Positions 1 to 58,943 of a DNA stretch of 58,943 nucleotides are shown one piece after another. Made by a program: the position numbers and the translations under genes. How positions within the stretch are numbered: position 1 is the first letter of the stretch; the number at the start of each line of letters is the position of its first letter. Below the pieces are notes generated by a model, which saw nothing but the letters and a program-made list of their open reading frames with translations, did no database searches and was not told the origin of the DNA. The stretch spans positions 1 to 58,943 of the forward strand of contig CAMBOV010000016.1 in the NCBI GenBank assembly GCA_945869475.1, written 5' to 3'. Source of the DNA: Singulisphaera sp. GP187. Lineage in GTDB: Bacteria; Planctomycetota; Phycisphaerae; Phycisphaerales; SM1A02.

Positions 1-222
1 GGGCGCGCGACGACTGGCGTCAACGAGGCGACCACGATGTACACCGGACGCGCCTACCACCAAGCACCGCAAATCGATGGCGTCATGCACGTGTTGAGCC
101 GCAATGCGCTCGCGCCTGGAGAACTCGTGCGCTGCACCGTCGTTGATGCGAATGGATACGACCTCGTCGCGCAACCGTCGAGCGATCTCGACAAGACGAT
201 TCGACTGCCGGTTGTGCGGTGA
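1..222 (+). CDS. rimO: RimO, C-terminal TRAM domain (partial, cut by window start)
   Basis: The reading frame is open from base 1 and ends at the TGA at 220-222, giving the last 73 residues of a larger protein. It contains the signature APQIDGVMHVL followed by LAPGELVRCTVVDANGYDLVA. That matches the C-terminal TRAM RNA-binding domain of RimO, the radical-SAM enzyme that methylthiolates an aspartate of ribosomal protein S12. MiaB-type enzymes share the fold, but the APxIDG and YDL pattern fits RimO better. The radical-SAM core lies outside the window. Confidence 0.8.
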   Translation, partial: GRATTGVNEATTMYTGRAYHQAPQIDGVMHVLSRNALAPGELVRCTVVDANGYDLVAQPSSDLDKTIRLPVVR

Positions 223-230
223 GGATTTTC

Positions 231-369
231 CGATGCAATTGAGATTCACGCCACAACCGATCGACTTGCAATTCGACTCGCGCTCTGTGTGATCGCGTGC
301 GCGTGCGCCTGCGCAACGAGTGCGACTGCGCAGCACTCGGCTCCGCCGATCGCGCCAGTCAGATTCTGA
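231..369 (+). pseudogene. Remnant of a secreted-protein gene, paralogous to the gene at 3636
   Basis: In frame 1, from about 250 to the TGA at 367-369, the DNA encodes a signal-peptide-like stretch ending LCVIACACACATSATAQHSA. The intact gene at 3636 begins with nearly the same residues (LALCVLACASATAQHSAPP). There is no start codon in this frame. An ATG at 232 sits in a different frame and meets a stop after 19 codons, so the copy looks frameshifted as well as truncated. It breaks off just where the transposase remnant begins. The paralogy is read from the sequence. The idea of an ancestral duplication or recombination is inference. Confidence 0.55.
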
Positions 370-436
370 GCAACGATTGTGATCGCCTCGCCGCCGCAAG
401 GAGAACCATACGCGGGACAGACCGAAAGAATCGTCG

Positions 437-826
437 GTGCTGCTGGTTGGCACGGCGCTGCGGCACGTTCACGGAAGTCAATGCGTCTTGCATGCGTTTC
501 AAGACGAGTTGAGATTCCTTGGCATTCAGTCGAGTCCGTCCTTTGTTCGAAGTCCCAATGGCAATGGTTGTGTTGAGCGATTTATTCGAACACTCAAGGA
601 GCTGCTGCTTTGGTTCAAGAGATTCGCAACCGTCGACGACTTCGATCGCGCACTGAAAGACTTTGCGCATCGATACAACAATCACTGGATCATCGGGCGT
701 CGCGGCTACAAGACGCCCGCGCAGCACCGACGCAGTTTCCTCGTGGAGGGGGGCGTGAGTTACGCAAACACTTGTGTCAACAATGGGATCCTGTACCCTG
801 CCTGCGAGTCGTCCGAGTGTGGCTAA
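437..826 (+). pseudogene. Truncated IS3-type transposase (integrase core fragment)
   Basis: This 129-codon frame carries the C-terminal half of a DDE integrase core: HGSQ, then LRFLGIQSSPSFVRSPNGNG, CVERFIRTLKE, and a YNNHWIIGRRGYKTPAQHRR tail. These blocks are typical of IS3-family OrfB proteins. The N-terminal half with the first catalytic Asp is missing. The usual RHDHGSQ motif reads RHVHGSQ, so the second catalytic Asp appears to be Val. The Glu of the ERFIRTLKE block is kept. No terminal inverted repeats or target duplication were found. It is a dead fragment between the decayed signal-peptide remnant and the HAF-repeat gene. Confidence 0.75.
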
Positions 827-844
827 CAAAAGAAGGGGCGAGAC

Positions 845-2434
845 ATGATTGATCGATCTTGGCTGCGTGGAGGTCTCCTGTCACTCGAACTCTTCGGATG
901 TTGTGCCTCTGCCCAGGTGGCTGGCTATGAAGTCATCGATCTGGGCACACTTCCGTCACCAGCGGATCCAACGTCGGGGACCTGGGCAGTGAGTGATCGC
1001 CACGAAATCGTCGGGTGGGCGATCGATTCCCTCGCTCAGACTCATGCGACCATCTGGCTGTACTGCCCCAACTACGGGCTCCCTCCGGGAGAGTGGCACG
1101 ACCTAACCGCCATGGCCAGCGAGACCGATTTCGGCGTGGCGTACGACATCAACAGAGCCGGACTTGTGGTCGGCCGGCAGACGGTCTCGACTTCAAGTGG
1201 GGTGCCGCGCGGGTACATTTGGGATGTCGCCTCCGCCCCGGTGGCGACCACCGAATTGGACTCGTTCGTCGGTGGCAGCGCAACCGTTGGATTCGCGGCG
1301 GCGATAAATGATGCGAGCCCAGCGATCGTCGTCGGATTTGTCCAAGCCAGGGGTAGCTGCATGTTCATTCCTCGTTGCGAGGCGTTCAGTTATCAGTACG
1401 GCGACCCCCCGACCATGTTGACCGCGCTGGGCACGAATCCAGGCGACGCCTTCAGTATGGCCTCTGGAGTGAACAACGCGCTGCCGCGCCAGGCTGTCGG
1501 CCGCTCCACTTCGGAGGAGTGCCTAATGACATCCTGTCAGAGCGATCACACAGCGGTCAGTTGGACGATCTCTGGGGCGCCGTCGATGACAACACTTCCA
1601 GACAACGGAGCGGCCTTTGGCGCCCAAGCGTGGGGAATCAACGACGCTGGCCACACCGTCGGATTCTCACTCACTGCGACGTCGCCCTGCATCAGGCACG
1701 CATCATTCTGGGCTACGGCGGCATCGATTCCTGTCGACCTCGGCTCCATCGGAGTTTCGAGCAGCTTCGAGTCGCGCGCTTTCCGACTCAACGAGGCGGG
1801 AGCCACTGGCGAGATCACAGTGGTCGGAGGCGACAACTCGAGCGGCCGTGCCTATCGCTGGTACCGAGATGGGGCAGGCACATGGAGCGGTGTGGACTTG
1901 AACACGCGAATCTCCCCGCTCTGCGGCTGGTTGCTGATCGAAGCACATGATGTCAGTTCGTACGGCTGGATCGTCGGGAACGGGTGGATTTCGGCGTCTG
2001 GTGGAGGCGGGGCGGAGTACCATGGGTTCCTCCTCAAGCCCATCACCTGCGTCGGTGATTCCGACGAATCTTGCTCGGTAGACGGCGCGGACCTCGTCTT
2101 TCTCCTTGGCGCATCGGGCTGCGGCAGTCCGTGTTCAGCGTGTCTGGTCGATCTCAATCGCGACGGGCTCATCAACGGTGCCGATCTGGGCTATCTCCTC
2201 GCCGCGTGGGGCAGTTCGTGCGAGTGCTGGTCCTGTCCAAGCTCTGCCCGAGCTGCTGGTAATGCCGCAACCGAAGCGACCGAACGCGCAGAGGCAAGCC
2301 TCGCGGATGGATTGGCGGTTCTAGGATTCGGGAGTGTCGCCCAATTCAATGAGGCGCAGAGCTCTTTTTCGATCGCACAGCGCGCCCAGATTCAAGAATG
2401 GCTCTTCATTTTCTTGACAGCGCGCAATTCATGA
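845..2434 (+). CDS. Secreted HAF-repeat protein with C-terminal dockerin-like repeats
   Basis: 529 residues. A hydrophobic leader ending near CCASAQVAGYEV suggests export. The body is a series of repeats with the pattern AxxINDAGxxVG (for example VSDRHEIVGW, INRAGLVVGR, INDAGHTVGF, LNEAGATGEI), as in the extracellular HAF repeat family, which probably forms a propeller-like fold. From about residue 402 there are two calcium-loop repeats (DSDESCSVDGADLVFLLGA and DLNRDGLINGADLGYLLAAW), a dockerin-like pair frequent in planctomycete secreted proteins. About 65 further residues follow. Cysteines are common, which fits an extracytoplasmic protein. The function is unknown. A PEP-CTERM-like gene follows after 26 bases. 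Confidence 0.75.
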   Translation: MIDRSWLRGGLLSLELFGCCASAQVAGYEVIDLGTLPSPADPTSGTWAVSDRHEIVGWAIDSLAQTHATIWLYCPNYGLPPGEWHDLTAMASETDFGVAYDINRAGLVVGRQTVSTSSGVPRGYIWDVASAPVATTELDSFVGGSATVGFAAAINDASPAIVVGFVQARGSCMFIPRCEAFSYQYGDPPTMLTALGTNPGDAFSMASGVNNALPRQAVGRSTSEECLMTSCQSDHTAVSWTISGAPSMTTLPDNGAAFGAQAWGINDAGHTVGFSLTATSPCIRHASFWATAASIPVDLGSIGVSSSFESRAFRLNEAGATGEITVVGGDNSSGRAYRWYRDGAGTWSGVDLNTRISPLCGWLLIEAHDVSSYGWIVGNGWISASGGGGAEYHGFLLKPITCVGDSDESCSVDGADLVFLLGASGCGSPCSACLVDLNRDGLINGADLGYLLAAWGSSCECWSCPSSARAAGNAATEATERAEASLADGLAVLGFGSVAQFNEAQSSFSIAQRAQIQEWLFIFLTARNS

Positions 2435-2460
2435 CACATACTCGCCAAAAGGGAGTTTGG

Positions 2461-3096
2461 ATGATCTCAATGACAACCAATACCTGGTGGGCTTCAGCGC
2501 TCGGGGCGATCGTTTCTGCCGAACCGGCACTCTGCGGGATCACTGTCGTGACTGGTGCGCAGAGCGCGAACCAATGGTTTAGCGGTGTGAGCGCATACAC
2601 CTCAATCGCCTTCACCGAGTTTCCGGCCAGCACGTTGATCACTGAGCAATACGCCTCGCTTGGTGTTCATTTTGGCGGCGGACCCCAAGGAAACGAGATC
2701 ATGTTCTCCGGCGGTGACAGCTCCTTTTTCCCCCAGGACAACTTGGGACTGTTGGGAGCCTCCACCGTGGAAATGGTTTTCGACACGCCGATGCGCGCGT
2801 GGGGGGCGTATTATCCCGGGCTGTTGCGGGCGCGGCTCTACACCGGCACTCAACTGGTGCACTCGTGGGATCCGGAAGTGGGCGGTTGGGTGAACAACTT
2901 CATCGGGTTCTTCGGAGATATCTCATTCGATCGCGTCGTGCTCCTACAGCCATTTTCGGAGTACCCGGGTCCGGACAACACTCGAGTAGCCATGGACAAC
3001 ATGTACTTCTCGACTGTGCCAGCACCCAGCGCTGCGACATGCTTGATGGTCTTCCTTGCGATGCACGGGCGGCGGCGCAAGGCGAACAGCCGCTGA
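2461..3096 (+). CDS. Secreted protein with PEP-CTERM-like sorting tail
   Basis: 211 residues from the ATG at 2461. I prefer this to the upstream ATG at 2398, which overlaps the previous gene, because a purine-rich AAAAGGGAG ribosome site lies just before it. A hydrophobic leader is followed by a beta-rich body (YTSIAFTEFPAS, FGGGPQGNEIMFSGGD, VEMVFDTPMRAWGAYY). The C terminus reads VPAPSAATCLMVFLAMHGRRR, the tripartite short motif, hydrophobic stretch and Arg cluster of exosortase-sorted proteins. The Pro-Ala-Pro variant matches the tails of the proteins at 57248 and 57975. It is probably exported and anchored or processed at the surface. No enzymatic motif was recognised. Confidence 0.7.
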   Translation: MISMTTNTWWASALGAIVSAEPALCGITVVTGAQSANQWFSGVSAYTSIAFTEFPASTLITEQYASLGVHFGGGPQGNEIMFSGGDSSFFPQDNLGLLGASTVEMVFDTPMRAWGAYYPGLLRARLYTGTQLVHSWDPEVGGWVNNFIGFFGDISFDRVVLLQPFSEYPGPDNTRVAMDNMYFSTVPAPSAATCLMVFLAMHGRRRKANSR

Positions 3097-3110
3097 AAAA
3101 CTCCGATATC

Positions 3111-3500
3111 TCAAGCGAACAATACCGTTGACGGATGTTCTGCGAATGAGGCTTCATGCGAGGACGACCTGAAAACAACGGCAGCCGTTGAGAGAGCATC
3201 AATGTCGAGGATCTCCCCGAGTCGAGTCGCCCATTGGACTCCCCAGAAATAGTGGACGCTCAGAACGGGCGCGTGTGATCCCTCCAGAAGCAGCGTGTTG
3301 CGGACTACCACTCGTTGGTCAGGATGCGTCAATGCACACTCGAGTTTCGCCAACAGCGGGCGGTCCAAACCGTACGACTTCGCAGGCTTGAAGCTGAGAA
3401 TCGAATGCTCAGAATCGAGCGCACATCTGGATTGACCCGCTGAAGTGGTCGCGCAACTCAAGGCGACGAGAAGCGTTGGATTGATTGATTGTGTGCCCAC
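3111..3500 (-). CDS. Hypothetical small exported protein
   Basis: 129 codons on the minus strand, starting with GTG. The N terminus has a short hydrophobic segment (NPTLLVALSCATTSAG) that could be a signal peptide. The rest has ordinary soluble composition with no family I recognise. It lies convergent to the PEP-CTERM-like gene and is the best coding candidate in this 540-base gap. Support is only an open frame with reasonable composition. It may be a decayed gene. Confidence 0.4.
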   Translation of the reverse strand: MGTQSINPTLLVALSCATTSAGQSRCALDSEHSILSFKPAKSYGLDRPLLAKLECALTHPDQRVVVRNTLLLEGSHAPVLSVHYFWGVQWATRLGEILDIDALSTAAVVFRSSSHEASFAEHPSTVLFA

Positions 3501-3622
3501 TGAAAGCCCGGAAGTCTATGGAGTCGCACGCGCGCGAGGTTCTCTTGATCCCACCGCGCGGCGATCGCCTCTGCGGTGAGAGCGCGCTCTCCGGTGAGCA
3601 CGATCCAACCGTGGACGAAGTG
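3458..3622 (-). other. Short open frame, possible gene fragment
   Basis: Between the TAA at 3623-3625 and the TGA at 3458-3460 (minus strand), 54 codons read FVHGWIVLTGERALTAEAIA and on through ARWDQENLARV. Third positions are strongly G/C as in neighbouring genes, so it looks like coding DNA. There is no ATG (a GTG lies at 3601), and it overlaps the start of the 129-residue frame. It may be the tail of a broken gene. No family was recognised. Confidence 0.2.
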
Positions 3623-3635
3623 TTAGCCTTCGGCG

Positions 3636-4490
3636 ATGCGACCACCACTCGGCACAACCCATCGAATCACGCGACTGCTCGCTCTCTGCGTTCTCGCGTG
3701 CGCGAGCGCGACTGCGCAACATTCGGCGCCACCGATCCTGCCAGACCATCCAAAGCTTGATATCGATCCCACTGAAAAGATTGCAATCACAGGATGGTGG
3801 GTCAACGGAACCGAGATTCTTCTCGTGCGCGAGGATGGCGCGTTCACCTGGTGGGATCAGCCCAATCGCTTTCGTGCGCCGTCGAAAACGGGTCGCTGGG
3901 ATCGGCAGAGTTACCGCACGTTTTGGCTCGAACCGTACATCGACAAGATGAACCCGCACGCGAAGCCCGCGCGCGAGCGCGGCGCGATGCAACGCGCCGA
4001 TGGAGTCGTCACTGTCACCTTCGATGGCTCCGCACCTTTTCGCCAGTGTGATGCGCCACCGATCGCGCCTGAAGATTCGTATCTCGGCACGTGGACGGGC
4101 CCCGGAGGAACGCTCGACCTGCGACCCGATGGAACCTACGCGTTGGTGTCACTTGCGGGTCAGAGTGACGATGCACCGCCGATCACGCGTGCAGGACACG
4201 GCGGCGCGTGGAGCTACGACGGCAAGTACATCATCTTGCGCGCGACAGGCACGACGAAGGATCCAGTGATCTGCACCGTGGTCGATCGTCGCAGTGAAGG
4301 AGTTTCGGAAGGAGTTTCGAAAGCGAGCCCCTCTGTCGAAGCGCTGACCACTCCGGTGGGTGAACTGCGGCGAATCGCGCCTGTGAAACCGCCTGCAGCG
4401 ACGGCTGCGAAGGCAGACCCAGTCGCAGCGACGGCTGCGAAGGCAGACCCAGTCGCAGCTACGGCTGCGAAGGCAGACCCAGCTCCTTGA
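3636..4490 (+). CDS. Exported protein with two related beta modules and a repetitive tail
   Basis: 284 residues. An N-terminal signal peptide (LLALCVLACASATAQ) predicts export. Two similar modules follow. The first, around residues 48-105, runs from GWWVNGTEILLVREDGAF to GRWDRQSYRTFWL. The second, around 152-205, runs from GTWTGPGGTLDLRPDGTY to GAWSYDGKYIILRATG. The GxW, DGxY and GxW spacing resembles lipocalin-like or META-like beta sheets, but I cannot name a family. The C terminus is three copies of a ten-residue AATAAKADPV unit. The gene converges on the OmpH-like gene with a 32-base overlap inside the DNA repeat. A decayed paralogue of its leader lies at 231-369. Confidence 0.65.
   Translation: MRPPLGTTHRITRLLALCVLACASATAQHSAPPILPDHPKLDIDPTEKIAITGWWVNGTEILLVREDGAFTWWDQPNRFRAPSKTGRWDRQSYRTFWLEPYIDKMNPHAKPARERGAMQRADGVVTVTFDGSAPFRQCDAPPIAPEDSYLGTWTGPGGTLDLRPDGTYALVSLAGQSDDAPPITRAGHGGAWSYDGKYIILRATGTTKDPVICTVVDRRSEGVSEGVSKASPSVEALTTPVGELRRIAPVKPPAATAAKADPVAATAAKADPVAATAAKADPAP
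4395..4484 (+). repeat. Three tandem copies of a 30-bp unit
   Basis: Units at 4395-4424, 4425-4454 and 4455-4484 are nearly identical, each starting GCAGC and containing ACGGCTGCGAAGGCAGACCC. They encode the AATAAKADPV repeats on the plus strand. The third copy has a T where the first two have G (GCAGCTACGG against GCAGCGACGG). On the minus strand that change makes the TAG stop of the OmpH-like gene. Confidence 0.9.
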
Positions 4491-5181
4491 CGACATCTTC
4501 AGTGATGTCGATCGCAGCTGGATAACGCAAAAACGGCCGCGCCTGCACCTGCATCATCGCGTCTGAGAGTTCAACTGAATCAAACGCGCGTTCTGGGGGA
4601 GTGAACCGATAGACAAAGTCGACCTGCTTGCGCTCTGAAACCACATTGAGCGCTTCAGTCAACTCTCGGTAGGCCTTTTCGACCTGCTCAGCCATGTGCT
4701 TCGATTGAATCTTCTGCAAAGTGGCGAACCACTTTTCGTACTCACCTTGCAGTGTCGCAAACTCTTGGCGAGCCTGATCAAACGTCGCATCGCCGGGCTT
4801 CACATCAGGATATTTTTCTTGCAGCGTCTTACTGCGCTGTTCAAACTCGCCTCCCTGCACGCGCGCCTCATCGTCGAACTTCTGTCGCTCACCTGCGAAT
4901 CGCTCGCTCGAAAGAATCCCCTTCATCACACGGTCGGTGTGCACACATGCAACGCTGTAGGCGCGCGCGCTCGGCGACTCGCTCCATCCGATTCGGCCAC
5001 CCTGGTTGCGTACGGTGAGCGGCGAATCCTTGCCACTGAGGATGAGCGCATCCGCAGGACCCACATCGATGGGCAGAATGCGCGTGGCATTTGCGGGCGA
5101 TCCTGAAAGCGAAAGTGTGGCAACGGCGCCGACACCTCCGGCGAGCATCGAACACACAACAGTCGTGCAGAGGTTTCGCAT
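4459..5181 (-). CDS. OmpH/Skp-like periplasmic protein (divergent copy A)
   Basis: 240 residues with a signal peptide (VCSMLAGGVGAVATLSL). An N-terminal region contains GPADALILSGKD, then GRIGWSESPSARAYSVACVH. A long charged helical stretch (about residues 95-180: FDDEARVQGGEFEQRSKTLQ, YEKWFATLQKIQSKHMAEQV) precedes a segment resembling the base of Skp (ALNVVSERKQVDFVYRF) and DITEDVVKEL. This is the OmpH/Skp layout, in which coiled-coil arms hold unfolded outer-membrane proteins. The N-terminal GPADALILSGK block is not part of ordinary Skp and is shared with the adjacent copy. Its stop codon lies inside the 30-bp repeat array. It lies 5 bases after copy B, presumably as an operon. Confidence 0.7.
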   Translation of the reverse strand: MRNLCTTVVCSMLAGGVGAVATLSLSGSPANATRILPIDVGPADALILSGKDSPLTVRNQGGRIGWSESPSARAYSVACVHTDRVMKGILSSERFAGERQKFDDEARVQGGEFEQRSKTLQEKYPDVKPGDATFDQARQEFATLQGEYEKWFATLQKIQSKHMAEQVEKAYRELTEALNVVSERKQVDFVYRFTPPERAFDSVELSDAMMQVQARPFLRYPAAIDITEDVVKELGLPSQP

Positions 5182-5186
5182 CGGGA

Positions 5187-5912
5187 TCAGTCTTTCTTTG
5201 GAGCCTGCACGTGCATCTCAGTGAGGATGTCTTCGGTGAGATCGATCGACTCGGGAACGCGCAAGAACGAGCGCGCACTCAGCTGACGAACCATGTCGGC
5301 GTCATCCCCAGGCTCAATCTTGTCGCTCGGCGGCACGAATCGCATCACGAGGTCGATCTTTCGACGGTCTGCGACAACTTCAACGGCTTCGCGAATGTCG
5401 CTGTACGCGCCTTGGTAGTGGCGCGCCGTCATCTCACGACGAGCGACCTCGGCGGACTCATTCCACGCCGTGTACTCCTTCTGAAACTCTTCGAATTGTC
5501 CGCGCATCGCTGGGAATTCTGGAGAGTCTTTGTCGAGTGCCTTTCCCTTCTCCATCATCTCGCGATATCGCTTTTCAAACTCGTCGTTCTTCGCGTCGCG
5601 TGCCGTCGCCCACTCGGCCTGCTCGCTCGAATACTTCTCACTCTTGAGCAGTGCGTTGAGCATCCTTCCGACATGCACCGTGCCAAGTGAAAAAGCGCGA
5701 CTGCTCGGTTGGTCTGACCAACTGAGTCGACCATCGGTGTTCGTCACTCGAAGTTCACTCTTGCCCGTCAGAATCATCGCGTCCGCTGGACCGAGGTCTT
5801 GCAGGAGTGGGATCACTCGTGCCGAAGCGGAGTGGTCGAGTGGAACGATGAAGAAGGCGGTCAGCGCGCTTGAGAGCACCGAAGCCGCAACGATTGCAGT
5901 GGTTGTTCGCAT
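5187..5912 (-). CDS. OmpH/Skp-like periplasmic protein (divergent copy B)
   Basis: 241 residues from the ATG at 5912, chosen because it directly precedes the leader MRTTTAIVAASVLSSALTAF. The open frame extends upstream to 5951. It shares with copy A the block LGPADAMILTGKSELRV, then GRLSWSDQPSSRAFSLGTVH, a charged helical region (EFEKRYREMMEKGKALDKDS), and the ending EAVEVVADRRKIDLVMRFVP, then ESIDLTEDILTEM. The two are tandem paralogues. The family role is periplasmic chaperoning; the role of the extra N-terminal block is unknown. lepA ends 49 bases upstream on the same strand. Confidence 0.7.
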   Translation of the reverse strand: MRTTTAIVAASVLSSALTAFFIVPLDHSASARVIPLLQDLGPADAMILTGKSELRVTNTDGRLSWSDQPSSRAFSLGTVHVGRMLNALLKSEKYSSEQAEWATARDAKNDEFEKRYREMMEKGKALDKDSPEFPAMRGQFEEFQKEYTAWNESAEVARREMTARHYQGAYSDIREAVEVVADRRKIDLVMRFVPPSDKIEPGDDADMVRQLSARSFLRVPESIDLTEDILTEMHVQAPKKD

Positions 5913-5961
5913 TGGCAGAGGGTAGCGCGTCTCGCCGTCGAGACAGTCCATTGGAGCGCGC

Positions 5962-7776
5962 TCAATCGCCCTGATCGAGCACCGCGAGGAAGGCCTCCTG
6001 CGGAATCGTGACTGAACCGATCTGCTTCATGCGCTTCTTGCCTTCTTTTTGCTTCTCGAGCAGTTTGCGCTTGCGGCTGATGTCGCCTCCGTAGCACTTC
6101 GCGGTCACGTTTTTGCGCATCGCCTTGATCGACTCGCGCGCGATCACCTTTCCACCAATCGCTGCTTGCAGCGCGATCTCGAATTGGTGGCGATCGATCT
6201 GGGTGCGCAATTTGCTGAGGATCAGCCGTCCACGATTCTCAGCCGAACTGCGGTGGCACATCAGACTCAGGGCCTCAACGAGTTCACCGTTCACGAGGAT
6301 ATTGATCTTCGTCAGGTTGTCTGCGCGGTAGGCGGTGATCTGATAGTCCATCGTGCCGTAACCGCGCGTGATCGACTTCAACTTGTCATAGAAGTCGTAA
6401 ATGATCTCGGCCATCGGCAGTTCGTAATCGAGAATCTGTCGTTGCTCACTCAAATAGCGCTGCGCCACAAAAGTGCCACGGCGGCTATCGCAGAGTTTGA
6501 TGAGGTCGCCGATGTTCTCGGTTGGACACATGATCTCGAGCTTCGCGATTGGCTCGCGAATTGCAGCAATCTGACCCGTATCTGGAAGCTCAGCAGGATT
6601 GTGAATCTCGATGGTCGTGCCGTCGTGCAGGTCAACGAGGTACTTCACCGTCGGCGCTGTTTGCACAACCTCAACTCCGCCCTCGCGCTCGAGACGCTCT
6701 TGCACGATGTCCATGTGCAGAAGTCCCAAGAATCCGCAGCGATATCCGAATCCGAGCGCTTCGGAGTGTTGCACCTCGAAGGTGAAACTCGCATCGTTGA
6801 TGTTGAGTTTCTCGATCGCCTCGCGCAACGCCTCGAAATCGGCTTTGCGACCCGATCCCACCTCAGCGTCCGCATTCGACGGATAGAAATCACAGAAGAC
6901 CATTTGCTTGGGCTCTTCATATCCGGCCAGTGCTTCATCCGCTGGCGCAATCTCGAGCGTGACCGTGTCGCCAACGCGGACATCCGAGAGACTCTTGATG
7001 TTCGCGCTGATCGATCCGACCTGCGCCCATCCAATCTCTTTGACACGCGTTGGATGCGGGGTGTACCGCGTGAGTTCGCTGACCGAGAAGGTGCGTCCCG
7101 TTCCCATCATTCGAATCTTGTCGCCGGTCTTGATTCCACCGTCGAAGACTCGCACGTAGACGACGACGCCGCGATAATCATCGTATTTCGCGTCGAAAAT
7201 CAGTGCGCGCAACTTGTCGGTTCGCTGCGGCTTTGGAGCGGGCAACTTGCGGCAAATGAGATCGAGCAGTTCGGCGATCCCCTGCCCGGTCTTGGCTGAG
7301 ACGAGCACGCAGTCTTCTGCGGGCAGTCCAAAGACCTGTTCGATTTCCATCGCAACGCCATCGGGGTCTGCCGCTGGCAAATCAATCTTGTTGATGACGG
7401 GGATGAGTTCGAGTCCACCGGCGGCTGCGAGGTAGGCATTCGCAACCGTCTGCGCTTGCACACCCTGCGTCGAGTCAACCACAAGCACCGCTCCCTCGCA
7501 TGCGGTGAGCGCGCGGCTCACTTCATAGGTGAAGTCGACGTGTCCTGGCGTATCGATGAAATTCAATTCGAAATCTTCACCATCACAGGTGTGATGCACC
7601 GTGACGGCGCTCGCCTTGATCGTGATGCCGCGCTCGCGTTCGAGATCCATCGAGTCAAGAAACTGCGCGCGCGCCTCGCGCTTCGAAAGCGCGTTGGTCT
7701 CTTGCAACAACCGATCGGCGAGTGTGCTCTTGCCGTGGTCGATGTGCGCGATGATTGAAAAGTTACGAATTTGCAT
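5962..7776 (-). CDS. lepA: Elongation factor 4 (LepA), ribosome back-translocating GTPase
   Basis: 604 residues from the ATG at 7776, the canonical MQIRNFSIIAHIDHGKST start. The frame runs open 15 codons further up. GTPase motifs: AHIDHGKST (P-loop), RERGITIKA (switch I), DTPGHVDF, and NKIDLPAADP. The C-terminal domain typical of EF4 (SITRGYGTMDYQ, MCHRSSAENRGR, AIGGKVIARESIKAMRKNVT, CYGGDISRKRKLLEKQKEGKK) is complete. EF4 binds ribosomes and remobilises stalled complexes. It lies between lipB (41 bases upstream) and the OmpH-like pair. Confidence 0.97.
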   Translation of the reverse strand: MQIRNFSIIAHIDHGKSTLADRLLQETNALSKREARAQFLDSMDLERERGITIKASAVTVHHTCDGEDFELNFIDTPGHVDFTYEVSRALTACEGAVLVVDSTQGVQAQTVANAYLAAAGGLELIPVINKIDLPAADPDGVAMEIEQVFGLPAEDCVLVSAKTGQGIAELLDLICRKLPAPKPQRTDKLRALIFDAKYDDYRGVVVYVRVFDGGIKTGDKIRMMGTGRTFSVSELTRYTPHPTRVKEIGWAQVGSISANIKSLSDVRVGDTVTLEIAPADEALAGYEEPKQMVFCDFYPSNADAEVGSGRKADFEALREAIEKLNINDASFTFEVQHSEALGFGYRCGFLGLLHMDIVQERLEREGGVEVVQTAPTVKYLVDLHDGTTIEIHNPAELPDTGQIAAIREPIAKLEIMCPTENIGDLIKLCDSRRGTFVAQRYLSEQRQILDYELPMAEIIYDFYDKLKSITRGYGTMDYQITAYRADNLTKINILVNGELVEALSLMCHRSSAENRGRLILSKLRTQIDRHQFEIALQAAIGGKVIARESIKAMRKNVTAKCYGGDISRKRKLLEKQKEGKKRMKQIGSVTIPQEAFLAVLDQGD

Positions 7777-7817
7777 TGCAAGAGGCGAGCGCCGCAGTGT
7801 AGTGGCGTTGGCGAATC

Positions 7818-8627
7818 TCACCCATCGCGAGGTGAAGTTGGCGCGATACTGGCGGGGATGTCGGCGGCGCAGTTGGCGGCATCCGCGCTCTGTGCCGCGG
7901 CTGCAATCGCTTGGGCGAGGCGCGCCGCAAGCGCGTTCTTGACCGTCGCCATGGTGGGAGCGCGCGAACCGAGCTCATGCGCGAGACTCGTCACACCCCG
8001 TCCAGCGAGCCCGCAAGGCACAATCACCTCGAATTGACGAAGGTCGGGGTCGACGTTGAGCGCGATGCCATGCATCGAAACCCAGCGCGAAAGCCGCACT
8101 CCCATCGCACAAATCTTTCGCGACTCGGGCGAGCCGACCCAGACACCCGTCGCAGTCGAATCGCGCATGCCGGTCACGGCGAAGTCTTCAAGTGCTGCAA
8201 TAACCGCCCCCTCGAGCATGCGCAAGTAGCCATGCACGCGAAGTCCGAGTCGGTTCAAGTCGAGAATCAGATACACGACGAGTTGCCCTGGACCATGCCA
8301 CGTCACATCGCCGCCGCGGTCAGTCTCAATGCACTCAATGCCGCGCGCCTCGAGTTGCTCGCGCGAAAGCAGCACATGTTTGTGCGCTTGAGCACGGCGC
8401 GAAACTGTGACAACTGCGGGCGTGTGTTCGAGCAGATAGATCACACCCGCCCGCTGCTCTGGTGAATGGCGCTCGTGCGCAGCCGGGCGCGCGGCGACGA
8501 CACGTTCATGCGCAGCGCGCTGCAGTTCATAGGCCGCGCCGTACGAGAGACGACCGAGGTCAACAACCTCGAGCAGTGGATGCTCCGAGCGATGGCCCGA
8601 GCGATGGTCATGTGTGTTCTGACTCAC
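7818..8627 (-). CDS. lipB: Octanoyl-[ACP]:protein N-octanoyltransferase
   Basis: 269 residues from the GTG at 8627. The open frame reaches 8879, but family homology begins only at LLEVVDLGRLSYGAAYELQ. LipB moves octanoate from ACP to lipoyl domains. Motifs seen: LLEHTPAVVTVSRRA, DRGGDVTWHGPGQLVVYLIL, the catalytic Lys segment KICAMGVRLSRWVSMHGIAL, and the catalytic Cys in VPCGLAGRGVTSL. The C-terminal Ala-rich tail is not conserved. The start is uncertain because no clear ribosome site sits in front. It is divergent from the LpxA-like gene, with about 36 bases between the chosen starts. Confidence 0.9.
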   Translation of the reverse strand: MSQNTHDHRSGHRSEHPLLEVVDLGRLSYGAAYELQRAAHERVVAARPAAHERHSPEQRAGVIYLLEHTPAVVTVSRRAQAHKHVLLSREQLEARGIECIETDRGGDVTWHGPGQLVVYLILDLNRLGLRVHGYLRMLEGAVIAALEDFAVTGMRDSTATGVWVGSPESRKICAMGVRLSRWVSMHGIALNVDPDLRQFEVIVPCGLAGRGVTSLAHELGSRAPTMATVKNALAARLAQAIAAAAQSADAANCAADIPASIAPTSPRDG

Positions 8628-8663
8628 TCCCCGATCGTAGAGGCGAGTGACTATTCTCCAAGT

Positions 8664-9470
8664 GTGCCCACGATTCATCCCACCGCGATCATCGAAGGAG
8701 ATGTGACCCTCGCCGACGATGTTGTCATCGGACCCTGGTGCCACCTCATGGGCACGCTCGGCGCAATCACGGTCGGCAGCGGCACGGTGCTTCGCTCGCG
8801 CGTTCAACTCGAAGGGCCCCTCACGTTGGGCGAAAACAACACGCTCTGCGCGAACGTCTGCCTCGGATGCGCGCCGCAAGACCTCGGCACGCCAATGTCA
8901 TTTGTCGGCCCCGGAGTCATCATTGGATCGCGCAACGTCTTTCGCGAGGGAGTGACGGTGAGCCGTCCCAAGTGGGAGAAACCAGGTCGCATCGGCAATG
9001 ACAACTATTGGATGACCAATTCACACGCGGGGCACGACTGCATCATCGGCAACAACTGCATCTTTGGAAACGGCACATTGTTCGCTGGTCACTGCGAAAT
9101 CGCTGACCGAGTGATCACGGGTGGAAGCGCAGGCCTGCAACAGTTCGTGCGAGTCGGACGAGGCGCATTCATCGGCGGACTCTCTGCGGCAACGCTTGAT
9201 GTCTGTCCATTTTTCATGGTCTTGACCGTCAATCACGCACGTGCCATCAACGTCATCGGCATGCGCCGCGCCGGCATTCCCTCAGCGTCGATCGACGCCG
9301 CTCGCTGGGCGTTCAAGACGCTCTGTCACGGAAGAATGCCCCCCAAGCGCGCACTCGAGGTCTTGCGCACACGGGCGGGCGATCCAATGATTGATGAGTA
9401 CATTTCGTTCATCGAATCGAGTAAGCGAGGTATCGTGATCGCGCGTGGTCGTCACGAGAAGAGTCAGTGA
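8664..9470 (+). CDS. LpxA-like left-handed beta-helix acyltransferase (paralogue)
   Basis: 268 residues from the GTG at 8664 (VPTIHPTAIIEGDV). The frame is open upstream to 8466, but that part overlaps lipB. Hexapeptide repeats form a left-handed beta-helix, and the C terminus has the helical LpxA tail (VIGMRRAGIPSASIDAARWA). The catalytic His context of LpxA is kept (NSHAGHDCIIGNNCIFGNG). It differs from the LpxA at 50260 in the substrate region: the usual PQDLK with E-I-G-D continuation is replaced by CAPQDLGTPMSFVGPGVIIG and VSRPKWEKPGRIG. It may acylate another sugar nucleotide or act in lipid A under other conditions. Confidence 0.75.
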   Translation: MPTIHPTAIIEGDVTLADDVVIGPWCHLMGTLGAITVGSGTVLRSRVQLEGPLTLGENNTLCANVCLGCAPQDLGTPMSFVGPGVIIGSRNVFREGVTVSRPKWEKPGRIGNDNYWMTNSHAGHDCIIGNNCIFGNGTLFAGHCEIADRVITGGSAGLQQFVRVGRGAFIGGLSAATLDVCPFFMVLTVNHARAINVIGMRRAGIPSASIDAARWAFKTLCHGRMPPKRALEVLRTRAGDPMIDEYISFIESSKRGIVIARGRHEKSQ

Positions 9471-9542
9471 CTCAGGAATCAAGTGCATGGATCGCACACA
9501 CTTCACACAGTTCACACATCGCGCGCGCCAAGGCCGTCACTC

Positions 9543-10352
9543 ATGAGTGCCTCGGTCTGCGTGCTCGGTAGTAGTTCGCGCGGCAACGCGACGGCGATCA
9601 CCTTCGACAACTCTGGGCGATTCATCTTGGTCGACGCGGGGCTCACCCCTCGACGGGTGCGTGCGGCGCTCGTCGAAGCCGGTGCCTCTGCACACTTTCA
9701 CACATTGCGCGCGATTTTTCTGACACATCTCGACCGAGATCACTGGTCGCTCTCGTGGGCGAAGCAGTTACAGCGCGCGCCCGTGCCCGTGATCTTGCGG
9801 CGGGCGCATGCCGCGCAGGCGATCGAGATGGGCGTTCCCCCAGCCTGCCTTCGCCCAATCGATGGACCGTTTCGCCTCGGCGAAACAGCTGAAGTACGTC
9901 CCATTGCGGTGCCGCATGACACAATTGGATCGACCGCCTTTCGATTCGACTGCGATCACGCCCACATCGGCCACGCGACCGACCTTGGTCACGTCACCGA
10001 CGAATTGCTCGAAGCATTCGCCGGCCTCGACATGCTCTCGATTGAGAGCAATTACGACGAAGCGTTACAGAGGCGCTCCCCCCGCCCTGCCTTTCTCAAG
10101 GACCGCATCATGGGCGGCCGCGGACATCTTTCAAACGAACAATCGGTCGAGGCAGCTCGCCTGCTCACCGCGGGCGGCACGATTCGTCATTTGGTCTTGC
10201 TGCATCTCTCGCAAGAGTGCAATCGCCCCGAGATTGTGCGCGACCTTTTCTGCGAGCGACTTCCTGCGATGGCCGCGTCGCTCGTCATCACTCGCCCAAT
10301 GCAGCCGACCGCGCTCTTGCAGGTGCGACGGCGCGAAGCCGCGGTTGCGTGA
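9543..10352 (+). CDS. Metallo-beta-lactamase-fold hydrolase (YycJ/WalJ-like)
   Basis: 269 residues from the ATG at 9543. The start GSSSRGNATAI with FILVDAGLTPRRV is typical of the YycJ group, and later motifs fit (VPHDTIGSTAFRFD, HIGHATDLGHVT, ESNYDEALQ, GRGHLSNEQS, LLHLSQECN). The metal motif at residues 62-67 reads HLDRDH instead of the usual HxHxDH, so one His ligand is replaced by Asp. YycJ-type proteins are putative 5'-3' DNA exonucleases or nucleases; the substrate here is unproved. It follows the LpxA-like gene by 72 bases and precedes purF by 40. Confidence 0.8.
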   Translation: MSASVCVLGSSSRGNATAITFDNSGRFILVDAGLTPRRVRAALVEAGASAHFHTLRAIFLTHLDRDHWSLSWAKQLQRAPVPVILRRAHAAQAIEMGVPPACLRPIDGPFRLGETAEVRPIAVPHDTIGSTAFRFDCDHAHIGHATDLGHVTDELLEAFAGLDMLSIESNYDEALQRRSPRPAFLKDRIMGGRGHLSNEQSVEAARLLTAGGTIRHLVLLHLSQECNRPEIVRDLFCERLPAMAASLVITRPMQPTALLQVRRREAAVA

Positions 10353-10392
10353 CGGATGAGGTCGGTCCATTGCGCTACCCTTCTGCCCTCCC

Positions 10393-12309
10393 ATGAGCGA
10401 TGTACTGACCCACGAATGCGGACTTGCCCTCGTTCGGCTGCGCAAGCCACTCTCGTGGTTTCAAGAAACCTATGGAGATCCATCGTGGGGATTGCGCAAG
10501 CTCTATCTGCTCATGGAAAAGCAGCACAACCGTGGTCAGGATGGCGCAGGCATCGCGAGCGTTCGCTTCGACATGCCGCCGGGGGAACCCTTTCTCTCGC
10601 GCGCTAGGTCGGCAAAGCGAAATCCCGTCGAGCGATTGTTTGACGATGCGCTCTCGCCGATTCGAAACATGAGCGAAGAGGCGCTTCGCACGACGCCCGA
10701 ACTCGAACTCAAGCGGCGGTTGCCACTCTTGGGCGAGGTCGTGCTCGGTCACCTTCGATATGGAACATTCGGTGGGCGTTCGGCTGACGCGTGCCATCCA
10801 TTCTTGCGTCGGTCGATCATCGCCAGCAGAAACTTGGCGCTCGCAGGTAATTTTAATCTCACAAACTCTCCTGAACTCTTCGACTCGCTCGTCGCATATG
10901 GTCTCGCACCAGTTGGTGGAAGTGACACCGGCGTCGTGCTCGAAAAAATCGGCTACGCGATCGACTGCGAGCATGACCATCTGATTTCAACCGTCGGTCC
11001 CGGGTCGTTTCGAGCCCTTGAGGGACGCCCCCTCGCCCAAGAAGTCTCAGACCAACTCGACTACGGACGGATCCTCAACCGCGCGGCCGAAAAATTCGAC
11101 GGCGGCTACACCCTCGCTGGACTCATCGGCAACGGAGACGCCTTCGCCTGTCGCGATCCTGCAGGAATTCGCCCGGCATTCGTGCTGATGACCGACGAAG
11201 TGATCGCGGTGGCGAGCGAACGACCTGCTCTTGCGGCCGTCTTTGATGTCTCGGTCGACCAGATCGAACCGCTCGAACCTGGGCACGTGCTGAGCATCAA
11301 ACGCGATGGGACAGTTTCAACGCAGCGATTCGCAGAACCGCGGCCGATTCGCCAATGCACGTTTGAGCGCATCTATTTCAGTCGCGGCAACGACCATGAG
11401 ATTTACGAAGAGCGCAAGCGCCTCGGTGAAAATCTCGCGCCGCGCATTCTCGAACGGCTCGGTGGATCGGTCGATCACGCAGTCTTCTCGTTCATTCCAA
11501 ACACTTCTGAGAGCGCGTATCTGGGACTCCTGCAAGAGACTGAGCGCATCATGCGCGCGCGGGGCGCCGACGAACTCTGCAAACTTGTCGCGGAAGGTCG
11601 CGCAACTCCCGATCGCATTCGCGCGATCATGAGTGTGCGGGTTCGCGCTGAGAAAGTTGCGCAAAAGGACCAGCGACTTCGCACGTTCATCACGCACGAT
11701 GCGGCTCGGCGCGATCTCGTCGCGCACGTCTATGACATCACGCGCGGCACGATCAATCCAGGCGACACGCTCGTGGCCGTCGATGACTCGATCGTTCGCG
11801 GAACAACCCTGCGCGACTCGATCATCACGATTCTCTCGCGACTGAATCCTGCGCGCATTCTCGTGGCGAGCAGCGCGCCACCGATCCTCTATCCAGATTG
11901 TTACGGCATCGACATGAGCCAACTCGGTCGCTTCATCGCCTTTGAGGCGGCGATCAATCTTGTTGGACAGCGCGGCGACAATGCCGTGCTCGACGAGGTC
12001 GAAGAACTCTGCAAAGCACAGGATCACCTTCCTCCCGAGCGGATGAAAAACCACGTGCGGTTGATTTATGACCGATTCACACAGGATGAGCTCTCGATCG
12101 AGATCGCCCGGCTGATTCAACCCAAGAATTCGCCGTGGACTGGATCGGTCGAGGTCACCTACCAAACCATTGAGGGATTGCGCCGCGCGATGCCCTCACA
12201 CACCGGCGATTGGTACTTCACGGGCGATTATCCGACGCCGGGCGGCTACCGAGTGCTCAATCGCGCCTACCTCAACTGGCGCAAACGCAGCGATTCGCGC
12301 GCGTATTGA
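10393..12309 (+). CDS. purF: Amidophosphoribosyltransferase, long form
   Basis: 638 residues against about 470-520 for common PurF. It catalyses the first step of purine synthesis, transferring ammonia from glutamine to PRPP. The N terminus MSDVLTHECGLALV places Cys9 as the Ntn nucleophile exposed after propeptide cleavage. The glutaminase domain has GHLRYGTFGG, NFNLTN and GSDTGVV. The PRPP loop is DTLVAVDDSIVRGTT, and RTFI leads into RRDLVAHVYDITRGTINPGD. The extra length lies in an insertion of about 60 residues between NRGQDGAGIAS and GEVVLGHLRYG, and in a C-terminal extension ending NRAYLNWRKR. It is probably functional, because the key motifs are intact. Confidence 0.9.
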   Translation: MSDVLTHECGLALVRLRKPLSWFQETYGDPSWGLRKLYLLMEKQHNRGQDGAGIASVRFDMPPGEPFLSRARSAKRNPVERLFDDALSPIRNMSEEALRTTPELELKRRLPLLGEVVLGHLRYGTFGGRSADACHPFLRRSIIASRNLALAGNFNLTNSPELFDSLVAYGLAPVGGSDTGVVLEKIGYAIDCEHDHLISTVGPGSFRALEGRPLAQEVSDQLDYGRILNRAAEKFDGGYTLAGLIGNGDAFACRDPAGIRPAFVLMTDEVIAVASERPALAAVFDVSVDQIEPLEPGHVLSIKRDGTVSTQRFAEPRPIRQCTFERIYFSRGNDHEIYEERKRLGENLAPRILERLGGSVDHAVFSFIPNTSESAYLGLLQETERIMRARGADELCKLVAEGRATPDRIRAIMSVRVRAEKVAQKDQRLRTFITHDAARRDLVAHVYDITRGTINPGDTLVAVDDSIVRGTTLRDSIITILSRLNPARILVASSAPPILYPDCYGIDMSQLGRFIAFEAAINLVGQRGDNAVLDEVEELCKAQDHLPPERMKNHVRLIYDRFTQDELSIEIARLIQPKNSPWTGSVEVTYQTIEGLRRAMPSHTGDWYFTGDYPTPGGYRVLNRAYLNWRKRSDSRAY

Positions 12310-12360
12310 CCGACCCGAGTGACCCCGGGGTAGAAACCGAACCGATTGCGGGTCATTCCC

Positions 12361-12389
12361 TTGACATTTTTGGGGGGTGAGTGTTCAAT
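12361..12389 (+). promoter_or_regulatory. Possible sigma-70 promoter for rpsD
   Basis: TTGACA at 12361-12366 is a perfect -35 box. With 17 bases of spacing, TTCAAT at 12384-12389 matches 4 of 6 positions of a -10 box. Transcription would then start only a few bases before the ATG at 12402, giving a nearly leaderless message. A good anti-SD match (GGGGGGTGA, 12372-12380) lies between the boxes, so the arrangement is ambiguous. Confidence 0.3.
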
Positions 12390-12401
12390 GCCCGACTACT
12401 C

Positions 12402-13001
12402 ATGGCACGCTACATCGGTCCCAAAGTCAAACTCTCCCGTCGCGTCGGTGTTCCAATTGCGGACATTCCGAAGCACACGGCCAAACGACAACTCACCCCT
12501 CCGGGCATGCATGGTTTCCGCGGAAAGCGCGCGAAACCATACGGCGTCCGCAAGGATGAGAAGCAGAAGTTGCGCTACCACTACAGCGTGCTCGAGCGAC
12601 AGTTTCGTCGCTACCTCGCTGAGGCTGCACGAAGCAAGGGCAATACCGGCGAAGTTCTCTTGCAGAACCTCGAGCGACGACTCGATAATGTTGTGCGACG
12701 CGCAGGCTTCGCACGCACGATCTGGGCCGCCCGCCAAATGGTTGTGCATGGACACATCAAGGTCAACGGCCGCAAGGTCGATCGCCCTTCCTACGCCTGC
12801 GAACCAGGTATGGAAATCTCGCTGCGTGAGGGTGTGCACAAACTCGTTCGCGAGAACATGGAAAGCCTCTCAGGCCACATCGTTCCAGGTTGGATGGAAG
12901 TGAATCCAGCTGAACTTGCAGCCAAGATCTTGGCGACTCCCTCTTCTGAACAGATTCCTTTCGACGTGAATACCAATCTCATCGTCGAGTTCTACCGCTG
13001 A
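12402..13001 (+). CDS. rpsD: Small ribosomal subunit protein uS4
   Basis: 199 residues starting MARYIGPKVKLSRRVGV, the standard S4 N terminus. It also has KRQLTPPGMHGFRGKR, LLQNLERRLDNVVRRAGFAR, and the S4 RNA-binding domain (ARQMVVHGHIKVNGRKVDRP), ending FDVNTNLIVEFYR. S4 is a primary 16S rRNA-binding protein that nucleates 30S assembly. An in-frame GTG at 12381 would add seven residues and sits right behind the Shine-Dalgarno-like tract. Conservation favours the ATG at 12402, 21 bases after that tract. It stands alone, outside an S13-S11-rpoA operon, and ends at a strong terminator. Confidence 0.97.
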   Translation: MARYIGPKVKLSRRVGVPIADIPKHTAKRQLTPPGMHGFRGKRAKPYGVRKDEKQKLRYHYSVLERQFRRYLAEAARSKGNTGEVLLQNLERRLDNVVRRAGFARTIWAARQMVVHGHIKVNGRKVDRPSYACEPGMEISLREGVHKLVRENMESLSGHIVPGWMEVNPAELAAKILATPSSEQIPFDVNTNLIVEFYR

Positions 13002-13023
13002 TATCGTGTAACGATTGATTCCC

Positions 13024-13060
13024 AAGAGCGCACGGACGAACAACGTCCGTGCGCTCTTTT
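13024..13060 (+). terminator. Rho-independent terminator after rpsD
   Basis: A perfect 15-bp stem (13024-13038 with 13044-13058, AAGAGCGCACGGACG and its complement) with loop AACAA closes into TTTT at 13057-13060. It lies 22 bases after the rpsD stop. The opposite strand lacks a comparable T-run beyond AA, so it acts mainly for rpsD. Confidence 0.93.
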
Positions 13061-13085
13061 GCTAGAAAGACCCGAGAAAACCGCC

Positions 13086-15062
13086 ATGTTGAAATTCTTC
13101 CGCAAAAACGAAAAGGCCTCCCGCTGGATCCTCATCATCGGAATGACCTTGCTGATGGTCTCGTGGCTCGTCTTCGACCAGAGCAGCACCTTCATGACCG
13201 ACATGCTCACGGGGCGGGCAACCTGGGCCACAACAGTGGATGGCGTCACCGTCACTGAGACGGATCGACTGCGCGTGCAACAAGAACTTCGCGCAATCAG
13301 TCTGTTGGGCGATCCAACCGTTCGTGCGCTTGGGCTCGAGAAGGATCCTGTGCATTGGTATCTGCTGACGCTCGAAGCGGAGCGCGCCGGACTTGTTGGT
13401 GGCGTGGCCGATGGTCAGAGCCGTCTCGCGGAGACTGCACTTGCGAATAAGGTTCCTGAGAACAATTTGCTTGGTGCACTCTGTCGCGAATCAGGACAGA
13501 CTCCGACCGAAGTCTTCGAAACCCTTGCAAAGCTTAATGGCATCGATCGCTATGTGAACCTCATGGCCAGCGGACCGTCACGCGTCTCTTCGACGCGGCT
13601 TGAGCAATCGGCAGCGACGCTCTTGGCGGCAGTCTCTGGTGAGATCGTCGTGCTCGATGGTGCGAAGTCAAAGGTTGAGGTCGCTGCGCCGAGCGAAGCT
13701 GCGCTTCAATTACAACTCGCGACCTATGGCGCACAGAAGAGTGGAGAAGGGAAGAGCGGATTTGGCTATCGATTGGCTGACCGGATGCAGATCGAATGGA
13801 TCACGATTCCAGCCGCATCAATTGCTGACCTCGTGCAGCAAAGCCCCGCACTTTCGAACATCGAATTGCGCAAGTACTGGCTTGAACATCAGGCTGAGTT
13901 CGCGCCGAGCGCTCTCGCGCCAACACCGGCCGCGACGAGCTTCGACGCATCTCGCGATGCCGTGAAGGCGAAAGTGCTTGCGGCGGCAATCCTCGAAAAG
14001 CGACAGGAGATTTCGAAGTTCATCGCCGATCGCATGCAGATGTCAATGCGTGGATTGCCGCAGGTCAATGGCTACTACACCCTTCCAGCGGAGTGGAAGA
14101 ACTCGCAGTTGACGCTCGCGGCGTTGAGCAGCGAAGTTGCTGCGAAGTTTGCGATTCCATTGCCGGCAGTCGTGACAAACGGTGAAGGATGGATCACCCC
14201 CGCAGAAATCAACTCGCTTCCAGGACTCGGCATTGCTTCGACGAATCGTTTCGGCACGCAACCGGTGACTGCGGGGCAACTCGTTCAAGCACTGCGCGAA
14301 CTCGGCGGCAAGTCGACGCTCATCGCACAGGTCGGAGTTGTGAGTCCAGTCTTGGCGAACGAGGCTGGAGATCTCTTCGCGTTCCGCGCGACCGCCGTCG
14401 AAGCTGCTGCTGCGCCCGCGTCGGTGGATGCGGTGCGCGAGACTCTCGTCGCAGACGTGACTCGGCTGAACCGCTTCGACGCACTTCAGGGAATGACCTC
14501 AAAGATTCAGAGCGAAGCCGTTGATCAAGGTCTCGCCGCAGTTGCCGCGACCTACGGTGTGACGGTCGAGCCATTCAATGACTTGCGACAGAGCGACAAA
14601 CAGTTTCTGCAGTACGGACTCAAGTTGCCAGGGCAGCTCGCAGGCATTGGCTCGGATGCGGCGACCGCCAAGGCAATCGTTGAACGGGCAATGTCACTTC
14701 CATCGGCGCGACTTCTCGCAGAACTTCCAGTGGGCGAGCGCACGCTCGTACTCTCGGTGCCTGAGAAGTTGGCCATCGTGGTTGTGCGAATCGACCGCAT
14801 TTCTCCGATGAATCAGGGCGATTTGCCTGCACTTGTGAACAACCAGCGCTTTCGCCAAGTCGCTGTCACCGACGCCGCGCACGGCAGTCCGCAAGAGCTC
14901 TTCTCAAAGGATGCTCTTGTCGCTCGAAATGGATTCACGCTTGCCAATCCTGGCACAGAGAGTGACGAGAGTGAGAGTGGCGCGCCAGCGCAGGCACCAG
15001 CCCCGGCGCCGACTCCGTCGTTTACGGTCACGCCAGTTGCACCAGCCAAGGCCGGTCAATGA
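13086..15062 (+). CDS. Membrane-anchored PpiD/SurA-like protein
   Basis: 658 residues from the ATG at 13086 (MLKFFRKNEKASRWILIIGM). One N-terminal transmembrane helix (WILIIGMTLLMVSWLVF) places the bulk outside the cytoplasm. The order of basic N terminus, single helix, a domain with VDGVTVTETDRLRVQQELRA and a long helical body resembles PpiD and the SurA N-terminal chaperone domain. I see no clear parvulin catalytic domain. The C-terminal 40 residues are Ala/Pro-rich and acidic. It is probably a periplasmic folding helper tethered to the inner membrane. The stop overlaps the next start by 4 bases (ATGA). Confidence 0.55.
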   Translation: MLKFFRKNEKASRWILIIGMTLLMVSWLVFDQSSTFMTDMLTGRATWATTVDGVTVTETDRLRVQQELRAISLLGDPTVRALGLEKDPVHWYLLTLEAERAGLVGGVADGQSRLAETALANKVPENNLLGALCRESGQTPTEVFETLAKLNGIDRYVNLMASGPSRVSSTRLEQSAATLLAAVSGEIVVLDGAKSKVEVAAPSEAALQLQLATYGAQKSGEGKSGFGYRLADRMQIEWITIPAASIADLVQQSPALSNIELRKYWLEHQAEFAPSALAPTPAATSFDASRDAVKAKVLAAAILEKRQEISKFIADRMQMSMRGLPQVNGYYTLPAEWKNSQLTLAALSSEVAAKFAIPLPAVVTNGEGWITPAEINSLPGLGIASTNRFGTQPVTAGQLVQALRELGGKSTLIAQVGVVSPVLANEAGDLFAFRATAVEAAAAPASVDAVRETLVADVTRLNRFDALQGMTSKIQSEAVDQGLAAVAATYGVTVEPFNDLRQSDKQFLQYGLKLPGQLAGIGSDAATAKAIVERAMSLPSARLLAELPVGERTLVLSVPEKLAIVVVRIDRISPMNQGDLPALVNNQRFRQVAVTDAAHGSPQELFSKDALVARNGFTLANPGTESDESESGAPAQAPAPAPTPSFTVTPVAPAKAGQ

Positions 15063-15457
15063 GCGAGCCGCTCGCGCCCATCTCGTACGACCTCTTTTCG
15101 AAGATCGATTTTCGTGTGGCGACTATTCGCGCTGCGGAGGCGCATCCAAACGCTGACAAGTTGCTCAAGATTCAACTCGACGATGGAACTCCGCAGGGGC
15201 GTCAGGTCTGCGCTGGAATTAGAGCGTGGTACGACCCTTCGACGCTGATTGGTAAGCAAGTGATCATCGTTGCGAATCTCGAGCCGCGACAATTGCGCGG
15301 CGAGATGAGTTCAGGAATGATTCTTGCGGCGAGCGACCTGCGTGAACTTGCGGTCGTGACCGATCTCGTCGAAGGCGCAAAGCCAGGTCCAGATGCACGC
15401 GACGTCATCCTGTTGACCGTCGACAAGTCTGTGAAGGCTGGCTCGAAAGTCAGCTGA
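15059..15457 (+). CDS. tRNA-binding OB-fold protein (CsaA / MetG C-terminal-like)
   Basis: 132 residues. The sequence has the tRNA-binding OB-fold of the EMAP/Trbp111/CsaA group: FSKIDFRVATIRAAEAHPNA, DKLLKIQLDDG, VCAGIRAWYDPSTLIGKQVI, VANLEPRQLRGEMSSGMILA. The same domain occurs at the C terminus of MetG and as free proteins that bind tRNA or unfolded chains. Here it is free-standing and translationally coupled (4-base overlap) to the PpiD-like gene, which would suit a CsaA-like chaperone role, but that is inference. Confidence 0.85.
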   Translation: MSEPLAPISYDLFSKIDFRVATIRAAEAHPNADKLLKIQLDDGTPQGRQVCAGIRAWYDPSTLIGKQVIIVANLEPRQLRGEMSSGMILAASDLRELAVVTDLVEGAKPGPDARDVILLTVDKSVKAGSKVS

Positions 15458-15501
15458 CGGTCGCCGCCACACACACAGTTCAACTGTGGTGGGATCGCGC
15501 C

Positions 15502-18318
15502 CTACACCCCAACTGAAAGTGCATCTCGATCGCTGAGCATTCCGCCGTCGGAGCGCTGGCGAACCGTTCCATCGCGTCGCCACGATCGGTCGCACCTCGC
15601 GAGTGCTCGCAGATCGCTCACAAGCACAAGGGTTGCGTTCGCATCAAGAATGACTTGCGAGACCCCGCAGAGATCGGCCAACTCAGCTGCAAAGGGTGCG
15701 AGCGCGCCGTTCGCATCGGGCAGTGTGACCGCCGCATCGAGCGGATTGTCGATCCCCAGACTCTTCGCCCCTTCGAGTGCTTTCGAGACTGCGGCGCGCG
15801 CAGCCATGACATGCACCCAGCGCACGTCGCGCGCGAACGTGAGACCGATGTGCGTCTGCGTGAACAAGAGTGGCGCACGACTGCCGCGCAGCGCTATCCA
15901 CGCCTCTTCAGCAGTGTGCGGTAAGAACGGCGCCAGCAGACGAGTGAGAACTTCGGTTGCGACACGCGCAACGGCTTGCGATTGACGTCGACGCGGGCTG
16001 TCGGCCGCGTCGCAATAGAGACGATCTTTGACCGCTGCACAGTAGACCGATGAAAGGGTCTCGTTGCAGAAGTTGAAGATCGCCAAGTGAACGCGACGGA
16101 AGTCATATTCTTTGTACGCAGCTCGCGCCTCAACTTCGAGTGCGGTGAGTTCGCCCATGAGCCATCCATCGATCGACTCTGGCTTCGAGGCGCACGCGAA
16201 TTCGATGACCTGTTCTTGCGTCCACGCCGGAGCGTCGTAGAGGTTTGAGAGCAAGAAACGAATGGTGTTTCGCACTTTTCGATAGGACTCCCCCGCCACT
16301 TTGAAGTAATCCAAGTCGATGCGGATGTCTCCGTCGTAGGCGACTCCTGAAACCCACCAGCGCGCGACCTCGGCGCCGAAATCTTTCAAGAGCACATCGA
16401 CATCGAGCGCGTTGCCCAAACTCTTACTCATCTTGCGACCATCTTTGTCGACGAGAAAGCCGTGCGTTAAGAGCGTGCGAAAAGGAGTCGCGCCCGTCAC
16501 GCCGAGTGCGGGCAACATCGAGAGTTGAAACCATCCACGGTGTTGATCACTGCCTTCGAGATAGAGCTCACTCGGATAGCCCAGACCGCGCTGGCGCAGG
16601 ACTGAGTTCCATGATGATCCCGCCTCGAACCAGACGTCGAAGATGTCATACATCTTGGTGAGTGACTCGATGCAGAGATCTTTGGGAGCGTGTGGATCAC
16701 TCGCCGCGTCATACGACGCGAGCAACACCGCGGGGGTCAGCGTGAACCACGCATCGCTGCCGTTGGCGCGCACGCATTGCGCGATCGCGCGCACGCTCGC
16801 CGACGTCATGAAGACCGTTCCATCGGCGGTGCGAAAGGCGGGAATCGGCAGCCCCCACGCACGCTGCCGACTGATGCACCAATCCGGACGACTCTCGATC
16901 ATCCCCTTCAAACGACTCTGCCCCCACGCGGGAACAAACTTGATTGTGTTGTTGACAGCATCGCGCGCCATCGCACGCAACGACTGACCTGCGCGTGCGC
17001 CTGCGCGGTCGACACCGATGAACCACTGTTCCGTTGCACGAAAGATCACAGGCGTGCGACTTCGCCAATCGTGCGGATAGGAATGGGTGAATTGCAACGC
17101 GTGCACGAGGTGTCCACTTGCGCGCAGATGTTCGACGACGAGCGTGTTGGCATCCCAGACAACTTTTCCACGCAACCACTCAGGCGCGGTTGCGTCGAAG
17201 GTGCCATCCCCTTGAACGGGGCAGTAAATCTCGAGACCCTCTCGAAGTCCCGTTCGGTAATCATCGTCGCCATGCCCTGGTGCGGTGTGGACGAGACCAG
17301 TGCCATCTTCCATCGTGACATAGTCGGCCGCGACGATGCGACTCGTTCGATCGCAGAATGGATGGCGGTACTCGAGTCCGACAAGTGCGCTGCCGAGCGC
17401 CGTTGCGAGAGTTTTCACTCCGGTGGCACCGACGATCGCGGCAACTTTCCCGAGCATCTCGGCGGCGACGATTGTGAGCGTGCCATCCATCTCGACGAGT
17501 GCGTACGGATGCGATGGGTGCACTGCAATGGCGAGATTTGCGGGAAGGGTCCATGGCGTCGTCGTCCAAATCATGAACGAGGGTGTGCACTCGCACTCGA
17601 TGCCAAACGCCCCGTCAATCTTCGATCGGTCAGCCGCTTCGAAGTCAACATAAATGGATGGATCCACCCGATCTTCATACTCGAGCTCTGCTTCGGCGAG
17701 CGCTGTCTGATTCGCGATCGACCAGTGAACAGGCTTCAATTGACGAAAGACATAGCCCTCATTGAGCAGTCCAGCGAAGACCTCGAGCGTGCCAGCCTCA
17801 TACTCGGGTTGCATCGTGAAGTAGGGGTTCGCGTAATCCGCAAGCGTCAAGAGCCGTTGCATCTGCGCCGACTGCGACTTGATGAACTTTGCGGCATAGG
17901 CAGCGCATTCGCGGCGAATCGCCATGCGGCGATGATCGTCGCTGAGCGTGTCGAGTTTCGCAGCCTTGCCACTCTCGACAAGCCCAGTCATCACTCGATG
18001 TTCGATCGGAAGTCCGTGGCAATCCCATCCTGGCACGTAATGACACGCGCGACCTTCCATGAGCACACTGCGAACCACGATGTCCTTGAGCACCTTGTTG
18101 AGCAAATGCCCGACGTGGATCGATCCATTTGCATATGGAGGCCCATCGTGAAAAACGAAGGGCTCAGCCGAAGCGCGTGCGGCTGCGACTGCCCCGACGA
18201 CATCGCTTGCCTGCCATCGTGCGAGCGTCGCAGGCTCGGCCTGCGCGAGATTCGCCTTCATCGGAAAAGAAGTCTTCGGCAGGTTTAGCGTCGGCTTGTA
18301 ATCGCGTGTCTCACTCAT
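15502..18318 (-). CDS. ileS: Isoleucyl-tRNA synthetase with eroded C-terminal zinc finger
   Basis: 938 residues, starting MSETRDYKPTLNLPKTSFPM. Class I motifs are intact: GSIHVGHLLNKVLKDI (HIGH) and DGRKMSKSLGNALDVD (KMSKS), plus PGWDCHGLPIE and TTPWTLPANLAIAVH in the editing domain. The C-terminal zinc finger, normally CxxCW and LCxxC, reads ARCDRSWRRD (Cys909, Ser912) and MLSDRDAL (Ser929, Asp932). Three of four ligands are therefore gone while the surrounding pattern is still visible. The enzyme charges tRNA-Ile. The 59-residue and DUF1444 genes lie upstream on the same strand. Confidence 0.97.
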   Translation of the reverse strand: MSETRDYKPTLNLPKTSFPMKANLAQAEPATLARWQASDVVGAVAAARASAEPFVFHDGPPYANGSIHVGHLLNKVLKDIVVRSVLMEGRACHYVPGWDCHGLPIEHRVMTGLVESGKAAKLDTLSDDHRRMAIRRECAAYAAKFIKSQSAQMQRLLTLADYANPYFTMQPEYEAGTLEVFAGLLNEGYVFRQLKPVHWSIANQTALAEAELEYEDRVDPSIYVDFEAADRSKIDGAFGIECECTPSFMIWTTTPWTLPANLAIAVHPSHPYALVEMDGTLTIVAAEMLGKVAAIVGATGVKTLATALGSALVGLEYRHPFCDRTSRIVAADYVTMEDGTGLVHTAPGHGDDDYRTGLREGLEIYCPVQGDGTFDATAPEWLRGKVVWDANTLVVEHLRASGHLVHALQFTHSYPHDWRSRTPVIFRATEQWFIGVDRAGARAGQSLRAMARDAVNNTIKFVPAWGQSRLKGMIESRPDWCISRQRAWGLPIPAFRTADGTVFMTSASVRAIAQCVRANGSDAWFTLTPAVLLASYDAASDPHAPKDLCIESLTKMYDIFDVWFEAGSSWNSVLRQRGLGYPSELYLEGSDQHRGWFQLSMLPALGVTGATPFRTLLTHGFLVDKDGRKMSKSLGNALDVDVLLKDFGAEVARWWVSGVAYDGDIRIDLDYFKVAGESYRKVRNTIRFLLSNLYDAPAWTQEQVIEFACASKPESIDGWLMGELTALEVEARAAYKEYDFRRVHLAIFNFCNETLSSVYCAAVKDRLYCDAADSPRRRQSQAVARVATEVLTRLLAPFLPHTAEEAWIALRGSRAPLLFTQTHIGLTFARDVRWVHVMAARAAVSKALEGAKSLGIDNPLDAAVTLPDANGALAPFAAELADLCGVSQVILDANATLVLVSDLRALARCDRSWRRDGTVRQRSDGGMLSDRDALSVGV

Positions 18319-18360
18319 TGGGTGAACGAGTGTAATGGCTGATCGCGCGCGACAACGACC

Positions 18361-18540
18361 TCACTCTGGTTTTGGATCGCCTGGCTTCACGACTTCATCG
18401 AGGTACTTCTGAAAGTCCCCAAGGTGATAGGAGATGAAGCAGAATGCGTGGTGAAGCGCGAACCACTCGATGTCGGTGGGATCCTTGTTGAGGTCAGCGC
18501 GTTGGCGATTGAGTTCGGCGAGTATCGGTTCGACTTTCAT
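18361..18540 (-). CDS. Small conserved-looking protein of 59 residues
   Basis: This frame runs from the ATG at 18540 to the TGA at 18361-18363 and encodes 59 residues: MKVEPILAELNRQRADLNKD, then PTDIEWFALHHAFCFISYHL, then GDFQKYLDEVVKPGDPKPE. The composition is that of a compact helical, acidic protein with aromatic residues well spread, and third positions follow the local G/C bias. It lies 17 bases after the DUF1444 gene and 42 bases before ileS on the same strand, so it is probably cotranscribed. No family was recognised. Confidence 0.7.
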   Translation of the reverse strand: MKVEPILAELNRQRADLNKDPTDIEWFALHHAFCFISYHLGDFQKYLDEVVKPGDPKPE

Positions 18541-18557
18541 GAAGCGAAGCGTATCGC

Positions 18558-19367
18558 TCAGGCCGCCTGTGCTGTGCCAGCGACGCCATCACGAGTCACG
18601 ATGAAGAAATCGCTCGTGATCGGATAGGGCAGCCGCGTGTAGTCGCGCGCAATGCGCGAACGAACGCGTTCGAGGAATGGCTCGGGTCCGTAGGAGAGGG
18701 CGATGAAGACATCGCGCGCGGGCGTCGCGACGTAGAAGTCGCCGCGAAGTTCTTTGGCGAGTCGGTCGTGCAATCTGGTCAAGAGCAATCGCGCGGCGTC
18801 GTATCCATCTTTCAATGAGAGCAGCGCGGCGCGTCCACCGTCGTGGCTCGCGATGACCTGGACCTGCAAGTCGGGGGCGTACGAACCGAGGTTTTGGCGC
18901 GCGAGGTCTTCGAGTTCCTCTGGACCGATTCCCCAGCGGATCATCTGCTCGGTCGACACGCTCACGGTCATCTCAGGCATGTCCATCACGAAGACAATGA
19001 CCGTGCCGTTGACGTACGGAAGATGGGCGATCGACGCGCGATCGACTCCATCGAAAATCGACTCGGGTTGAATGCGCGGCATGATGCGATGACGGGCAAC
19101 GGCCAACGGAATCAGGCTTGCTCCGACCGAGTCTCCCTCAAATATTCGGTCGAAGTAGCCACGAACAAACGAATGACCGCGCTGTGGATCCTGTTGCACC
19201 ATGCGGAAGAGATTCTCGAGCCCCATCGATTTGCCATCCACCGTCAGTTTGAGTGCGCTGACCATCTCGACGGGGCGGTGTGCGTACCACTCCTTCAAGA
19301 GGCGCTCGACCGATTGGGTGAATTCCTTTGAGTCTGCTGGCATCCGGTCGCTGTGTGATTCGTCCAT
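18558..19367 (-). CDS. DUF1444 (YtpQ-like) family protein
   Basis: 269 residues from the ATG at 19367, preceded by a GGAGG ribosome site (plus-strand CCTCC at 19376-19380). The frame opens at 19400, but the Shine-Dalgarno fixes this start. The sequence resembles DUF1444: ALKLTVDGKSMGLENLFRMV, VNGTVIVFVMDMPEMTVSVS, LSLKDGYDAARLLL, and the ending YPITSDFFIVTRDG. The family is soluble, probably cytoplasmic, and of unknown function. It is divergent from kdsA with 128 bases between starts. Confidence 0.8.
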   Translation of the reverse strand: MDESHSDRMPADSKEFTQSVERLLKEWYAHRPVEMVSALKLTVDGKSMGLENLFRMVQQDPQRGHSFVRGYFDRIFEGDSVGASLIPLAVARHRIMPRIQPESIFDGVDRASIAHLPYVNGTVIVFVMDMPEMTVSVSTEQMIRWGIGPEELEDLARQNLGSYAPDLQVQVIASHDGGRAALLSLKDGYDAARLLLTRLHDRLAKELRGDFYVATPARDVFIALSYGPEPFLERVRSRIARDYTRLPYPITSDFFIVTRDGVAGTAQAA

Positions 19368-19495
19368 TTTCCTAACCTCCACTGGATCTTGACTCGGCAC
19401 ACAGAGAACATCGTGCCGCTACGCTGACTATCGGATAGAACTCACGGTCGATCGAGTCGAGTTGCTCATTTTCGTCCTGCATTTGGCGACAATCC

Positions 19496-20323
19496 ATGTT
19501 GAACCTTTCTCATTTTTTCTCGCCGCAGTCGACCCCATTCGCACGGGGACCCTTGCTCATCATCGCCGGGCCATGTGTGCTCGAGAGCGACGCAATCAAC
19601 CTGCAGATCGGCGAAACGCTGCGCGAAGCATGTGCCAAGCATGGTCTTGCATACATCTTCAAAGCGAGTTTCGACAAGGCAAATCGCTCGAGCGTCTCGA
19701 GCCCGCGCGGGCCTGGACTCGAGCGCGGCTGCGACGCGCTCGCACAACTAAAGTCGAAACTCGGCGTGCCTGTCACGACTGATATTCATGAACCGTCGCA
19801 GGCGGCGCGGGCGGCGCAGGCCGTTGACATTCTGCAGATTCCAGCATTTCTCGCTCGGCAAACTGATTTACTGGCCGCTGCTGCTGCAACAGGGTGCGCC
19901 GTCAACGTCAAGAAGGGGCAGTTCATGGCGCCATCCGAGATGACCGGCGCCATCGGCAAGTTGCGCGAAGCTGGTGCGAAAGAAATCATGCTGACTGAGC
20001 GCGGAACATTCTTCGGCTACCACCGACTCGTCAATGATTTTGCCGGCCTCGGCGAGATGCTCGAGATGGGGGTTCCACTCTGCTTCGATGTCACGCATTC
20101 GACGCAGCGTCCTGGCGAAGGAGCAACAAGCGGCGGGCAGCCCATGCGCGCCCCGCTTCTCGCACGCGCTGCCGTTGCGGCGGGAGTTGATGCGATCTTC
20201 TTGGAGTGCCATCCACATCCTGCCGCATCTTTGAGCGACCGCGCGACGATTCAACCGCTCGATCAAATGCCGGCACTGCTGAGCCAACTCGCAGCGATTC
20301 GGCGCGTTGTGGCTGCAACATGA
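19496..20323 (+). CDS. kdsA: 3-deoxy-8-phosphooctulonate synthase (Kdo-8-P synthase)
   Basis: 275 residues. It condenses PEP with arabinose 5-phosphate to give Kdo-8-phosphate, the precursor of the LPS inner-core sugar. Motifs: IIAGPCVLESDAINLQIGE, FKASFDKANRSSVSSPRGPG, VTTDIHEPSQAA, LQIPAFLARQTDLL, VNVKKGQFMAP, LTERGTFFGYHRLVND, FDVTHSTQRPG, and the C-terminal FLECHPHPAASLSD. It heads a plus-strand operon: the stop overlaps the mcsA start by 4 bases. With lpxA/C/D in the window it supports lipid A/Kdo biosynthesis. Confidence 0.97.
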   Translation: MLNLSHFFSPQSTPFARGPLLIIAGPCVLESDAINLQIGETLREACAKHGLAYIFKASFDKANRSSVSSPRGPGLERGCDALAQLKSKLGVPVTTDIHEPSQAARAAQAVDILQIPAFLARQTDLLAAAAATGCAVNVKKGQFMAPSEMTGAIGKLREAGAKEIMLTERGTFFGYHRLVNDFAGLGEMLEMGVPLCFDVTHSTQRPGEGATSGGQPMRAPLLARAAVAAGVDAIFLECHPHPAASLSDRATIQPLDQMPALLSQLAAIRRVVAAT

Positions 20324-20859
20324 AATGCGACATCTGCGACAAGGCGGCGGTTGTGCACGAAACCCTGATTCGAAACGCACTCGCAGTTGAGGTGCACCTC
20401 TGCGCCGAACACGCCATTGCGGCTGGCTATCCACTTCCTATTGAGCAGCCGATCGCCGACATTTTCCCGCAGCTCGGTGAGGTCGCCAAAGTTGAGGGAG
20501 GCATCAGCGGCGGCGTGAGCGCAAGCGTGAGCGTCAGCAAGGGAAAAGAACGCGTCCCTCGCTGTACGGCGTGCGGTCTGACCTATACCGCCTTTCGAAA
20601 GTCAGGCCACTGTGGATGCCCCGCGTGTTACGACGCCTTTTCCCCCGCACTCGATCAAGTCATTGAGCGGGCGCAAGCAGGCGCAACCCATCATGTGGGA
20701 CGCTCACCGACGGGCGATGGTGGGGCGAATGCCGAGCGCCTGCAGGCGATGCGTGCGAAGTTGATGCGCGACCTTGAAAGTGCGATCGCCTCTGAAAACT
20801 ACGAACGAGCGGCGAAAGTGCGTGACGAGTTGCGACTCTTCGACGCACCACCGAGTTGA
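20320..20859 (+). CDS. mcsA: McsA-like zinc and UVR-motif protein, partner of McsB
   Basis: 179 residues from the ATG at 20320, coupled to kdsA by ATGA. Metal-binding pairs: MKCDICDKAAVVHET with LCAEHA near the N terminus, and RCTACGLTYTAFRKSG with CGCPACYDAF in the middle. A Ser/Gly-rich spacer separates them. The C terminus has a UVR motif (LMRDLESAIASENYERAAKV, then RDELR). In Firmicutes McsA activates the arginine kinase McsB and takes part in Clp-dependent turnover. McsB lies 4 bases downstream, so the assignment is firm. Confidence 0.9.
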   Translation: MKCDICDKAAVVHETLIRNALAVEVHLCAEHAIAAGYPLPIEQPIADIFPQLGEVAKVEGGISGGVSASVSVSKGKERVPRCTACGLTYTAFRKSGHCGCPACYDAFSPALDQVIERAQAGATHHVGRSPTGDGGANAERLQAMRAKLMRDLESAIASENYERAAKVRDELRLFDAPPS

Positions 20860-20863
20860 ACCG

Positions 20864-21940
20864 ATGACACCTCCCTTCTCAGCGGCGCTTTCGCAGATCG
20901 GACCCGACTCCGATGTCGTCGTCACGAGCCGAGTGCGACTTGCGAGAAACATTGCGGGATTGCCGTTCGTCGGCCGAGCAAGCAACGCGGTTCGCCTCGA
21001 AGTCATGCGCATCGTGCGCCGTGCCGTCGATCACTCGGCCATCGCACGCGCCAACCGAGAGGGACTTCGCTGGATCGAACTTCAGACCGCTCCATCGCGG
21101 GACCGCATTCTCTTGGCCGAACGTCATCTTGTTTCGCGTCACTTCGCACATAGCGAAGGTCCGCGAGCACTCGCCCTCTCGCACGATGAGCACGCGAGCG
21201 TGATGGTGAATGAAGAGGATCACTTGCGCATCCAATGCCTCTGCGCAGGGAGTGGACTGCATGAAGCGTTCACGGCAGCATTCGAACTCGAGAGCGCCCT
21301 CGCCGACTCAACTCGTTTTTCTTTTCATCCGCGCTGGGGTTACCTCACAGCATGCCCGACCAATGTGGGGTGTGGCATCCGATTGAGTTCGATGCTGCAT
21401 CTTCCGGGCGTGGTGATCATGAAGGAAGCAGATCGAATCAAACGTGCTGCGGCTGATCTGCACCTTGCGGTGCGTGGGTACTACGGCGAAGGCTCTGAAG
21501 CAATCGGCGACTTCTATCAGTTCTCGAATCAGACGACGCTCGGTGCGACCGAAGAGCAATTGCTCGAAGAATTTCACCACGTGATTCTGCCACAGATCAT
21601 CGGCTATGAACGCGAGGCCCGTGCAGCTGCAATGGATCGTCATCGCGCGCGACTCGAAGACTTTGTGCTGCGGTCGAATGCGCTCTTGAATGCAGCACGA
21701 CTGCTCACCGCCGATGAAGCGACCAAACACCTGAGTCGCATTCGGCTCGGATCGGTGCTCGGCATTGTGCGGGTTGAACTCGCCACGATTCAGCGGTTGT
21801 TGCTTCAAGTGCAACCTGCGCATCTCACAGTGGTCGATCCACGCGCGACTGAAGGCGATGAGATTGAGCGCGAGGTGCGCGCCTCGCATGTGCGCGCGGC
21901 ACTGGCGCATCCCGCGCAGCCGCCTGCTCAGACCGAGTGA
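20864..21940 (+). CDS. mcsB: Protein-arginine kinase McsB
   Basis: 358 residues from the ATG at 20864. The guanido-phosphotransferase catalytic domain is recognisable: DVVVTSRVRLARNIAGLPF (phosphate-binding Arg region), VMVNEEDHLRIQCL, TACPTNVGCGIRLSSMLHLP (catalytic Cys), RGYYGEGSEAIGDFYQFSNQ, TTLGATEEQLL. The length and the absence of the creatine-kinase N-terminal domain fit McsB. It phosphorylates arginine on proteins and marks them for ClpCP. No CtsR or ClpC gene is adjacent, so the regulation differs from the Bacillus ctsR-mcsA-mcsB-clpC operon. The stop overlaps the convergent phhB gene by 13 bases. Confidence 0.92.
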   Translation: MTPPFSAALSQIGPDSDVVVTSRVRLARNIAGLPFVGRASNAVRLEVMRIVRRAVDHSAIARANREGLRWIELQTAPSRDRILLAERHLVSRHFAHSEGPRALALSHDEHASVMVNEEDHLRIQCLCAGSGLHEAFTAAFELESALADSTRFSFHPRWGYLTACPTNVGCGIRLSSMLHLPGVVIMKEADRIKRAAADLHLAVRGYYGEGSEAIGDFYQFSNQTTLGATEEQLLEEFHHVILPQIIGYEREARAAAMDRHRARLEDFVLRSNALLNAARLLTADEATKHLSRIRLGSVLGIVRVELATIQRLLLQVQPAHLTVVDPRATEGDEIEREVRASHVRAALAHPAQPPAQTE

Positions 21941-22224
21941 GCGACCGCAAGTGTGTCGGCAGTGCGCGCTCCGTGAAAATCCTTCTCCGTGAGCCCGCCG
22001 GCATCGTGCGTCGAGAATCCAAGAGTCACTCGGTTGTATTTGATGAGAATGTCCGGATGGTGCTGCGTGCGCTCGGCTTCGATCGCAACGGCATTCACGA
22101 ACTGCATCGACGCAACAAAATTCGCACAGAGGTAGGTGCGCTCGATGAGCTCGCCAGTGCGCGACCACTCGGGCAGAGTTGCCAGCTGCCCCTCCACCTG
22201 CGACGCTGAGAGTTTCTCTGCCAT
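21928..22224 (-). CDS. phhB: Pterin-4a-carbinolamine dehydratase
   Basis: 98 residues from the ATG at 22224 (MAEKLSASQVEGQLATLPEW). The frame runs open to 22434 without homology. Family motifs: LIERTYLCANFVASMQFVNA, AEAERTQHHPDI-type core (here AIEAERTQHHPDILIKYNRV) and THDAGGLTEKDFHGA. The enzyme dehydrates 4a-hydroxytetrahydrobiopterin, or moonlights as a DCoH-like protein. No aromatic amino acid hydroxylase is visible in the window. It is divergent from the SpoIIE-type phosphatase with 38 bases between starts. Confidence 0.93.
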   Translation of the reverse strand: MAEKLSASQVEGQLATLPEWSRTGELIERTYLCANFVASMQFVNAVAIEAERTQHHPDILIKYNRVTLGFSTHDAGGLTEKDFHGARTADTLAVAHSV

Positions 22225-22262
22225 GCAACGAACTATAAGCGAACCCTTACACTTCGCGCCCC

Positions 22263-23543
22263 GTGTCGATCCCGCTTGAACATCAGTCCCTGCGCCACCT
22301 CGCTCCACGAGTTTCGGTGCTCTCGCTGCAGTCTGGAGAGACGCACGAAACGGTCGCGCGCGTGCTCTGCGAACGATTCGACTTGGATGCGCGAGTGGTC
22401 GCGCACTCCGATCCCGTGCAGGTTGGGATGGCAATCCGCGAGACGCAAGTGCTTGTGCTCGTGGGCGCTCCGACGCGTGAGAATCTGCGCCGACCTGGAA
22501 TCGAAGAGGCGGTCTCGGCGATGATCCCGATCATCGCTCTCTGCAGCGACTTCATCCCTGGGCAAGAGCTTCCAGCGGGAATCTCATTTGCGATCGACCC
22601 CGCACTGGGACCCGACCATCTCGCGACTGCGATTTCAGCGCTCATCGCGCGGCAGCGAGAGGTTTTGCGGCTGCAGTTCGACGCAGTCTCAGCGATGCGT
22701 TTTTCGGGTGGACTCTCAAGCGAGATGGACAACATTCAAGAAGAATTGCAGCTCGCCGCGAATGTGCAGCGCGAATTCTTGCCGCGCATTCTTCCCAGTC
22801 TCGGTGGAGTCGCCTCGGCTGCACTCTGGCGTCCTGCGTCGTATGTCTCGGGAGATATCTACAACGTCATCCGCCTTGATGAACATCACCTCGGCGCCTT
22901 CGTCATCGATGCGGTCGGGCACGGCGTTCCAGCGGCGCTGCTGACGCTGATCATCTCGCGCGGCATTCAGACCAAAGAAATCACCGCAACCTCGTATCGC
23001 ATCTTGGCGCCGAGCGAAACCCTTGCGCGCATCAATACCGACATGCTTTCGCGCGCGGGTCGTACGACGCGCTTCGCGACTGCGATTTACGCCGTCATCG
23101 ATACGCGCAACCACCGAGTGAGCGTCGCGAGTGCGGGCCATCCTGCGCTGCTCCGTATGCGCCCGGGTGGCTCGTTCGAACCGATCGAGACCCATGGTGG
23201 ACTCTTGGGAGTGTTCGAAGATGAGCAATTCAGTGAGCAGTCGTTCGATCTCGAGCTTGGCGACAAACTGCTCTTTTACTCGGATGGATTCGAGCAGGCG
23301 TTCCCAGAGCTCGGACAAGATCCCGGCGCGCCCCGCCTTCCAAATCGCCGGTATCTCGATGTTTTCAACGAGTTTTCTGGCGCAGCCACCCCAGCCGATT
23401 TCATCGCAGGCATCAATGCGCGTCTCGATGAAGAGAGCCAAGAGTTTCCGCAGATCGACGACCTCACGCTGTTGTGTGCGGGATGGATTGACGCCGAATC
23501 GCTTGATCAATCATCCGGGCAAGGGCATCCACCTCAACGTTGA
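22263..23543 (+). CDS. RsbU/SpoIIE-type PP2C phosphatase with receiver-like N-terminal domain
   Basis: 426 residues, GTG start. Residues 1-130 have an alternating beta-alpha pattern (RVSVLSLQSGE, VLVLVGAPTRENLRRPG, MIPIIALCSDF) resembling a response-regulator receiver, but I cannot see an acidic pocket. A coiled-coil linker (EMDNIQEELQLAANVQREFL) leads into the phosphatase: YVSGDIYNVI, FVIDAVGHGVPAALLTLI, ASAGHPALLRM, LLFYSDGFEQAF, DDLTLLCAG. Metal-binding Asp residues are present. It probably dephosphorylates an anti-anti-sigma factor in a partner-switching pathway; no partner is in the window. The last 80 bases overlap the convergent ribE gene. Confidence 0.85.
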   Translation: MSIPLEHQSLRHLAPRVSVLSLQSGETHETVARVLCERFDLDARVVAHSDPVQVGMAIRETQVLVLVGAPTRENLRRPGIEEAVSAMIPIIALCSDFIPGQELPAGISFAIDPALGPDHLATAISALIARQREVLRLQFDAVSAMRFSGGLSSEMDNIQEELQLAANVQREFLPRILPSLGGVASAALWRPASYVSGDIYNVIRLDEHHLGAFVIDAVGHGVPAALLTLIISRGIQTKEITATSYRILAPSETLARINTDMLSRAGRTTRFATAIYAVIDTRNHRVSVASAGHPALLRMRPGGSFEPIETHGGLLGVFEDEQFSEQSFDLELGDKLLFYSDGFEQAFPELGQDPGAPRLPNRRYLDVFNEFSGAATPADFIAGINARLDEESQEFPQIDDLTLLCAGWIDAESLDQSSGQGHPPQR

Positions 23544-24075
23544 GCCGCTGACCGATCGCCGCGTGTGCGAGCGTCGTGCGTGCGAAAGTCTCTGGAATCA
23601 GTGCCACTTCAAACCAGTCGCTGCCTCGGTGTGCGATCGTCAACGACACTCCCTGCAGGGTGATCGATCCCTGAGCAACAACCACGTCAATCGAGGGAGC
23701 ACCGAGTCGCACGCGAAGCAGAAATCCACCTGCGCTTCGATCGATCTGCACGAGTTCGCCGATTGAGTCAACGTGCCCTTGCACGATGTGACCTCCCATC
23801 CGATCTCCCATTCGCATCGCAGGCTCGAGATTGACTTCTTCACCAACGCTGAGCGTGCCGAGTGTCGTCATCGAGAGAGTCTGAGGGATGACATCGGCGC
23901 CGAAGTGGGTGCCAACACACTCGGTGACCGTCAGGCAGACACCATTCACGCTGATCGAATCGCCTGTGCGCACCCCCTCGAGATGTGACCGCGCATCGAC
24001 GGTGAGATGTTCGCCGCGCGTGGTCGTGCACCGCGAGACAACCGAGCCGACGCCATGCACAAGTCCCGTAAACAC
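23464..24075 (-). CDS. ribE: Riboflavin synthase, alpha subunit
   Basis: 203 residues starting MFTGLVHGVGSVVS. Two homologous lumazine-binding barrels: GDSISVNGVCLTVTECV with IPQTLSMTTLGTLSVGEEVN in the first, and GSITLQGVSLTIAHRGSDWF with IPETFARTTLAHAAIGQRLN in the second. MGGHIVQGHVDSIGEL is the linker signature. It dismutates two dimethylribityllumazine molecules to riboflavin. It starts 3 bases after the SpoIID lipoprotein stop, and its 3' end overlaps the convergent phosphatase gene by 80 bases. The last dozen residues (QAIRRQSIPHTTA) are beyond the conserved fold. Confidence 0.96.
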   Translation of the reverse strand: MFTGLVHGVGSVVSRCTTTRGEHLTVDARSHLEGVRTGDSISVNGVCLTVTECVGTHFGADVIPQTLSMTTLGTLSVGEEVNLEPAMRMGDRMGGHIVQGHVDSIGELVQIDRSAGGFLLRVRLGAPSIDVVVAQGSITLQGVSLTIAHRGSDWFEVALIPETFARTTLAHAAIGQRLNVEVDALARMIDQAIRRQSIPHTTA

Positions 24076-24078
24076 TGG

Positions 24079-25530
24079 CTATTTCCACGCTTTCATGATC
24101 ATTGAATCAGGATAGTAACGCGCGAGAATCTGTTGGTACGAACTGCCTTTGCGCGCCATCTCTTGCGCTCCGTGTTGGCAGAGTCCGACGCCGTGACCGA
24201 AGCCCCGTCCGGTGAAGTCGGCATTCTTCGCAGAAATGCTCACCGAAAAATCACTCGAGCGCATGCTTGTCTTCGAGTCGCCCGCGGCGTTCATCGCTCG
24301 CCGAAAATCCTCGGCTTCGATCGTGACGGCACCGCCGCTTCGAGGGCGAAGACGAATCGTCGTTGGGCGCCCTGCCGCGTTCTTGTCTGCAATCTCAATG
24401 GCGATGGGAAGTGCGAGAGTCGCGAGGTCACTTCGTCCGATTCCACGCCCCCAACTCGCGATGCGAGCTTGAATCGTTGCGAGGGCAATCGTCACCTTCC
24501 ACGTCGCGACCGACGCAGACTGACAACACGATGGTCGCGGGGCGCCATCCCCCGCCGAGAGCGGGACGATGTCGTGAAATGGATTGTCTGTGACGACACC
24601 CGAAGCGTTTGCGGCACGCCCGCCACACGCACTCGAGTAGTAGGCGGGCACGACTACGCCATGATCGACCAAGACCTGCCCGCGCGTCTCGCGGACGGCA
24701 GCGACTGCCTTGGCATTGTCCGTCGCGCCGATCCACGCTTGACTCTGTTGCCCCGCGACCATGTCGTAGTGGCGACGACCTTGCCAGCGCGCCGCTTCGA
24801 CCACTGCGTAACTTCGTGCCGCGATCGCTTGGGCGCGAAAGGTCGATTCGTCCCATGATCCGTAGAGTTCTTTCGCGATGACTCCAGGCAGATAGGTTTC
24901 TATCGGCACATCGATTACCACGTCGATCGATTGCGAAGTTCGCACGAGGCGCAAGACTCCCGGCCACTTTTGTTTTTTCAGCGCGAGCAATTCGCTCGAT
25001 CCCTTCGCTGGGCGAATCTCGAGTTCACCGGCGGCGAATGCGCGCGCAGCCTTGCCGCGCGGTGTCACCTTCCAGCCGCCATCCTGCGCACGAATCTCAA
25101 CGGGCGTCGCCGCGATCCATGGAACTTCGCTTTCTGGAGCGGCGAGCGAGGCAATCTCAACCCGACCCGCTGCCGTCTCGACCACGACACGTGCGCCGAT
25201 GGCGAGTTCATCGATTCGAATCGCAACGGTGGGTTCGTGTGTTGGAGGCGTCGGCAGCGGCTTGGGTGGAATCGGCAGCGGACGAGTCGGTTGCGCGATC
25301 TCGGCGGTCGACACAGGATCACTTTCATCCACCGTCGCGGGTGGCGAGCTCTGGCCTGGCGATGTATCACGAGGTGCAATCGCGCGCACTGGCTCTGGCG
25401 GGGTAACTCTCGTCTCACCACCCGCGGGGGCACAACCCGTGACCACCATCGACGCACTGCACGATGCGATGCACAAAGCGACAACCGCGCAGAGGGTGCG
25501 GCGAATGCGGTTGTAGGCGGGGTCTTCCAT
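24079..25530 (-). CDS. SpoIID/LytB-domain lipoprotein
   Basis: 483 residues. A lipobox (MVVTGCAPAGG) follows a hydrophobic leader, so lipid anchoring is likely. A Pro/Thr-rich linker (about residues 40-100) precedes a beta domain, then a SpoIID domain: VDVPIETYLPGVIAKELYGS-like segment, ARSYAVVEAARWQGRRHYDM, and QVLVDHGVVVPAYYSSACGG. The ending is GRGFGHGVGLCQHGAQEMAR with ILARYYP. SpoIID is a lytic transglycosylase acting on stem-free glycan strands. Outside sporulating bacteria such proteins are thought to remodel peptidoglycan. It sits in a minus-strand run between the alphaCTD protein and ribE. Confidence 0.9.
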   Translation of the reverse strand: MEDPAYNRIRRTLCAVVALCIASCSASMVVTGCAPAGGETRVTPPEPVRAIAPRDTSPGQSSPPATVDESDPVSTAEIAQPTRPLPIPPKPLPTPPTHEPTVAIRIDELAIGARVVVETAAGRVEIASLAAPESEVPWIAATPVEIRAQDGGWKVTPRGKAARAFAAGELEIRPAKGSSELLALKKQKWPGVLRLVRTSQSIDVVIDVPIETYLPGVIAKELYGSWDESTFRAQAIAARSYAVVEAARWQGRRHYDMVAGQQSQAWIGATDNAKAVAAVRETRGQVLVDHGVVVPAYYSSACGGRAANASGVVTDNPFHDIVPLSAGDGAPRPSCCQSASVATWKVTIALATIQARIASWGRGIGRSDLATLALPIAIEIADKNAAGRPTTIRLRPRSGGAVTIEAEDFRRAMNAAGDSKTSMRSSDFSVSISAKNADFTGRGFGHGVGLCQHGAQEMARKGSSYQQILARYYPDSMIMKAWK

Positions 25531-25569
25531 GACCGTGCGAACCGAATCGATGGGATGAGTGAACGCGAA

Positions 25570-26478
25570 TTACTCGAGCACGCGAAGCGCGAGACCGTGA
25601 AGCACGAGCTGTGCCTTGATCTCATCGAGGCTTGTCATGCCAAAGTTCTTGATGCCCATGAGCTCGGCTTCGGTACGACAGGCGAGTTCGCCAAGCGTCC
25701 GAACTTCAAGCAACTGGATCGCCTTGCGGGCGCGAATCGTCAGTTCAATCGCACTGATTGGCTTGTCGAGAACGTCGGATCCCGTCGTGGTGCGAAGTGT
25801 TGTGAGATACTCGAGACGGTACGACTCTTCGAAGCCGCCCTCGAGCCCTTGACCCAGTCGCAGACCGCGCGAGTTCAACATCGCCTTGATCTCGTTGATG
25901 CTGGTTTCGCCGAAGTTCTTGAACGCCATCAACTCAGCTTCAGTCACGCGAAGCAGATCGCCCAGCGTGCGAATCTCAACCTTCTTGAGGCAGTTGCGGG
26001 CGCGTGCGGAGAGTTCGAAATCGGTGATCGGTGTGTCGAGCACGGCATTGCGACGAGCGGCTTGTTGCTCGGCATTCGCGTCGTATGACATCGTCTGCAC
26101 TGCGCAGACATCCTTCACATACATGCGCGCATGCGGATTGGTTGGATAGAGGTCGAGCACGCGGCGCAGGCAGCGCTCGGCACGATCGAGTTCACCAAGA
26201 TCTTCATAGAGCACCGCGAGATTGATCAGCGCATTCACGGGCGGCGTTGGCAGGTAGCAAATCTCTTCGTAGAGATCGATCGACTCATCATCATGGCCCA
26301 TCCGGTCGAGCAAGCGCGCGAGCGCGAAAAGTGTTTCGACGCTGCGGTCGGCCTCGAGGGCAAGGTTGTAGGCGGCAACGGCCTCGTCGCGCCGTCCCTC
26401 TGCGGCATGTCGAGTCGCAAGGTCAATGTGTGGTTTCGCGGCAGTTGGATTGGATGGATTCGTCGTGGCAGTACTCAT
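25570..26478 (-). CDS. TPR protein with two RNA polymerase alpha C-terminal domains
   Basis: 302 residues. Residues 15-120 form tetratricopeptide-like helix pairs (DEAVAAYNLALEADRSVETL, INLAVLYEDLGELDRAERCL). Two copies of the RNA polymerase alphaCTD follow: residues 149-210 (PITDFELSARARNCLKKVEI, AFKNFGETSINEIKAMLNSR) and 239-300 (PISAIELTIRARKAIQLLEV, GIKNFGMTSLDEIKAQL). Copy 1 keeps the Arg, Asn and Cys that match E. coli R265, N268 and C269 and the FG..S loop. Copy 2 keeps the Arg but has Lys-Ala instead of Asn-Cys. There is no alpha N-terminal domain, so this is not RpoA itself. DNA or polymerase binding is inferred. Confidence 0.85.
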   Translation of the reverse strand: MSTATTNPSNPTAAKPHIDLATRHAAEGRRDEAVAAYNLALEADRSVETLFALARLLDRMGHDDESIDLYEEICYLPTPPVNALINLAVLYEDLGELDRAERCLRRVLDLYPTNPHARMYVKDVCAVQTMSYDANAEQQAARRNAVLDTPITDFELSARARNCLKKVEIRTLGDLLRVTEAELMAFKNFGETSINEIKAMLNSRGLRLGQGLEGGFEESYRLEYLTTLRTTTGSDVLDKPISAIELTIRARKAIQLLEVRTLGELACRTEAELMGIKNFGMTSLDEIKAQLVLHGLALRVLE

Positions 26479-26539
26479 GGGTTGGGGAGCATACCGACAA
26501 CCTGCGGCGATCCCAAATCGCCCCCCTGCAACGAGTTCG

Positions 26540-27979
26540 TCACTTCGGCGAGGCGTGCCGGATCAACTGATGGGTGCGCCAGGGACCGCGTTCGAATCGC
26601 CACGCCATCGAACCTCCAATTGCGATGATGTAGATGGTCGATCCAATCCATGGACCGAGCGACCCGAGTTCAGGAAACGCGTTGGCGATCCACCACCCAC
26701 CGCCGACGATGACGACCCAACTCAACGTGACGACGATGATGCCTGGCCACAGTGTGTCGCCTGCTCCGCGCAGAGCGCCCGTGTAAATGATTCCAACGGC
26801 ATCGAAGGCTTGAAAGATCGCCGCGCAGATCATGATGCGGCTCGCGATCTCGACGACCTGGTCAGCTGACGCCGCTCCCACTTCGGCCGGGTTGGTGAAG
26901 AGACGAACCATCGGCTCTCGAAAGACCACCATCAATACAGCCCACGCGGACATGTAGAGCACGGACATCCACACGGCGGTGCGTGCATATCGCGCCGCAA
27001 GTTCGGGCTGCTTCGCGCCGATCGATCGACCAACGAGCGTCGCTGTTGCGATGCTGAATCCAACGGCGGGCATGAACGAGAGATGCATGTAGCGCAGAAC
27101 GATCCATCCTGCAGCAAGATGTGCGGTGCCAAATGTTCCAACGAGCACCGTCATGAAGACCGACCAACAGAACATCTCGTTTCCGAATTGAAGACTCGCG
27201 GGCCATCCGACACGAATGAGATCTTTGATCGCCGCGCGCGATGGGCGCCAGAGCGTGCGCGTCGAATAGGTGCGTGCCATCGTGGGGCCGAGAAAGACGC
27301 ACAGTGGGATCGCACACTCGACGGCTGTCCCGATGACGGTCGCGAGTGCTGAACCTGCAACTCCCATGGCTGGAATGCCAGGGATTCCAGGCAATCCATG
27401 GTCGGGCAGCCCTGCGGCGCCGAAGATGAAAACGTAGTTCAAGACGAGATTGACAATGTTTCCGACAATCGCTGCGAGAGTCACAATCTTTGGTCTGCCG
27501 ATTCCGAAGAAGAAGTTGCTCACAGCCTTTCCAACGAGCGTGACGCATCCACCCGCCATCAAGATCTGCGCATACTGCACTTCCATCGCTTGCATCGCCG
27601 GTGGGTGATCCATCCATGAAAATGCCCACGGAAGAGCGAAAAAGCCGATGGGCACAAGCACCACGAGCCACGAACCGAGCGCGAGCCAGATGCCAGCCCA
27701 CGCGTAGCGCGCGACGGCTGCCGTTTCGCCAGCACCAACGCTCTGTGCGACGAATGTGTTGACGAGTGTGATCGCGCCGACGAGGAATGCCATGACGGTC
27801 CACGTCCAGACGCCTCCGTTGCCCTGCGCGGCAAGTTCGACTGCACCGATTTGCGCAACCATCACGCTGTCGACGAATTGCATCGTCGTGTAACTCATCA
27901 TCGTGATGACGGTCGGCCACGCGAGCGACCAGACCTCTGCCGCGGAGCGGACCGCGGCTTTGACGGATTGGATTGGCAT
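26540..27979 (-). CDS. MATE-family multidrug/cation antiporter
   Basis: 479 residues with about twelve hydrophobic segments in two homologous halves. Family features: PTVITMMSYTTMQFVDSVMV in helix 1, TLVNTFVAQSVGAGE, VNLVLNYVFIFGAAGLPDHG, VGFSIATATLVGRSIGAKQP (second-half VGQxxGA-type motif) and GALRGAGDTLWPGIIVVTLS. MATE proteins export cationic drugs or metabolites using H+ or Na+ gradients; the substrate is unknown. It starts 89 bases after the nuoG stop, across a 13-bp inverted repeat. Confidence 0.93.
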   Translation of the reverse strand: MPIQSVKAAVRSAAEVWSLAWPTVITMMSYTTMQFVDSVMVAQIGAVELAAQGNGGVWTWTVMAFLVGAITLVNTFVAQSVGAGETAAVARYAWAGIWLALGSWLVVLVPIGFFALPWAFSWMDHPPAMQAMEVQYAQILMAGGCVTLVGKAVSNFFFGIGRPKIVTLAAIVGNIVNLVLNYVFIFGAAGLPDHGLPGIPGIPAMGVAGSALATVIGTAVECAIPLCVFLGPTMARTYSTRTLWRPSRAAIKDLIRVGWPASLQFGNEMFCWSVFMTVLVGTFGTAHLAAGWIVLRYMHLSFMPAVGFSIATATLVGRSIGAKQPELAARYARTAVWMSVLYMSAWAVLMVVFREPMVRLFTNPAEVGAASADQVVEIASRIMICAAIFQAFDAVGIIYTGALRGAGDTLWPGIIVVTLSWVVIVGGGWWIANAFPELGSLGPWIGSTIYIIAIGGSMAWRFERGPWRTHQLIRHASPK

Positions 27980-27990
27980 GCGCGTTGGAA

Positions 27991-28073
27991 TCTAGAAGGA
28001 CGCTGAAACGCTCTGGTCTGGTGCGCGATGTATTGACACACCGATGTGGGAGATGTGTTGGCGTCCTTCTAGA
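27991..28073. repeat. 13-bp perfect inverted repeat between nuoG and the MATE gene
   Basis: TCTAGAAGGACGC at 27991-28003 is repeated as its exact complement at 28061-28073, with 57 bases between. The right arm includes the nuoG stop codon. The inner segment holds a TTGACA-like hexamer (within GTATTGACACACC). It could be a long-loop terminator, an operator pair or a tiny mobile-element scar. Confidence 0.7.
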
Positions 28074-29751
28074 GTTGCGTGAGCGTCATGTCACTCATGC
28101 GCGCCTTGCCAACGGGTGGATGCTGCACTTTCTCGGCGAAGAGTTCGAGCCCTGCCACGCGCGCCATCTCGAGACGGGTGTGCGCTGCGTCGTAGACAGC
28201 GCTCGCAGAACCACTGAGCCGCTGCGCGAGGTCGAGCGCGAGCTGTCCCTCACACTTCACGAAATCAACAGGCGAAATCGCTCGCTCGAAGGATTGCACA
28301 CGTCCCGTTGCGTTTTCGAACGACCCAGCCTTTTCAGCCCAGGTCGCAGCGGGCAGGAATGCTTCGGCGATCTCAGTGAGTCGATTTGGAAGGGTGTCGA
28401 TGAGCACAATGCGTCGAGTGGCAAGTGCGCGCACCACGTGGTCGGTCGCCCACTCGCTTGGATAGTTGCCGGTGATCAACGCAACACCCGCGCCCGCAGT
28501 CGTCAACGCCGCGAGGAACGCATCACTGTCAAAGACCCCAGAAGTTGCGGCGACGGCGCGTCGTGCGGGCTGTGCGGCAGCGAGCGCTTCGAGCACGCGA
28601 CGAACTCCACGCGCATTGGGGGCTTTTTCTGCGCGAATGGTGAATCCACCAGCGAGCGTGCGATCTTCGCCTGATCGCGGGATCGGTCCCACACCGAGCA
28701 CGGCGCATGGATCGATCGCGAGAATGGCACGCCCCAGAAGAAACGCCTCTTCGCACGAGAGCATCGGACTCACGAGCAGTGCGATGCGGCCTGCGCGAGC
28801 TCCGCTGCCGAGCACGTCGGTCGCACGCGCCATCGCAGTCTCCCACGCAGCAGCCGCATCGGTGGTAGCGAGAGCGCCAACGCCACGAACGGTTGGCAGG
28901 CGAAGACGCGACTCGCTGTGCACGAACTTCCATCCATAGCGCACCTCGTCCGTGATCCACCACTGGTTCACCTCGAGGTTGTCACGCGGCTTGATTCGGT
29001 AGATGACTCCCTCATTGTGCTCGATCGAGATGTTGTCACCACTCGAAGTGATGCCATCGATCGACGGAGTTTTCTTGAGATACCAGACGCGCTGCTGAAA
29101 GAGAAAGTCTTTGTCGAGAAGCGCGCCCACGGGGCAGAGATCGACGACGTTTCCAGAGAGTTCGTTGTCGAGCGGGATACCCGGAAAGACATCGATCATC
29201 TCGGTTCCGCCGCGACCATCGACCATCAACTCAGAGGTCTGCGTCACCTCGCGTGTGAATCGCACGCAACGGGTGCACATGATGCACCGGTCGCTGTAGA
29301 GCAAGACATGGGGACCCACATCCTTCTTTGGATTCTTGATCTTGTCTTCTTGAAAGCGCGAGTGTGAGTTGCCGTATTCGTAGGAGTAATCCTGAAGACC
29401 GCACTCGCCCGCTTGATCGCAGACGGCACAGTCGACTGGATGGTTGATCAGCAGCAATTCCATCACCGCTCGCTGATTCGCGACGGCCTTGGTTGTGTCG
29501 GTGCGCACGACCATCCCCTCGACTGCTGCCGTGTGGCAGGTTGGCATTAATTTGGGGATGAGGGCGAGCTCGCCAGTCTTCGCGTTGGGTTGCCAGATCT
29601 CAGCGAGGCAGATGCGGCAATTCGCCGGGACCGAAAGGCCCGGGTGGTAGCAGTAGTGTGGAATCTCGATGTCACTCTTGAGCGCGACGTCGATGATCGA
29701 TTGACCCTTCACGAACTCGAGCGCAATTCCGTTGATCGTCATCTGTGGCAT
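28069..29751 (-). CDS. nuoG: NADH-quinone oxidoreductase subunit G (short form)
   Basis: 560 residues. Iron-sulfur ligands in order: HYCYHPGLSVPANCRICLAE with MPTCHTAAVE (2Fe-2S), HPVDCAVCDQAGECGLQDYS (His-plus-Cys 4Fe-4S), DRCIMCTRCVRFTREV and VVDLCPVGALLD. A molybdopterin-like region without catalytic function follows (ALLVSPMLSCEEAFLLGRAI; VLIDTLPNRLTEIAEAFLPA). It is a peripheral-arm subunit of complex I that carries electrons from NADH. It is shorter than the about 900-residue E. coli subunit, as in many bacteria. No other nuo gene is in the window; its upstream neighbours are a membrane-anchored protein and the ketosynthase pair. Confidence 0.93.
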   Translation of the reverse strand: MPQMTINGIALEFVKGQSIIDVALKSDIEIPHYCYHPGLSVPANCRICLAEIWQPNAKTGELALIPKLMPTCHTAAVEGMVVRTDTTKAVANQRAVMELLLINHPVDCAVCDQAGECGLQDYSYEYGNSHSRFQEDKIKNPKKDVGPHVLLYSDRCIMCTRCVRFTREVTQTSELMVDGRGGTEMIDVFPGIPLDNELSGNVVDLCPVGALLDKDFLFQQRVWYLKKTPSIDGITSSGDNISIEHNEGVIYRIKPRDNLEVNQWWITDEVRYGWKFVHSESRLRLPTVRGVGALATTDAAAAWETAMARATDVLGSGARAGRIALLVSPMLSCEEAFLLGRAILAIDPCAVLGVGPIPRSGEDRTLAGGFTIRAEKAPNARGVRRVLEALAAAQPARRAVAATSGVFDSDAFLAALTTAGAGVALITGNYPSEWATDHVVRALATRRIVLIDTLPNRLTEIAEAFLPAATWAEKAGSFENATGRVQSFERAISPVDFVKCEGQLALDLAQRLSGSASAVYDAAHTRLEMARVAGLELFAEKVQHPPVGKARMSDMTLTQL

Positions 29752-29785
29752 TGGCGGGACATCCTAGCGAGAGGGACCGCGTCGA

Positions 29786-30424
29786 TCAGCGGGTGATGCA
29801 TTCGATCTCGATCGTGCCGGGGTGCACGTCGATGTGCAGAACTTCGATGTGCCGTCCATCACCAAGAGCGAAGATGCGAGGCAGGCGCAGCGTCTTCGCC
29901 CCCCCTCCTTCGAGCCACCTCATCGCGAGCGCCGCGCCACCAGGAACCGGCAGCGTGCCGATCGCTCCCGCCGATGGAACGATCGCAATCGCGCCAGGAA
30001 CGACTTCGATCGCGCAGGTCGCACTCCAGACGCGGCCCTCCATCGCAAGTGCGACAATCGCGCACCCCTCTTCAAATCGCACTTGAGTCGCGGCCCCTTC
30101 GACTGGCCAGACCAGCGATGGGTCATGCTCTTTCCACTGGGGAAGTCGTGCGGCGATCCATGCGTTGACGTCGGTCTGGCGAATGCGCATCGCCCACGAC
30201 GCGCCCTGCGGACGAACTTTGCTCAAAGATGCTGCAAGCTGCTGTTCGAGTTCGCCGCCGCGCAATTCGCTCGCTGGATCTGCTGCGAGCAGTGCCGGAT
30301 CAACCCACCACGAGGGCAAACGATTCGAGAGCACGTACCCGGCGGCGGCGAGAACGACGAGCGATGCAAAAATGAATGCGCTGATGCGCAGGGACCGAGC
30401 GAGAAGTCGCGATGAACTGCTCAC
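29786..30424 (-). CDS. Membrane-anchored hypothetical protein of the ketosynthase operon
   Basis: 212 residues. One N-terminal transmembrane helix (ISAFIFASLVVLAAAGYVL) is followed by an extracytoplasmic domain containing a helix (WAMRIRQTDVNAWIAARLPQ) and beta strands ending IEVLHIDVHPGTIEIE. No family was recognised. The gene overlaps the ketosynthase gene by 4 bases (ATGA), so it is translationally coupled. A role in handling the product of the ketosynthase pair is plausible but unproved. nuoG starts 34 bases downstream. Confidence 0.65.
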   Translation of the reverse strand: MSSSSRLLARSLRISAFIFASLVVLAAAGYVLSNRLPSWWVDPALLAADPASELRGGELEQQLAASLSKVRPQGASWAMRIRQTDVNAWIAARLPQWKEHDPSLVWPVEGAATQVRFEEGCAIVALAMEGRVWSATCAIEVVPGAIAIVPSAGAIGTLPVPGGAALAMRWLEGGGAKTLRLPRIFALGDGRHIEVLHIDVHPGTIEIECITR

Positions 30425-31761
30425 GACTCAAATGCGGTCACGCACACGGTGTCGTTTTGCCCACCGAATCCGAAAGAATTCGAGAGACAGGTCTGCACCT
30501 TTGCGGCGCGTGGAGTGTTGGCAACGTAATCGAGATCACATTCTGGATCGGGCGTCGTGTAATTGATCGTCGGGGGGAGCATCCCACGGTGGATCGCCAT
30601 GACGCAGGTGATGAACTCGACCGCCCCGGCCGCCGCGATGAGATGACCGAGCATGCTCTTGACGGAACTCATCGGAATCTCTTTGGCGAGCTCGCCGAAG
30701 ACGCGCTTCACTGCGAGCGTTTCGATTGAGTCGTTTTCTTTCGTTCCCGTTCCGTGTGCTGAGATGTAATCAACAAACGGACGCCCATCGCTGCGGCGTG
30801 CTCGCGCGTCGATGCCCGCCTGCGCGAGCGCTTGCAACATCGCAGCTGCGGCGCCGCGACCGGTTGGTTCGATGTCGGTGATGCGATAGGAATCGGCGCT
30901 CGATCCAAATCCGATGAGCTCTGCGAGCGGCGTCGCACCACGTGCGCGCGCGTGCTCGAGCGTTTCGAGGATGACCATGCCCGCCCCTTCGCCCATGACG
31001 AATCCACCTCGCTGAAGATCGAAGGGACAACTCGCCTTACTCGGATCGCCCTTGCTCGTGCTCAACGCGGTGAGGCGGTTGAATCCTGTGACCCCAAGCA
31101 CGTGGATCATCGTGTGCGCGCCACCTGCAATCATCACATCGGCTTCGCCGCCGCGCAGAATGCTCGTGGCCTCACCGAGCGCCTGCGTGCTCGCCGCGCA
31201 CGCAGTCAGACAGTTGTATGCAGGACCGCGCGCGCCAAACTCGCGAGCGATATGCGCCAGCGGCATGTTGGGCTCTTGTTCGATCTCGCGGGCGGCTTGC
31301 ATGAGCGCGTGACCGAGCTCTGCCCACTTCGCGCCATCGGTCTTGCCCGTGGTGGCATCCCAGGCTTTCAAGTTTGCCGCCAGATAGTTGGGCGTATCGA
31401 TGACTCCCTCACCCGCGCCGAGGTAGATGCCCACACGACGCATGTTGCGCGCGGGCTTCACATCGAGCCCCGCTTGCTTCCATGCTTGCGCTGCGGCACC
31501 GAGCGCGAACTGCGCGTTGATCCCTGCGGTCACGTGCACTCGCGGATCTTTCAAGAGCGGGTTCACGTCGAAGTCTTTCACTTCAGCAGCGAAGGTCGTT
31601 GGAAATGTGCGCGCATCGAAGCGGGTGATCGGAGCCATCCCCGACGCTCCACGCATCAGCGCACTCCAGACCGTTTCGAGATCGTGCCCCAGTGGTGTGA
31701 CCCATCCCATGCCGCTCACGACGATGCGTTCGCTTGGCGATCGTTCACTGCGTGCACTCAT
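30421..31761 (-). CDS. Beta-ketoacyl-ACP synthase (FabF-like, catalytic subunit)
   Basis: 446 residues from the ATG at 31761. The frame is open further up, overlapping the CLF-like gene, but conserved sequence starts at RIVVSGMGWVTPLGHD. The complete thiolase-fold triad is present: Cys188 (NCLTACAASTQALGE), His336 (DYISAHGTGTKEND) and His373 with Lys368 (SSVKSMLGHLIAAAGA). The ending SNSFGFGGQND is the usual FabF signature. It extends acyl chains by decarboxylative condensation on ACP. Its 4-base overlap with a catalytically dead partner suggests a KS-alpha/CLF heterodimer rather than housekeeping FabF. No ACP gene lies nearby. Confidence 0.92.
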   Translation of the reverse strand: MSARSERSPSERIVVSGMGWVTPLGHDLETVWSALMRGASGMAPITRFDARTFPTTFAAEVKDFDVNPLLKDPRVHVTAGINAQFALGAAAQAWKQAGLDVKPARNMRRVGIYLGAGEGVIDTPNYLAANLKAWDATTGKTDGAKWAELGHALMQAAREIEQEPNMPLAHIAREFGARGPAYNCLTACAASTQALGEATSILRGGEADVMIAGGAHTMIHVLGVTGFNRLTALSTSKGDPSKASCPFDLQRGGFVMGEGAGMVILETLEHARARGATPLAELIGFGSSADSYRITDIEPTGRGAAAAMLQALAQAGIDARARRSDGRPFVDYISAHGTGTKENDSIETLAVKRVFGELAKEIPMSSVKSMLGHLIAAAGAVEFITCVMAIHRGMLPPTINYTTPDPECDLDYVANTPRAAKVQTCLSNSFGFGGQNDTVCVTAFES

Positions 31762-33107
31762 GAGATTCTCCGCAAGACGAGCGCGGCGCTTTGCCCGCCC
31801 ATGCCCGTCGAGGTCACCAGCACATTTCGAAGAGTTGCCGAGCAACTCGCGCGCGCGTCGCTCTCAACGCCCATCGCGGCCGAGCCCGCCGTTGAGAGTC
31901 GAGCTGGGAGTCGCTGCTCGCTGAGGCACTGCGCCGCGACGCACGCGGCGAGCGCACTGGCGCCCGCACCGCAAATTCCCACCTGCGGCGCGAGCGTCAC
32001 AAGTGGAAGACGCAACAATCGTTCGCCGAAGATCAATCGAAGCGCCGCGGCTTCTGCCTGGTCGACTGTTGGGATGCCACTTCCGAGGGGCACGATCGCG
32101 TCGATCTCGCTCGCCTGAGTCTGTGCGTCATGGAGTGCACCTTCAATCGCAGAGGCGATGTCTTGGGCCGCGTCGCTCAGGTCGACACCGACTGTGTCGA
32201 TGCAGGAACATTGTCGGGCTGCGAATCCGGTGAGCTCTGCGATCGCGCGCGCACCTCGTGCGTGGGCGCTGTCGAATGTTTCGGTGATGAGGATTCCGCC
32301 TCCTTCACCGAGCACCGTTCCAGTTGCGCTCGCATCGAATGGCCGCACGGCTGCGACGCCATCGCCGCCCGTCGCCACGGCAGCGAGTCGATTCGCGAAT
32401 GTCTGGCGAAGCAGACCCATGTAACTGACCTTGCTCTCGGCTCCGCCTGAGAGGCACGCATCGGCATCACCGCGACGAATGACTCGCATCGACTCGCCCA
32501 TTGAGAGTGCGCCAGAGACCTCAGCGCAGGTGAGCGTGTTGGAGGGTCCTTGGCAATCGTGAATGATTGTCACGTGACACGCGAGCATGTTGGGCAGGTA
32601 CTTGAGCAACCACAGCGGCGTGAGATTGTTCATCCCTGTTCGACCCCATTCACCTGGATCGAATCCTCCATCGGCCGAGCGGCAGGTCAACATTGCACTG
32701 GCAAGTTCGTCTGAATCGGCTGGAATCAGCCCTGCGCCGATGTGGCATCCAACACGCTCGGGTGGAATTGTTGGAGCAACTCCCTCGGCTGTTCCACGAG
32801 TGGTGAGTGCCGCGGCGTTCACCGCACTCGCGGCGGCGGCCACGGCGATTTCAATATCACGCGCCATGACCTTGGTCGCCTTGCGATAGTTCTTTGGAAC
32901 GATCGAACGAATGTCGAGTTGCTCTGGCAAGATCGTCGCTGCGACCGTCGTGATGAATCCAGATGGATCAAAGGCTGTGATTGGGCGGATCGCCGACTCG
33001 CCCGCGCAGAGTCCGGCCCAGAGTGGGTCGATGCCAATGCCGAAGCCGCAGACTGGACCGAGTCCAGTGATCACGATGCGGCGGTGTTGCTTGCTCGTTT
33101 TCGACAT
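31758..33107 (-). CDS. Chain-length-factor-like ketosynthase lacking the catalytic triad
   Basis: 449 residues from the ATG at 33107 (MSKTSKQHRRIVITGLGPVC). The ketosynthase fold is clear (RIVITGLGPVCGFGIGIDPL, GDADACLSGGAES, TVLGEGGGILITETF). Aligned without gaps to the neighbouring KS at GPSNTLTCAEVSGALSMGE, the catalytic Cys is Glu196. The first His motif HGTGT is LGSGI (from residue 341), and the K-GH segment is QVGICGAGA (375-383). All catalytic residues are lost, as in chain-length factors of type II polyketide systems. It overlaps the KS start by 4 bases. Confidence 0.88.
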   Translation of the reverse strand: MSKTSKQHRRIVITGLGPVCGFGIGIDPLWAGLCAGESAIRPITAFDPSGFITTVAATILPEQLDIRSIVPKNYRKATKVMARDIEIAVAAAASAVNAAALTTRGTAEGVAPTIPPERVGCHIGAGLIPADSDELASAMLTCRSADGGFDPGEWGRTGMNNLTPLWLLKYLPNMLACHVTIIHDCQGPSNTLTCAEVSGALSMGESMRVIRRGDADACLSGGAESKVSYMGLLRQTFANRLAAVATGGDGVAAVRPFDASATGTVLGEGGGILITETFDSAHARGARAIAELTGFAARQCSCIDTVGVDLSDAAQDIASAIEGALHDAQTQASEIDAIVPLGSGIPTVDQAEAAALRLIFGERLLRLPLVTLAPQVGICGAGASALAACVAAQCLSEQRLPARLSTAGSAAMGVESDARASCSATLRNVLVTSTGMGGQSAALVLRRIS

Positions 33108-33173
33108 GGGTGCGGTTCGTGAGGATAGAGAAAAATCAGCGAGACGCATGCCGTCGCATGCCGTCACACACAG

Positions 33174-34535
33174 CTACATGCGTCGCGCAACGAGCAGCGC
33201 CATCTCGAGCGCCTGCTCATAGTTCAATCGTGGATCGAGTTGCGATTGATAGGCACGCGCAAGGTCGGTCTCAACGAGCCCGCGAGCGCCACCCATGCAT
33301 TCGGTGACGTTCTCACCCGTCAATTCGAAGTGCACTCCACCCAGTATGGTGCCCGCGGCCGCGTGAACTTCGAAGGCTTGCTCAAGCTCAGCGAGAATGT
33401 GCGCAAACTTGCGCGTCTTCACCGCGACTACTGCCTCTACCCCCTGCACCATCACGGTCTCGGTGTTTCCATGCATTGGATCGCACACCCAGAGCACTGG
33501 AATCTTTGCCGCTGAGATCGCTTGCACGAGCGGAGGAAGCGCGGTGGCAATATTGTGCGCGCCCATTCGGTGAATCACCACGATGCGTCCGCTCTCGCGC
33601 GTGGGATTGAGTCGCTCGCACAGCGCGATGAGAGCCGCCGGCGTGTGATCACTGCCAACCTTGATACCAATTGGATTCTCGATGCCACGCAGATACTCAA
33701 CGTGCGCCTCGTCGATCGCACCGGTGCGCGCTCCGAGCCATGGAAAGTGCGTTGAGAGATTCCACCATCCAGTGCGCCGAGGCACCTCTCGCGTTTGCGC
33801 TTGCTCAAGATCGAGCACAAGACACTCGTGACTCGTGAAGAAATCGACCCGCTGCATTTGGTGAACGCGCACACCCGCGAGAGTCTCCATGAACTGAAGC
33901 CCCTGCCCGATCGCATCGACCATTCGTTTGTATTCCGCCGCGAGAGGTGAGTGCGCAACCCAATCGAGGTTCCACTGCTCTGGATGGTGCAGATCAGCAA
34001 ATCCGCCGTCAACGAGTGCGCGAACAAAGTTCAGCGTGAGGGCCGATCGCTCGTATCCCCGCAGAAGAAGTTGTGGATTGGGTGTGCGAGCTGCCCGAGT
34101 GAACTCTGGACGGTTGATGTTGTCGCCGCGGTAGACCGGAAGTGAAACGCCATGCTGCGTCTCGAGTTCGACCGACCGAGGCTTCGCATATTGACCCGCA
34201 AATCTGCCGACACGAATCACACGCTTGCGTGATGCATGCGTCAACACCAGGCTCATTTGCAGCAAGATCTTGAGTTGGTTTGTAATGGGTGATGAGGAGC
34301 AACTCTCGAAACTCTCGGCGCAATCCCCGCCGTGAAGAAGAAAACGCTCGCCCGCGGCGGCGGCCGACAATTGACTCTTGAGCTCGGCGATTTCACCGCT
34401 GGTCACTAGCGGAGGCAACGCGGCGATCTCGCGTAACACATCGTTGAGTTGTCCATCCGCGGGCCACGCCGGTTGTTGACGCACGGGACGCGACCGCCAC
34501 GAATCAGCCGACCACTCTTGCATCGCACGCTGCAT
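33174..34535 (-). CDS. Class II (plant-type) DAHP synthase
   Basis: 453 residues from the ATG at 34535. The frame stays open up into the tRNA, which excludes the longer start. Motifs: WSADSWRSRPVRQQPAWPAD, RFLLHGGDCAESFESCSS, RVGRFAGQYAKPRS, PVYRGDNINRPEFT, FFTSHECLVLDLEQAQTR, WLGARTGAIDEAHVEYLRGI, GIKVGSDHTPAAL, VLWVCDPMHGNTE, GGVHFELTGENVTECMGG. It condenses PEP and erythrose 4-phosphate at the entry to the shikimate pathway. The type II fold is unrelated in sequence to AroFGH. It lies 66 bases before the CLF-like gene. Confidence 0.95.
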   Translation of the reverse strand: MQRAMQEWSADSWRSRPVRQQPAWPADGQLNDVLREIAALPPLVTSGEIAELKSQLSAAAAGERFLLHGGDCAESFESCSSSPITNQLKILLQMSLVLTHASRKRVIRVGRFAGQYAKPRSVELETQHGVSLPVYRGDNINRPEFTRAARTPNPQLLLRGYERSALTLNFVRALVDGGFADLHHPEQWNLDWVAHSPLAAEYKRMVDAIGQGLQFMETLAGVRVHQMQRVDFFTSHECLVLDLEQAQTREVPRRTGWWNLSTHFPWLGARTGAIDEAHVEYLRGIENPIGIKVGSDHTPAALIALCERLNPTRESGRIVVIHRMGAHNIATALPPLVQAISAAKIPVLWVCDPMHGNTETVMVQGVEAVVAVKTRKFAHILAELEQAFEVHAAAGTILGGVHFELTGENVTECMGGARGLVETDLARAYQSQLDPRLNYEQALEMALLVARRM

Positions 34536-34559
34536 CTCACCAAGAGTAGCGGCGATCAA

Positions 34560-34640
34560 TACGGGCGACAGGACTTGAACCTGCACGGGTTTCCCCACTG
34601 GAACCTAAATCCAGCGCGTCTGCCATTTCGCCACGCCCGC
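34560..34640 (-). tRNA. tRNA-Leu (anticodon UAG)
   Basis: On the minus strand the 81 bases fold as a tRNA. The acceptor stem GCGGGCG pairs with CGCCCGT (one G-U). The anticodon stem CTGGA/TCCAG encloses loop TTTAGGT with anticodon TAG (plus-strand CTA, 34605-34607). A long variable arm (TGGGGAAACCCGT) marks the class II Leu type, and the T arm GCAGG-TTCAAGT-CCTGT is standard. The discriminator is A. CCA is not encoded. It lies 24 bases upstream of the DAHP synthase start on the same strand. Confidence 0.95.
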
Positions 34641-34667
34641 ATGTGAACACTTCGTAGGATATTAGCG

Positions 34668-35315
34668 ATGACACTCAGCCAACGATGCGCGACAGGTTTC
34701 GTTCCACTCATGGCGCGTGTCATTCTCTTCGCAGCTCTGCTTCCAATGGGCTGGGCGCACACCTTTTCACAAACGACCTACTCGCTCGCACAGACCAAGC
34801 AACTGGCCGCTCTCGGCGTCACAGAGGCCGGGATGGATTGGCAGACGATCCAAACCACTGGTTTTTCAACCGCATCCGCGGGCTCAGCGACCGTGCCAGA
34901 GCCAACTGCGCCGCTGCAAGCTCGCACCCTGTACACGATCGCACTGGCGTCGAGCAGTGCTGGGTTTCCCTATCCCGTGCTCGTTGCGTGGCTGGTCGCT
35001 CTCGCCGAACTTGGCGGATCGCTGCTGCTGATCGCAGGCGCATTCGCGCGATTGAGCGCACTCTCGATCGTCGCGGTGATGGTCAGCGCGTTCATCATGA
35101 CAAGCCTTCCAGCATTGAAAGAGACGGGATGGTGGTCGATGCCACCAAGCGACTATCACCGACTCTTCACGCACGTCTCGCTCTGTGCCCTCGCAGTCAC
35201 GGTCGCGCTCGTCGGCGCCGGTTCGCTCAGCGTCGATGGAATGCTCGGCTCACCGCAGAAGCACTCGCGAGGCGGCAAAGAAAGCGCGGGATCAAAGAGC
35301 AAGGAGCCGAAGTAG
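34668..35315 (+). CDS. DoxX-like integral membrane protein
   Basis: 215 residues with about four hydrophobic segments: FVPLMARVILFAALLPMGWA, YPVLVAWLVALAELGGSLLL, LSALSIVAVMVSAFIMTSLP, and LCALAVTVALVGAGSL. The layout (first helix with an Arg-Leu start and a Glu-Leu-Gly-Gly-Ser in the third) is typical of the DoxX/SURF4-like group. A long loop between helices 1 and 2 (residues 30-85) is unusual. The C-terminal tail is Lys/Ser-rich and cytoplasmic. The VWA gene starts 2 bases after the stop, so it begins the operon. The function is unclear. Confidence 0.7.
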   Translation: MTLSQRCATGFVPLMARVILFAALLPMGWAHTFSQTTYSLAQTKQLAALGVTEAGMDWQTIQTTGFSTASAGSATVPEPTAPLQARTLYTIALASSSAGFPYPVLVAWLVALAELGGSLLLIAGAFARLSALSIVAVMVSAFIMTSLPALKETGWWSMPPSDYHRLFTHVSLCALAVTVALVGAGSLSVDGMLGSPQKHSRGGKESAGSKSKEPK

Positions 35316-35317
35316 CA

Positions 35318-36613
35318 GTGCGCGTGGGGAGAGTGATGCCGTGGGTGATTTCGCTGGCGATCCACCTCGGTCTGGCATTCCTTCTCGTCAGCGTTGGTCT
35401 CGTCGCGCTGCAACAGTTCGAAGGCCCTCTCGATTCACAACTCGGCGATGGCGCCACCTTCATCTTTGAACCAGCAGCAGGCGAACACACACCACTTGCC
35501 GCAACCTCTGCGCAAGCCACCGTGAGCGCCACTGAACCGCGCGCAACAAGTGTGGCGGCGATCGGCCAAGCGCGCACTGCGTCGACCGCGATGCTGAATC
35601 GGTCACAGGATGGTCCTGTTGAATTGATGGGGCAGTTGGCGCATCCGACACGATCACTCGCGCTTCCCCGCAGCGTCCTCACGGTCGCAGGAGTTCGACG
35701 CGATCTCGCTCGAAGAATCGTCTTCTTGCTCGACGGGTCAGGATCGATGATCGGCGCCTACCGCACCGCTGCGCAAGAGATCGTCGATTCGATCGCGCGT
35801 CTCAGCGAAGAACAACAGTTTGCCGTCGTTGTCTTTCAGCGGGGCGAGGCTTTTCTTGCTCCTCCACAGACCATGCGGCGAGCCGGACCAACACTCGGAG
35901 CGCGTGGGCTTCAAGAGCTCAAGAGTTGGATGCTCGAAGAAATCGTTCCAGCTGGCGAGAGCACCCTACTCAACGCGATGCGCACCGCGATAGCACTCGC
36001 ACCTGACACGATTGTGATCGTGAGCACTGGATTGCTCGGCGCCGCGGACCAACTCGCTGATCGCGACGCGCTGCTTGCAGAGTTCGAGTCGCTCAATCCT
36101 GTCAGCGAGAAAACCACTCGGCGCCCAGTGCAGATCGCATGCATTCACCTCTTGCAACAGGAGCCTCTGGGGGCACTCGCCGAGATCGCGCGAATTCACG
36201 GCGGCGAGAATTCGTACCGTTTCATCGGGCGAATGGCGGATATTCGAGGATCGCACGACACCCCAGTCGCGACGGCCGATGAGACGACCGCTCGTCTCGA
36301 CGAGGCGATTGCGCTGGTCGAGGCGGGCGATTTCGCGCGCGCACGCACGCAGATGTTGCGCATCGGACTCGGTGAACCGCTGCACAGTGCGGCGCCAACT
36401 GCACTTGTGGGCGCCGCAGAAATCGCGCTGCTCAATGACCACGATCCGCGCACGGCGGCATTGCTCGCACAGGCGGCACTGCACGGTGCGCGCGCCTCTG
36501 GCCTGCGCGCGACTGAAGCACGAGCCGAGTCTGTGCTTCGCGCTGCGAACGAACCGCCGACCTCAACACTCAACGTCCCATCACACACGCCACTGCCACA
36601 ACCAACACCATGA
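35318..36613 (+). CDS. Membrane-anchored von Willebrand factor A-domain protein
   Basis: 431 residues from the GTG at 35318, with AAGGAG 12 bases before it; an ATG at 35336 behind GGGGAGAG is an equal alternative. One transmembrane helix (WVISLAIHLGLAFLLVSVGL) sits at the N terminus. The VWA domain spans about residues 130-290, with MIDAS DGSGS (IVFLLDGSGSMIGAY), GESTLLNAM, and IVIVSTGLLGA. The last normally has an Asp that is missing here. The C-terminal part is helical (ARLDEAIALVEAGDFARART; LLAQAALHGA). The stop overlaps the ExbB start by 4 bases. It is probably an envelope component coupled to the ExbB/ExbD motor. Confidence 0.8.
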   Translation: MRVGRVMPWVISLAIHLGLAFLLVSVGLVALQQFEGPLDSQLGDGATFIFEPAAGEHTPLAATSAQATVSATEPRATSVAAIGQARTASTAMLNRSQDGPVELMGQLAHPTRSLALPRSVLTVAGVRRDLARRIVFLLDGSGSMIGAYRTAAQEIVDSIARLSEEQQFAVVVFQRGEAFLAPPQTMRRAGPTLGARGLQELKSWMLEEIVPAGESTLLNAMRTAIALAPDTIVIVSTGLLGAADQLADRDALLAEFESLNPVSEKTTRRPVQIACIHLLQQEPLGALAEIARIHGGENSYRFIGRMADIRGSHDTPVATADETTARLDEAIALVEAGDFARARTQMLRIGLGEPLHSAAPTALVGAAEIALLNDHDPRTAALLAQAALHGARASGLRATEARAESVLRAANEPPTSTLNVPSHTPLPQPTP

Positions 36614-37308
36614 CACCCGACACCACACTTCCCTCTACATTCGAAGCCGCCAAGATCTTCTTTTACTCCTTCAGCACACTGCCCGACGGGTCGCAGCACA
36701 TCGAGTGGCTCGGCAGCATGATGATCTGGCTGCTCATCGCGATGAGCGTGGTCAGCGTCGGGCTTATCTCGAGCGCACTCTTGTCGCACCGCAGGCGCGT
36801 GATCGTGCCGCAGGCCGTCGCTGAGGCCTTTCTTCGAGCATGCACCACAGGATCGCAAGGCGACGCGCGCGCACTCGCTGCTGCAGATGGCAGCGATTTT
36901 TCGCGCATGGCGATTGCGGCGCTCGACACCTTGCCACTTGGACGCTCGGGCGCAGTTGACGCTGCCGAGCAGGTGGCTGAAGAGTGTGCGGCGCGGCGCT
37001 TTCGCACGATTGAGATGCTCAACGTCTTGGCGCAAATCAGTCCAATGATTGGCCTCTTCGGCACGGTCTACGGAATGATTGTTGCCTTTCAGACGGTCGC
37101 TGGAACCGGTGGGCAGGCTGACCCCGCGTTGCTCGCGGGTGGTATCGGCACGGCGCTCGTCACGACCTTCTGGGGACTCGTTGTCGCGATCCCGGCGCTT
37201 CTGACCTACGCAACGGTACGAAATTGGATCGACGCACTCATCGCTGAAGCGCTCGAAATCACCCTGCGCGCCACCGCCGCGTCGGCTGTGCGAGGCGCGC
37301 AACAGTGA
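36610..37308 (+). CDS. ExbB/TolQ/MotA-family proton channel
   Basis: 232 residues. A first hydrophobic segment (WLGSMMIWLLIAMSVVSVGL) is followed by a cytoplasmic domain and two further helices with the family signature: EMLNVLAQISPMIGLFGTVY, GMIVAFQTVAGTGGQADP, GGIGTALVTTFWGLVVAIPA. This is the pentameric stator subunit that converts proton flow into work together with ExbD/TolR. The gene is coupled at both ends by 4-base overlaps, to VWA upstream and ExbD downstream. Whether the system is Tol-like, Ton-like or other cannot be decided; no TonB, TolA or Pal gene is near. Confidence 0.9.
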   Translation: MTPDTTLPSTFEAAKIFFYSFSTLPDGSQHIEWLGSMMIWLLIAMSVVSVGLISSALLSHRRRVIVPQAVAEAFLRACTTGSQGDARALAAADGSDFSRMAIAALDTLPLGRSGAVDAAEQVAEECAARRFRTIEMLNVLAQISPMIGLFGTVYGMIVAFQTVAGTGGQADPALLAGGIGTALVTTFWGLVVAIPALLTYATVRNWIDALIAEALEITLRATAASAVRGAQQ

Positions 37309-37790
37309 GTCTCCTGCATGCACGCGGGCCTGCCCGCATCGATGCGAATCTCACTCCACTGATCGACCTCGCATTCTTGTTGATCGTCTTTTTCGTGCTC
37401 ATCGCGCGCATGAGCGGCGAGCAACTTCCTGCAGTCGCACTGCCGCAACCTCACCACGCCGCACTGAGTCCGATTCAATCTGGACAGCGCATCGCGGTGA
37501 ATGTGACACGCGAGGGAGATCGCACCGTGCTCTCGCTTGGTGCGCAACGATTCGCTGCGGATCGCGCTGGCGAGAGCGCGCTCTCCCAAGCGCTCGCGCA
37601 ACGCATTGCGCGAGATCGAACCATTCCAGTCGATGTTCGAGCCGATCGCACGCTGCACTACAGCGATGTGCAACCGGTGCTGCGCGCCGTGGCAAACGCG
37701 GCCTCGAGTGCAGGAGTCGGACCGATCACCGTGCGCGTCTGCGCCCTTGAGAGCACACCCGCTCCCGCGGCTGCGAGGGCTCATGAATAA
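37305..37790 (+). CDS. ExbD/TolR-family protein (first of two)
   Basis: 161 residues, GTG start overlapping exbB by 4 bases. A single N-terminal transmembrane helix contains the conserved Asp: ANLTPLIDLAFLLIVFFVLI. The periplasmic domain ends with VDVRADRTLHYSDVQPVLRA, as in TolR. The Asp in the membrane helix is essential for proton coupling in this family. A second ExbD gene overlaps it by 8 bases, so two ExbD proteins may pair in one stator, as in systems with two distinct TolR/ExbD subunits. Confidence 0.88.
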   Translation: MSLLHARGPARIDANLTPLIDLAFLLIVFFVLIARMSGEQLPAVALPQPHHAALSPIQSGQRIAVNVTREGDRTVLSLGAQRFAADRAGESALSQALAQRIARDRTIPVDVRADRTLHYSDVQPVLRAVANAASSAGVGPITVRVCALESTPAPAAARAHE

Positions 37791-38241
37791 TCGACGCGCT
37801 GCCAACGGTGCACGGTTGTCACTCGCGATGACGCCGATGATTGACGTCGTCTTCTTGTTGTTGGTCTTTTTCGTCTGCACGGTGCGATTCGAGCGGCGCG
37901 AAGAGGTCTACAAACTCGACCTTCCGGTGCGTGGGACGAGTGCCGATCCACTTGAATTGCAGGACTCTCCCGTCCAACTTCGCATTGGCGCGCGCACGGG
38001 CGATCAGTGCGCCATCGAAGTTCGCGCCGATGGCATCGTGCGCACCGCGACATCGTTCGACGAACTCGCAACACTGCTCGAGCAGTTGCAGCGACGCGGT
38101 AACGACGGACTTTTCGAACCCTCGCATCCGGTGCTCGTCGTTCCAGCGGCTGAGTGCGAGTGGCAGGATGCCGTCGACGCGTTCAACGCCGCGGTGCGTG
38201 CGCGCTATGAAAACATTGGATTCGCGCAGTTGAGCGCATGA
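37783..38241 (+). CDS. ExbD/TolR-family protein (second of two)
   Basis: 152 residues from the ATG at 37783, overlapping the previous ExbD by 8 bases. The helix LSLAMTPMIDVVFLLLVFFV carries the proton-coupling Asp. The periplasmic part differs from the first ExbD (YKLDLPVRGTSADPLELQDS; CAIEVRADGIVRTATSFDEL), so it is not a recent duplicate. The following secreted protein starts 7 bases on. Confidence 0.85.
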   Translation: MNNRRAANGARLSLAMTPMIDVVFLLLVFFVCTVRFERREEVYKLDLPVRGTSADPLELQDSPVQLRIGARTGDQCAIEVRADGIVRTATSFDELATLLEQLQRRGNDGLFEPSHPVLVVPAAECEWQDAVDAFNAAVRARYENIGFAQLSA

Positions 38242-38248
38242 TGACGCG

Positions 38249-40765
38249 ATGGTGACGCACGTTTCAATCCTCGTCGTGACACTCGTGAGCGCGACTGCAC
38301 GCGCGGCGACGCTCGTTGACAACCAGGTCGCGAGCGCCACCGACGCGACGGTTGTGCTCGTGCGCGAGGATGACTTTCTTCGCGGCATCAGCGACTTTGG
38401 ACTCGTGCACGCGCTTGACGATCTCGAGCGAACCGATCCAGCGCAGTCTGCGAGTGATGCCGCGACGCCACACCTGCGCGTACTCGCGAAGTGGCGAATG
38501 ATTCTGCGACTCCCAACGACTGCGTTCGCGGCACGGCGCGATGCATTCGATCAACTTCGGCGAGCGAGAGAGGCGTTGATTGCTGCTCACCCGCACGATG
38601 CACGCGTCGCGCTCTGGCTTGTCGACGGCGCAGAAGACGAATTCGTGCTTGGTTTTCTCGGGCTCGATGGAGGCACCGAGGCAATTGCAGGTTCTCCGAT
38701 GGCAGAGGTGCTTCCGCGCGCCCAACGCTCGCTTGCTCGAGTGCGCACGTTGCTTGATCGAGCGTCCGAGGCGGCGCGCTTCGACTCGGTCACCACGCTC
38801 GCGCAGCAGAGCGCGCTTGCGCAGAGGCTCAGCGACGATGCGCAGGGGCGCCGTCCATTTCTGACTGCCGCCATCGAAGCGTTCAGCATCGCGATCGATC
38901 GAACCAACCGTGATCCCGTTGTCGCCCGAGCACGCCCCGCTCTCGCCGCTCCCCTTCACACGGCCATCGTTGAAGCGCGACCGCGCATTCCAGCGCGATT
39001 GCGTCCCGAGGCTGATCTCGCCGAAGTCGCGGCGGCTGCGACGGCAGTGCGAATCGATGATGCGCGCTTCGGTGCTGCGCGAATCTTGCTGAACAACGAT
39101 CCAATTCTCGCGACCCTTTCGCGCATTCTCGTGGCAGATGGGCTCGTCAACGGACGACTCGGCACCGAGGCACTGCAACAGCTCATCGCACTCAATATGA
39201 GCGCGAACATGCCAACGGGATTGCGATTGCTCGCTGCCGACGCGTTCGTGCGCACTCGTGTGGTGATGGGCAAGTCGCCATCCGACGCGACGACGCTCGA
39301 AGCGTGGATCGTCACTCTTCGAAGCGCGCCGCCACTCGAACGCGCCGCGGTGCGTCGCGCGGTGCTCGATCGAATCGCAAATGCACTTCGAGGAACAACG
39401 GTTGTTGGAACACTTCCTGCGCTGGCGATGGTCGCGCGCGCGGGCGACTCACTGCTCACCGATGCCACAGACACCGCCGCAGAGACGGCACTGCGTTCAT
39501 TCGCCGATCAGTCTGCTGACCCTGAAACACAAGTTGCTGCACTCGTCGTCCTCGCAGACGTGTACAGCGCTCACGGAGAGTGGGGACGCGCCGCCGATTG
39601 CTACCGCCTCTTTGCGCAGTGCGCGGCGAAAGAACCCACGGCCGCGACCGCAATCGCGACGGCACTTGACATCGAACTGGCACTCGACCGCGCGCGACCC
39701 GACGCGCGCGCGAGTGCTCTCGAAGCGACGCTCGAGGTGGCCGTGACCCGTTTTACTGAACTTCCCTCGAGATCGCGATCAGCCGCACAGTTGCTCGCGC
39801 TGCAGATCATCCGGCGCAGTGATCAACTCGCTGCGACTCCAGTGCCACCATCCTCTGATGCCGCAGAGTCACTCTGGTCGAGTGCCGTTCAACTGAACGA
39901 CCTCGCGGCGAGCGCGCAGCGGGCTGGCTTCGACCCCGGACCTCGCGTTGCGGCCGCGCTCACTCTCGCGTCGATCGCACACGACCTGCTCGCGCCATCC
40001 GATGCTCCTCGCGGCGCGACGGTGCCAACGATGGCGCAATGGGAGGCGTTGACGACCACTGATGCGCAGCGCGTCTTGCGATTGCGACTCGACCGCGCGG
40101 CCGAGCAACCAAACACTGTGGCTGCATTTCAAGGCGAACTCGAAGCGATCCCACCGAGTCTGTTCGCGAGTGAGAGCCAGCACGCATGCCCCGCGCTCTT
40201 GCAGTTCATGCAGCTTTCTGTTGCGCGGGCGCAGTCGCTCGACCGCGGCGCAGATTCAGCTGGGCAATCGACGGCACTTCGCGCACTCGAGGCAGCGACC
40301 GTGTGGGAGACGCTGCATCCTGATGCCGCAGTGCCCACCACCGACTCGTACGCCAATGCATTCTGCGCAACCGCCGCCGACGCCGCTCTCATCGCCCAAT
40401 CATGGGACGGCGCCACCGCTCGCGCTCGCGCACTCGCCTCGCAACCCGCCGCGCAACCGAGTGATTTTCTGCGAGCTGCACTGGCGCTCGCACAGGCCGC
40501 GCGTGCCGCTGATGCCGCTGGCGAAACGAGTCGCCGCGACGCACTGCGAACTGAATCGATGGATGCCGCTCGACGACTCGCGACGAAGGTTGCGCGAGGC
40601 TCACCGCAGTGGTGGGCCGCGCAAGTGATTCAGCTCGAAGTGGCAGAACTTTCAGGACGGGGTGGCGAACCGCTGCAGGCACGACTCGCGAGACTTCGGG
40701 CGTTTGACGCGAATCTCGGCGGAGAGCCCTACAAGAGTGCACTTGAGAAGTTTGCTCCGCTCTGA
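38249..40765 (+). CDS. Large secreted helical-repeat protein of the ExbB/ExbD operon
   Basis: 838 residues. A signal peptide (VSILVVTLVSATARAATL) predicts export to the periplasm. The rest is Ala/Leu/Arg-rich and almost all helical, with TPR-like stretches (ALVVLADVYSAHGEWGRAAD with CYRLFAQCAA; LARVRTLLDRASEAARFDSV). No enzymatic motif was seen. It lies 7 bases after the second ExbD and ends the operon. The position and the predicted location suggest it is the periplasmic partner driven by, or docking to, the stator. That is inference. It converges with the UVR gene, 7 bases away. Confidence 0.7.
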   Translation: MVTHVSILVVTLVSATARAATLVDNQVASATDATVVLVREDDFLRGISDFGLVHALDDLERTDPAQSASDAATPHLRVLAKWRMILRLPTTAFAARRDAFDQLRRAREALIAAHPHDARVALWLVDGAEDEFVLGFLGLDGGTEAIAGSPMAEVLPRAQRSLARVRTLLDRASEAARFDSVTTLAQQSALAQRLSDDAQGRRPFLTAAIEAFSIAIDRTNRDPVVARARPALAAPLHTAIVEARPRIPARLRPEADLAEVAAAATAVRIDDARFGAARILLNNDPILATLSRILVADGLVNGRLGTEALQQLIALNMSANMPTGLRLLAADAFVRTRVVMGKSPSDATTLEAWIVTLRSAPPLERAAVRRAVLDRIANALRGTTVVGTLPALAMVARAGDSLLTDATDTAAETALRSFADQSADPETQVAALVVLADVYSAHGEWGRAADCYRLFAQCAAKEPTAATAIATALDIELALDRARPDARASALEATLEVAVTRFTELPSRSRSAAQLLALQIIRRSDQLAATPVPPSSDAAESLWSSAVQLNDLAASAQRAGFDPGPRVAAALTLASIAHDLLAPSDAPRGATVPTMAQWEALTTTDAQRVLRLRLDRAAEQPNTVAAFQGELEAIPPSLFASESQHACPALLQFMQLSVARAQSLDRGADSAGQSTALRALEAATVWETLHPDAAVPTTDSYANAFCATAADAALIAQSWDGATARARALASQPAAQPSDFLRAALALAQAARAADAAGETSRRDALRTESMDAARRLATKVARGSPQWWAAQVIQLEVAELSGRGGEPLQARLARLRAFDANLGGEPYKSALEKFAPL

Positions 40766-40772
40766 CGAGGCG

Positions 40773-41507
40773 CTACTGACCGATCTGACGCAACTCATTG
40801 CGCAAGATCACAGCGAGCTCGTAATTCTCGAGGCGCAGCGCTCGCTTCAACCGCGTCTCAAGGTCGACACGCTGGCTCGAGGGCAACTTCGGAACGAGCG
40901 CGTCGCGCATCGCACGCAAGAATGCAGATTCTGGTGAGTCCCACGTGCTCGATTGGCCGAGGTGTGCACCAGGACTCTGGAGCGCGGCGATCCCACAATC
41001 AATCGCCGCGAGTGCCCCCTGCGTATCTTTGAGTCGAACGCACATTGAGGCTTCAGCCCGCGTGCGAAGAAGCACAGTCGCGAGATAAAGCAGTTGACAG
41101 GATGAGGTGTCGACCTCTGTTTCCCCCCGAACGAGGACACTCTTGATTGCAGCGAGGTTGCGATCGCAGTCACGCACACACGCGGCGAGGTCGTCAAGCA
41201 GCAAGAATGCGACTGCCCGCTGGTGGTACAGAGAGACCTCCGCGAGGATCGCGCCGACCCCCTCGGCGCTGAACCGACCGCCTCGAATAGCCCAGTACTC
41301 CATCCAAGAATCGCACCCGTCGGGGCGCGTTCCGTCGGGGCGACCATCGACCTCGAACTGCAGGATCCCCGTCTCGAGCCGAGCCTGAATTCGACGAACA
41401 CCCCCGATTCCGACAAGAAATCGCAGTTGCGGGGCGCCTGCGACAAACGGCCAACTCTTCAAGAGGTGGGTGATGTCGTCGGGTGATTCATCGCGCGGTT
41501 CGCTCAC
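40773..41507 (-). CDS. UVR-motif protein, otherwise unknown
   Basis: 244 residues. The C terminus carries a UVR motif (DLETRLKRALRLENYELAVI, then LRNELRQI), the short coiled hairpin found in UvrB, UvrC, McsA and ClpC. The N-terminal part (THLLKSWPFVAGAPQLRFLV, GRPDGTRPDGCDSWMEY) and middle helices (LLLDDLAACVRDCDRNLAAI) match no family I know. It may be a partner for a Clp or Uvr protein, or an unrelated scaffold. It is divergent from the sigma factor gene with 87 bases between starts. Confidence 0.8.
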   Translation of the reverse strand: MSEPRDESPDDITHLLKSWPFVAGAPQLRFLVGIGGVRRIQARLETGILQFEVDGRPDGTRPDGCDSWMEYWAIRGGRFSAEGVGAILAEVSLYHQRAVAFLLLDDLAACVRDCDRNLAAIKSVLVRGETEVDTSSCQLLYLATVLLRTRAEASMCVRLKDTQGALAAIDCGIAALQSPGAHLGQSSTWDSPESAFLRAMRDALVPKLPSSQRVDLETRLKRALRLENYELAVILRNELRQIGQ

Positions 41508-41594
41508 TGCAAAATCATAGAAAAGAAGTTGGGCAGCGTGCGAACCGCGACCATGAGTGCGGTATCGTTAGGACTTACCCCCTGAGAGGTTGAC

Positions 41595-42644
41595 GTGGCG
41601 AAGTCTGAAGTTCAATCTGAAATCCAACTCTACATTCGTGAGATAAGCCAGCACGCGCTGTTGACTCCGGCAGAGGAGAAGACGCTCGGATGGTCGATCA
41701 TCAACGACCAGTGTCCCTCGGCGAAGGACCGAATGATCACCGCGAATCTGCGACTCGTCATCGCGATCTCGAAGGGCTACATGAACCGAGGGATTTCACT
41801 TCCAGATCTCATCGAAGAGGGCAACGTTGGATTGATCCGCGCCGTCGAAGGATTTGATCCCGCGCAAGGGGCGCGCTTTTCGACCTACGCCTCGTGGTGG
41901 ATTAAGCAATCGATCAAGCGCACCTTGCTCAACGCAACGCAGCCGATTCACATTCCTGCGTACATGATCGAGTTGATCAGTCGATGCAAGTCAGCGTCGA
42001 AGCTGCTCGAAGAGAAGAATGGTCGTCCACCTTCGATGATCGAATTGGCCCGCGAGATGCAGGTTCCCCTTGGAAAATTGCAAATCATCCGCCGTGCCTT
42101 GCGTGCATACAAGGCTCCGAATCAGGTTACGACCCAAAATTCCGACGGCGATGTCGCTGATTTCGCAGATGTCTTTGAAGACACCAAGTCGAAAAATCCA
42201 ACGGTTGTGATTGAAGAAAACGAACTCCTTCGCGTCATCATGAAACTGCTCGACACCATTGACGCGCGCGAAGCCGAAGTTTTGCGATTGCGCTTCGGAC
42301 TTGATGGCACCGAACCCTTGACGCTGAATGAAGTTGGCGTACGCGTCGGACTCACACGCGAACGAGTGCGCCAGATCGAAGTCGACACCCTTGATCGACT
42401 CAGTCGTCAACTCGGCAGCAACCAATCGCTCTCGCTGCTCTTTCGGCACGGAGCCGATGACGGCAGCACCACCGCTCGATCGCAAACGGTCAAGCCCTCG
42501 CTGAGTGAACTTCTCGCACACCCGCCCAAGAGTGCAAAGGCGGTCGCGCCAACTCCCAAGCGCCGCGGTGAGAAGTTGAGCGTGATGCGACAGCCGCCGA
42601 CCAATGGGCGCGCGACCCCCGGCGGTTCAGCTTTTCCAAACTGA
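41595..42644 (+). CDS. RNA polymerase sigma-70 factor, group 1/2
   Basis: 349 residues, GTG start behind GAGAGGT. Regions present: 1.2 (IQLYIREISQHALLTPAEE), 2.1-2.4 (RMITANLRLVIAISKGYMNR, LIEEGNVGLIRAVEGFDP, FSTYASWWIKQSIKRTL), 3, and 4.2 (TLNEVGVRVGLTRERVRQIE). Region 1.1 and the non-conserved insert are absent, so it is either a compact housekeeping factor or a RpoS/HrdB-like alternative. A 70-residue Ser/Pro/Lys-rich tail follows region 4, which is unusual. No anti-sigma factor is adjacent. Confidence 0.92.
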   Translation: MAKSEVQSEIQLYIREISQHALLTPAEEKTLGWSIINDQCPSAKDRMITANLRLVIAISKGYMNRGISLPDLIEEGNVGLIRAVEGFDPAQGARFSTYASWWIKQSIKRTLLNATQPIHIPAYMIELISRCKSASKLLEEKNGRPPSMIELAREMQVPLGKLQIIRRALRAYKAPNQVTTQNSDGDVADFADVFEDTKSKNPTVVIEENELLRVIMKLLDTIDAREAEVLRLRFGLDGTEPLTLNEVGVRVGLTRERVRQIEVDTLDRLSRQLGSNQSLSLLFRHGADDGSTTARSQTVKPSLSELLAHPPKSAKAVAPTPKRRGEKLSVMRQPPTNGRATPGGSAFPN

Positions 42645-42664
42645 CGGTCTCGCTCAACTCGTCA

Positions 42665-43822
42665 TCAACTCGGCGCCATGGCGACCGCGACTTTCTTCGG
42701 CGACGTTGCACTGTAAAAAGGAAGTGGCTCGACGACCGCTGCCACGGCCGCGCCGCGCAGATCGACTTCGAGGTGCGTCCCCACGGCGGTGAGCGCTGTG
42801 TCGACGAATCCCATCGCGATGGGGCGATCAAGTGTTGGCGAGAGGCATCCACTTGTGACCCGTCCAACAACGTTCGAACCTGAGCGAATCTCCATTCCTT
42901 GGCGAGCGCTGCGCCGTCCTTCGAGCCCGAGGCCAACAAGTTTTCGAGCGGGACCATTCAACGCGATCTGCTCGAGCGCCGCTTGTCCAATGAAGCGACC
43001 GATGCGCTCATCATCGGCACCCTTGTTGACCTTGACCGCGAATGCGAGGCCAGCACTCAGCGGATCAGTCTCTTCATCAAGTTCGTGTCCATAGAGCGGC
43101 ATTCCAGCCTCCATGCGAAGTGTGTCGCGCGCGCCGAGTCCGACGGGCTTGATCGGGCTGGTGCCACTCTTGACGTCCTTGAGAAACATGCCCATCGCGG
43201 CGCGCGCTATCGATGCACCGAGAATCACTTCGACTCCATCTTCGCCGGTGTATCCAGTGCGGCTCACGATCAGTTTCACAACGAGCAAGTTTTTCTGTGC
43301 GAAGCGATAGCGCTTGAGTTGCGGGATTTCGCGCGAAAGTGCGCCGACAATCTCGATCGCCTTCGGTCCTTGCAACGCGACCATCGCCGTTGACTCTGTT
43401 TGATCCTCGAGCTTGAAGATCATCTCGCCTTTGACTGCTGCGAAGTGCGCGAGCAACTTTGCACGGTTCGACGCATTGCACACCATCAGGTACTCCGATT
43501 CGTCGAAGCAATACACGATGACGTCGTCGAGGCATCCCCCCGCTTCATTGCAGATGATTCCGTAGCGGCATTGACCGACTTCCATCCCAAAGATTTGTCG
43601 GGTGCAGACCATGTCGAGAAATTTGCGCGCGTGGCGACCGGTGAAGCGAAGCCGTCCCATGTGCGAAACATCGAAAAATCCTGCCGCGGCGCGACAGTGG
43701 CGATGTTCGTCAATGATCGACGAGTACAGCAGTGGCATCTCCCAACCCGCGAAGTCGACCATCTTGCCACCGTGCTCAACGTGAACGTCGTAGAAGGGAG
43801 TATGCATCAGATTCGCCATCAC
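42665..43822 (-). CDS. gcvT: Glycine cleavage system aminomethyltransferase (T protein)
   Basis: 385 residues. Motifs: HTPFYDVHVEHGGKMVDFAG, PLLYSSIIDEHRHCRAAAGF, FDVSHMGRLRFTG, NEAGGCLDDVIVYCFDESEY, LVVKLIVSRTGYTGEDGVEV, GLGARDTLRMEAGMPLYGHE, and GRVTSGCLSPTLDRPIAMGF. It transfers the methylene group from the H-protein lipoyl arm to tetrahydrofolate. The start could be the second Met. No gcvH or gcvP is in the window. It converges with the sigma gene (20-base gap) and diverges from bamA. Confidence 0.95.
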   Translation of the reverse strand: MMANLMHTPFYDVHVEHGGKMVDFAGWEMPLLYSSIIDEHRHCRAAAGFFDVSHMGRLRFTGRHARKFLDMVCTRQIFGMEVGQCRYGIICNEAGGCLDDVIVYCFDESEYLMVCNASNRAKLLAHFAAVKGEMIFKLEDQTESTAMVALQGPKAIEIVGALSREIPQLKRYRFAQKNLLVVKLIVSRTGYTGEDGVEVILGASIARAAMGMFLKDVKSGTSPIKPVGLGARDTLRMEAGMPLYGHELDEETDPLSAGLAFAVKVNKGADDERIGRFIGQAALEQIALNGPARKLVGLGLEGRRSARQGMEIRSGSNVVGRVTSGCLSPTLDRPIAMGFVDTALTAVGTHLEVDLRGAAVAAVVEPLPFYSATSPKKVAVAMAPS

Positions 43823-43890
43823 TCAAGAGTATCGAATGTGTCCGCACGCGCAGCGGCGAGCATTGCGGCAGTGGGTACCCTCCCAAACTC

Positions 43891-46383
43891 ATGTCGGTGC
43901 CTCTCAGTCGATCCTCTTCACGCACCTCGCGCCGACATGTCGCACTCGCTCAGTGGTTCGCCTGCGCGCTTGCGTGTGCGATCTGCACCTTGAGCGTGCG
44001 GGCCGTCGACGCCTCGAGTGCCTCGACTGCGACGACCGACCTCGACGATGAAACGCTGACCGATCGCCCGATCTCAGAGGTTGTCGTCGGGGGTCTCAGC
44101 CGCATCACCGAGCAGGAAGTGCGCAACAATTTGCGCATCGCCACTGGGCAACCTTTCGAAGCGCAAGCTGTTCGAGATGACGTCGCGACCCTCTACCGCC
44201 TAGGACACTTTGACGCCGTCACGGCAGATGCAGAACTTTTGCCCGATGGAACCGTGCGCATCCGCTACCTGCTTATCGAGCAACCGATCGTGCGCGACAT
44301 TCAAGTCGTTGGAAATAAGGTGGCGTCTGACCAGGAACTGCGAGCCGTCATCGGGTTGTATCCAGGGGGTCCGCGTGACGACTTTCTGCTCGAGCGGGCG
44401 GTCGAAAAGATCAAAAAACTCTACCGGGCGAAGGGCAATTACATGGTTGAGGTCGAAGTCGATGAGACCCGACTTCTCGAAACGGGCATCCTGATTTTTC
44501 GCATTGTTGAAGGACCGCGCGTGCGCATTCGCGAGATCGTCTTCTCTGGGAACGATCGGTTCGACACGAATCAACTTGGCGCACAAATCAAGACCAAACC
44601 ATGGGTCTTTATTTTCTCGACGGGAAACCTCGACGAAGAGATCTTGATCGACGACGTGGCTGCGCTCGACAAGTTTTACAAGGAGCGCGGATTTATCGAC
44701 ATCCGAGTCGACAAGCGCGTCGAGATTTCTGAAAACGGCAAAGAAGCGAAAGTCGTGTTCGTCCTCAGCGAGGGACGCCAATACCGAATGCGTTCCGTCA
44801 CGATTGAATCGTCCGATGGGATGGCCCGCGACAAACCGCGCGTCTTGCGCGCTGAGCAAGTGCTTGGACTGATGGTCATTCGCCCGGGCGATTTCTTTAC
44901 ACAAGACAAAGTGGATGCATCCACCAAGGCTGTGGTTCAGGCCTATCAGACGATGGGATACATCGATGCACGCGCCGATCCGACATGGATTCGCATCGGT
45001 GAAGAGCCCGAAGTCGACATGATTGTCACGGTGCGTGAGTCATCACCCGTCATCGCTGGACTCGTGCGAATTCAGGGCAACTACATCACCAAGGACAACG
45101 TCGTTCGCCGGCGCGTTCGCATTCAACCAGGCCGTCCACTCGATGGGCACGAGCTCGAATTGGCGAAACTTCGGCTCGAGGGATCCCAACTCTTCAATGC
45201 CGCGACGGTCACTCCACAAGTCGCCGACGAAGCCGATCCAACCGTGCGCGATGTGCTCGTCGAAGTGAAAGAGCGCAACACCGGCAGTCTGAACTTCGGC
45301 GTGGGCATGGGAAGCGACTCTGGATTCTTCGGCCAGATCTCGCTCGCTCAGCAGAACTTCGACATCGCCGACACGCCGCAGACCTACGACGAGTTCTCCA
45401 GCGGTCGTTCCTTTCGCGGCGCAGGACAGAATTTCTCGATTGCGATCTCGCCCGGAGTCGACGTCAGCAACTACGCGATCAGTTTCGGCGAGCCGAGCCT
45501 TTTCGATAGTGACTATGGCTTTGGATCGAGCATCTTCTATCGCAACCGCTACTACGACAGTTTCGTCGAAGAGCGAATCGCAACAACCTTCGCGCTCTCA
45601 CGCTCGTTCGGCGATATGTGGAGTGGCTCGGCGCGCATGAGCTTGCAATCGGTCACGCTCACAGACTTCGCGTCGAACACCCCGATGGCCGTCTACAACG
45701 ACCGCGGGCCCGCTTTTATCAACTCGGTGGGGCTCTCGTTCTCGCGCACGAATTTCGACAACCCGATGCGACCGAGCCGAGGTTCGCGCTTTGAGGCTGA
45801 CCTTTCGTACTTCGGAGGGCTGGGCGGTCAGTATCAGTTTCCTCTCGTCGCGGCTGGATACACAACATTTCTGCCGCTCAGCGAAGACTTCTTCGGTCGC
45901 AAGAGCGTGCTCAAATTGAGCACGAGCGCGGGATACATCTTTCAGGACACGGCGCCAGTCTCCGAAAAGTTCTACCTCGGTGGTCGCTCGCTGAGAGGGT
46001 TCCAGTTCAGATCTGTCAGTCCACTGAGCCCGCTCGCCATCGGTACCGATCCGCCGACTCCACTCACGGAGATCCCAACAGTCAACGAGAATGGACTCCC
46101 CAACGGCCAGCCAATCGGCGGCAACTTTCGATTTTTCGCTGGAGCGCAGTACGAAGTGCCCATCTTCGACAAGTTCATCGCAGGTGTGCTCTTCTGCGAT
46201 TCGGGCACCGTCACTGAGAATTTCGACATGAGCCCCTATCGAGTCTCAATCGGCATCGGCATTCGACTCTTCATTCCACAACTTGGTCCCGCACCCCTCG
46301 CATTCGATTTGGCGACGCCAATTGTGAAGTATGAGACGGATCAGACTGAAGTTTTCAGCTTCACCGCCGAGCTTCCCTTCTGA
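43891..46383 (+). CDS. bamA: Outer-membrane protein assembly factor BamA
   Basis: 830 residues from the ATG at 43891 (MSVPLSRSSSRTSRRHVALA, basic leader plus hydrophobic segment). The frame is open upstream but antisense to gcvT. Five POTRA domains occupy about residues 45-440 (ISEVVVGGLSRITEQEVRNN, VRDIQVVGNKVASDQELRAV, RIREIVFSGNDRFDTNQLGA, AGLVRIQGNYITKDNVVRRR). A 16-strand barrel follows, with FYLGGRSLRGFQF, the barrel-lid VRGF-type motif. The C terminus is aromatic (FSFTAELPF), as outer-membrane barrels require. It heads the envelope operon with two ompH genes, lpxD, lpxC/fabZ and lpxA. Confidence 0.95.
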   Translation: MSVPLSRSSSRTSRRHVALAQWFACALACAICTLSVRAVDASSASTATTDLDDETLTDRPISEVVVGGLSRITEQEVRNNLRIATGQPFEAQAVRDDVATLYRLGHFDAVTADAELLPDGTVRIRYLLIEQPIVRDIQVVGNKVASDQELRAVIGLYPGGPRDDFLLERAVEKIKKLYRAKGNYMVEVEVDETRLLETGILIFRIVEGPRVRIREIVFSGNDRFDTNQLGAQIKTKPWVFIFSTGNLDEEILIDDVAALDKFYKERGFIDIRVDKRVEISENGKEAKVVFVLSEGRQYRMRSVTIESSDGMARDKPRVLRAEQVLGLMVIRPGDFFTQDKVDASTKAVVQAYQTMGYIDARADPTWIRIGEEPEVDMIVTVRESSPVIAGLVRIQGNYITKDNVVRRRVRIQPGRPLDGHELELAKLRLEGSQLFNAATVTPQVADEADPTVRDVLVEVKERNTGSLNFGVGMGSDSGFFGQISLAQQNFDIADTPQTYDEFSSGRSFRGAGQNFSIAISPGVDVSNYAISFGEPSLFDSDYGFGSSIFYRNRYYDSFVEERIATTFALSRSFGDMWSGSARMSLQSVTLTDFASNTPMAVYNDRGPAFINSVGLSFSRTNFDNPMRPSRGSRFEADLSYFGGLGGQYQFPLVAAGYTTFLPLSEDFFGRKSVLKLSTSAGYIFQDTAPVSEKFYLGGRSLRGFQFRSVSPLSPLAIGTDPPTPLTEIPTVNENGLPNGQPIGGNFRFFAGAQYEVPIFDKFIAGVLFCDSGTVTENFDMSPYRVSIGIGIRLFIPQLGPAPLAFDLATPIVKYETDQTEVFSFTAELPF

Positions 46384-46442
46384 GGTTTTCCCACGGCATC
46401 TGACTCGGGGTGTGTGGGGTTCTCCGTTACACTGCAAAACCC

Positions 46443-47111
46443 ATGGAGAAGCGCATTCGTCACCTATCAATTTCTGTTGCCATCCTGATTGCAGCGACCT
46501 GTGTGATCGGCAGTGCGGCCTACACCGCTGGCCGACTCTCAGCGCAACCCTCTGCTGTCGCCAACATCGATATTCTTCGGGTGCTCGACAAGATTCAGGC
46601 GCGCGGCGAGATGGGAATCGAGTTGACGGCGATGGCCTATCGGTTCGAGCAAGAGCTGAAGAGCCGCAAAGAGCAACTTGAAGGTCGAGCGCGCGAATCC
46701 GATGCGATCACCAATCCCGCTGAGCGGCAGACCCTTCGAGATGGTCTTGCGCTTGAACAACTGCAACTCAAGGAGTGGGCGTCGATGAAGCAGCAAGAGG
46801 CTGACCGCGAGCAGGCGCTCCGCGTGGAGGGGCTCTACCGATCGATCGCCGCTGAAGCGGAAAAACTCGCCACGAGCGAGGGATACCAATACGTGTTGGT
46901 CTATGACGGCACGGCTAAGTTTCAACGAGATCGCGAAAGTCAGACGCCTCTCGCACAGCAAGTCGTTGAACAGATCGCGCGTCGACGGGTCTTGTTCGCA
47001 GCGAAGGCAGACGATCTCAGTGAGAAACTCATCCTGCGTATGAACAACGCGCGCGCAACACCCAACGCTCCAATCCCAGCCGCGACTGCCGCACCGACTG
47101 CAACTCCCTAA
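46443..47111 (+). CDS. OmpH/Skp-like periplasmic chaperone
   Basis: 222 residues from the ATG at 46443. A leader (RHLSISVAILIAATCVIGSA) is followed by VANIDILRVLDKIQARGE, a long charged helical arm (YRFEQELKSRKEQLEGRARE, QQEADREQALRVEGLYRSIA) and EGYQYVLVYDG, in the order of Skp. Skp holds unfolded outer-membrane proteins for the Bam complex. It sits 59 bases downstream of bamA and is less similar to the 4459/5187 pair than those are to each other. The C-terminal tail is Ala/Pro/Thr-rich. Confidence 0.8.
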   Translation: MEKRIRHLSISVAILIAATCVIGSAAYTAGRLSAQPSAVANIDILRVLDKIQARGEMGIELTAMAYRFEQELKSRKEQLEGRARESDAITNPAERQTLRDGLALEQLQLKEWASMKQQEADREQALRVEGLYRSIAAEAEKLATSEGYQYVLVYDGTAKFQRDRESQTPLAQQVVEQIARRRVLFAAKADDLSEKLILRMNNARATPNAPIPAATAAPTATP

Positions 47112-47125
47112 ATCTTCGAGTCCCC

Positions 47126-47761
47126 ATGCACATGAAACACTTTCTTCTTCCCGCATCACTCATCACCGCCGCAGTTCTTTTTGCCGCTGGATTTCCAACG
47201 GCTCCGGCAGTCGTCGCCTCGGTCGATCTTGAAAAAGTCTATCGGTCACTCGATCAGCTCAAGGCGTCTGATGTGCGTGCCACCGCACTGAGCAAAGATC
47301 TCGAGAGTCGTGTGACAAAGTTGGCCGACGAAGTTCGTTCGATGCAAGACGACCTTGAGAGTTTTCAGCCAGGGTCAACCGCGCATAATGAGGCGCTCAA
47401 CAAGGCGATTCTTCGCGCAGGCGACTTGGGCGCGCTGCAGAATTTCGCCAAACTGAAGCTCGAGTCTGAGCAAGCAAACGCGGTGCGTGAGGCGTACATG
47501 GCGATCCGCGGTTCGTGCGCGAAGATCGCCGCCGAGCAGAAGGTTGACTTCGTGTTCATCGATGACACGGTTCCAACGATTACCCCGACGAACCTTGAAG
47601 GCACGATGCAGCAGATCAATGGACGGCGCATGCTCTACAGCAATCCTGCGCTCGACATCACCGACCTCTTGATCGAACGAATGAATACTGATTTTCGTGC
47701 CGCGAACCCATCGACTGGATCGCCCTCGACACCCGCGCCTGCGGTACCCGGCAAGAGCTGA
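47126..47761 (+). CDS. OmpH/Skp-like periplasmic chaperone, second copy
   Basis: 211 residues. Signal peptide FLLPASLITAAVLFAAGFP. The core has VVASVDLEKVYRSLDQLKAS, a helical arm (LSKDLESRVTKLADEVRSMQ, DDLESFQ) and EQKVDFVFIDDTVPTITPTN, ending DITDLLIERMNTDF, the typical Skp close. The tail is Ser/Pro-rich. It is adjacent to the previous OmpH by 14 bases, and lpxD follows after 4 bases, so expression is likely coupled. Confidence 0.85.
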   Translation: MHMKHFLLPASLITAAVLFAAGFPTAPAVVASVDLEKVYRSLDQLKASDVRATALSKDLESRVTKLADEVRSMQDDLESFQPGSTAHNEALNKAILRAGDLGALQNFAKLKLESEQANAVREAYMAIRGSCAKIAAEQKVDFVFIDDTVPTITPTNLEGTMQQINGRRMLYSNPALDITDLLIERMNTDFRAANPSTGSPSTPAPAVPGKS

Positions 47762-47765
47762 ACTG

Positions 47766-48833
47766 ATGCAGCTCACGGCTCAAGAGATCGCCGTCAAGAC
47801 AGGCGGAACACTTGAAGGACCCGCTTCCCTTGCGGTGCGCGGAGTCAACGACTTGCGCGGTGCGAGTCACGCCGACGCCACCTTCATCTGTGACGCTCGA
47901 TATGCGCAACTCTGGCAAGACTCTCGCGCATCGCTCGCGTTGGTCTCGCGAGGCATTGATGTTCCAGGGCACGACGCCACCACACGCGCACTGGTTCGCG
48001 TCGAGAGTGCCGACATCGCGATGATCACCTTGCTCGAATTCTTCGCGCCACAACCCCAGCGCCCCGCGCAGGGAATCCATCCCACAGCTGTTGTTGAGTC
48101 GACCGAGATCACTGCGAGCGAAGTCTTCGTTGGCGCCCTCGTGTGGATCGGCAGCGACTGCCGCATCGGCCGCAATGTGGTGATTCACGCGGGCGCACGC
48201 ATCTATCCAGGCGTCTCGATCGGCGACGGCACAACGATTCATGCCAACGCGGTCATTCGCGAGAAGTGCGTGATCGGAAGTCGCGTCATCCTTCACGCTG
48301 GAGCGGTCATCGGCACCGAGGGCTTTGGATACCGCCCCGCCCCCAACGGCGCTGGACTGCTGCGAATCCCGCATCTGGGAAACGTCGTGCTTGAGGATGA
48401 TGTCGAGATCGGCAGTTGCACCTGTGTCGATCGCGGCACGTTTGGATCGACTCGCATCGGCGCAGGAACGAAAATCGACAATCACTGCCAGGTTGGGCAC
48501 AACGTGCAGTTCGGAAAGAACACTGTGATGGCTGGGCTTTCGGGAGTCGCAGGATCATCCACGATCGGCGACTGGGTTCGCATCGGTGCGGGAACCGGCA
48601 TCGCAGATCACCGTCACGTCGGATCGAACGCGCAACTCGCCGCGCGCACCGCGCTCATCAATGATGTGCCCGCCGGCGAGACATGGGGTGGGATGCCCGC
48701 CCGCGAAATCAAGACTGAGATTCGCCATCTGCTCGCGCTTCAGAAACTCTCACCGATCGCACGCGACCTCATTCGGCTCGTTGATGCGAACAAGAAGGCT
48801 CGGTCGGAGCCGGTGAAGGCGAGCGAGTCATGA
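47766..48833 (+). CDS. lpxD: UDP-3-O-acyl-glucosamine N-acyltransferase
   Basis: 355 residues. The N-terminal uridine-binding domain (LTAQEIAVKTGGTLEG, FICDARYAQLW) precedes a left-handed beta-helix of hexapeptide repeats (IHPTAVVESTEITAS, VIGTEGFGYRPAPNG). The catalytic His region is DNHCQVGHNVQFGKNT. It adds the second acyl chain in lipid A synthesis. The stop overlaps the lpxC-fabZ start by 4 bases. The C-terminal helix ends in a short Lys/Ser tail. Confidence 0.95.
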   Translation: MQLTAQEIAVKTGGTLEGPASLAVRGVNDLRGASHADATFICDARYAQLWQDSRASLALVSRGIDVPGHDATTRALVRVESADIAMITLLEFFAPQPQRPAQGIHPTAVVESTEITASEVFVGALVWIGSDCRIGRNVVIHAGARIYPGVSIGDGTTIHANAVIREKCVIGSRVILHAGAVIGTEGFGYRPAPNGAGLLRIPHLGNVVLEDDVEIGSCTCVDRGTFGSTRIGAGTKIDNHCQVGHNVQFGKNTVMAGLSGVAGSSTIGDWVRIGAGTGIADHRHVGSNAQLAARTALINDVPAGETWGGMPAREIKTEIRHLLALQKLSPIARDLIRLVDANKKARSEPVKASES

Positions 48834-50233
48834 GCGCGTCACCGTTGCACTCGACCGATGCGATGGGCGAGCTGCGTCCACTTTCGCGCGCAACGCCGCC
48901 GACGCTCGGGCTGCCAGAAGCGAAGAAGCAACACACCATCGCGATGCCGACGATCGTGCGCGGCAAGGGCTTATTGAGTGGCGTCGACGCCGAGCTCGAG
49001 TTTCTGCCCGCCCCCCCTGGCAGCGGCATCGTCTTTGAGCGGATCGACCTTGGTGATCCAGTGATGATTCCAGCGCTCATCACCCACGCCGTCTCGCGTC
49101 CACGCCGCACGACACTTCGCGTCGGCGACGCGACCATCGACACGGTCGAACATTGCTTGAGCGCGCTCGTGGGTCTTGGCATCGACAATGTGCGCATTCG
49201 ACTTCGCGGGCCTGAGATTCCTGCAGGCGATGGATCCGCTTTGCCATTTTTCGAGCCACTGCGCGCCGTTGGCGTCGTCGCGCAAGAGTCTCCGCGGGCG
49301 ATTCATCGAATCTCTGAAGCCATTGTGATCGAAGAGGATGGCGCCCTGATCGCGGCGCTTCCCTCAGACGAACCAGGATTTCGCGTCACCTACGAACTCG
49401 ATTACTCGAGCGTCTCAGCGTGCATCGGTCGACAGAACCGGCACTTTGATTTCGCGCGCGACGACTTCGCCGTCGAGATCGCTCCCGCGAGAACCTTCAG
49501 TCTGCGCGCAGAAGCTGAGGCACTGTGGGCGGCGGGAATGTGTCGCCACCTCACGCCGCGCGATGCGCTCGTCATCGGCGACGAGGGACCGATCGAGAAC
49601 TCTTTTCGATTCGCCGATGAGTGCGTTCGGCACAAAGTGCTCGACGTCATCGGCGACCTCGCACTCGCAGGAGTCGCGCTCCAGGGAAAAATTGTCGCGC
49701 AGCGTTCGGGGCATGAACTCAATCGACGAATGGCTCGTCGACTCTTTGAGCAGGTCGCAACCAAAGCGCGCGCGGCGCTCGTCGGCACGGGACGGGTGCT
49801 CGACGCGCGCGCGATCGCGCGCATCATGCCGCATCGCTACCCGATGTTGCTCATCGACCGCGTTCTCGAGATTGATGGATCGCGTCGCGCTGTCGGCGTC
49901 AAGAACGTCACGATCAATGAACCCTTTTTTCCAGGGCACTATCCAGGAACTCCCATCATGCCCGGAGTGCTGATCGTCGAGTCGATGGCCCAACTCGGCG
50001 GATTGCTGCTCTCGCAAACTCTTGAGCACACCGGCAAGGTCGCCGTGCTACTCTCGCTTGACAAGGTCAAGTTGCGCAAAGCAGTGACTCCTGGCGATCA
50101 GTTGATCATCGAGGTCGAAACGCTGCGCGCGAGTACCCGAACTGCCGCGGTGCAGTGTCGCGCGTGGGTGCAAGGAAAACTTGCAGCTGAAGCGCAGATC
50201 CGCTTCATGATGGTGGATGCAGAATTCGAGTGA
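48830..50233 (+). CDS. Bifunctional LpxC deacetylase / FabZ dehydratase fusion
   Basis: 467 residues. Residues 35-315 are LpxC: TIVRGKGLLSGVDAELEF, TVEHCLSALVGLGIDNVRI (zinc His108), HKVLD at 268-272 (zinc ligands His and Asp) and SGHELNRRM (His295). Residues about 328-465 are FabZ: RIMPHRYPMLLIDRVLEI (His335), GHYPGTPIMPGVLIVESMAQ (Glu384). The fusion couples the committed step of lipid A synthesis with the dehydratase of fatty acid elongation that competes for the same hydroxyacyl-ACP. It is known in Bacteroidetes and some planctomycetes. Confidence 0.95.
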   Translation: MSASPLHSTDAMGELRPLSRATPPTLGLPEAKKQHTIAMPTIVRGKGLLSGVDAELEFLPAPPGSGIVFERIDLGDPVMIPALITHAVSRPRRTTLRVGDATIDTVEHCLSALVGLGIDNVRIRLRGPEIPAGDGSALPFFEPLRAVGVVAQESPRAIHRISEAIVIEEDGALIAALPSDEPGFRVTYELDYSSVSACIGRQNRHFDFARDDFAVEIAPARTFSLRAEAEALWAAGMCRHLTPRDALVIGDEGPIENSFRFADECVRHKVLDVIGDLALAGVALQGKIVAQRSGHELNRRMARRLFEQVATKARAALVGTGRVLDARAIARIMPHRYPMLLIDRVLEIDGSRRAVGVKNVTINEPFFPGHYPGTPIMPGVLIVESMAQLGGLLLSQTLEHTGKVAVLLSLDKVKLRKAVTPGDQLIIEVETLRASTRTAAVQCRAWVQGKLAAEAQIRFMMVDAEFE

Positions 50234-50259
50234 GTACCCCTGAGAATGAGTGACGTTTC

Positions 50260-51096
50260 ATGAGCAAGATTCATCCCACAGCGATTATCGATCCGACGGC
50301 CGAGATTTCCCACTCGGCGACCATCGGTGCGTTCTGCACCATCGGGCCTCGCGTGACGATTGGCGAAGATTGCATCCTGCGATCGCAGTGTCATGTCACG
50401 GCACTCACCCGGATGGGTCGCGGAAATGAAATTCATCCCTTCACGGTGATCGGTGGCGATCCACAAGACTTGAAGTTTCATGGCGAGCCGACCTGGCTCG
50501 AGATCGGCGACTTCAACACGTTGCGCGAGCACAGCACAATTCACCGAGGCACGGGCAATGGCGGCGGCATCACTCGCATCGGATCGCACAACCTGATCAT
50601 GGGCAACGTGCACATCGCGCACGATGCGATCATCGGCAACCACTGCATCTTTGCCAACAACGCGATGCTCGCGGGTCACACGCAGATCGACGACTACGCA
50701 AACATCGGCGGCGGCGCGGGACTGCACCACTTTGTTCGGGTGGGGTACTGCGGTTTCGTGGGCGGCATGGCGCGCGTCTCGAAAGACGTTCCTCCCTTCA
50801 TGTTGGTCGAAGGCAGTCCAGCGGCGATCCGCGGATACAACAATGTTGGGATGAGTCGGCTCGGATTGAGCGAAGCCGAGATCGATGCGGCAAAAGAGGT
50901 CTACAAGCGCATCTTTCGAATTCGCGGAGGCGAAGGAGTCGCAAAGATTACATCGCTGCTCAAGGATTACCCCAATTCGAAGGTTGTTCGGCGCATCGCT
51001 GAGAGTTTGCGAGCCGTCACTGACGGCCTCAATGGACGTTCACTCGAGACCAAACGCACCGACGACAAGCGCGCATCGCGCGTCACTCGCGGGTAG
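50260..51096 (+). CDS. lpxA: UDP-N-acetylglucosamine O-acyltransferase
   Basis: 278 residues. It has the full LpxA pattern: IHPTAIIDPTAEISHSATIG, GGDPQDLKFHGEPTWLEIGD, NTLREHSTIHRGTGNGGG, NVHIAHDAIIGNHCIFANNA (catalytic His), GGGAGLHHFVRVGYCGFVGG, and GYNNVGMSRLGLSEAEIDA in the C-terminal helical domain. It transfers the first hydroxyacyl chain to UDP-GlcNAc. It lies 26 bases after lpxC-fabZ, so lipid A genes D, C and A are adjacent. lpxB is not in the window. Confidence 0.96.
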   Translation: MSKIHPTAIIDPTAEISHSATIGAFCTIGPRVTIGEDCILRSQCHVTALTRMGRGNEIHPFTVIGGDPQDLKFHGEPTWLEIGDFNTLREHSTIHRGTGNGGGITRIGSHNLIMGNVHIAHDAIIGNHCIFANNAMLAGHTQIDDYANIGGGAGLHHFVRVGYCGFVGGMARVSKDVPPFMLVEGSPAAIRGYNNVGMSRLGLSEAEIDAAKEVYKRIFRIRGGEGVAKITSLLKDYPNSKVVRRIAESLRAVTDGLNGRSLETKRTDDKRASRVTRG

Positions 51097-51108
51097 AGTA
51101 AAAACGAA

Positions 51109-51819
51109 ATGACGAGTCCCGCAAAAGCAGCTCGAATCGACGAACTCATGCAGAAGGCTGAGGAAGCGCTCAAAGCTGCACGGTGGTTTGAAGCAGAGCG
51201 ACTCGCACAACGCGCATTTGAACTTGGTCACCAAGCCGGAGACTTTGGTCGCATGGCTCGCATCCTGCTTCCGCTGCAAGAGTCGCGCCGACAGCGCATG
51301 CAACTTGCAGCTGAGGCGACAACTCTCAAATGGGTCGAGGGTGAGATCAGCGAAGACCACCGGGTCACGGCTGGCATGCACATGCTGCAACCACCGCATG
51401 TCGGAGCCGACGCACGGCGCATCCGCCTCGCTGCGATTCGGCGTGAGACTCCCGTTCTTGTGCTCTGTCGCGAACCGACGACCAGATTGGGTCTCATTCC
51501 AATTGTCGCCATCGGACTCGTGACCGTTCGCGCGCGCATCGAACCGTCAGAGAAGCCAGCGAAACCGACCCGCAAGTGGTTCCTGTGGGCACTCGAAGAG
51601 CTGGGCAATGCAGCGATCGGGATGGTCGACACTGGAATGGACGCGGTGCGCCAAGTCGACTACGCCGTTGCACTCTTGGACGCGGTGCCTGAGCATGAAG
51701 CACTCCACTCGACCTTGCGCGAGTGTTGCTTGCGCGCTGAAGAAGAGATGAGAGAGAGTGCCAGCGCAGACGCAGCCAAGCAGTCTGCCGCGGCACTCCG
51801 GGAAAAGGCGCAGGGCTAG
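51109..51819 (+). CDS. Hypothetical helical protein of the lipid A operon
   Basis: 236 residues. The N terminus is a TPR-like pair of helices (RIDELMQKAEEALKAARWFE, AERLAQRAFELGHQAGDFG). A middle part has beta segments (LGLIPIVAIGLVTVRARIEP), and the C terminus is a charged helix (LRECCLRAEEEMRESASADA). There is no signal peptide, so it is probably cytoplasmic. It lies 12 bases after lpxA and 4 before the M24 peptidase gene. No family was recognised. Confidence 0.7.
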   Translation: MTSPAKAARIDELMQKAEEALKAARWFEAERLAQRAFELGHQAGDFGRMARILLPLQESRRQRMQLAAEATTLKWVEGEISEDHRVTAGMHMLQPPHVGADARRIRLAAIRRETPVLVLCREPTTRLGLIPIVAIGLVTVRARIEPSEKPAKPTRKWFLWALEELGNAAIGMVDTGMDAVRQVDYAVALLDAVPEHEALHSTLRECCLRAEEEMRESASADAAKQSAAALREKAQG

Positions 51820-51823
51820 AGAA

Positions 51824-53005
51824 ATGTCGACAAGTCGATTGCACGTCACCGTGTGCGCGGGAATTCCAGCACTCAATGCGTCGCTCCATCATCGCATTCG
51901 ATTTCCAGTGGGCGATCCCGCTGCACTCGTCACGATTCACACGGGTGAACCGGGCAAGAACGCGAATGCCCAGCGCATCTTGATTCTGCGCGATATTGAA
52001 ATGGATCGCGCTCGAAAGAGTGCCAAGGCAGATCTCGTGGCGTGTCCCGATGCGTACGCCCCAGCTGGAGGTCTCTCAGGCGACCGCGAAACGGCGACTG
52101 CGCAAGCGGTCGCGCAGTGCGTCTGTCGCAGTGGAGCCAAGAGCGTCACAGTCGACCGATCGACACCTGCGATTTATTGGCACGAACTTCTCGCGGCGGG
52201 GTTGAAGGTCACGTGCGATCCACTCGATGGAGTCGCCGCGCGCCGAGCGAAAGACGCTCAAGAGATTGAGTGGCTTCGACAGTGTCAGCGCGATACCGAA
52301 GCGGCCGTTCGCATGGCGTGCCAAACGATCGCGACGGCGACCGTGCGCGAAGACGGTGTGCTCTTGCGCGATGGACGCCCGCTCACTGCCGACCGTATGC
52401 GCGAGGCCGTTGATGTTTTCTTGCTGCGCCGTGGATATCAGAATCCTGAGTCGATCATCGCTGGTGGCGACGAGTCGAGTGATTGTCACGAGCATGGACA
52501 TGGAGAGTTGCGCACGGGCAAAGGTGTGATCGTCGATATTTTTCCGCGCAGTCGCAAGACCCTTTACAACGGCGATTGCACGCGAACCGTTGTCCATGGG
52601 GCGGCACCGCAAGAACTGATTCGCATGCACGCGGCCGTCGTCGCGGCCAAGGCCGCCGCGATCGCGTTAGTGCGTCCAGGGGTGACGGGTGATGCAATTC
52701 ACGCAGAAACTTCGCGCGTCATTCGCGAGTCGGGATACAAGATGGGCATGCCGACGAGTGACGAGACGTGGGCTGGTGCGAGAATGACCCATGGAACTGG
52801 CCACGGCGTCGGGCTCGAAGTGCATGAACCCCCACTGCTCGCGCTGAATGGTCCACCGCTTGTTGAAGGTGATGTGCTCACGATCGAGCCTGGTCTGTAT
52901 CAGCCAGGGCTCGGAGGCGTGCGCGTCGAAGACATGGTGGTCGTCACCGCGACGGGTTGTGAGAATCTGGGCGAGTTACCCGAAGGCCTCGACTGGCGAA
53001 TGTGA
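51824..53005 (+). CDS. M24-family metallopeptidase (Xaa-Pro aminopeptidase-like)
   Basis: 393 residues from the ATG at 51824. An N-terminal creatinase-like domain leads into a pita-bread domain. The metal ligands are readable as Asp in VIVDIFPRSRKTLYNGDCTR (two Asp), His in MTHGTGHGVGLEVHEPP and Glu in LTIEPGLYQPGLGGVRVED. These are the five ligands of the M24 fold. It probably removes N-terminal residues before proline, but creatinase-like members without peptidase activity exist. The gene converges with ettA, 4 bases apart. Confidence 0.88.
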   Translation: MSTSRLHVTVCAGIPALNASLHHRIRFPVGDPAALVTIHTGEPGKNANAQRILILRDIEMDRARKSAKADLVACPDAYAPAGGLSGDRETATAQAVAQCVCRSGAKSVTVDRSTPAIYWHELLAAGLKVTCDPLDGVAARRAKDAQEIEWLRQCQRDTEAAVRMACQTIATATVREDGVLLRDGRPLTADRMREAVDVFLLRRGYQNPESIIAGGDESSDCHEHGHGELRTGKGVIVDIFPRSRKTLYNGDCTRTVVHGAAPQELIRMHAAVVAAKAAAIALVRPGVTGDAIHAETSRVIRESGYKMGMPTSDETWAGARMTHGTGHGVGLEVHEPPLLALNGPPLVEGDVLTIEPGLYQPGLGGVRVEDMVVVTATGCENLGELPEGLDWRM

Positions 53006-53009
53006 GAGG

Positions 53010-54752
53010 TCAGGCCCGCGTCATTTTTCGATACTTCACTCGGTGTGGAGTTGAATCGGCGCCAAGTCGACGGGCGCGATCCTCTTCATAGGCCGAGAAG
53101 TTTCCGTTGAAAAAGAACGTCTGACTGTCACCTTCGAAGGCGAGGATGTGCGTCGCGACGCGGTCAAGGAACCATCGATCATGGCTGACAATCACCGCAG
53201 TCCCACCAAAGTTCTCAATCGCTTCTTCGAGCGCGCGCATCGTGTTCACATCCAGATCGTTGGTCGGTTCGTCAAAGAGAATCACATTGTTCCCTTGATG
53301 TAACATGCGCGCGAGATGCACGCGGTTGCGCTCACCACCCGAAAGATTTCCGCACAACTTCTGCTGCTCAGTTCCAGTGAAACCGAATCTCGCGACATAC
53401 GCGCGACTATTGACCTTCACAGGTCCAAGTTGGATTTCTTCTTGACCATCTGAGATCGCTTGCCAGATACTGTCGGTTGGCGACATTGCATCTCGAAGTT
53501 GTTCGATGTAACCCAACTTCACAGTTTCGCCAACAACAAATTCTCCGCCGTCGACTTTTTCGCTACCGAGAATCATCTTGAAGAGCGTCGTCTTGCCTGC
53601 ACCATTGGGACCGATGATCCCCACCACGGCTCCTGCGGGAATCTCAAAGGTCGATCCATCGAGCAAGAGACGATCGCCGAATGCCTTGGTGACGTTTTTT
53701 GCGTGAATGACGACGTTGCCAAGGCGTGGTCCTGGCGGAATGAATATCTCAATCTCTGCTGCTTTTTGGCGCGATTCGTCGTCGGTCAGCATGCGCTCAT
53801 AGTTCGCGACACGTGCCTTGCTCTTGGATTGCCTGCCCTTGGGATTTTGTCGAATCCACTCGAGTTCACGCGTGAGCGACTTCTGCCGCATGCTCGCTTG
53901 CTTCTCCTCGACGGCGAGTCGCGCCGACTTCTGCTCAAGCCACTGCGTGTAGTTGCCGCGATAGGGAATGCCGACGCCGCGATCGAGTTCCAGAATCCAT
54001 CCTGCAACGTTGTCAAGAAAGTACCGATCATGGGTGACCGCGATCACGGTTCCTGGATATCGCGCGAGGTGGTGCTCGAGCCACGCGACGCTCTCTGCAT
54101 CGAGATGGTTTGTCGGCTCATCGAGCAGCAAGACGTCGGGCTTGTGCATCAAGAGTCGCGTGAGGGCAACGCGGCGCCGCTCACCACCCGAAACCTTGTC
54201 GAGCGTCTGGTCCGATGGAGGACAGCGAAGCGCATCCATCGCCATTTCGATTTGACTATCGATCGTCCACGCTTCAACCGCGTCGAGTTTTTCTTGGACG
54301 ACTCCTTGGCGGGCGATCAACTTCTCCATCTCGCTTGAAGAGAGATCTTCACCAAAGCGTGCGTTGATCTCGTCGAACTCTTGCAGCAGGTCGTAGATCG
54401 GTTGCGCACCCTCGCGCACAACCTCGAGCACGGTGCGCACATCATTGGCGAGGGGTTCTTGATCGAGAAGTCCCACCGAAAACCCAGGCGTCCGTTCGAT
54501 TTTGCCGTCGAATTCCTTGTCGATTCCAGCCATGATTCGCAAGAGCGTCGACTTTCCGCTGCCATTGAGACCAAGCACGCCGATCTTGGCGCCGTAGTAG
54601 TACGAGAGCGAAATGTCCTTCAAGATCTCGCGTCGGTTGATCGTCTTGGTGACGTTCAACATGGAACAAATCACGCGAACAGATTCCACGGGAGCCTTCT
54701 TGGAAGCCGAGTTTGAAGCCGAGTTTGAAGCCTTGCGTGCAGGTTGCGCCAT
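53010..54752 (-). CDS. ettA: Energy-dependent translational throttle protein EttA (ABC-F)
   Basis: 580 residues. Two ATP-binding cassettes: the first with GLNGSGKSTLLRIMAG, KVSGGERRRVALTRLL, LLDEPTNHLDAESV; the second with GPNGAGKTTLFKMIL, LSGGERNRVHLARMLHQGNN and LFDEPTNDLDVNTM. The P-site tRNA-interaction linker (LTRELEWIRQNPKGRQSKSK, ARVANYERM) identifies the EttA group. It binds the ribosomal E site and gates the first elongation step according to ATP. The N terminus has an extra Ser/Asn/Ala repeat tail. Confidence 0.96.
   Translation of the reverse strand: MAQPARKASNSASNSASKKAPVESVRVICSMLNVTKTINRREILKDISLSYYYGAKIGVLGLNGSGKSTLLRIMAGIDKEFDGKIERTPGFSVGLLDQEPLANDVRTVLEVVREGAQPIYDLLQEFDEINARFGEDLSSSEMEKLIARQGVVQEKLDAVEAWTIDSQIEMAMDALRCPPSDQTLDKVSGGERRRVALTRLLMHKPDVLLLDEPTNHLDAESVAWLEHHLARYPGTVIAVTHDRYFLDNVAGWILELDRGVGIPYRGNYTQWLEQKSARLAVEEKQASMRQKSLTRELEWIRQNPKGRQSKSKARVANYERMLTDDESRQKAAEIEIFIPPGPRLGNVVIHAKNVTKAFGDRLLLDGSTFEIPAGAVVGIIGPNGAGKTTLFKMILGSEKVDGGEFVVGETVKLGYIEQLRDAMSPTDSIWQAISDGQEEIQLGPVKVNSRAYVARFGFTGTEQQKLCGNLSGGERNRVHLARMLHQGNNVILFDEPTNDLDVNTMRALEEAIENFGGTAVIVSHDRWFLDRVATHILAFEGDSQTFFFNGNFSAYEEDRARRLGADSTPHRVKYRKMTRA
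54703..54732 (-). repeat. 12-bp tandem repeat in the ettA N-terminal extension
   Basis: The plus-strand unit GAAGCCGAGTTT occurs twice in full (54703-54714, 54715-54726) plus a half copy. On the coding strand it gives the Ser/Asn/Ala-rich stretch KASNSASNSASKK ahead of the conserved ABC domain. It is probably slippage-derived and of low complexity. Confidence 0.8.
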
Positions 54753-54791
54753 CGTCGACCGAGTCTAGCGTGGCACTGCGAGTCGACCGCG

Positions 54792-55310
54792 TTAGTTGGT
54801 CCAGCTCGAAAGCACGATCGCGAGGTCAGGACCACTCACGATTCCGTCGTGATTGATGTCGGCGGGTCCGCTCGTCGTTCCCCAGGCGCTCAAGAGCACT
54901 GTGAGATCACCGCCATTGACGATTCGATCGCCGTTGATATCGCCTGCGGGACCCGCAGCGGCGACGTTGATCGTGCCTGTCATGAAAAAGAAACAGTGCG
55001 GCGCGCAGAAGTAGTCGACTGCACTTCCCGCGACCGAGGCTGGCACGATCCACTCGAATGACGGCGAGCCCGAAGTCAGGTCACCGTCAAACATTCCATC
55101 GCCTTCGCAATTCGATCCGCTCGTGACGGTGTGGCCTTGACCGCCCCAGTTCCAGCGAATCGTGTCTCCCACTGCGGCTGATACGGTTGAAGGGCTGAAG
55201 CTCACGCCAACTTGTGTGACGACGATCACCGCAGCGGAGAGCTGCGTCGTGGTCGATGCCAAGAGTGCGGCGGTCGATACGAGCGAGAGAGTCAATCGAG
55301 CGGTCTTCAT
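54792..55310 (-). CDS. Secreted cupredoxin with dockerin-like C terminus
   Basis: 172 residues from the ATG at 55310 (MKTARLTLSLVSTAALLAST, signal peptide). Residues 28-115 form a plastocyanin-like domain: VSFSPSTVSAAVGDTIRWNW, GGQGHTVTSG (His), SFEWIVPASVAGSAVDYFCA, and YFCAPHCFFFMTG, which gives Cys, His and Met, so all four type 1 copper ligands are present. The C terminus has two dockerin-like loops (DINGDRIVNGGDLTVLLSAW; DINHDGIVSGPDLAIVLSSW). It is probably a periplasmic or surface electron carrier. It is divergent from the arylsulfotransferase-like gene. Confidence 0.85.
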   Translation of the reverse strand: MKTARLTLSLVSTAALLASTTTQLSAAVIVVTQVGVSFSPSTVSAAVGDTIRWNWGGQGHTVTSGSNCEGDGMFDGDLTSGSPSFEWIVPASVAGSAVDYFCAPHCFFFMTGTINVAAAGPAGDINGDRIVNGGDLTVLLSAWGTTSGPADINHDGIVSGPDLAIVLSSWTN

Positions 55311-55448
55311 TGAGGGTGCCTCGGTCACACCATACCCCCGCCAGACCACAATTCAATCAAACTTCTGTGGAATCTGCCGCAATTGCAGCAGCGAGGAATC
55401 TCTCGAAAGACAGCGGTCAACTCGTCCCTTTCTTCAACGCGATGCACA

Positions 55449-56879
55449 ATGAACCGCATGGTCTCCCTACGAACCACTCTCTCCCTGACCGTTGCGCTGA
55501 TCGTCTGCGGCTCGACTGCACACAGTGATTGCCCAGGAGATATCGACCTGAGCGGCACGGTCGATGGATCAGACCTCGCAACGCTGCTCGGTGGATGGGG
55601 CAACGCAGGCGGATCTGCAGACATTGATGGCAACGGCATTGTCGATGGAGCAGATCTCGCGATGCTGCTGGTTGGCTGGGGAGCCTGCCCGCTGCCCGCG
55701 CAAGAGCGCAACATGGTGACACTTCTGAACAGTGCAACCTCGACGGCAGTCGACGGTTCACTGACGACAGTTCAATCGTGGACGGGTGCTGCGTCGGGTT
55801 CGAGCGTTGGATATCTGCGACCGGATGGCTCGCTTGTGCGCCCATGCGTGCACGCAGCGGGGGTGTTCGTCTCAGCGGCACGCGGCGGTCGAATTCAGAT
55901 TTTCAATCTGGCCGGGACGCTCGTGAACGATCTGCTTGTCTCGACGAGCGAGTTTCAACAGCACCACGACATCAACCTCATGCCCAACGGCAACATTCTC
56001 TGCATCGCATGGGAGGCGCATACACAAGCGCAAGGGCTCGCTGCGGGACGACAGACGTTGACCGGTCCAATCTGGCCCGAGACGATTCTTGAAATTCAGC
56101 CAACGGGATACAGCACCTACAACATCGTCTGGCGGTGGAGCCTCTGGAATCACTTGATTCAAGGGGTAAATTCGTCGCTCGCGAACTATGGAGTCGTCGC
56201 CGATCACCCAGAATTGGTGAACATCAACTATGCGACGGTGGCTGCATCGGGCGACTGGATTCACGCCAATTCGCTCGATTACGACAGTGTGCGAGACCAG
56301 ATCGTATTGAGTTCGCGCAACTTCAACGAGGTGTGGGTGATCGATCACTCGACGACGACAGCGCAAGCGGCGACGCACGTCGGAGGCAACAGCGGACGGG
56401 GCGGAGACCTACTCTTTCGATGGGGAAATCCTGTCACCTACGGTCGTGGCACGAGCGCGAACCAGTCCTTCTTCACCGTGCATAGCGCGACGTGGATCGA
56501 CGCGGCGCTTCCAGGTGCGGGCAACATCATGGCCTTCAACAACGGTGACCGGGCGGGGACAGCCAACGATTACTCGACGGTGGTCGAGCTCATTCCACCA
56601 CGCGATGCACTGGGCAATTACCTGATCACAGCGGGTCAACCCTTCGGTCCGTCGGCTCCTGTGTGGACGCATGGCGGCGTGGGCGGGTTCTACGGTGGGA
56701 TGACCCAGTGCGGAGCCTTCCGCACCCTCGACAACACGACGCTGATCACGCTCACGAACACCGGTCGTGTCTTTGAAGTCACGAGCGCAGGGCAAACCAT
56801 TTGGGAAATGGACGTGACTGGACAGCTCGCGCGCGTCCCTCGGTACCGACTTGTCGATGGGCTTTGGATCGGTCCGTGA
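55449..56879 (+). CDS. Arylsulfotransferase-like protein with N-terminal dockerin-like module
   Basis: 476 residues from the ATG at 55449; a Met three residues on is an equal alternative. A signal peptide (TTLSLTVALIVCGSTAHS) is followed at residues 28-78 by two dockerin-like loops (DIDLSGTVDGSDLATLLGGW; DIDGNGIVDGADLAMLLVGW). The remainder is a beta-propeller of the ASST type: HHDINLMPNGNILCIAWEAH, DWIHANSLDYDSVRDQIVLS, RNFNEVWVIDHSTT, GGDLLFRWGNP. Catalytic-region His residues are kept. Such enzymes move sulfate between aryl compounds; the substrate is unknown. The dockerin-first order is unusual. Confidence 0.8.
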   Translation: MNRMVSLRTTLSLTVALIVCGSTAHSDCPGDIDLSGTVDGSDLATLLGGWGNAGGSADIDGNGIVDGADLAMLLVGWGACPLPAQERNMVTLLNSATSTAVDGSLTTVQSWTGAASGSSVGYLRPDGSLVRPCVHAAGVFVSAARGGRIQIFNLAGTLVNDLLVSTSEFQQHHDINLMPNGNILCIAWEAHTQAQGLAAGRQTLTGPIWPETILEIQPTGYSTYNIVWRWSLWNHLIQGVNSSLANYGVVADHPELVNINYATVAASGDWIHANSLDYDSVRDQIVLSSRNFNEVWVIDHSTTTAQAATHVGGNSGRGGDLLFRWGNPVTYGRGTSANQSFFTVHSATWIDAALPGAGNIMAFNNGDRAGTANDYSTVVELIPPRDALGNYLITAGQPFGPSAPVWTHGGVGGFYGGMTQCGAFRTLDNTTLITLTNTGRVFEVTSAGQTIWEMDVTGQLARVPRYRLVDGLWIGP

Positions 56880-57247
56880 GCTGCACGGCTTCGTAATCGA
56901 TCCAATTTCGGTTCCGTGAAAAAAATATTTCTCTCGTGCGACGAGGGCGGGCAGAACGCAAAATACGTCGAATTCGGCGCGGGATCGCGGAAACTCACCT
57001 CGTTGGAGGCTGCGCCCGCACCTGAACTTTTTTTATTTTTGTGCAACCGATTTGCACGTTGAGTTTTTGGAAGCAGTATCCGAGTGCAACACGAGTCGGA
57101 GTGGTTCCGAAGCGCGTTGAGGTAGGGCTGAAAGAAAAGGGTACGAGAATTTCTGAGCGACTCGAAGGGCAAGTGATTCACTTGCGCCCTGCGATATCAC
57201 TCGGTCACAACTCTCGGCTCCCTTCTCTGAATGAAGAAAGGGACTCA
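56880..57247. other. 368-base intergenic region, AT-rich, with a short hairpin
   Basis: The region contains an A/T-rich block (about 56918-56935 and 57026-57040). A small hairpin lies at 57041-57057 (GTGCAA-CCGAT-TTGCAC), preceded by T-rich sequence and followed by GTTGAGTTTTT. It may be part of a promoter or a weak terminator for the arylsulfotransferase-like gene. No open frame of convincing composition was seen except the upstream extension of the next gene. Confidence 0.4.
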
Positions 57248-57922
57248 ATGACCATCACTTCGAACAGATGCCTCGGATTGACTGCGGTTGCCGCAGGGAT
57301 GATCTCGGCCACAGCCGGCGCAACGTTCACTGGGATCACCACCTCACATTACGGCATGATCGGCGAGCGCCACGTCTGGCGCGTCTATGCGACGTCGAAC
57401 AATGCGAGTGATGTCTTGCTCAATATCTTCGACCACAACATCACCAACGGCACGATGGCCGGCGTTCAACACAACGACGCTCTCGGCGGATCGTGGCAAC
57501 CCGCGGCGATCTACGATCCCGCATACTTCAACGATTCATTCGTGACGATCACCGGACGTCTCGACACCCCAGCGATGGGCACCTCACTTGATCCCAACTG
57601 GGGAGCAGGCATCGGCGTGGGTGGTGCGATCCCACTCAACGCAGGTTGGTACACGAACAACCCAGGCACCGATATTCGCGCCGATAGTGGCCAGTTCGTG
57701 AACGGTCAGTGGCGAATCCTCATCATGCAGATTGCCGGAAACACGCTGACGCAAGGCACGTTCCGTTACTCCGCAGCGGTCAGCATCGGATGGAAGGTCA
57801 GCGGCGCAACGACCCCTTCCTTCACCTTGAATCAGGGCTACGCCATTCCTGCGCCTGGCGCGTTCGCGCTGCTCGCACTTGCTCGCATCACCGCCCGCCG
57901 TCGCAACGAACAAACTTACTGA
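57248..57922 (+). CDS. PEP-CTERM-like secreted protein, array member 1
   Basis: 224 residues from the ATG at 57248, with GAAAGGGA before it. Signal peptide GLTAVAAGMISATAGATFTG. The body has VWRVYATSNNASDVLLNIFD, GTMAGVQHNDALGGSW and FVTITGRL. The tail is IPAPGAFALLALARITARRR, a hydrophobic helix plus Arg cluster of the exosortase-sorted type. It is a more distant relative of the next two genes, sharing ATFT after the leader, the GSMSALHND-like motif and the tail. The function is unknown; it is probably surface-located. Confidence 0.75.
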   Translation: MTITSNRCLGLTAVAAGMISATAGATFTGITTSHYGMIGERHVWRVYATSNNASDVLLNIFDHNITNGTMAGVQHNDALGGSWQPAAIYDPAYFNDSFVTITGRLDTPAMGTSLDPNWGAGIGVGGAIPLNAGWYTNNPGTDIRADSGQFVNGQWRILIMQIAGNTLTQGTFRYSAAVSIGWKVSGATTPSFTLNQGYAIPAPGAFALLALARITARRRNEQTY

Positions 57923-57974
57923 CTCACGCATCGCATCATTTCATCACATCACTCTCTGAAAAGGAAGAGCATCA

Positions 57975-58619
57975 ATGAAAACGTACTTACTACTGGGAGC
58001 CTCCGCGCTCATCGCTTCAACGGCCTCTGCGACGTTTACCAACGTCAGCTGGGAACGCGCCACCAACGGCAACCACAGCGTCTATTCGATCTACGCGAAC
58101 TTCACTGTGTCGAATGATCGCATTGTGAATGCGTTCGACTTCACGAACGTCGCTGGATCGATGTCCGCGCTTCACAACGATAACTGCTTCGGCGATGTCG
58201 ATACTGATGGCGACGGCTACATCGACCTCTTCGGCGCAACGGGCGCATGGTCACAGACGTGGAACAGCTCTGCTGGCATTCCTTCAGATTCGTTCGTCAT
58301 GATTGGTGCTCCTGGACCAGTCGCTTTGGACCCCGGATTCACTGGCCCATACGACGGTGCCAGCATCGCCAATGGATCGGGCTGGTACGACAGCACTCCA
58401 GCTTCGCAGAATCTCGCTGGCTCTCTCCTGCGCGTCAAACTCATGCAGATCGCTCGGCTTTCAGCGAACGAAACTCTGTTCACGGCAAACATCACGGTCG
58501 GCTACGCAGCGGGCGGCACAACAACTGCGCAATTTGGAAATGGATCGTTCACGATTCCAGCTCCAGGCGCGCTCGCACTTCTCTCACTTGCTGGATTCTC
58601 GTCACGTCGTCGTAAATAA
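57975..58619 (+). CDS. PEP-CTERM-like secreted protein, array member 2
   Basis: 214 residues with an AAGGAAGAG ribosome site. The leader MKTYLLLGASALIASTASAT is followed by VYSIYANFTVSNDRIVNAFD, then a calcium-loop-like DVDTDGDGYIDLFGATGAW, and IPAPGALALLSLAGFSSRRR at the C terminus. It is very close to the next gene in leader and body, so the two are recent tandem duplicates. Confidence 0.8.
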   Translation: MKTYLLLGASALIASTASATFTNVSWERATNGNHSVYSIYANFTVSNDRIVNAFDFTNVAGSMSALHNDNCFGDVDTDGDGYIDLFGATGAWSQTWNSSAGIPSDSFVMIGAPGPVALDPGFTGPYDGASIANGSGWYDSTPASQNLAGSLLRVKLMQIARLSANETLFTANITVGYAAGGTTTAQFGNGSFTIPAPGALALLSLAGFSSRRRK

Positions 58620-58665
58620 ATTCCGACTCATATTCACAACACATCTTTAAAGGAGATTGATTTCA

Positions 58666-58943
58666 ATGAAAACTTATGCACTACTGGGAGCCGCAGCGCT
58701 CATCACCTCGACCGCCTCTGCAACGTTTACAGGCCTGACTGTTGAAACGGCATTTCACGCTGGAACTGGCCGCAACGTCTATTCGATTTTCGCCAACTTC
58801 AGCGTCTCGAACGATCGCATTCTCAACGTCTTCGACACCTTTAACGTGTCAGGCACGATGAACGCACTCCACACTGATAATGCCTTCGGCGATATCGATA
58901 CTGACGGCGACGGCTACGCCGACGTCTTCGGTGCAACGGGCGC
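58666..58943 (+). CDS. PEP-CTERM-like secreted protein, array member 3 (cut by window end)
   Basis: From the ATG at 58666, with AAAGGAG before it, 92 codons are visible: MKTYALLGAAALITSTASAT, VYSIFANFSVSNDRILNVFD, GTMNALHTDNAFGDIDTDGD. It matches array member 2 closely over the whole visible length. The C terminus lies beyond the window. Confidence 0.85.
   Translation, partial: MKTYALLGAAALITSTASATFTGLTVETAFHAGTGRNVYSIFANFSVSNDRILNVFDTFNVSGTMNALHTDNAFGDIDTDGDGYADVFGATG

Follow-up and report, generated by a model that had tools for sequence, protein, structure and literature searches.

The C-terminal domain of the RNA polymerase alpha subunit (alphaCTD) is ordinarily tethered to the polymerase core. 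The locus described here raises the question of what two such domains do in a separate protein, joined to tetratricopeptide repeats (TPR). It lies in a stretch of 58,943 nucleotides from Singulisphaera sp. GP187 (contig CAMBOV010000016.1), hereafter the window. The following features are present at the locus:

26540..27979, reverse strand: upstream neighbour, MATE efflux protein, ending 61 bp before the open reading frame
25570..26478, reverse strand: whole open reading frame of the TPR-alphaCTD-alphaCTD protein, 302 amino acids (ORF call, Pfam)
26095..26448, reverse strand: TPR module, amino acids 11-128, three helix pairs and a capping helix (Pfam TPR_2 and others, AlphaFold, Foldseek)
25852..26052, reverse strand: alphaCTD copy 1, amino acids 143-209 (Pfam, alignment, fold)
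25783..25851, reverse strand: inter-CTD linker, amino acids 210-232, little conserved (mean entropy 3.19 bits)
25579..25782, reverse strand: alphaCTD copy 2, amino acids 233-300 (Pfam, alignment)
24079..25530, reverse strand: downstream neighbour, SpoIID-domain protein, starting 39 bp after the open reading frame
23464..24075, reverse strand: next gene, with two lumazine-binding domains (riboflavin synthase alpha type), 3 bp past the SpoIID gene

Domain composition and predicted structure

Pfam returns three TPRs followed by two alphaCTDs. RNA_pol_A_CTD (PF03118) matches the window protein with 131.2 bits (E 1.1e-38, cut-off 23.8), and the genome-level search resolves two stretches of 79.4 and 58 bits against the same cut-off, so that the alphaCTD feature of RpoA is present. 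Several Pfam TPR models score above their cut-offs over residues ~15-120, with the tandem 34-residue helix pairs of a TPR. The initial annotation had described the reading frame as a TPR protein with two alphaCTD copies and no alpha N-terminal domain; the exact frame on the reverse strand, the double PF03118 match and the TPR models bear out the first part, and no alpha N-terminal domain occurs among the 18 Pfam families found at E ≤ 1. The NCBIfam equivalogs of RpoA reach only 78-122 bits against cut-offs of 228-523, which places the protein outside RpoA. A complete RpoA of 337 amino acids (PF01193, PF01000 and one PF03118) is encoded separately on contig C9 of the same genome and provides its sole other PF03118 match. 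Between the two copies identity is 54%, and towards the CTD of this RpoA it is 42% for copy 1 and 38% for copy 2; both likenesses are far above chance. The alpha N-terminal domain serves RpoA dimerisation and core assembly. Lacking it, the window protein cannot join the polymerase core as RpoA does.

AlphaFold, run on 12 sequences, gives a mean pLDDT of 76 and a pTM of 0.47 (0.48 for the CTD tandem alone); the modules thus appear to be modelled fairly confidently, with their mutual placement unsettled. Predicted TPR helices extend from H11-26 to H115-129, and a further helix is placed in the inter-CTD linker. The top Foldseek match of the TPR part is the designed TPR 1na0 (TMt 0.84). Copy 1, compared over model residues 9-85, superimposes on the E. 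coli alphaCTD 4mex_A (Z 12.9, rmsd 1.2, 72 aligned) and also fits the DNA-bound alphaCTDs 9zum_A (Z 12.6) and 3n97_C (Z 11.8) as well as 1lb2. A BFVD search recovers TPR proteins along with some alphaCTD proteins of phages; among the 50 matches listed none is described with both.

Conservation of the DNA-contact residues

The contact set comprises R265, N268, C269, G296, S299 and E302 (E. coli numbering throughout), and the acidic positions 259 and 261 of the E. coli alphaCTD contact sigma. According to excerpts of PMC11434276, R265 and N268 of the E. coli domain touch the DNA backbone and minor groove, and certain N268 substitutions eliminate UP-element activation. In the window protein, copy 1 possesses R159, N162, C163, N188, G190, S193 and E196 at positions 265, 268, 269, 294, 296, 299 and 302, and hence the complete set. 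Copy 2 has R249, K252 and A253 at positions 265, 268 and 269, without N268 and C269. The earlier statement that copy 1 keeps Arg, Asn and Cys and copy 2, of these three, Arg alone is therefore correct; it overlooked the residues at 294, 296, 299 and 302, which copy 1 and copy 2 alike retain.

The same pattern emerges from 103 proteins, distinct by their last 150 residues, taken from 131 loci chosen for a match to the protein or its profile. In copy 1 the residues are R265 (99%), N268 (94%), C269 (93%), N294 (99%), G296 (99%), S299 (98%) and E302 (100%), so that the alignment to alphaCTD suggested by the initial annotation finds its contact set kept in 93-100% of the proteins. Copy 2 retains R265 (100%), N294 (96%), G296 (96%), S299 (94%) and E302 (99%), with Lys (58%) or Arg (28%) at position 268 and Ala (50%) or Cys (41%) at 269; it is mostly without N268 and often without C269. 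This consistent difference at 268/269 means that the two CTDs most likely make different contacts. K298 is absent from both copies; Thr occupies the position in 86% of copies 1, just as it commonly does in planctomycete RpoA (94% of 31). Copy 1 deviates from N268/C269 in 8 of the 103 proteins, several of them from the window's own order. Four loci of one family in that order (L073, L119, L120 and L022) carry T-A and not N-C at these positions in copy 1, and the roles of the two copies may have shifted there.

Conservation within the protein peaks in CTD1: positions conserved at ≥90% number 29 of 67 there, 14 of 68 in CTD2 and 14 of 114 across the TPR module. An M-x-x-D stretch lies directly before CTD1 at residues 130-133 (M130 83%, D133 87%). 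Across 18 matched genomes, copy 1 averages a pairwise identity of 0.672, the RpoA CTD 0.580 and copy 2 0.464, with RpoA represented by the best-scoring PF03118 matches (the window's own excepted), a choice whose bias, if any, favours RpoA. Copy 1 exceeds the RpoA CTD in 120 of 153 genome pairs, copy 2 in 28.

These residues bear on whether the protein reads DNA at all. A nucleic-acid adaptor beyond transcription initiation, bound to RNA or the ribosome or working with elongation factors, would use the alphaCTD fold as a mere binding module, and the Lys or Arg that copy 2 usually carries at 268 would suit it. The joint retention of N268, C269, N294, S299 and E302 in copy 1 points instead to a DNA-reading surface, and we regard such an adaptor as very unlikely. 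DNA binding by the window protein, a surer step than any action at promoters, seems to us highly probable. The initial interpretation holds in part. Its two putative DNA-binding alphaCTD modules on a TPR platform are well supported by sequence, by the fold of copy 1 and by the contact residues that the phylum keeps in copy 1, together with Arg265 in copy 2.

Occurrence in Planctomycetota and other phyla

A profile of the window protein, built from 16 members of the order and applied with up to 12 candidates scored per genome, finds one match each at E ≤ 1e-25 in 192 of 196 Planctomycetota genomes (those at least 85% complete), spanning 141 of 142 genera. Of the four genomes missed, two hold fragments at contig ends, namely a partial copy 1 together with copy 2 right where a contig begins (G143) and a copy 2 fragment (G168). 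The other two show no trace of the protein: in G048 (90% complete) the only CTD is incomplete and gets its highest score as RpoA, and G122 (88% complete) contains RpoA's CTD and a weak single CTD of 30 bits only. This lack reflects loss or an assembly gap, and the protein may accordingly be dispensable. Among 20 relatives searched, 19 possess a full-length homologue of 48-86% identity; the exception, G009, is a 70% complete genome from the genus of the window. Of 14 matching loci, 11 cover the whole protein; their titles name Phycisphaerales, other planctomycetes or uncultured bacteria, and Lake Baikal is the source of three.

PF03118 matches are present in all 196 genomes, exactly three in 165 of them, as expected from one RpoA CTD plus two; seven genomes have fewer. 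More than three occur in 24 genomes, with six each in, for example, G036, G070 and G170, which indicates that additional alphaCTD proteins occur in Planctomycetota.

Outside Planctomycetota, 150 genomes from the same phylum as a gammaproteobacterium (up to 15 candidates per genome) contain no full-length match, the best scoring 69 bits within the CTD part, as RpoA would give. No match at E ≤ 1e-20 was detected in 59 genomes sharing a phylum with a cyanobacterium (up to 40 candidates per genome). The 192 of 196 matches obtained with the same profile serve as positive control for both searches.

The initial annotation had offered, besides a bridge, a mimic that competes for UP elements or activators. 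Such a negative regulator would fill UP elements or activator surfaces with its free alphaCTDs and exclude those of RNA polymerase itself, and DNA-contact residues like those of RpoA do imply overlapping sites. A protein kept as a single copy in nearly all genomes would, however, need to blunt UP elements everywhere, and the neighbourhoods examined are of a housekeeping type. The competitor finds no specific support, the single match per genome fits a housekeeping factor better, and we consider negative regulation decidedly unlikely.

Family anatomy and origin of the two copies

The CTD count is two in every one of the 103 proteins and one in each of the 31 RpoA sequences. The CTDs are spaced by 12-41 residues (median 20). 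The open frame before CTD1, an upper bound as starts were not set, has a median of 308 residues outside the window's order (78 proteins) against 182 inside it (25 proteins). Pfam finds TPRs and two CTD stretches in each of five members from five other families. A recent local fusion or an assembly artefact is ruled out by the 19 relatives, the 192 genomes and the uniform two-CTD composition.

In a tree of the domains of 28 of the 103 proteins, 22 of the 31 RpoA CTDs and the E. coli domain (79 rows and 65 columns, hence weak), copy 1 forms one clade (SH-aLRT 95) and copy 2 requires two changes, which suggests a duplication older than the spread of Planctomycetota. Given the separation of the copies in this weak tree, a recent tandem duplication is unlikely.

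A mobile or phage origin was rejected, as none of the matching plasmid (39) or phage (6) records covers 80% of the query. The plasmid matches comprise ~180 bases, or ~60 codons, of a CTD each in the 20 of 39 listed; 13 of these 20 carry the annotation RNA polymerase subunit alpha, and 21 of the 39 derive from Streptomyces. Ten IMG/VR viral loci (L103-L112) have frames of 75-320 amino acids, none with the whole architecture, and each frame holds one CTD-like match, split in L112. The frame of L110 appears by eye to fuse an XRE-like helix-turn-helix region to an alphaCTD.

Genomic context

Gene neighbourhoods were compared in 81 loci, 80 from Planctomycetota plus the window, with a simple gene caller and with neighbours identified by Pfam on one member per cluster. 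The next downstream gene on the same strand belongs to the ruvA cluster in 43 loci and the second in 3; in 4 of the 22 loci with an "other" next gene, ruvA is present and masked by the gene caller, which raises the count to ~50 of 81. The remaining next genes include SpoIID in 8 loci (the window among them) and queH in 3, and tgt is next or second in 2. Five loci (L142, L143, L144, L157 and L191) retain a run with ruvA-ruvB-queH-SpoIID-tgt, and in L144 ruvC lies between the TPR-alphaCTD gene and ruvA. The apparent ancestral order from these five loci is TPR-alphaCTD, (ruvC), ruvA, ruvB, queH, SpoIID, tgt, yajC; the SpoIID neighbour of the window thus belongs to a neighbourhood that recurs across Planctomycetota.

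Elsewhere in the window, positions 20206-21940 (forward strand) encode a UvrB/UvrC-motif protein followed by an ATP:guanido phosphotransferase-domain protein according to Pfam, a pair that we take to resemble the McsA-McsB protein arginine kinase. A SpoIIE-type PP2C phosphatase domain is encoded at 22263-23543 (forward strand).

This context gives rise to the main rival of a promoter role, an accessory function in RuvCAB recombination and repair, in which the alphaCTD or helix-hairpin-helix-like domains would attach to DNA that is branched or damaged, with the TPRs as docking sites for RuvA, RuvB or RuvC. It draws on ruvA lying next to the gene or one gene further in 46-50 of the 81 loci, on the intervening ruvC and the five conserved runs, and on RuvA being a helix-hairpin-helix protein too, according to Pfam. 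The adjacency is weak evidence, because the cluster also includes genes other than recombination genes (queH, tgt and yajC). Moreover, the window's genome has its lone RuvA_N match on another contig (C13) and yet retains the TPR-alphaCTD gene, and the conserved face of the protein is the promoter-type 265 set. A RuvCAB-linked role is therefore judged unlikely. Against the promoter role counts the observation that polymerase genes are not among the recurrent neighbours (ruvA, ruvB, queH, SpoIID, tgt, yajC) in the neighbourhoods examined.

Comparison with known proteins

The window protein resembles RpoA in the sequence family PF03118, in the fold of copy 1 and in the 265-type contact residues, most complete in copy 1, and differs from it by the missing alpha N-terminal domain, the two tandem CTDs and the TPR fusion. 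AlphaCTD-like domains outside complete RpoA are already known, in NCBIfam PRK07758 (95 positions), the BREX kinase PglW, and Streptomyces plasmid and phage proteins. These contain one such domain (a single match in nine of the ten phage loci) or another host protein, and none of those compared combines TPR with two CTDs or has a phylum-wide spread.

AfsR and the large SARP activators of Streptomyces, as described in parts of PMC10936776, are TPR-bearing transcription factors that work with alphaCTD at promoters. AfsR contacts the alphaCTD of RpoA, whereas the window protein bears alphaCTDs itself, and neither a SARP (OmpR-type DNA-binding plus BTA) nor a NOD domain is found among its Pfam matches at E ≤ 1. 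Francisella likewise has a second alphaCTD-bearing gene per genome, although its alpha1 and alpha2 are complete RpoA paralogues and together make up the alpha heterodimer of the polymerase (excerpts of PMC3294249).

A TPR protein with two alphaCTDs as a phylum-wide single-copy component was not found described in the open-access literature searched, including the available portions of PMC12283558, PMC13374769, PMC2859248, PMC11434276, PMC8567305, PMC12316311 and PMC10936776. A transposon essentiality map is available for the genetically tractable Planctopirus limnophila (PMC10632474); "tetratricopeptide" and "TPR" are absent from the main text of that paper.

A probable trans-acting alphaCTD of Planctomycetota

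On balance, and reasoning from sequence, the window protein is probably a trans-acting alphaCTD of Planctomycetota, a promoter-acting, DNA-binding factor with a TPR-held partner. Copy 1 would bind the A/T-rich minor groove upstream of promoters, like the alphaCTD of RpoA, and may contact sigma region 4 through its acidic positions, which are kept as D259 in 96% and E261 in 90% of the 103 proteins and make the bridge to polymerase suggested by the initial annotation plausible. Copy 2 could supply a second, differently tuned contact with DNA or protein, and the TPR module may hold a partner, with polymerase, a sigma factor and a regulator as candidates. The detached extra alphaCTD pair would thereby help to select or strengthen promoters.

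A bolder version, which we put forward tentatively and think possible though not probable, is a quasi-subunit of RNA polymerase that acts in trans and defines the phylum: its detached double alphaCTD would read UP-type DNA beside that of RpoA, giving up to four alphaCTDs per promoter, and its TPR arm would recruit a partner.

Nearly every sampled Planctomycetota genome keeps this untethered, duplicated second alphaCTD as a single-copy protein, and in the 18 matched genomes its copy 1 shows higher conservation than the alphaCTD of the polymerase itself. A direct test becomes possible in Planctopirus limnophila. If the protein acts at promoters, basal transcription in Planctomycetota would gain a component that went undetected in the two other phyla sampled.
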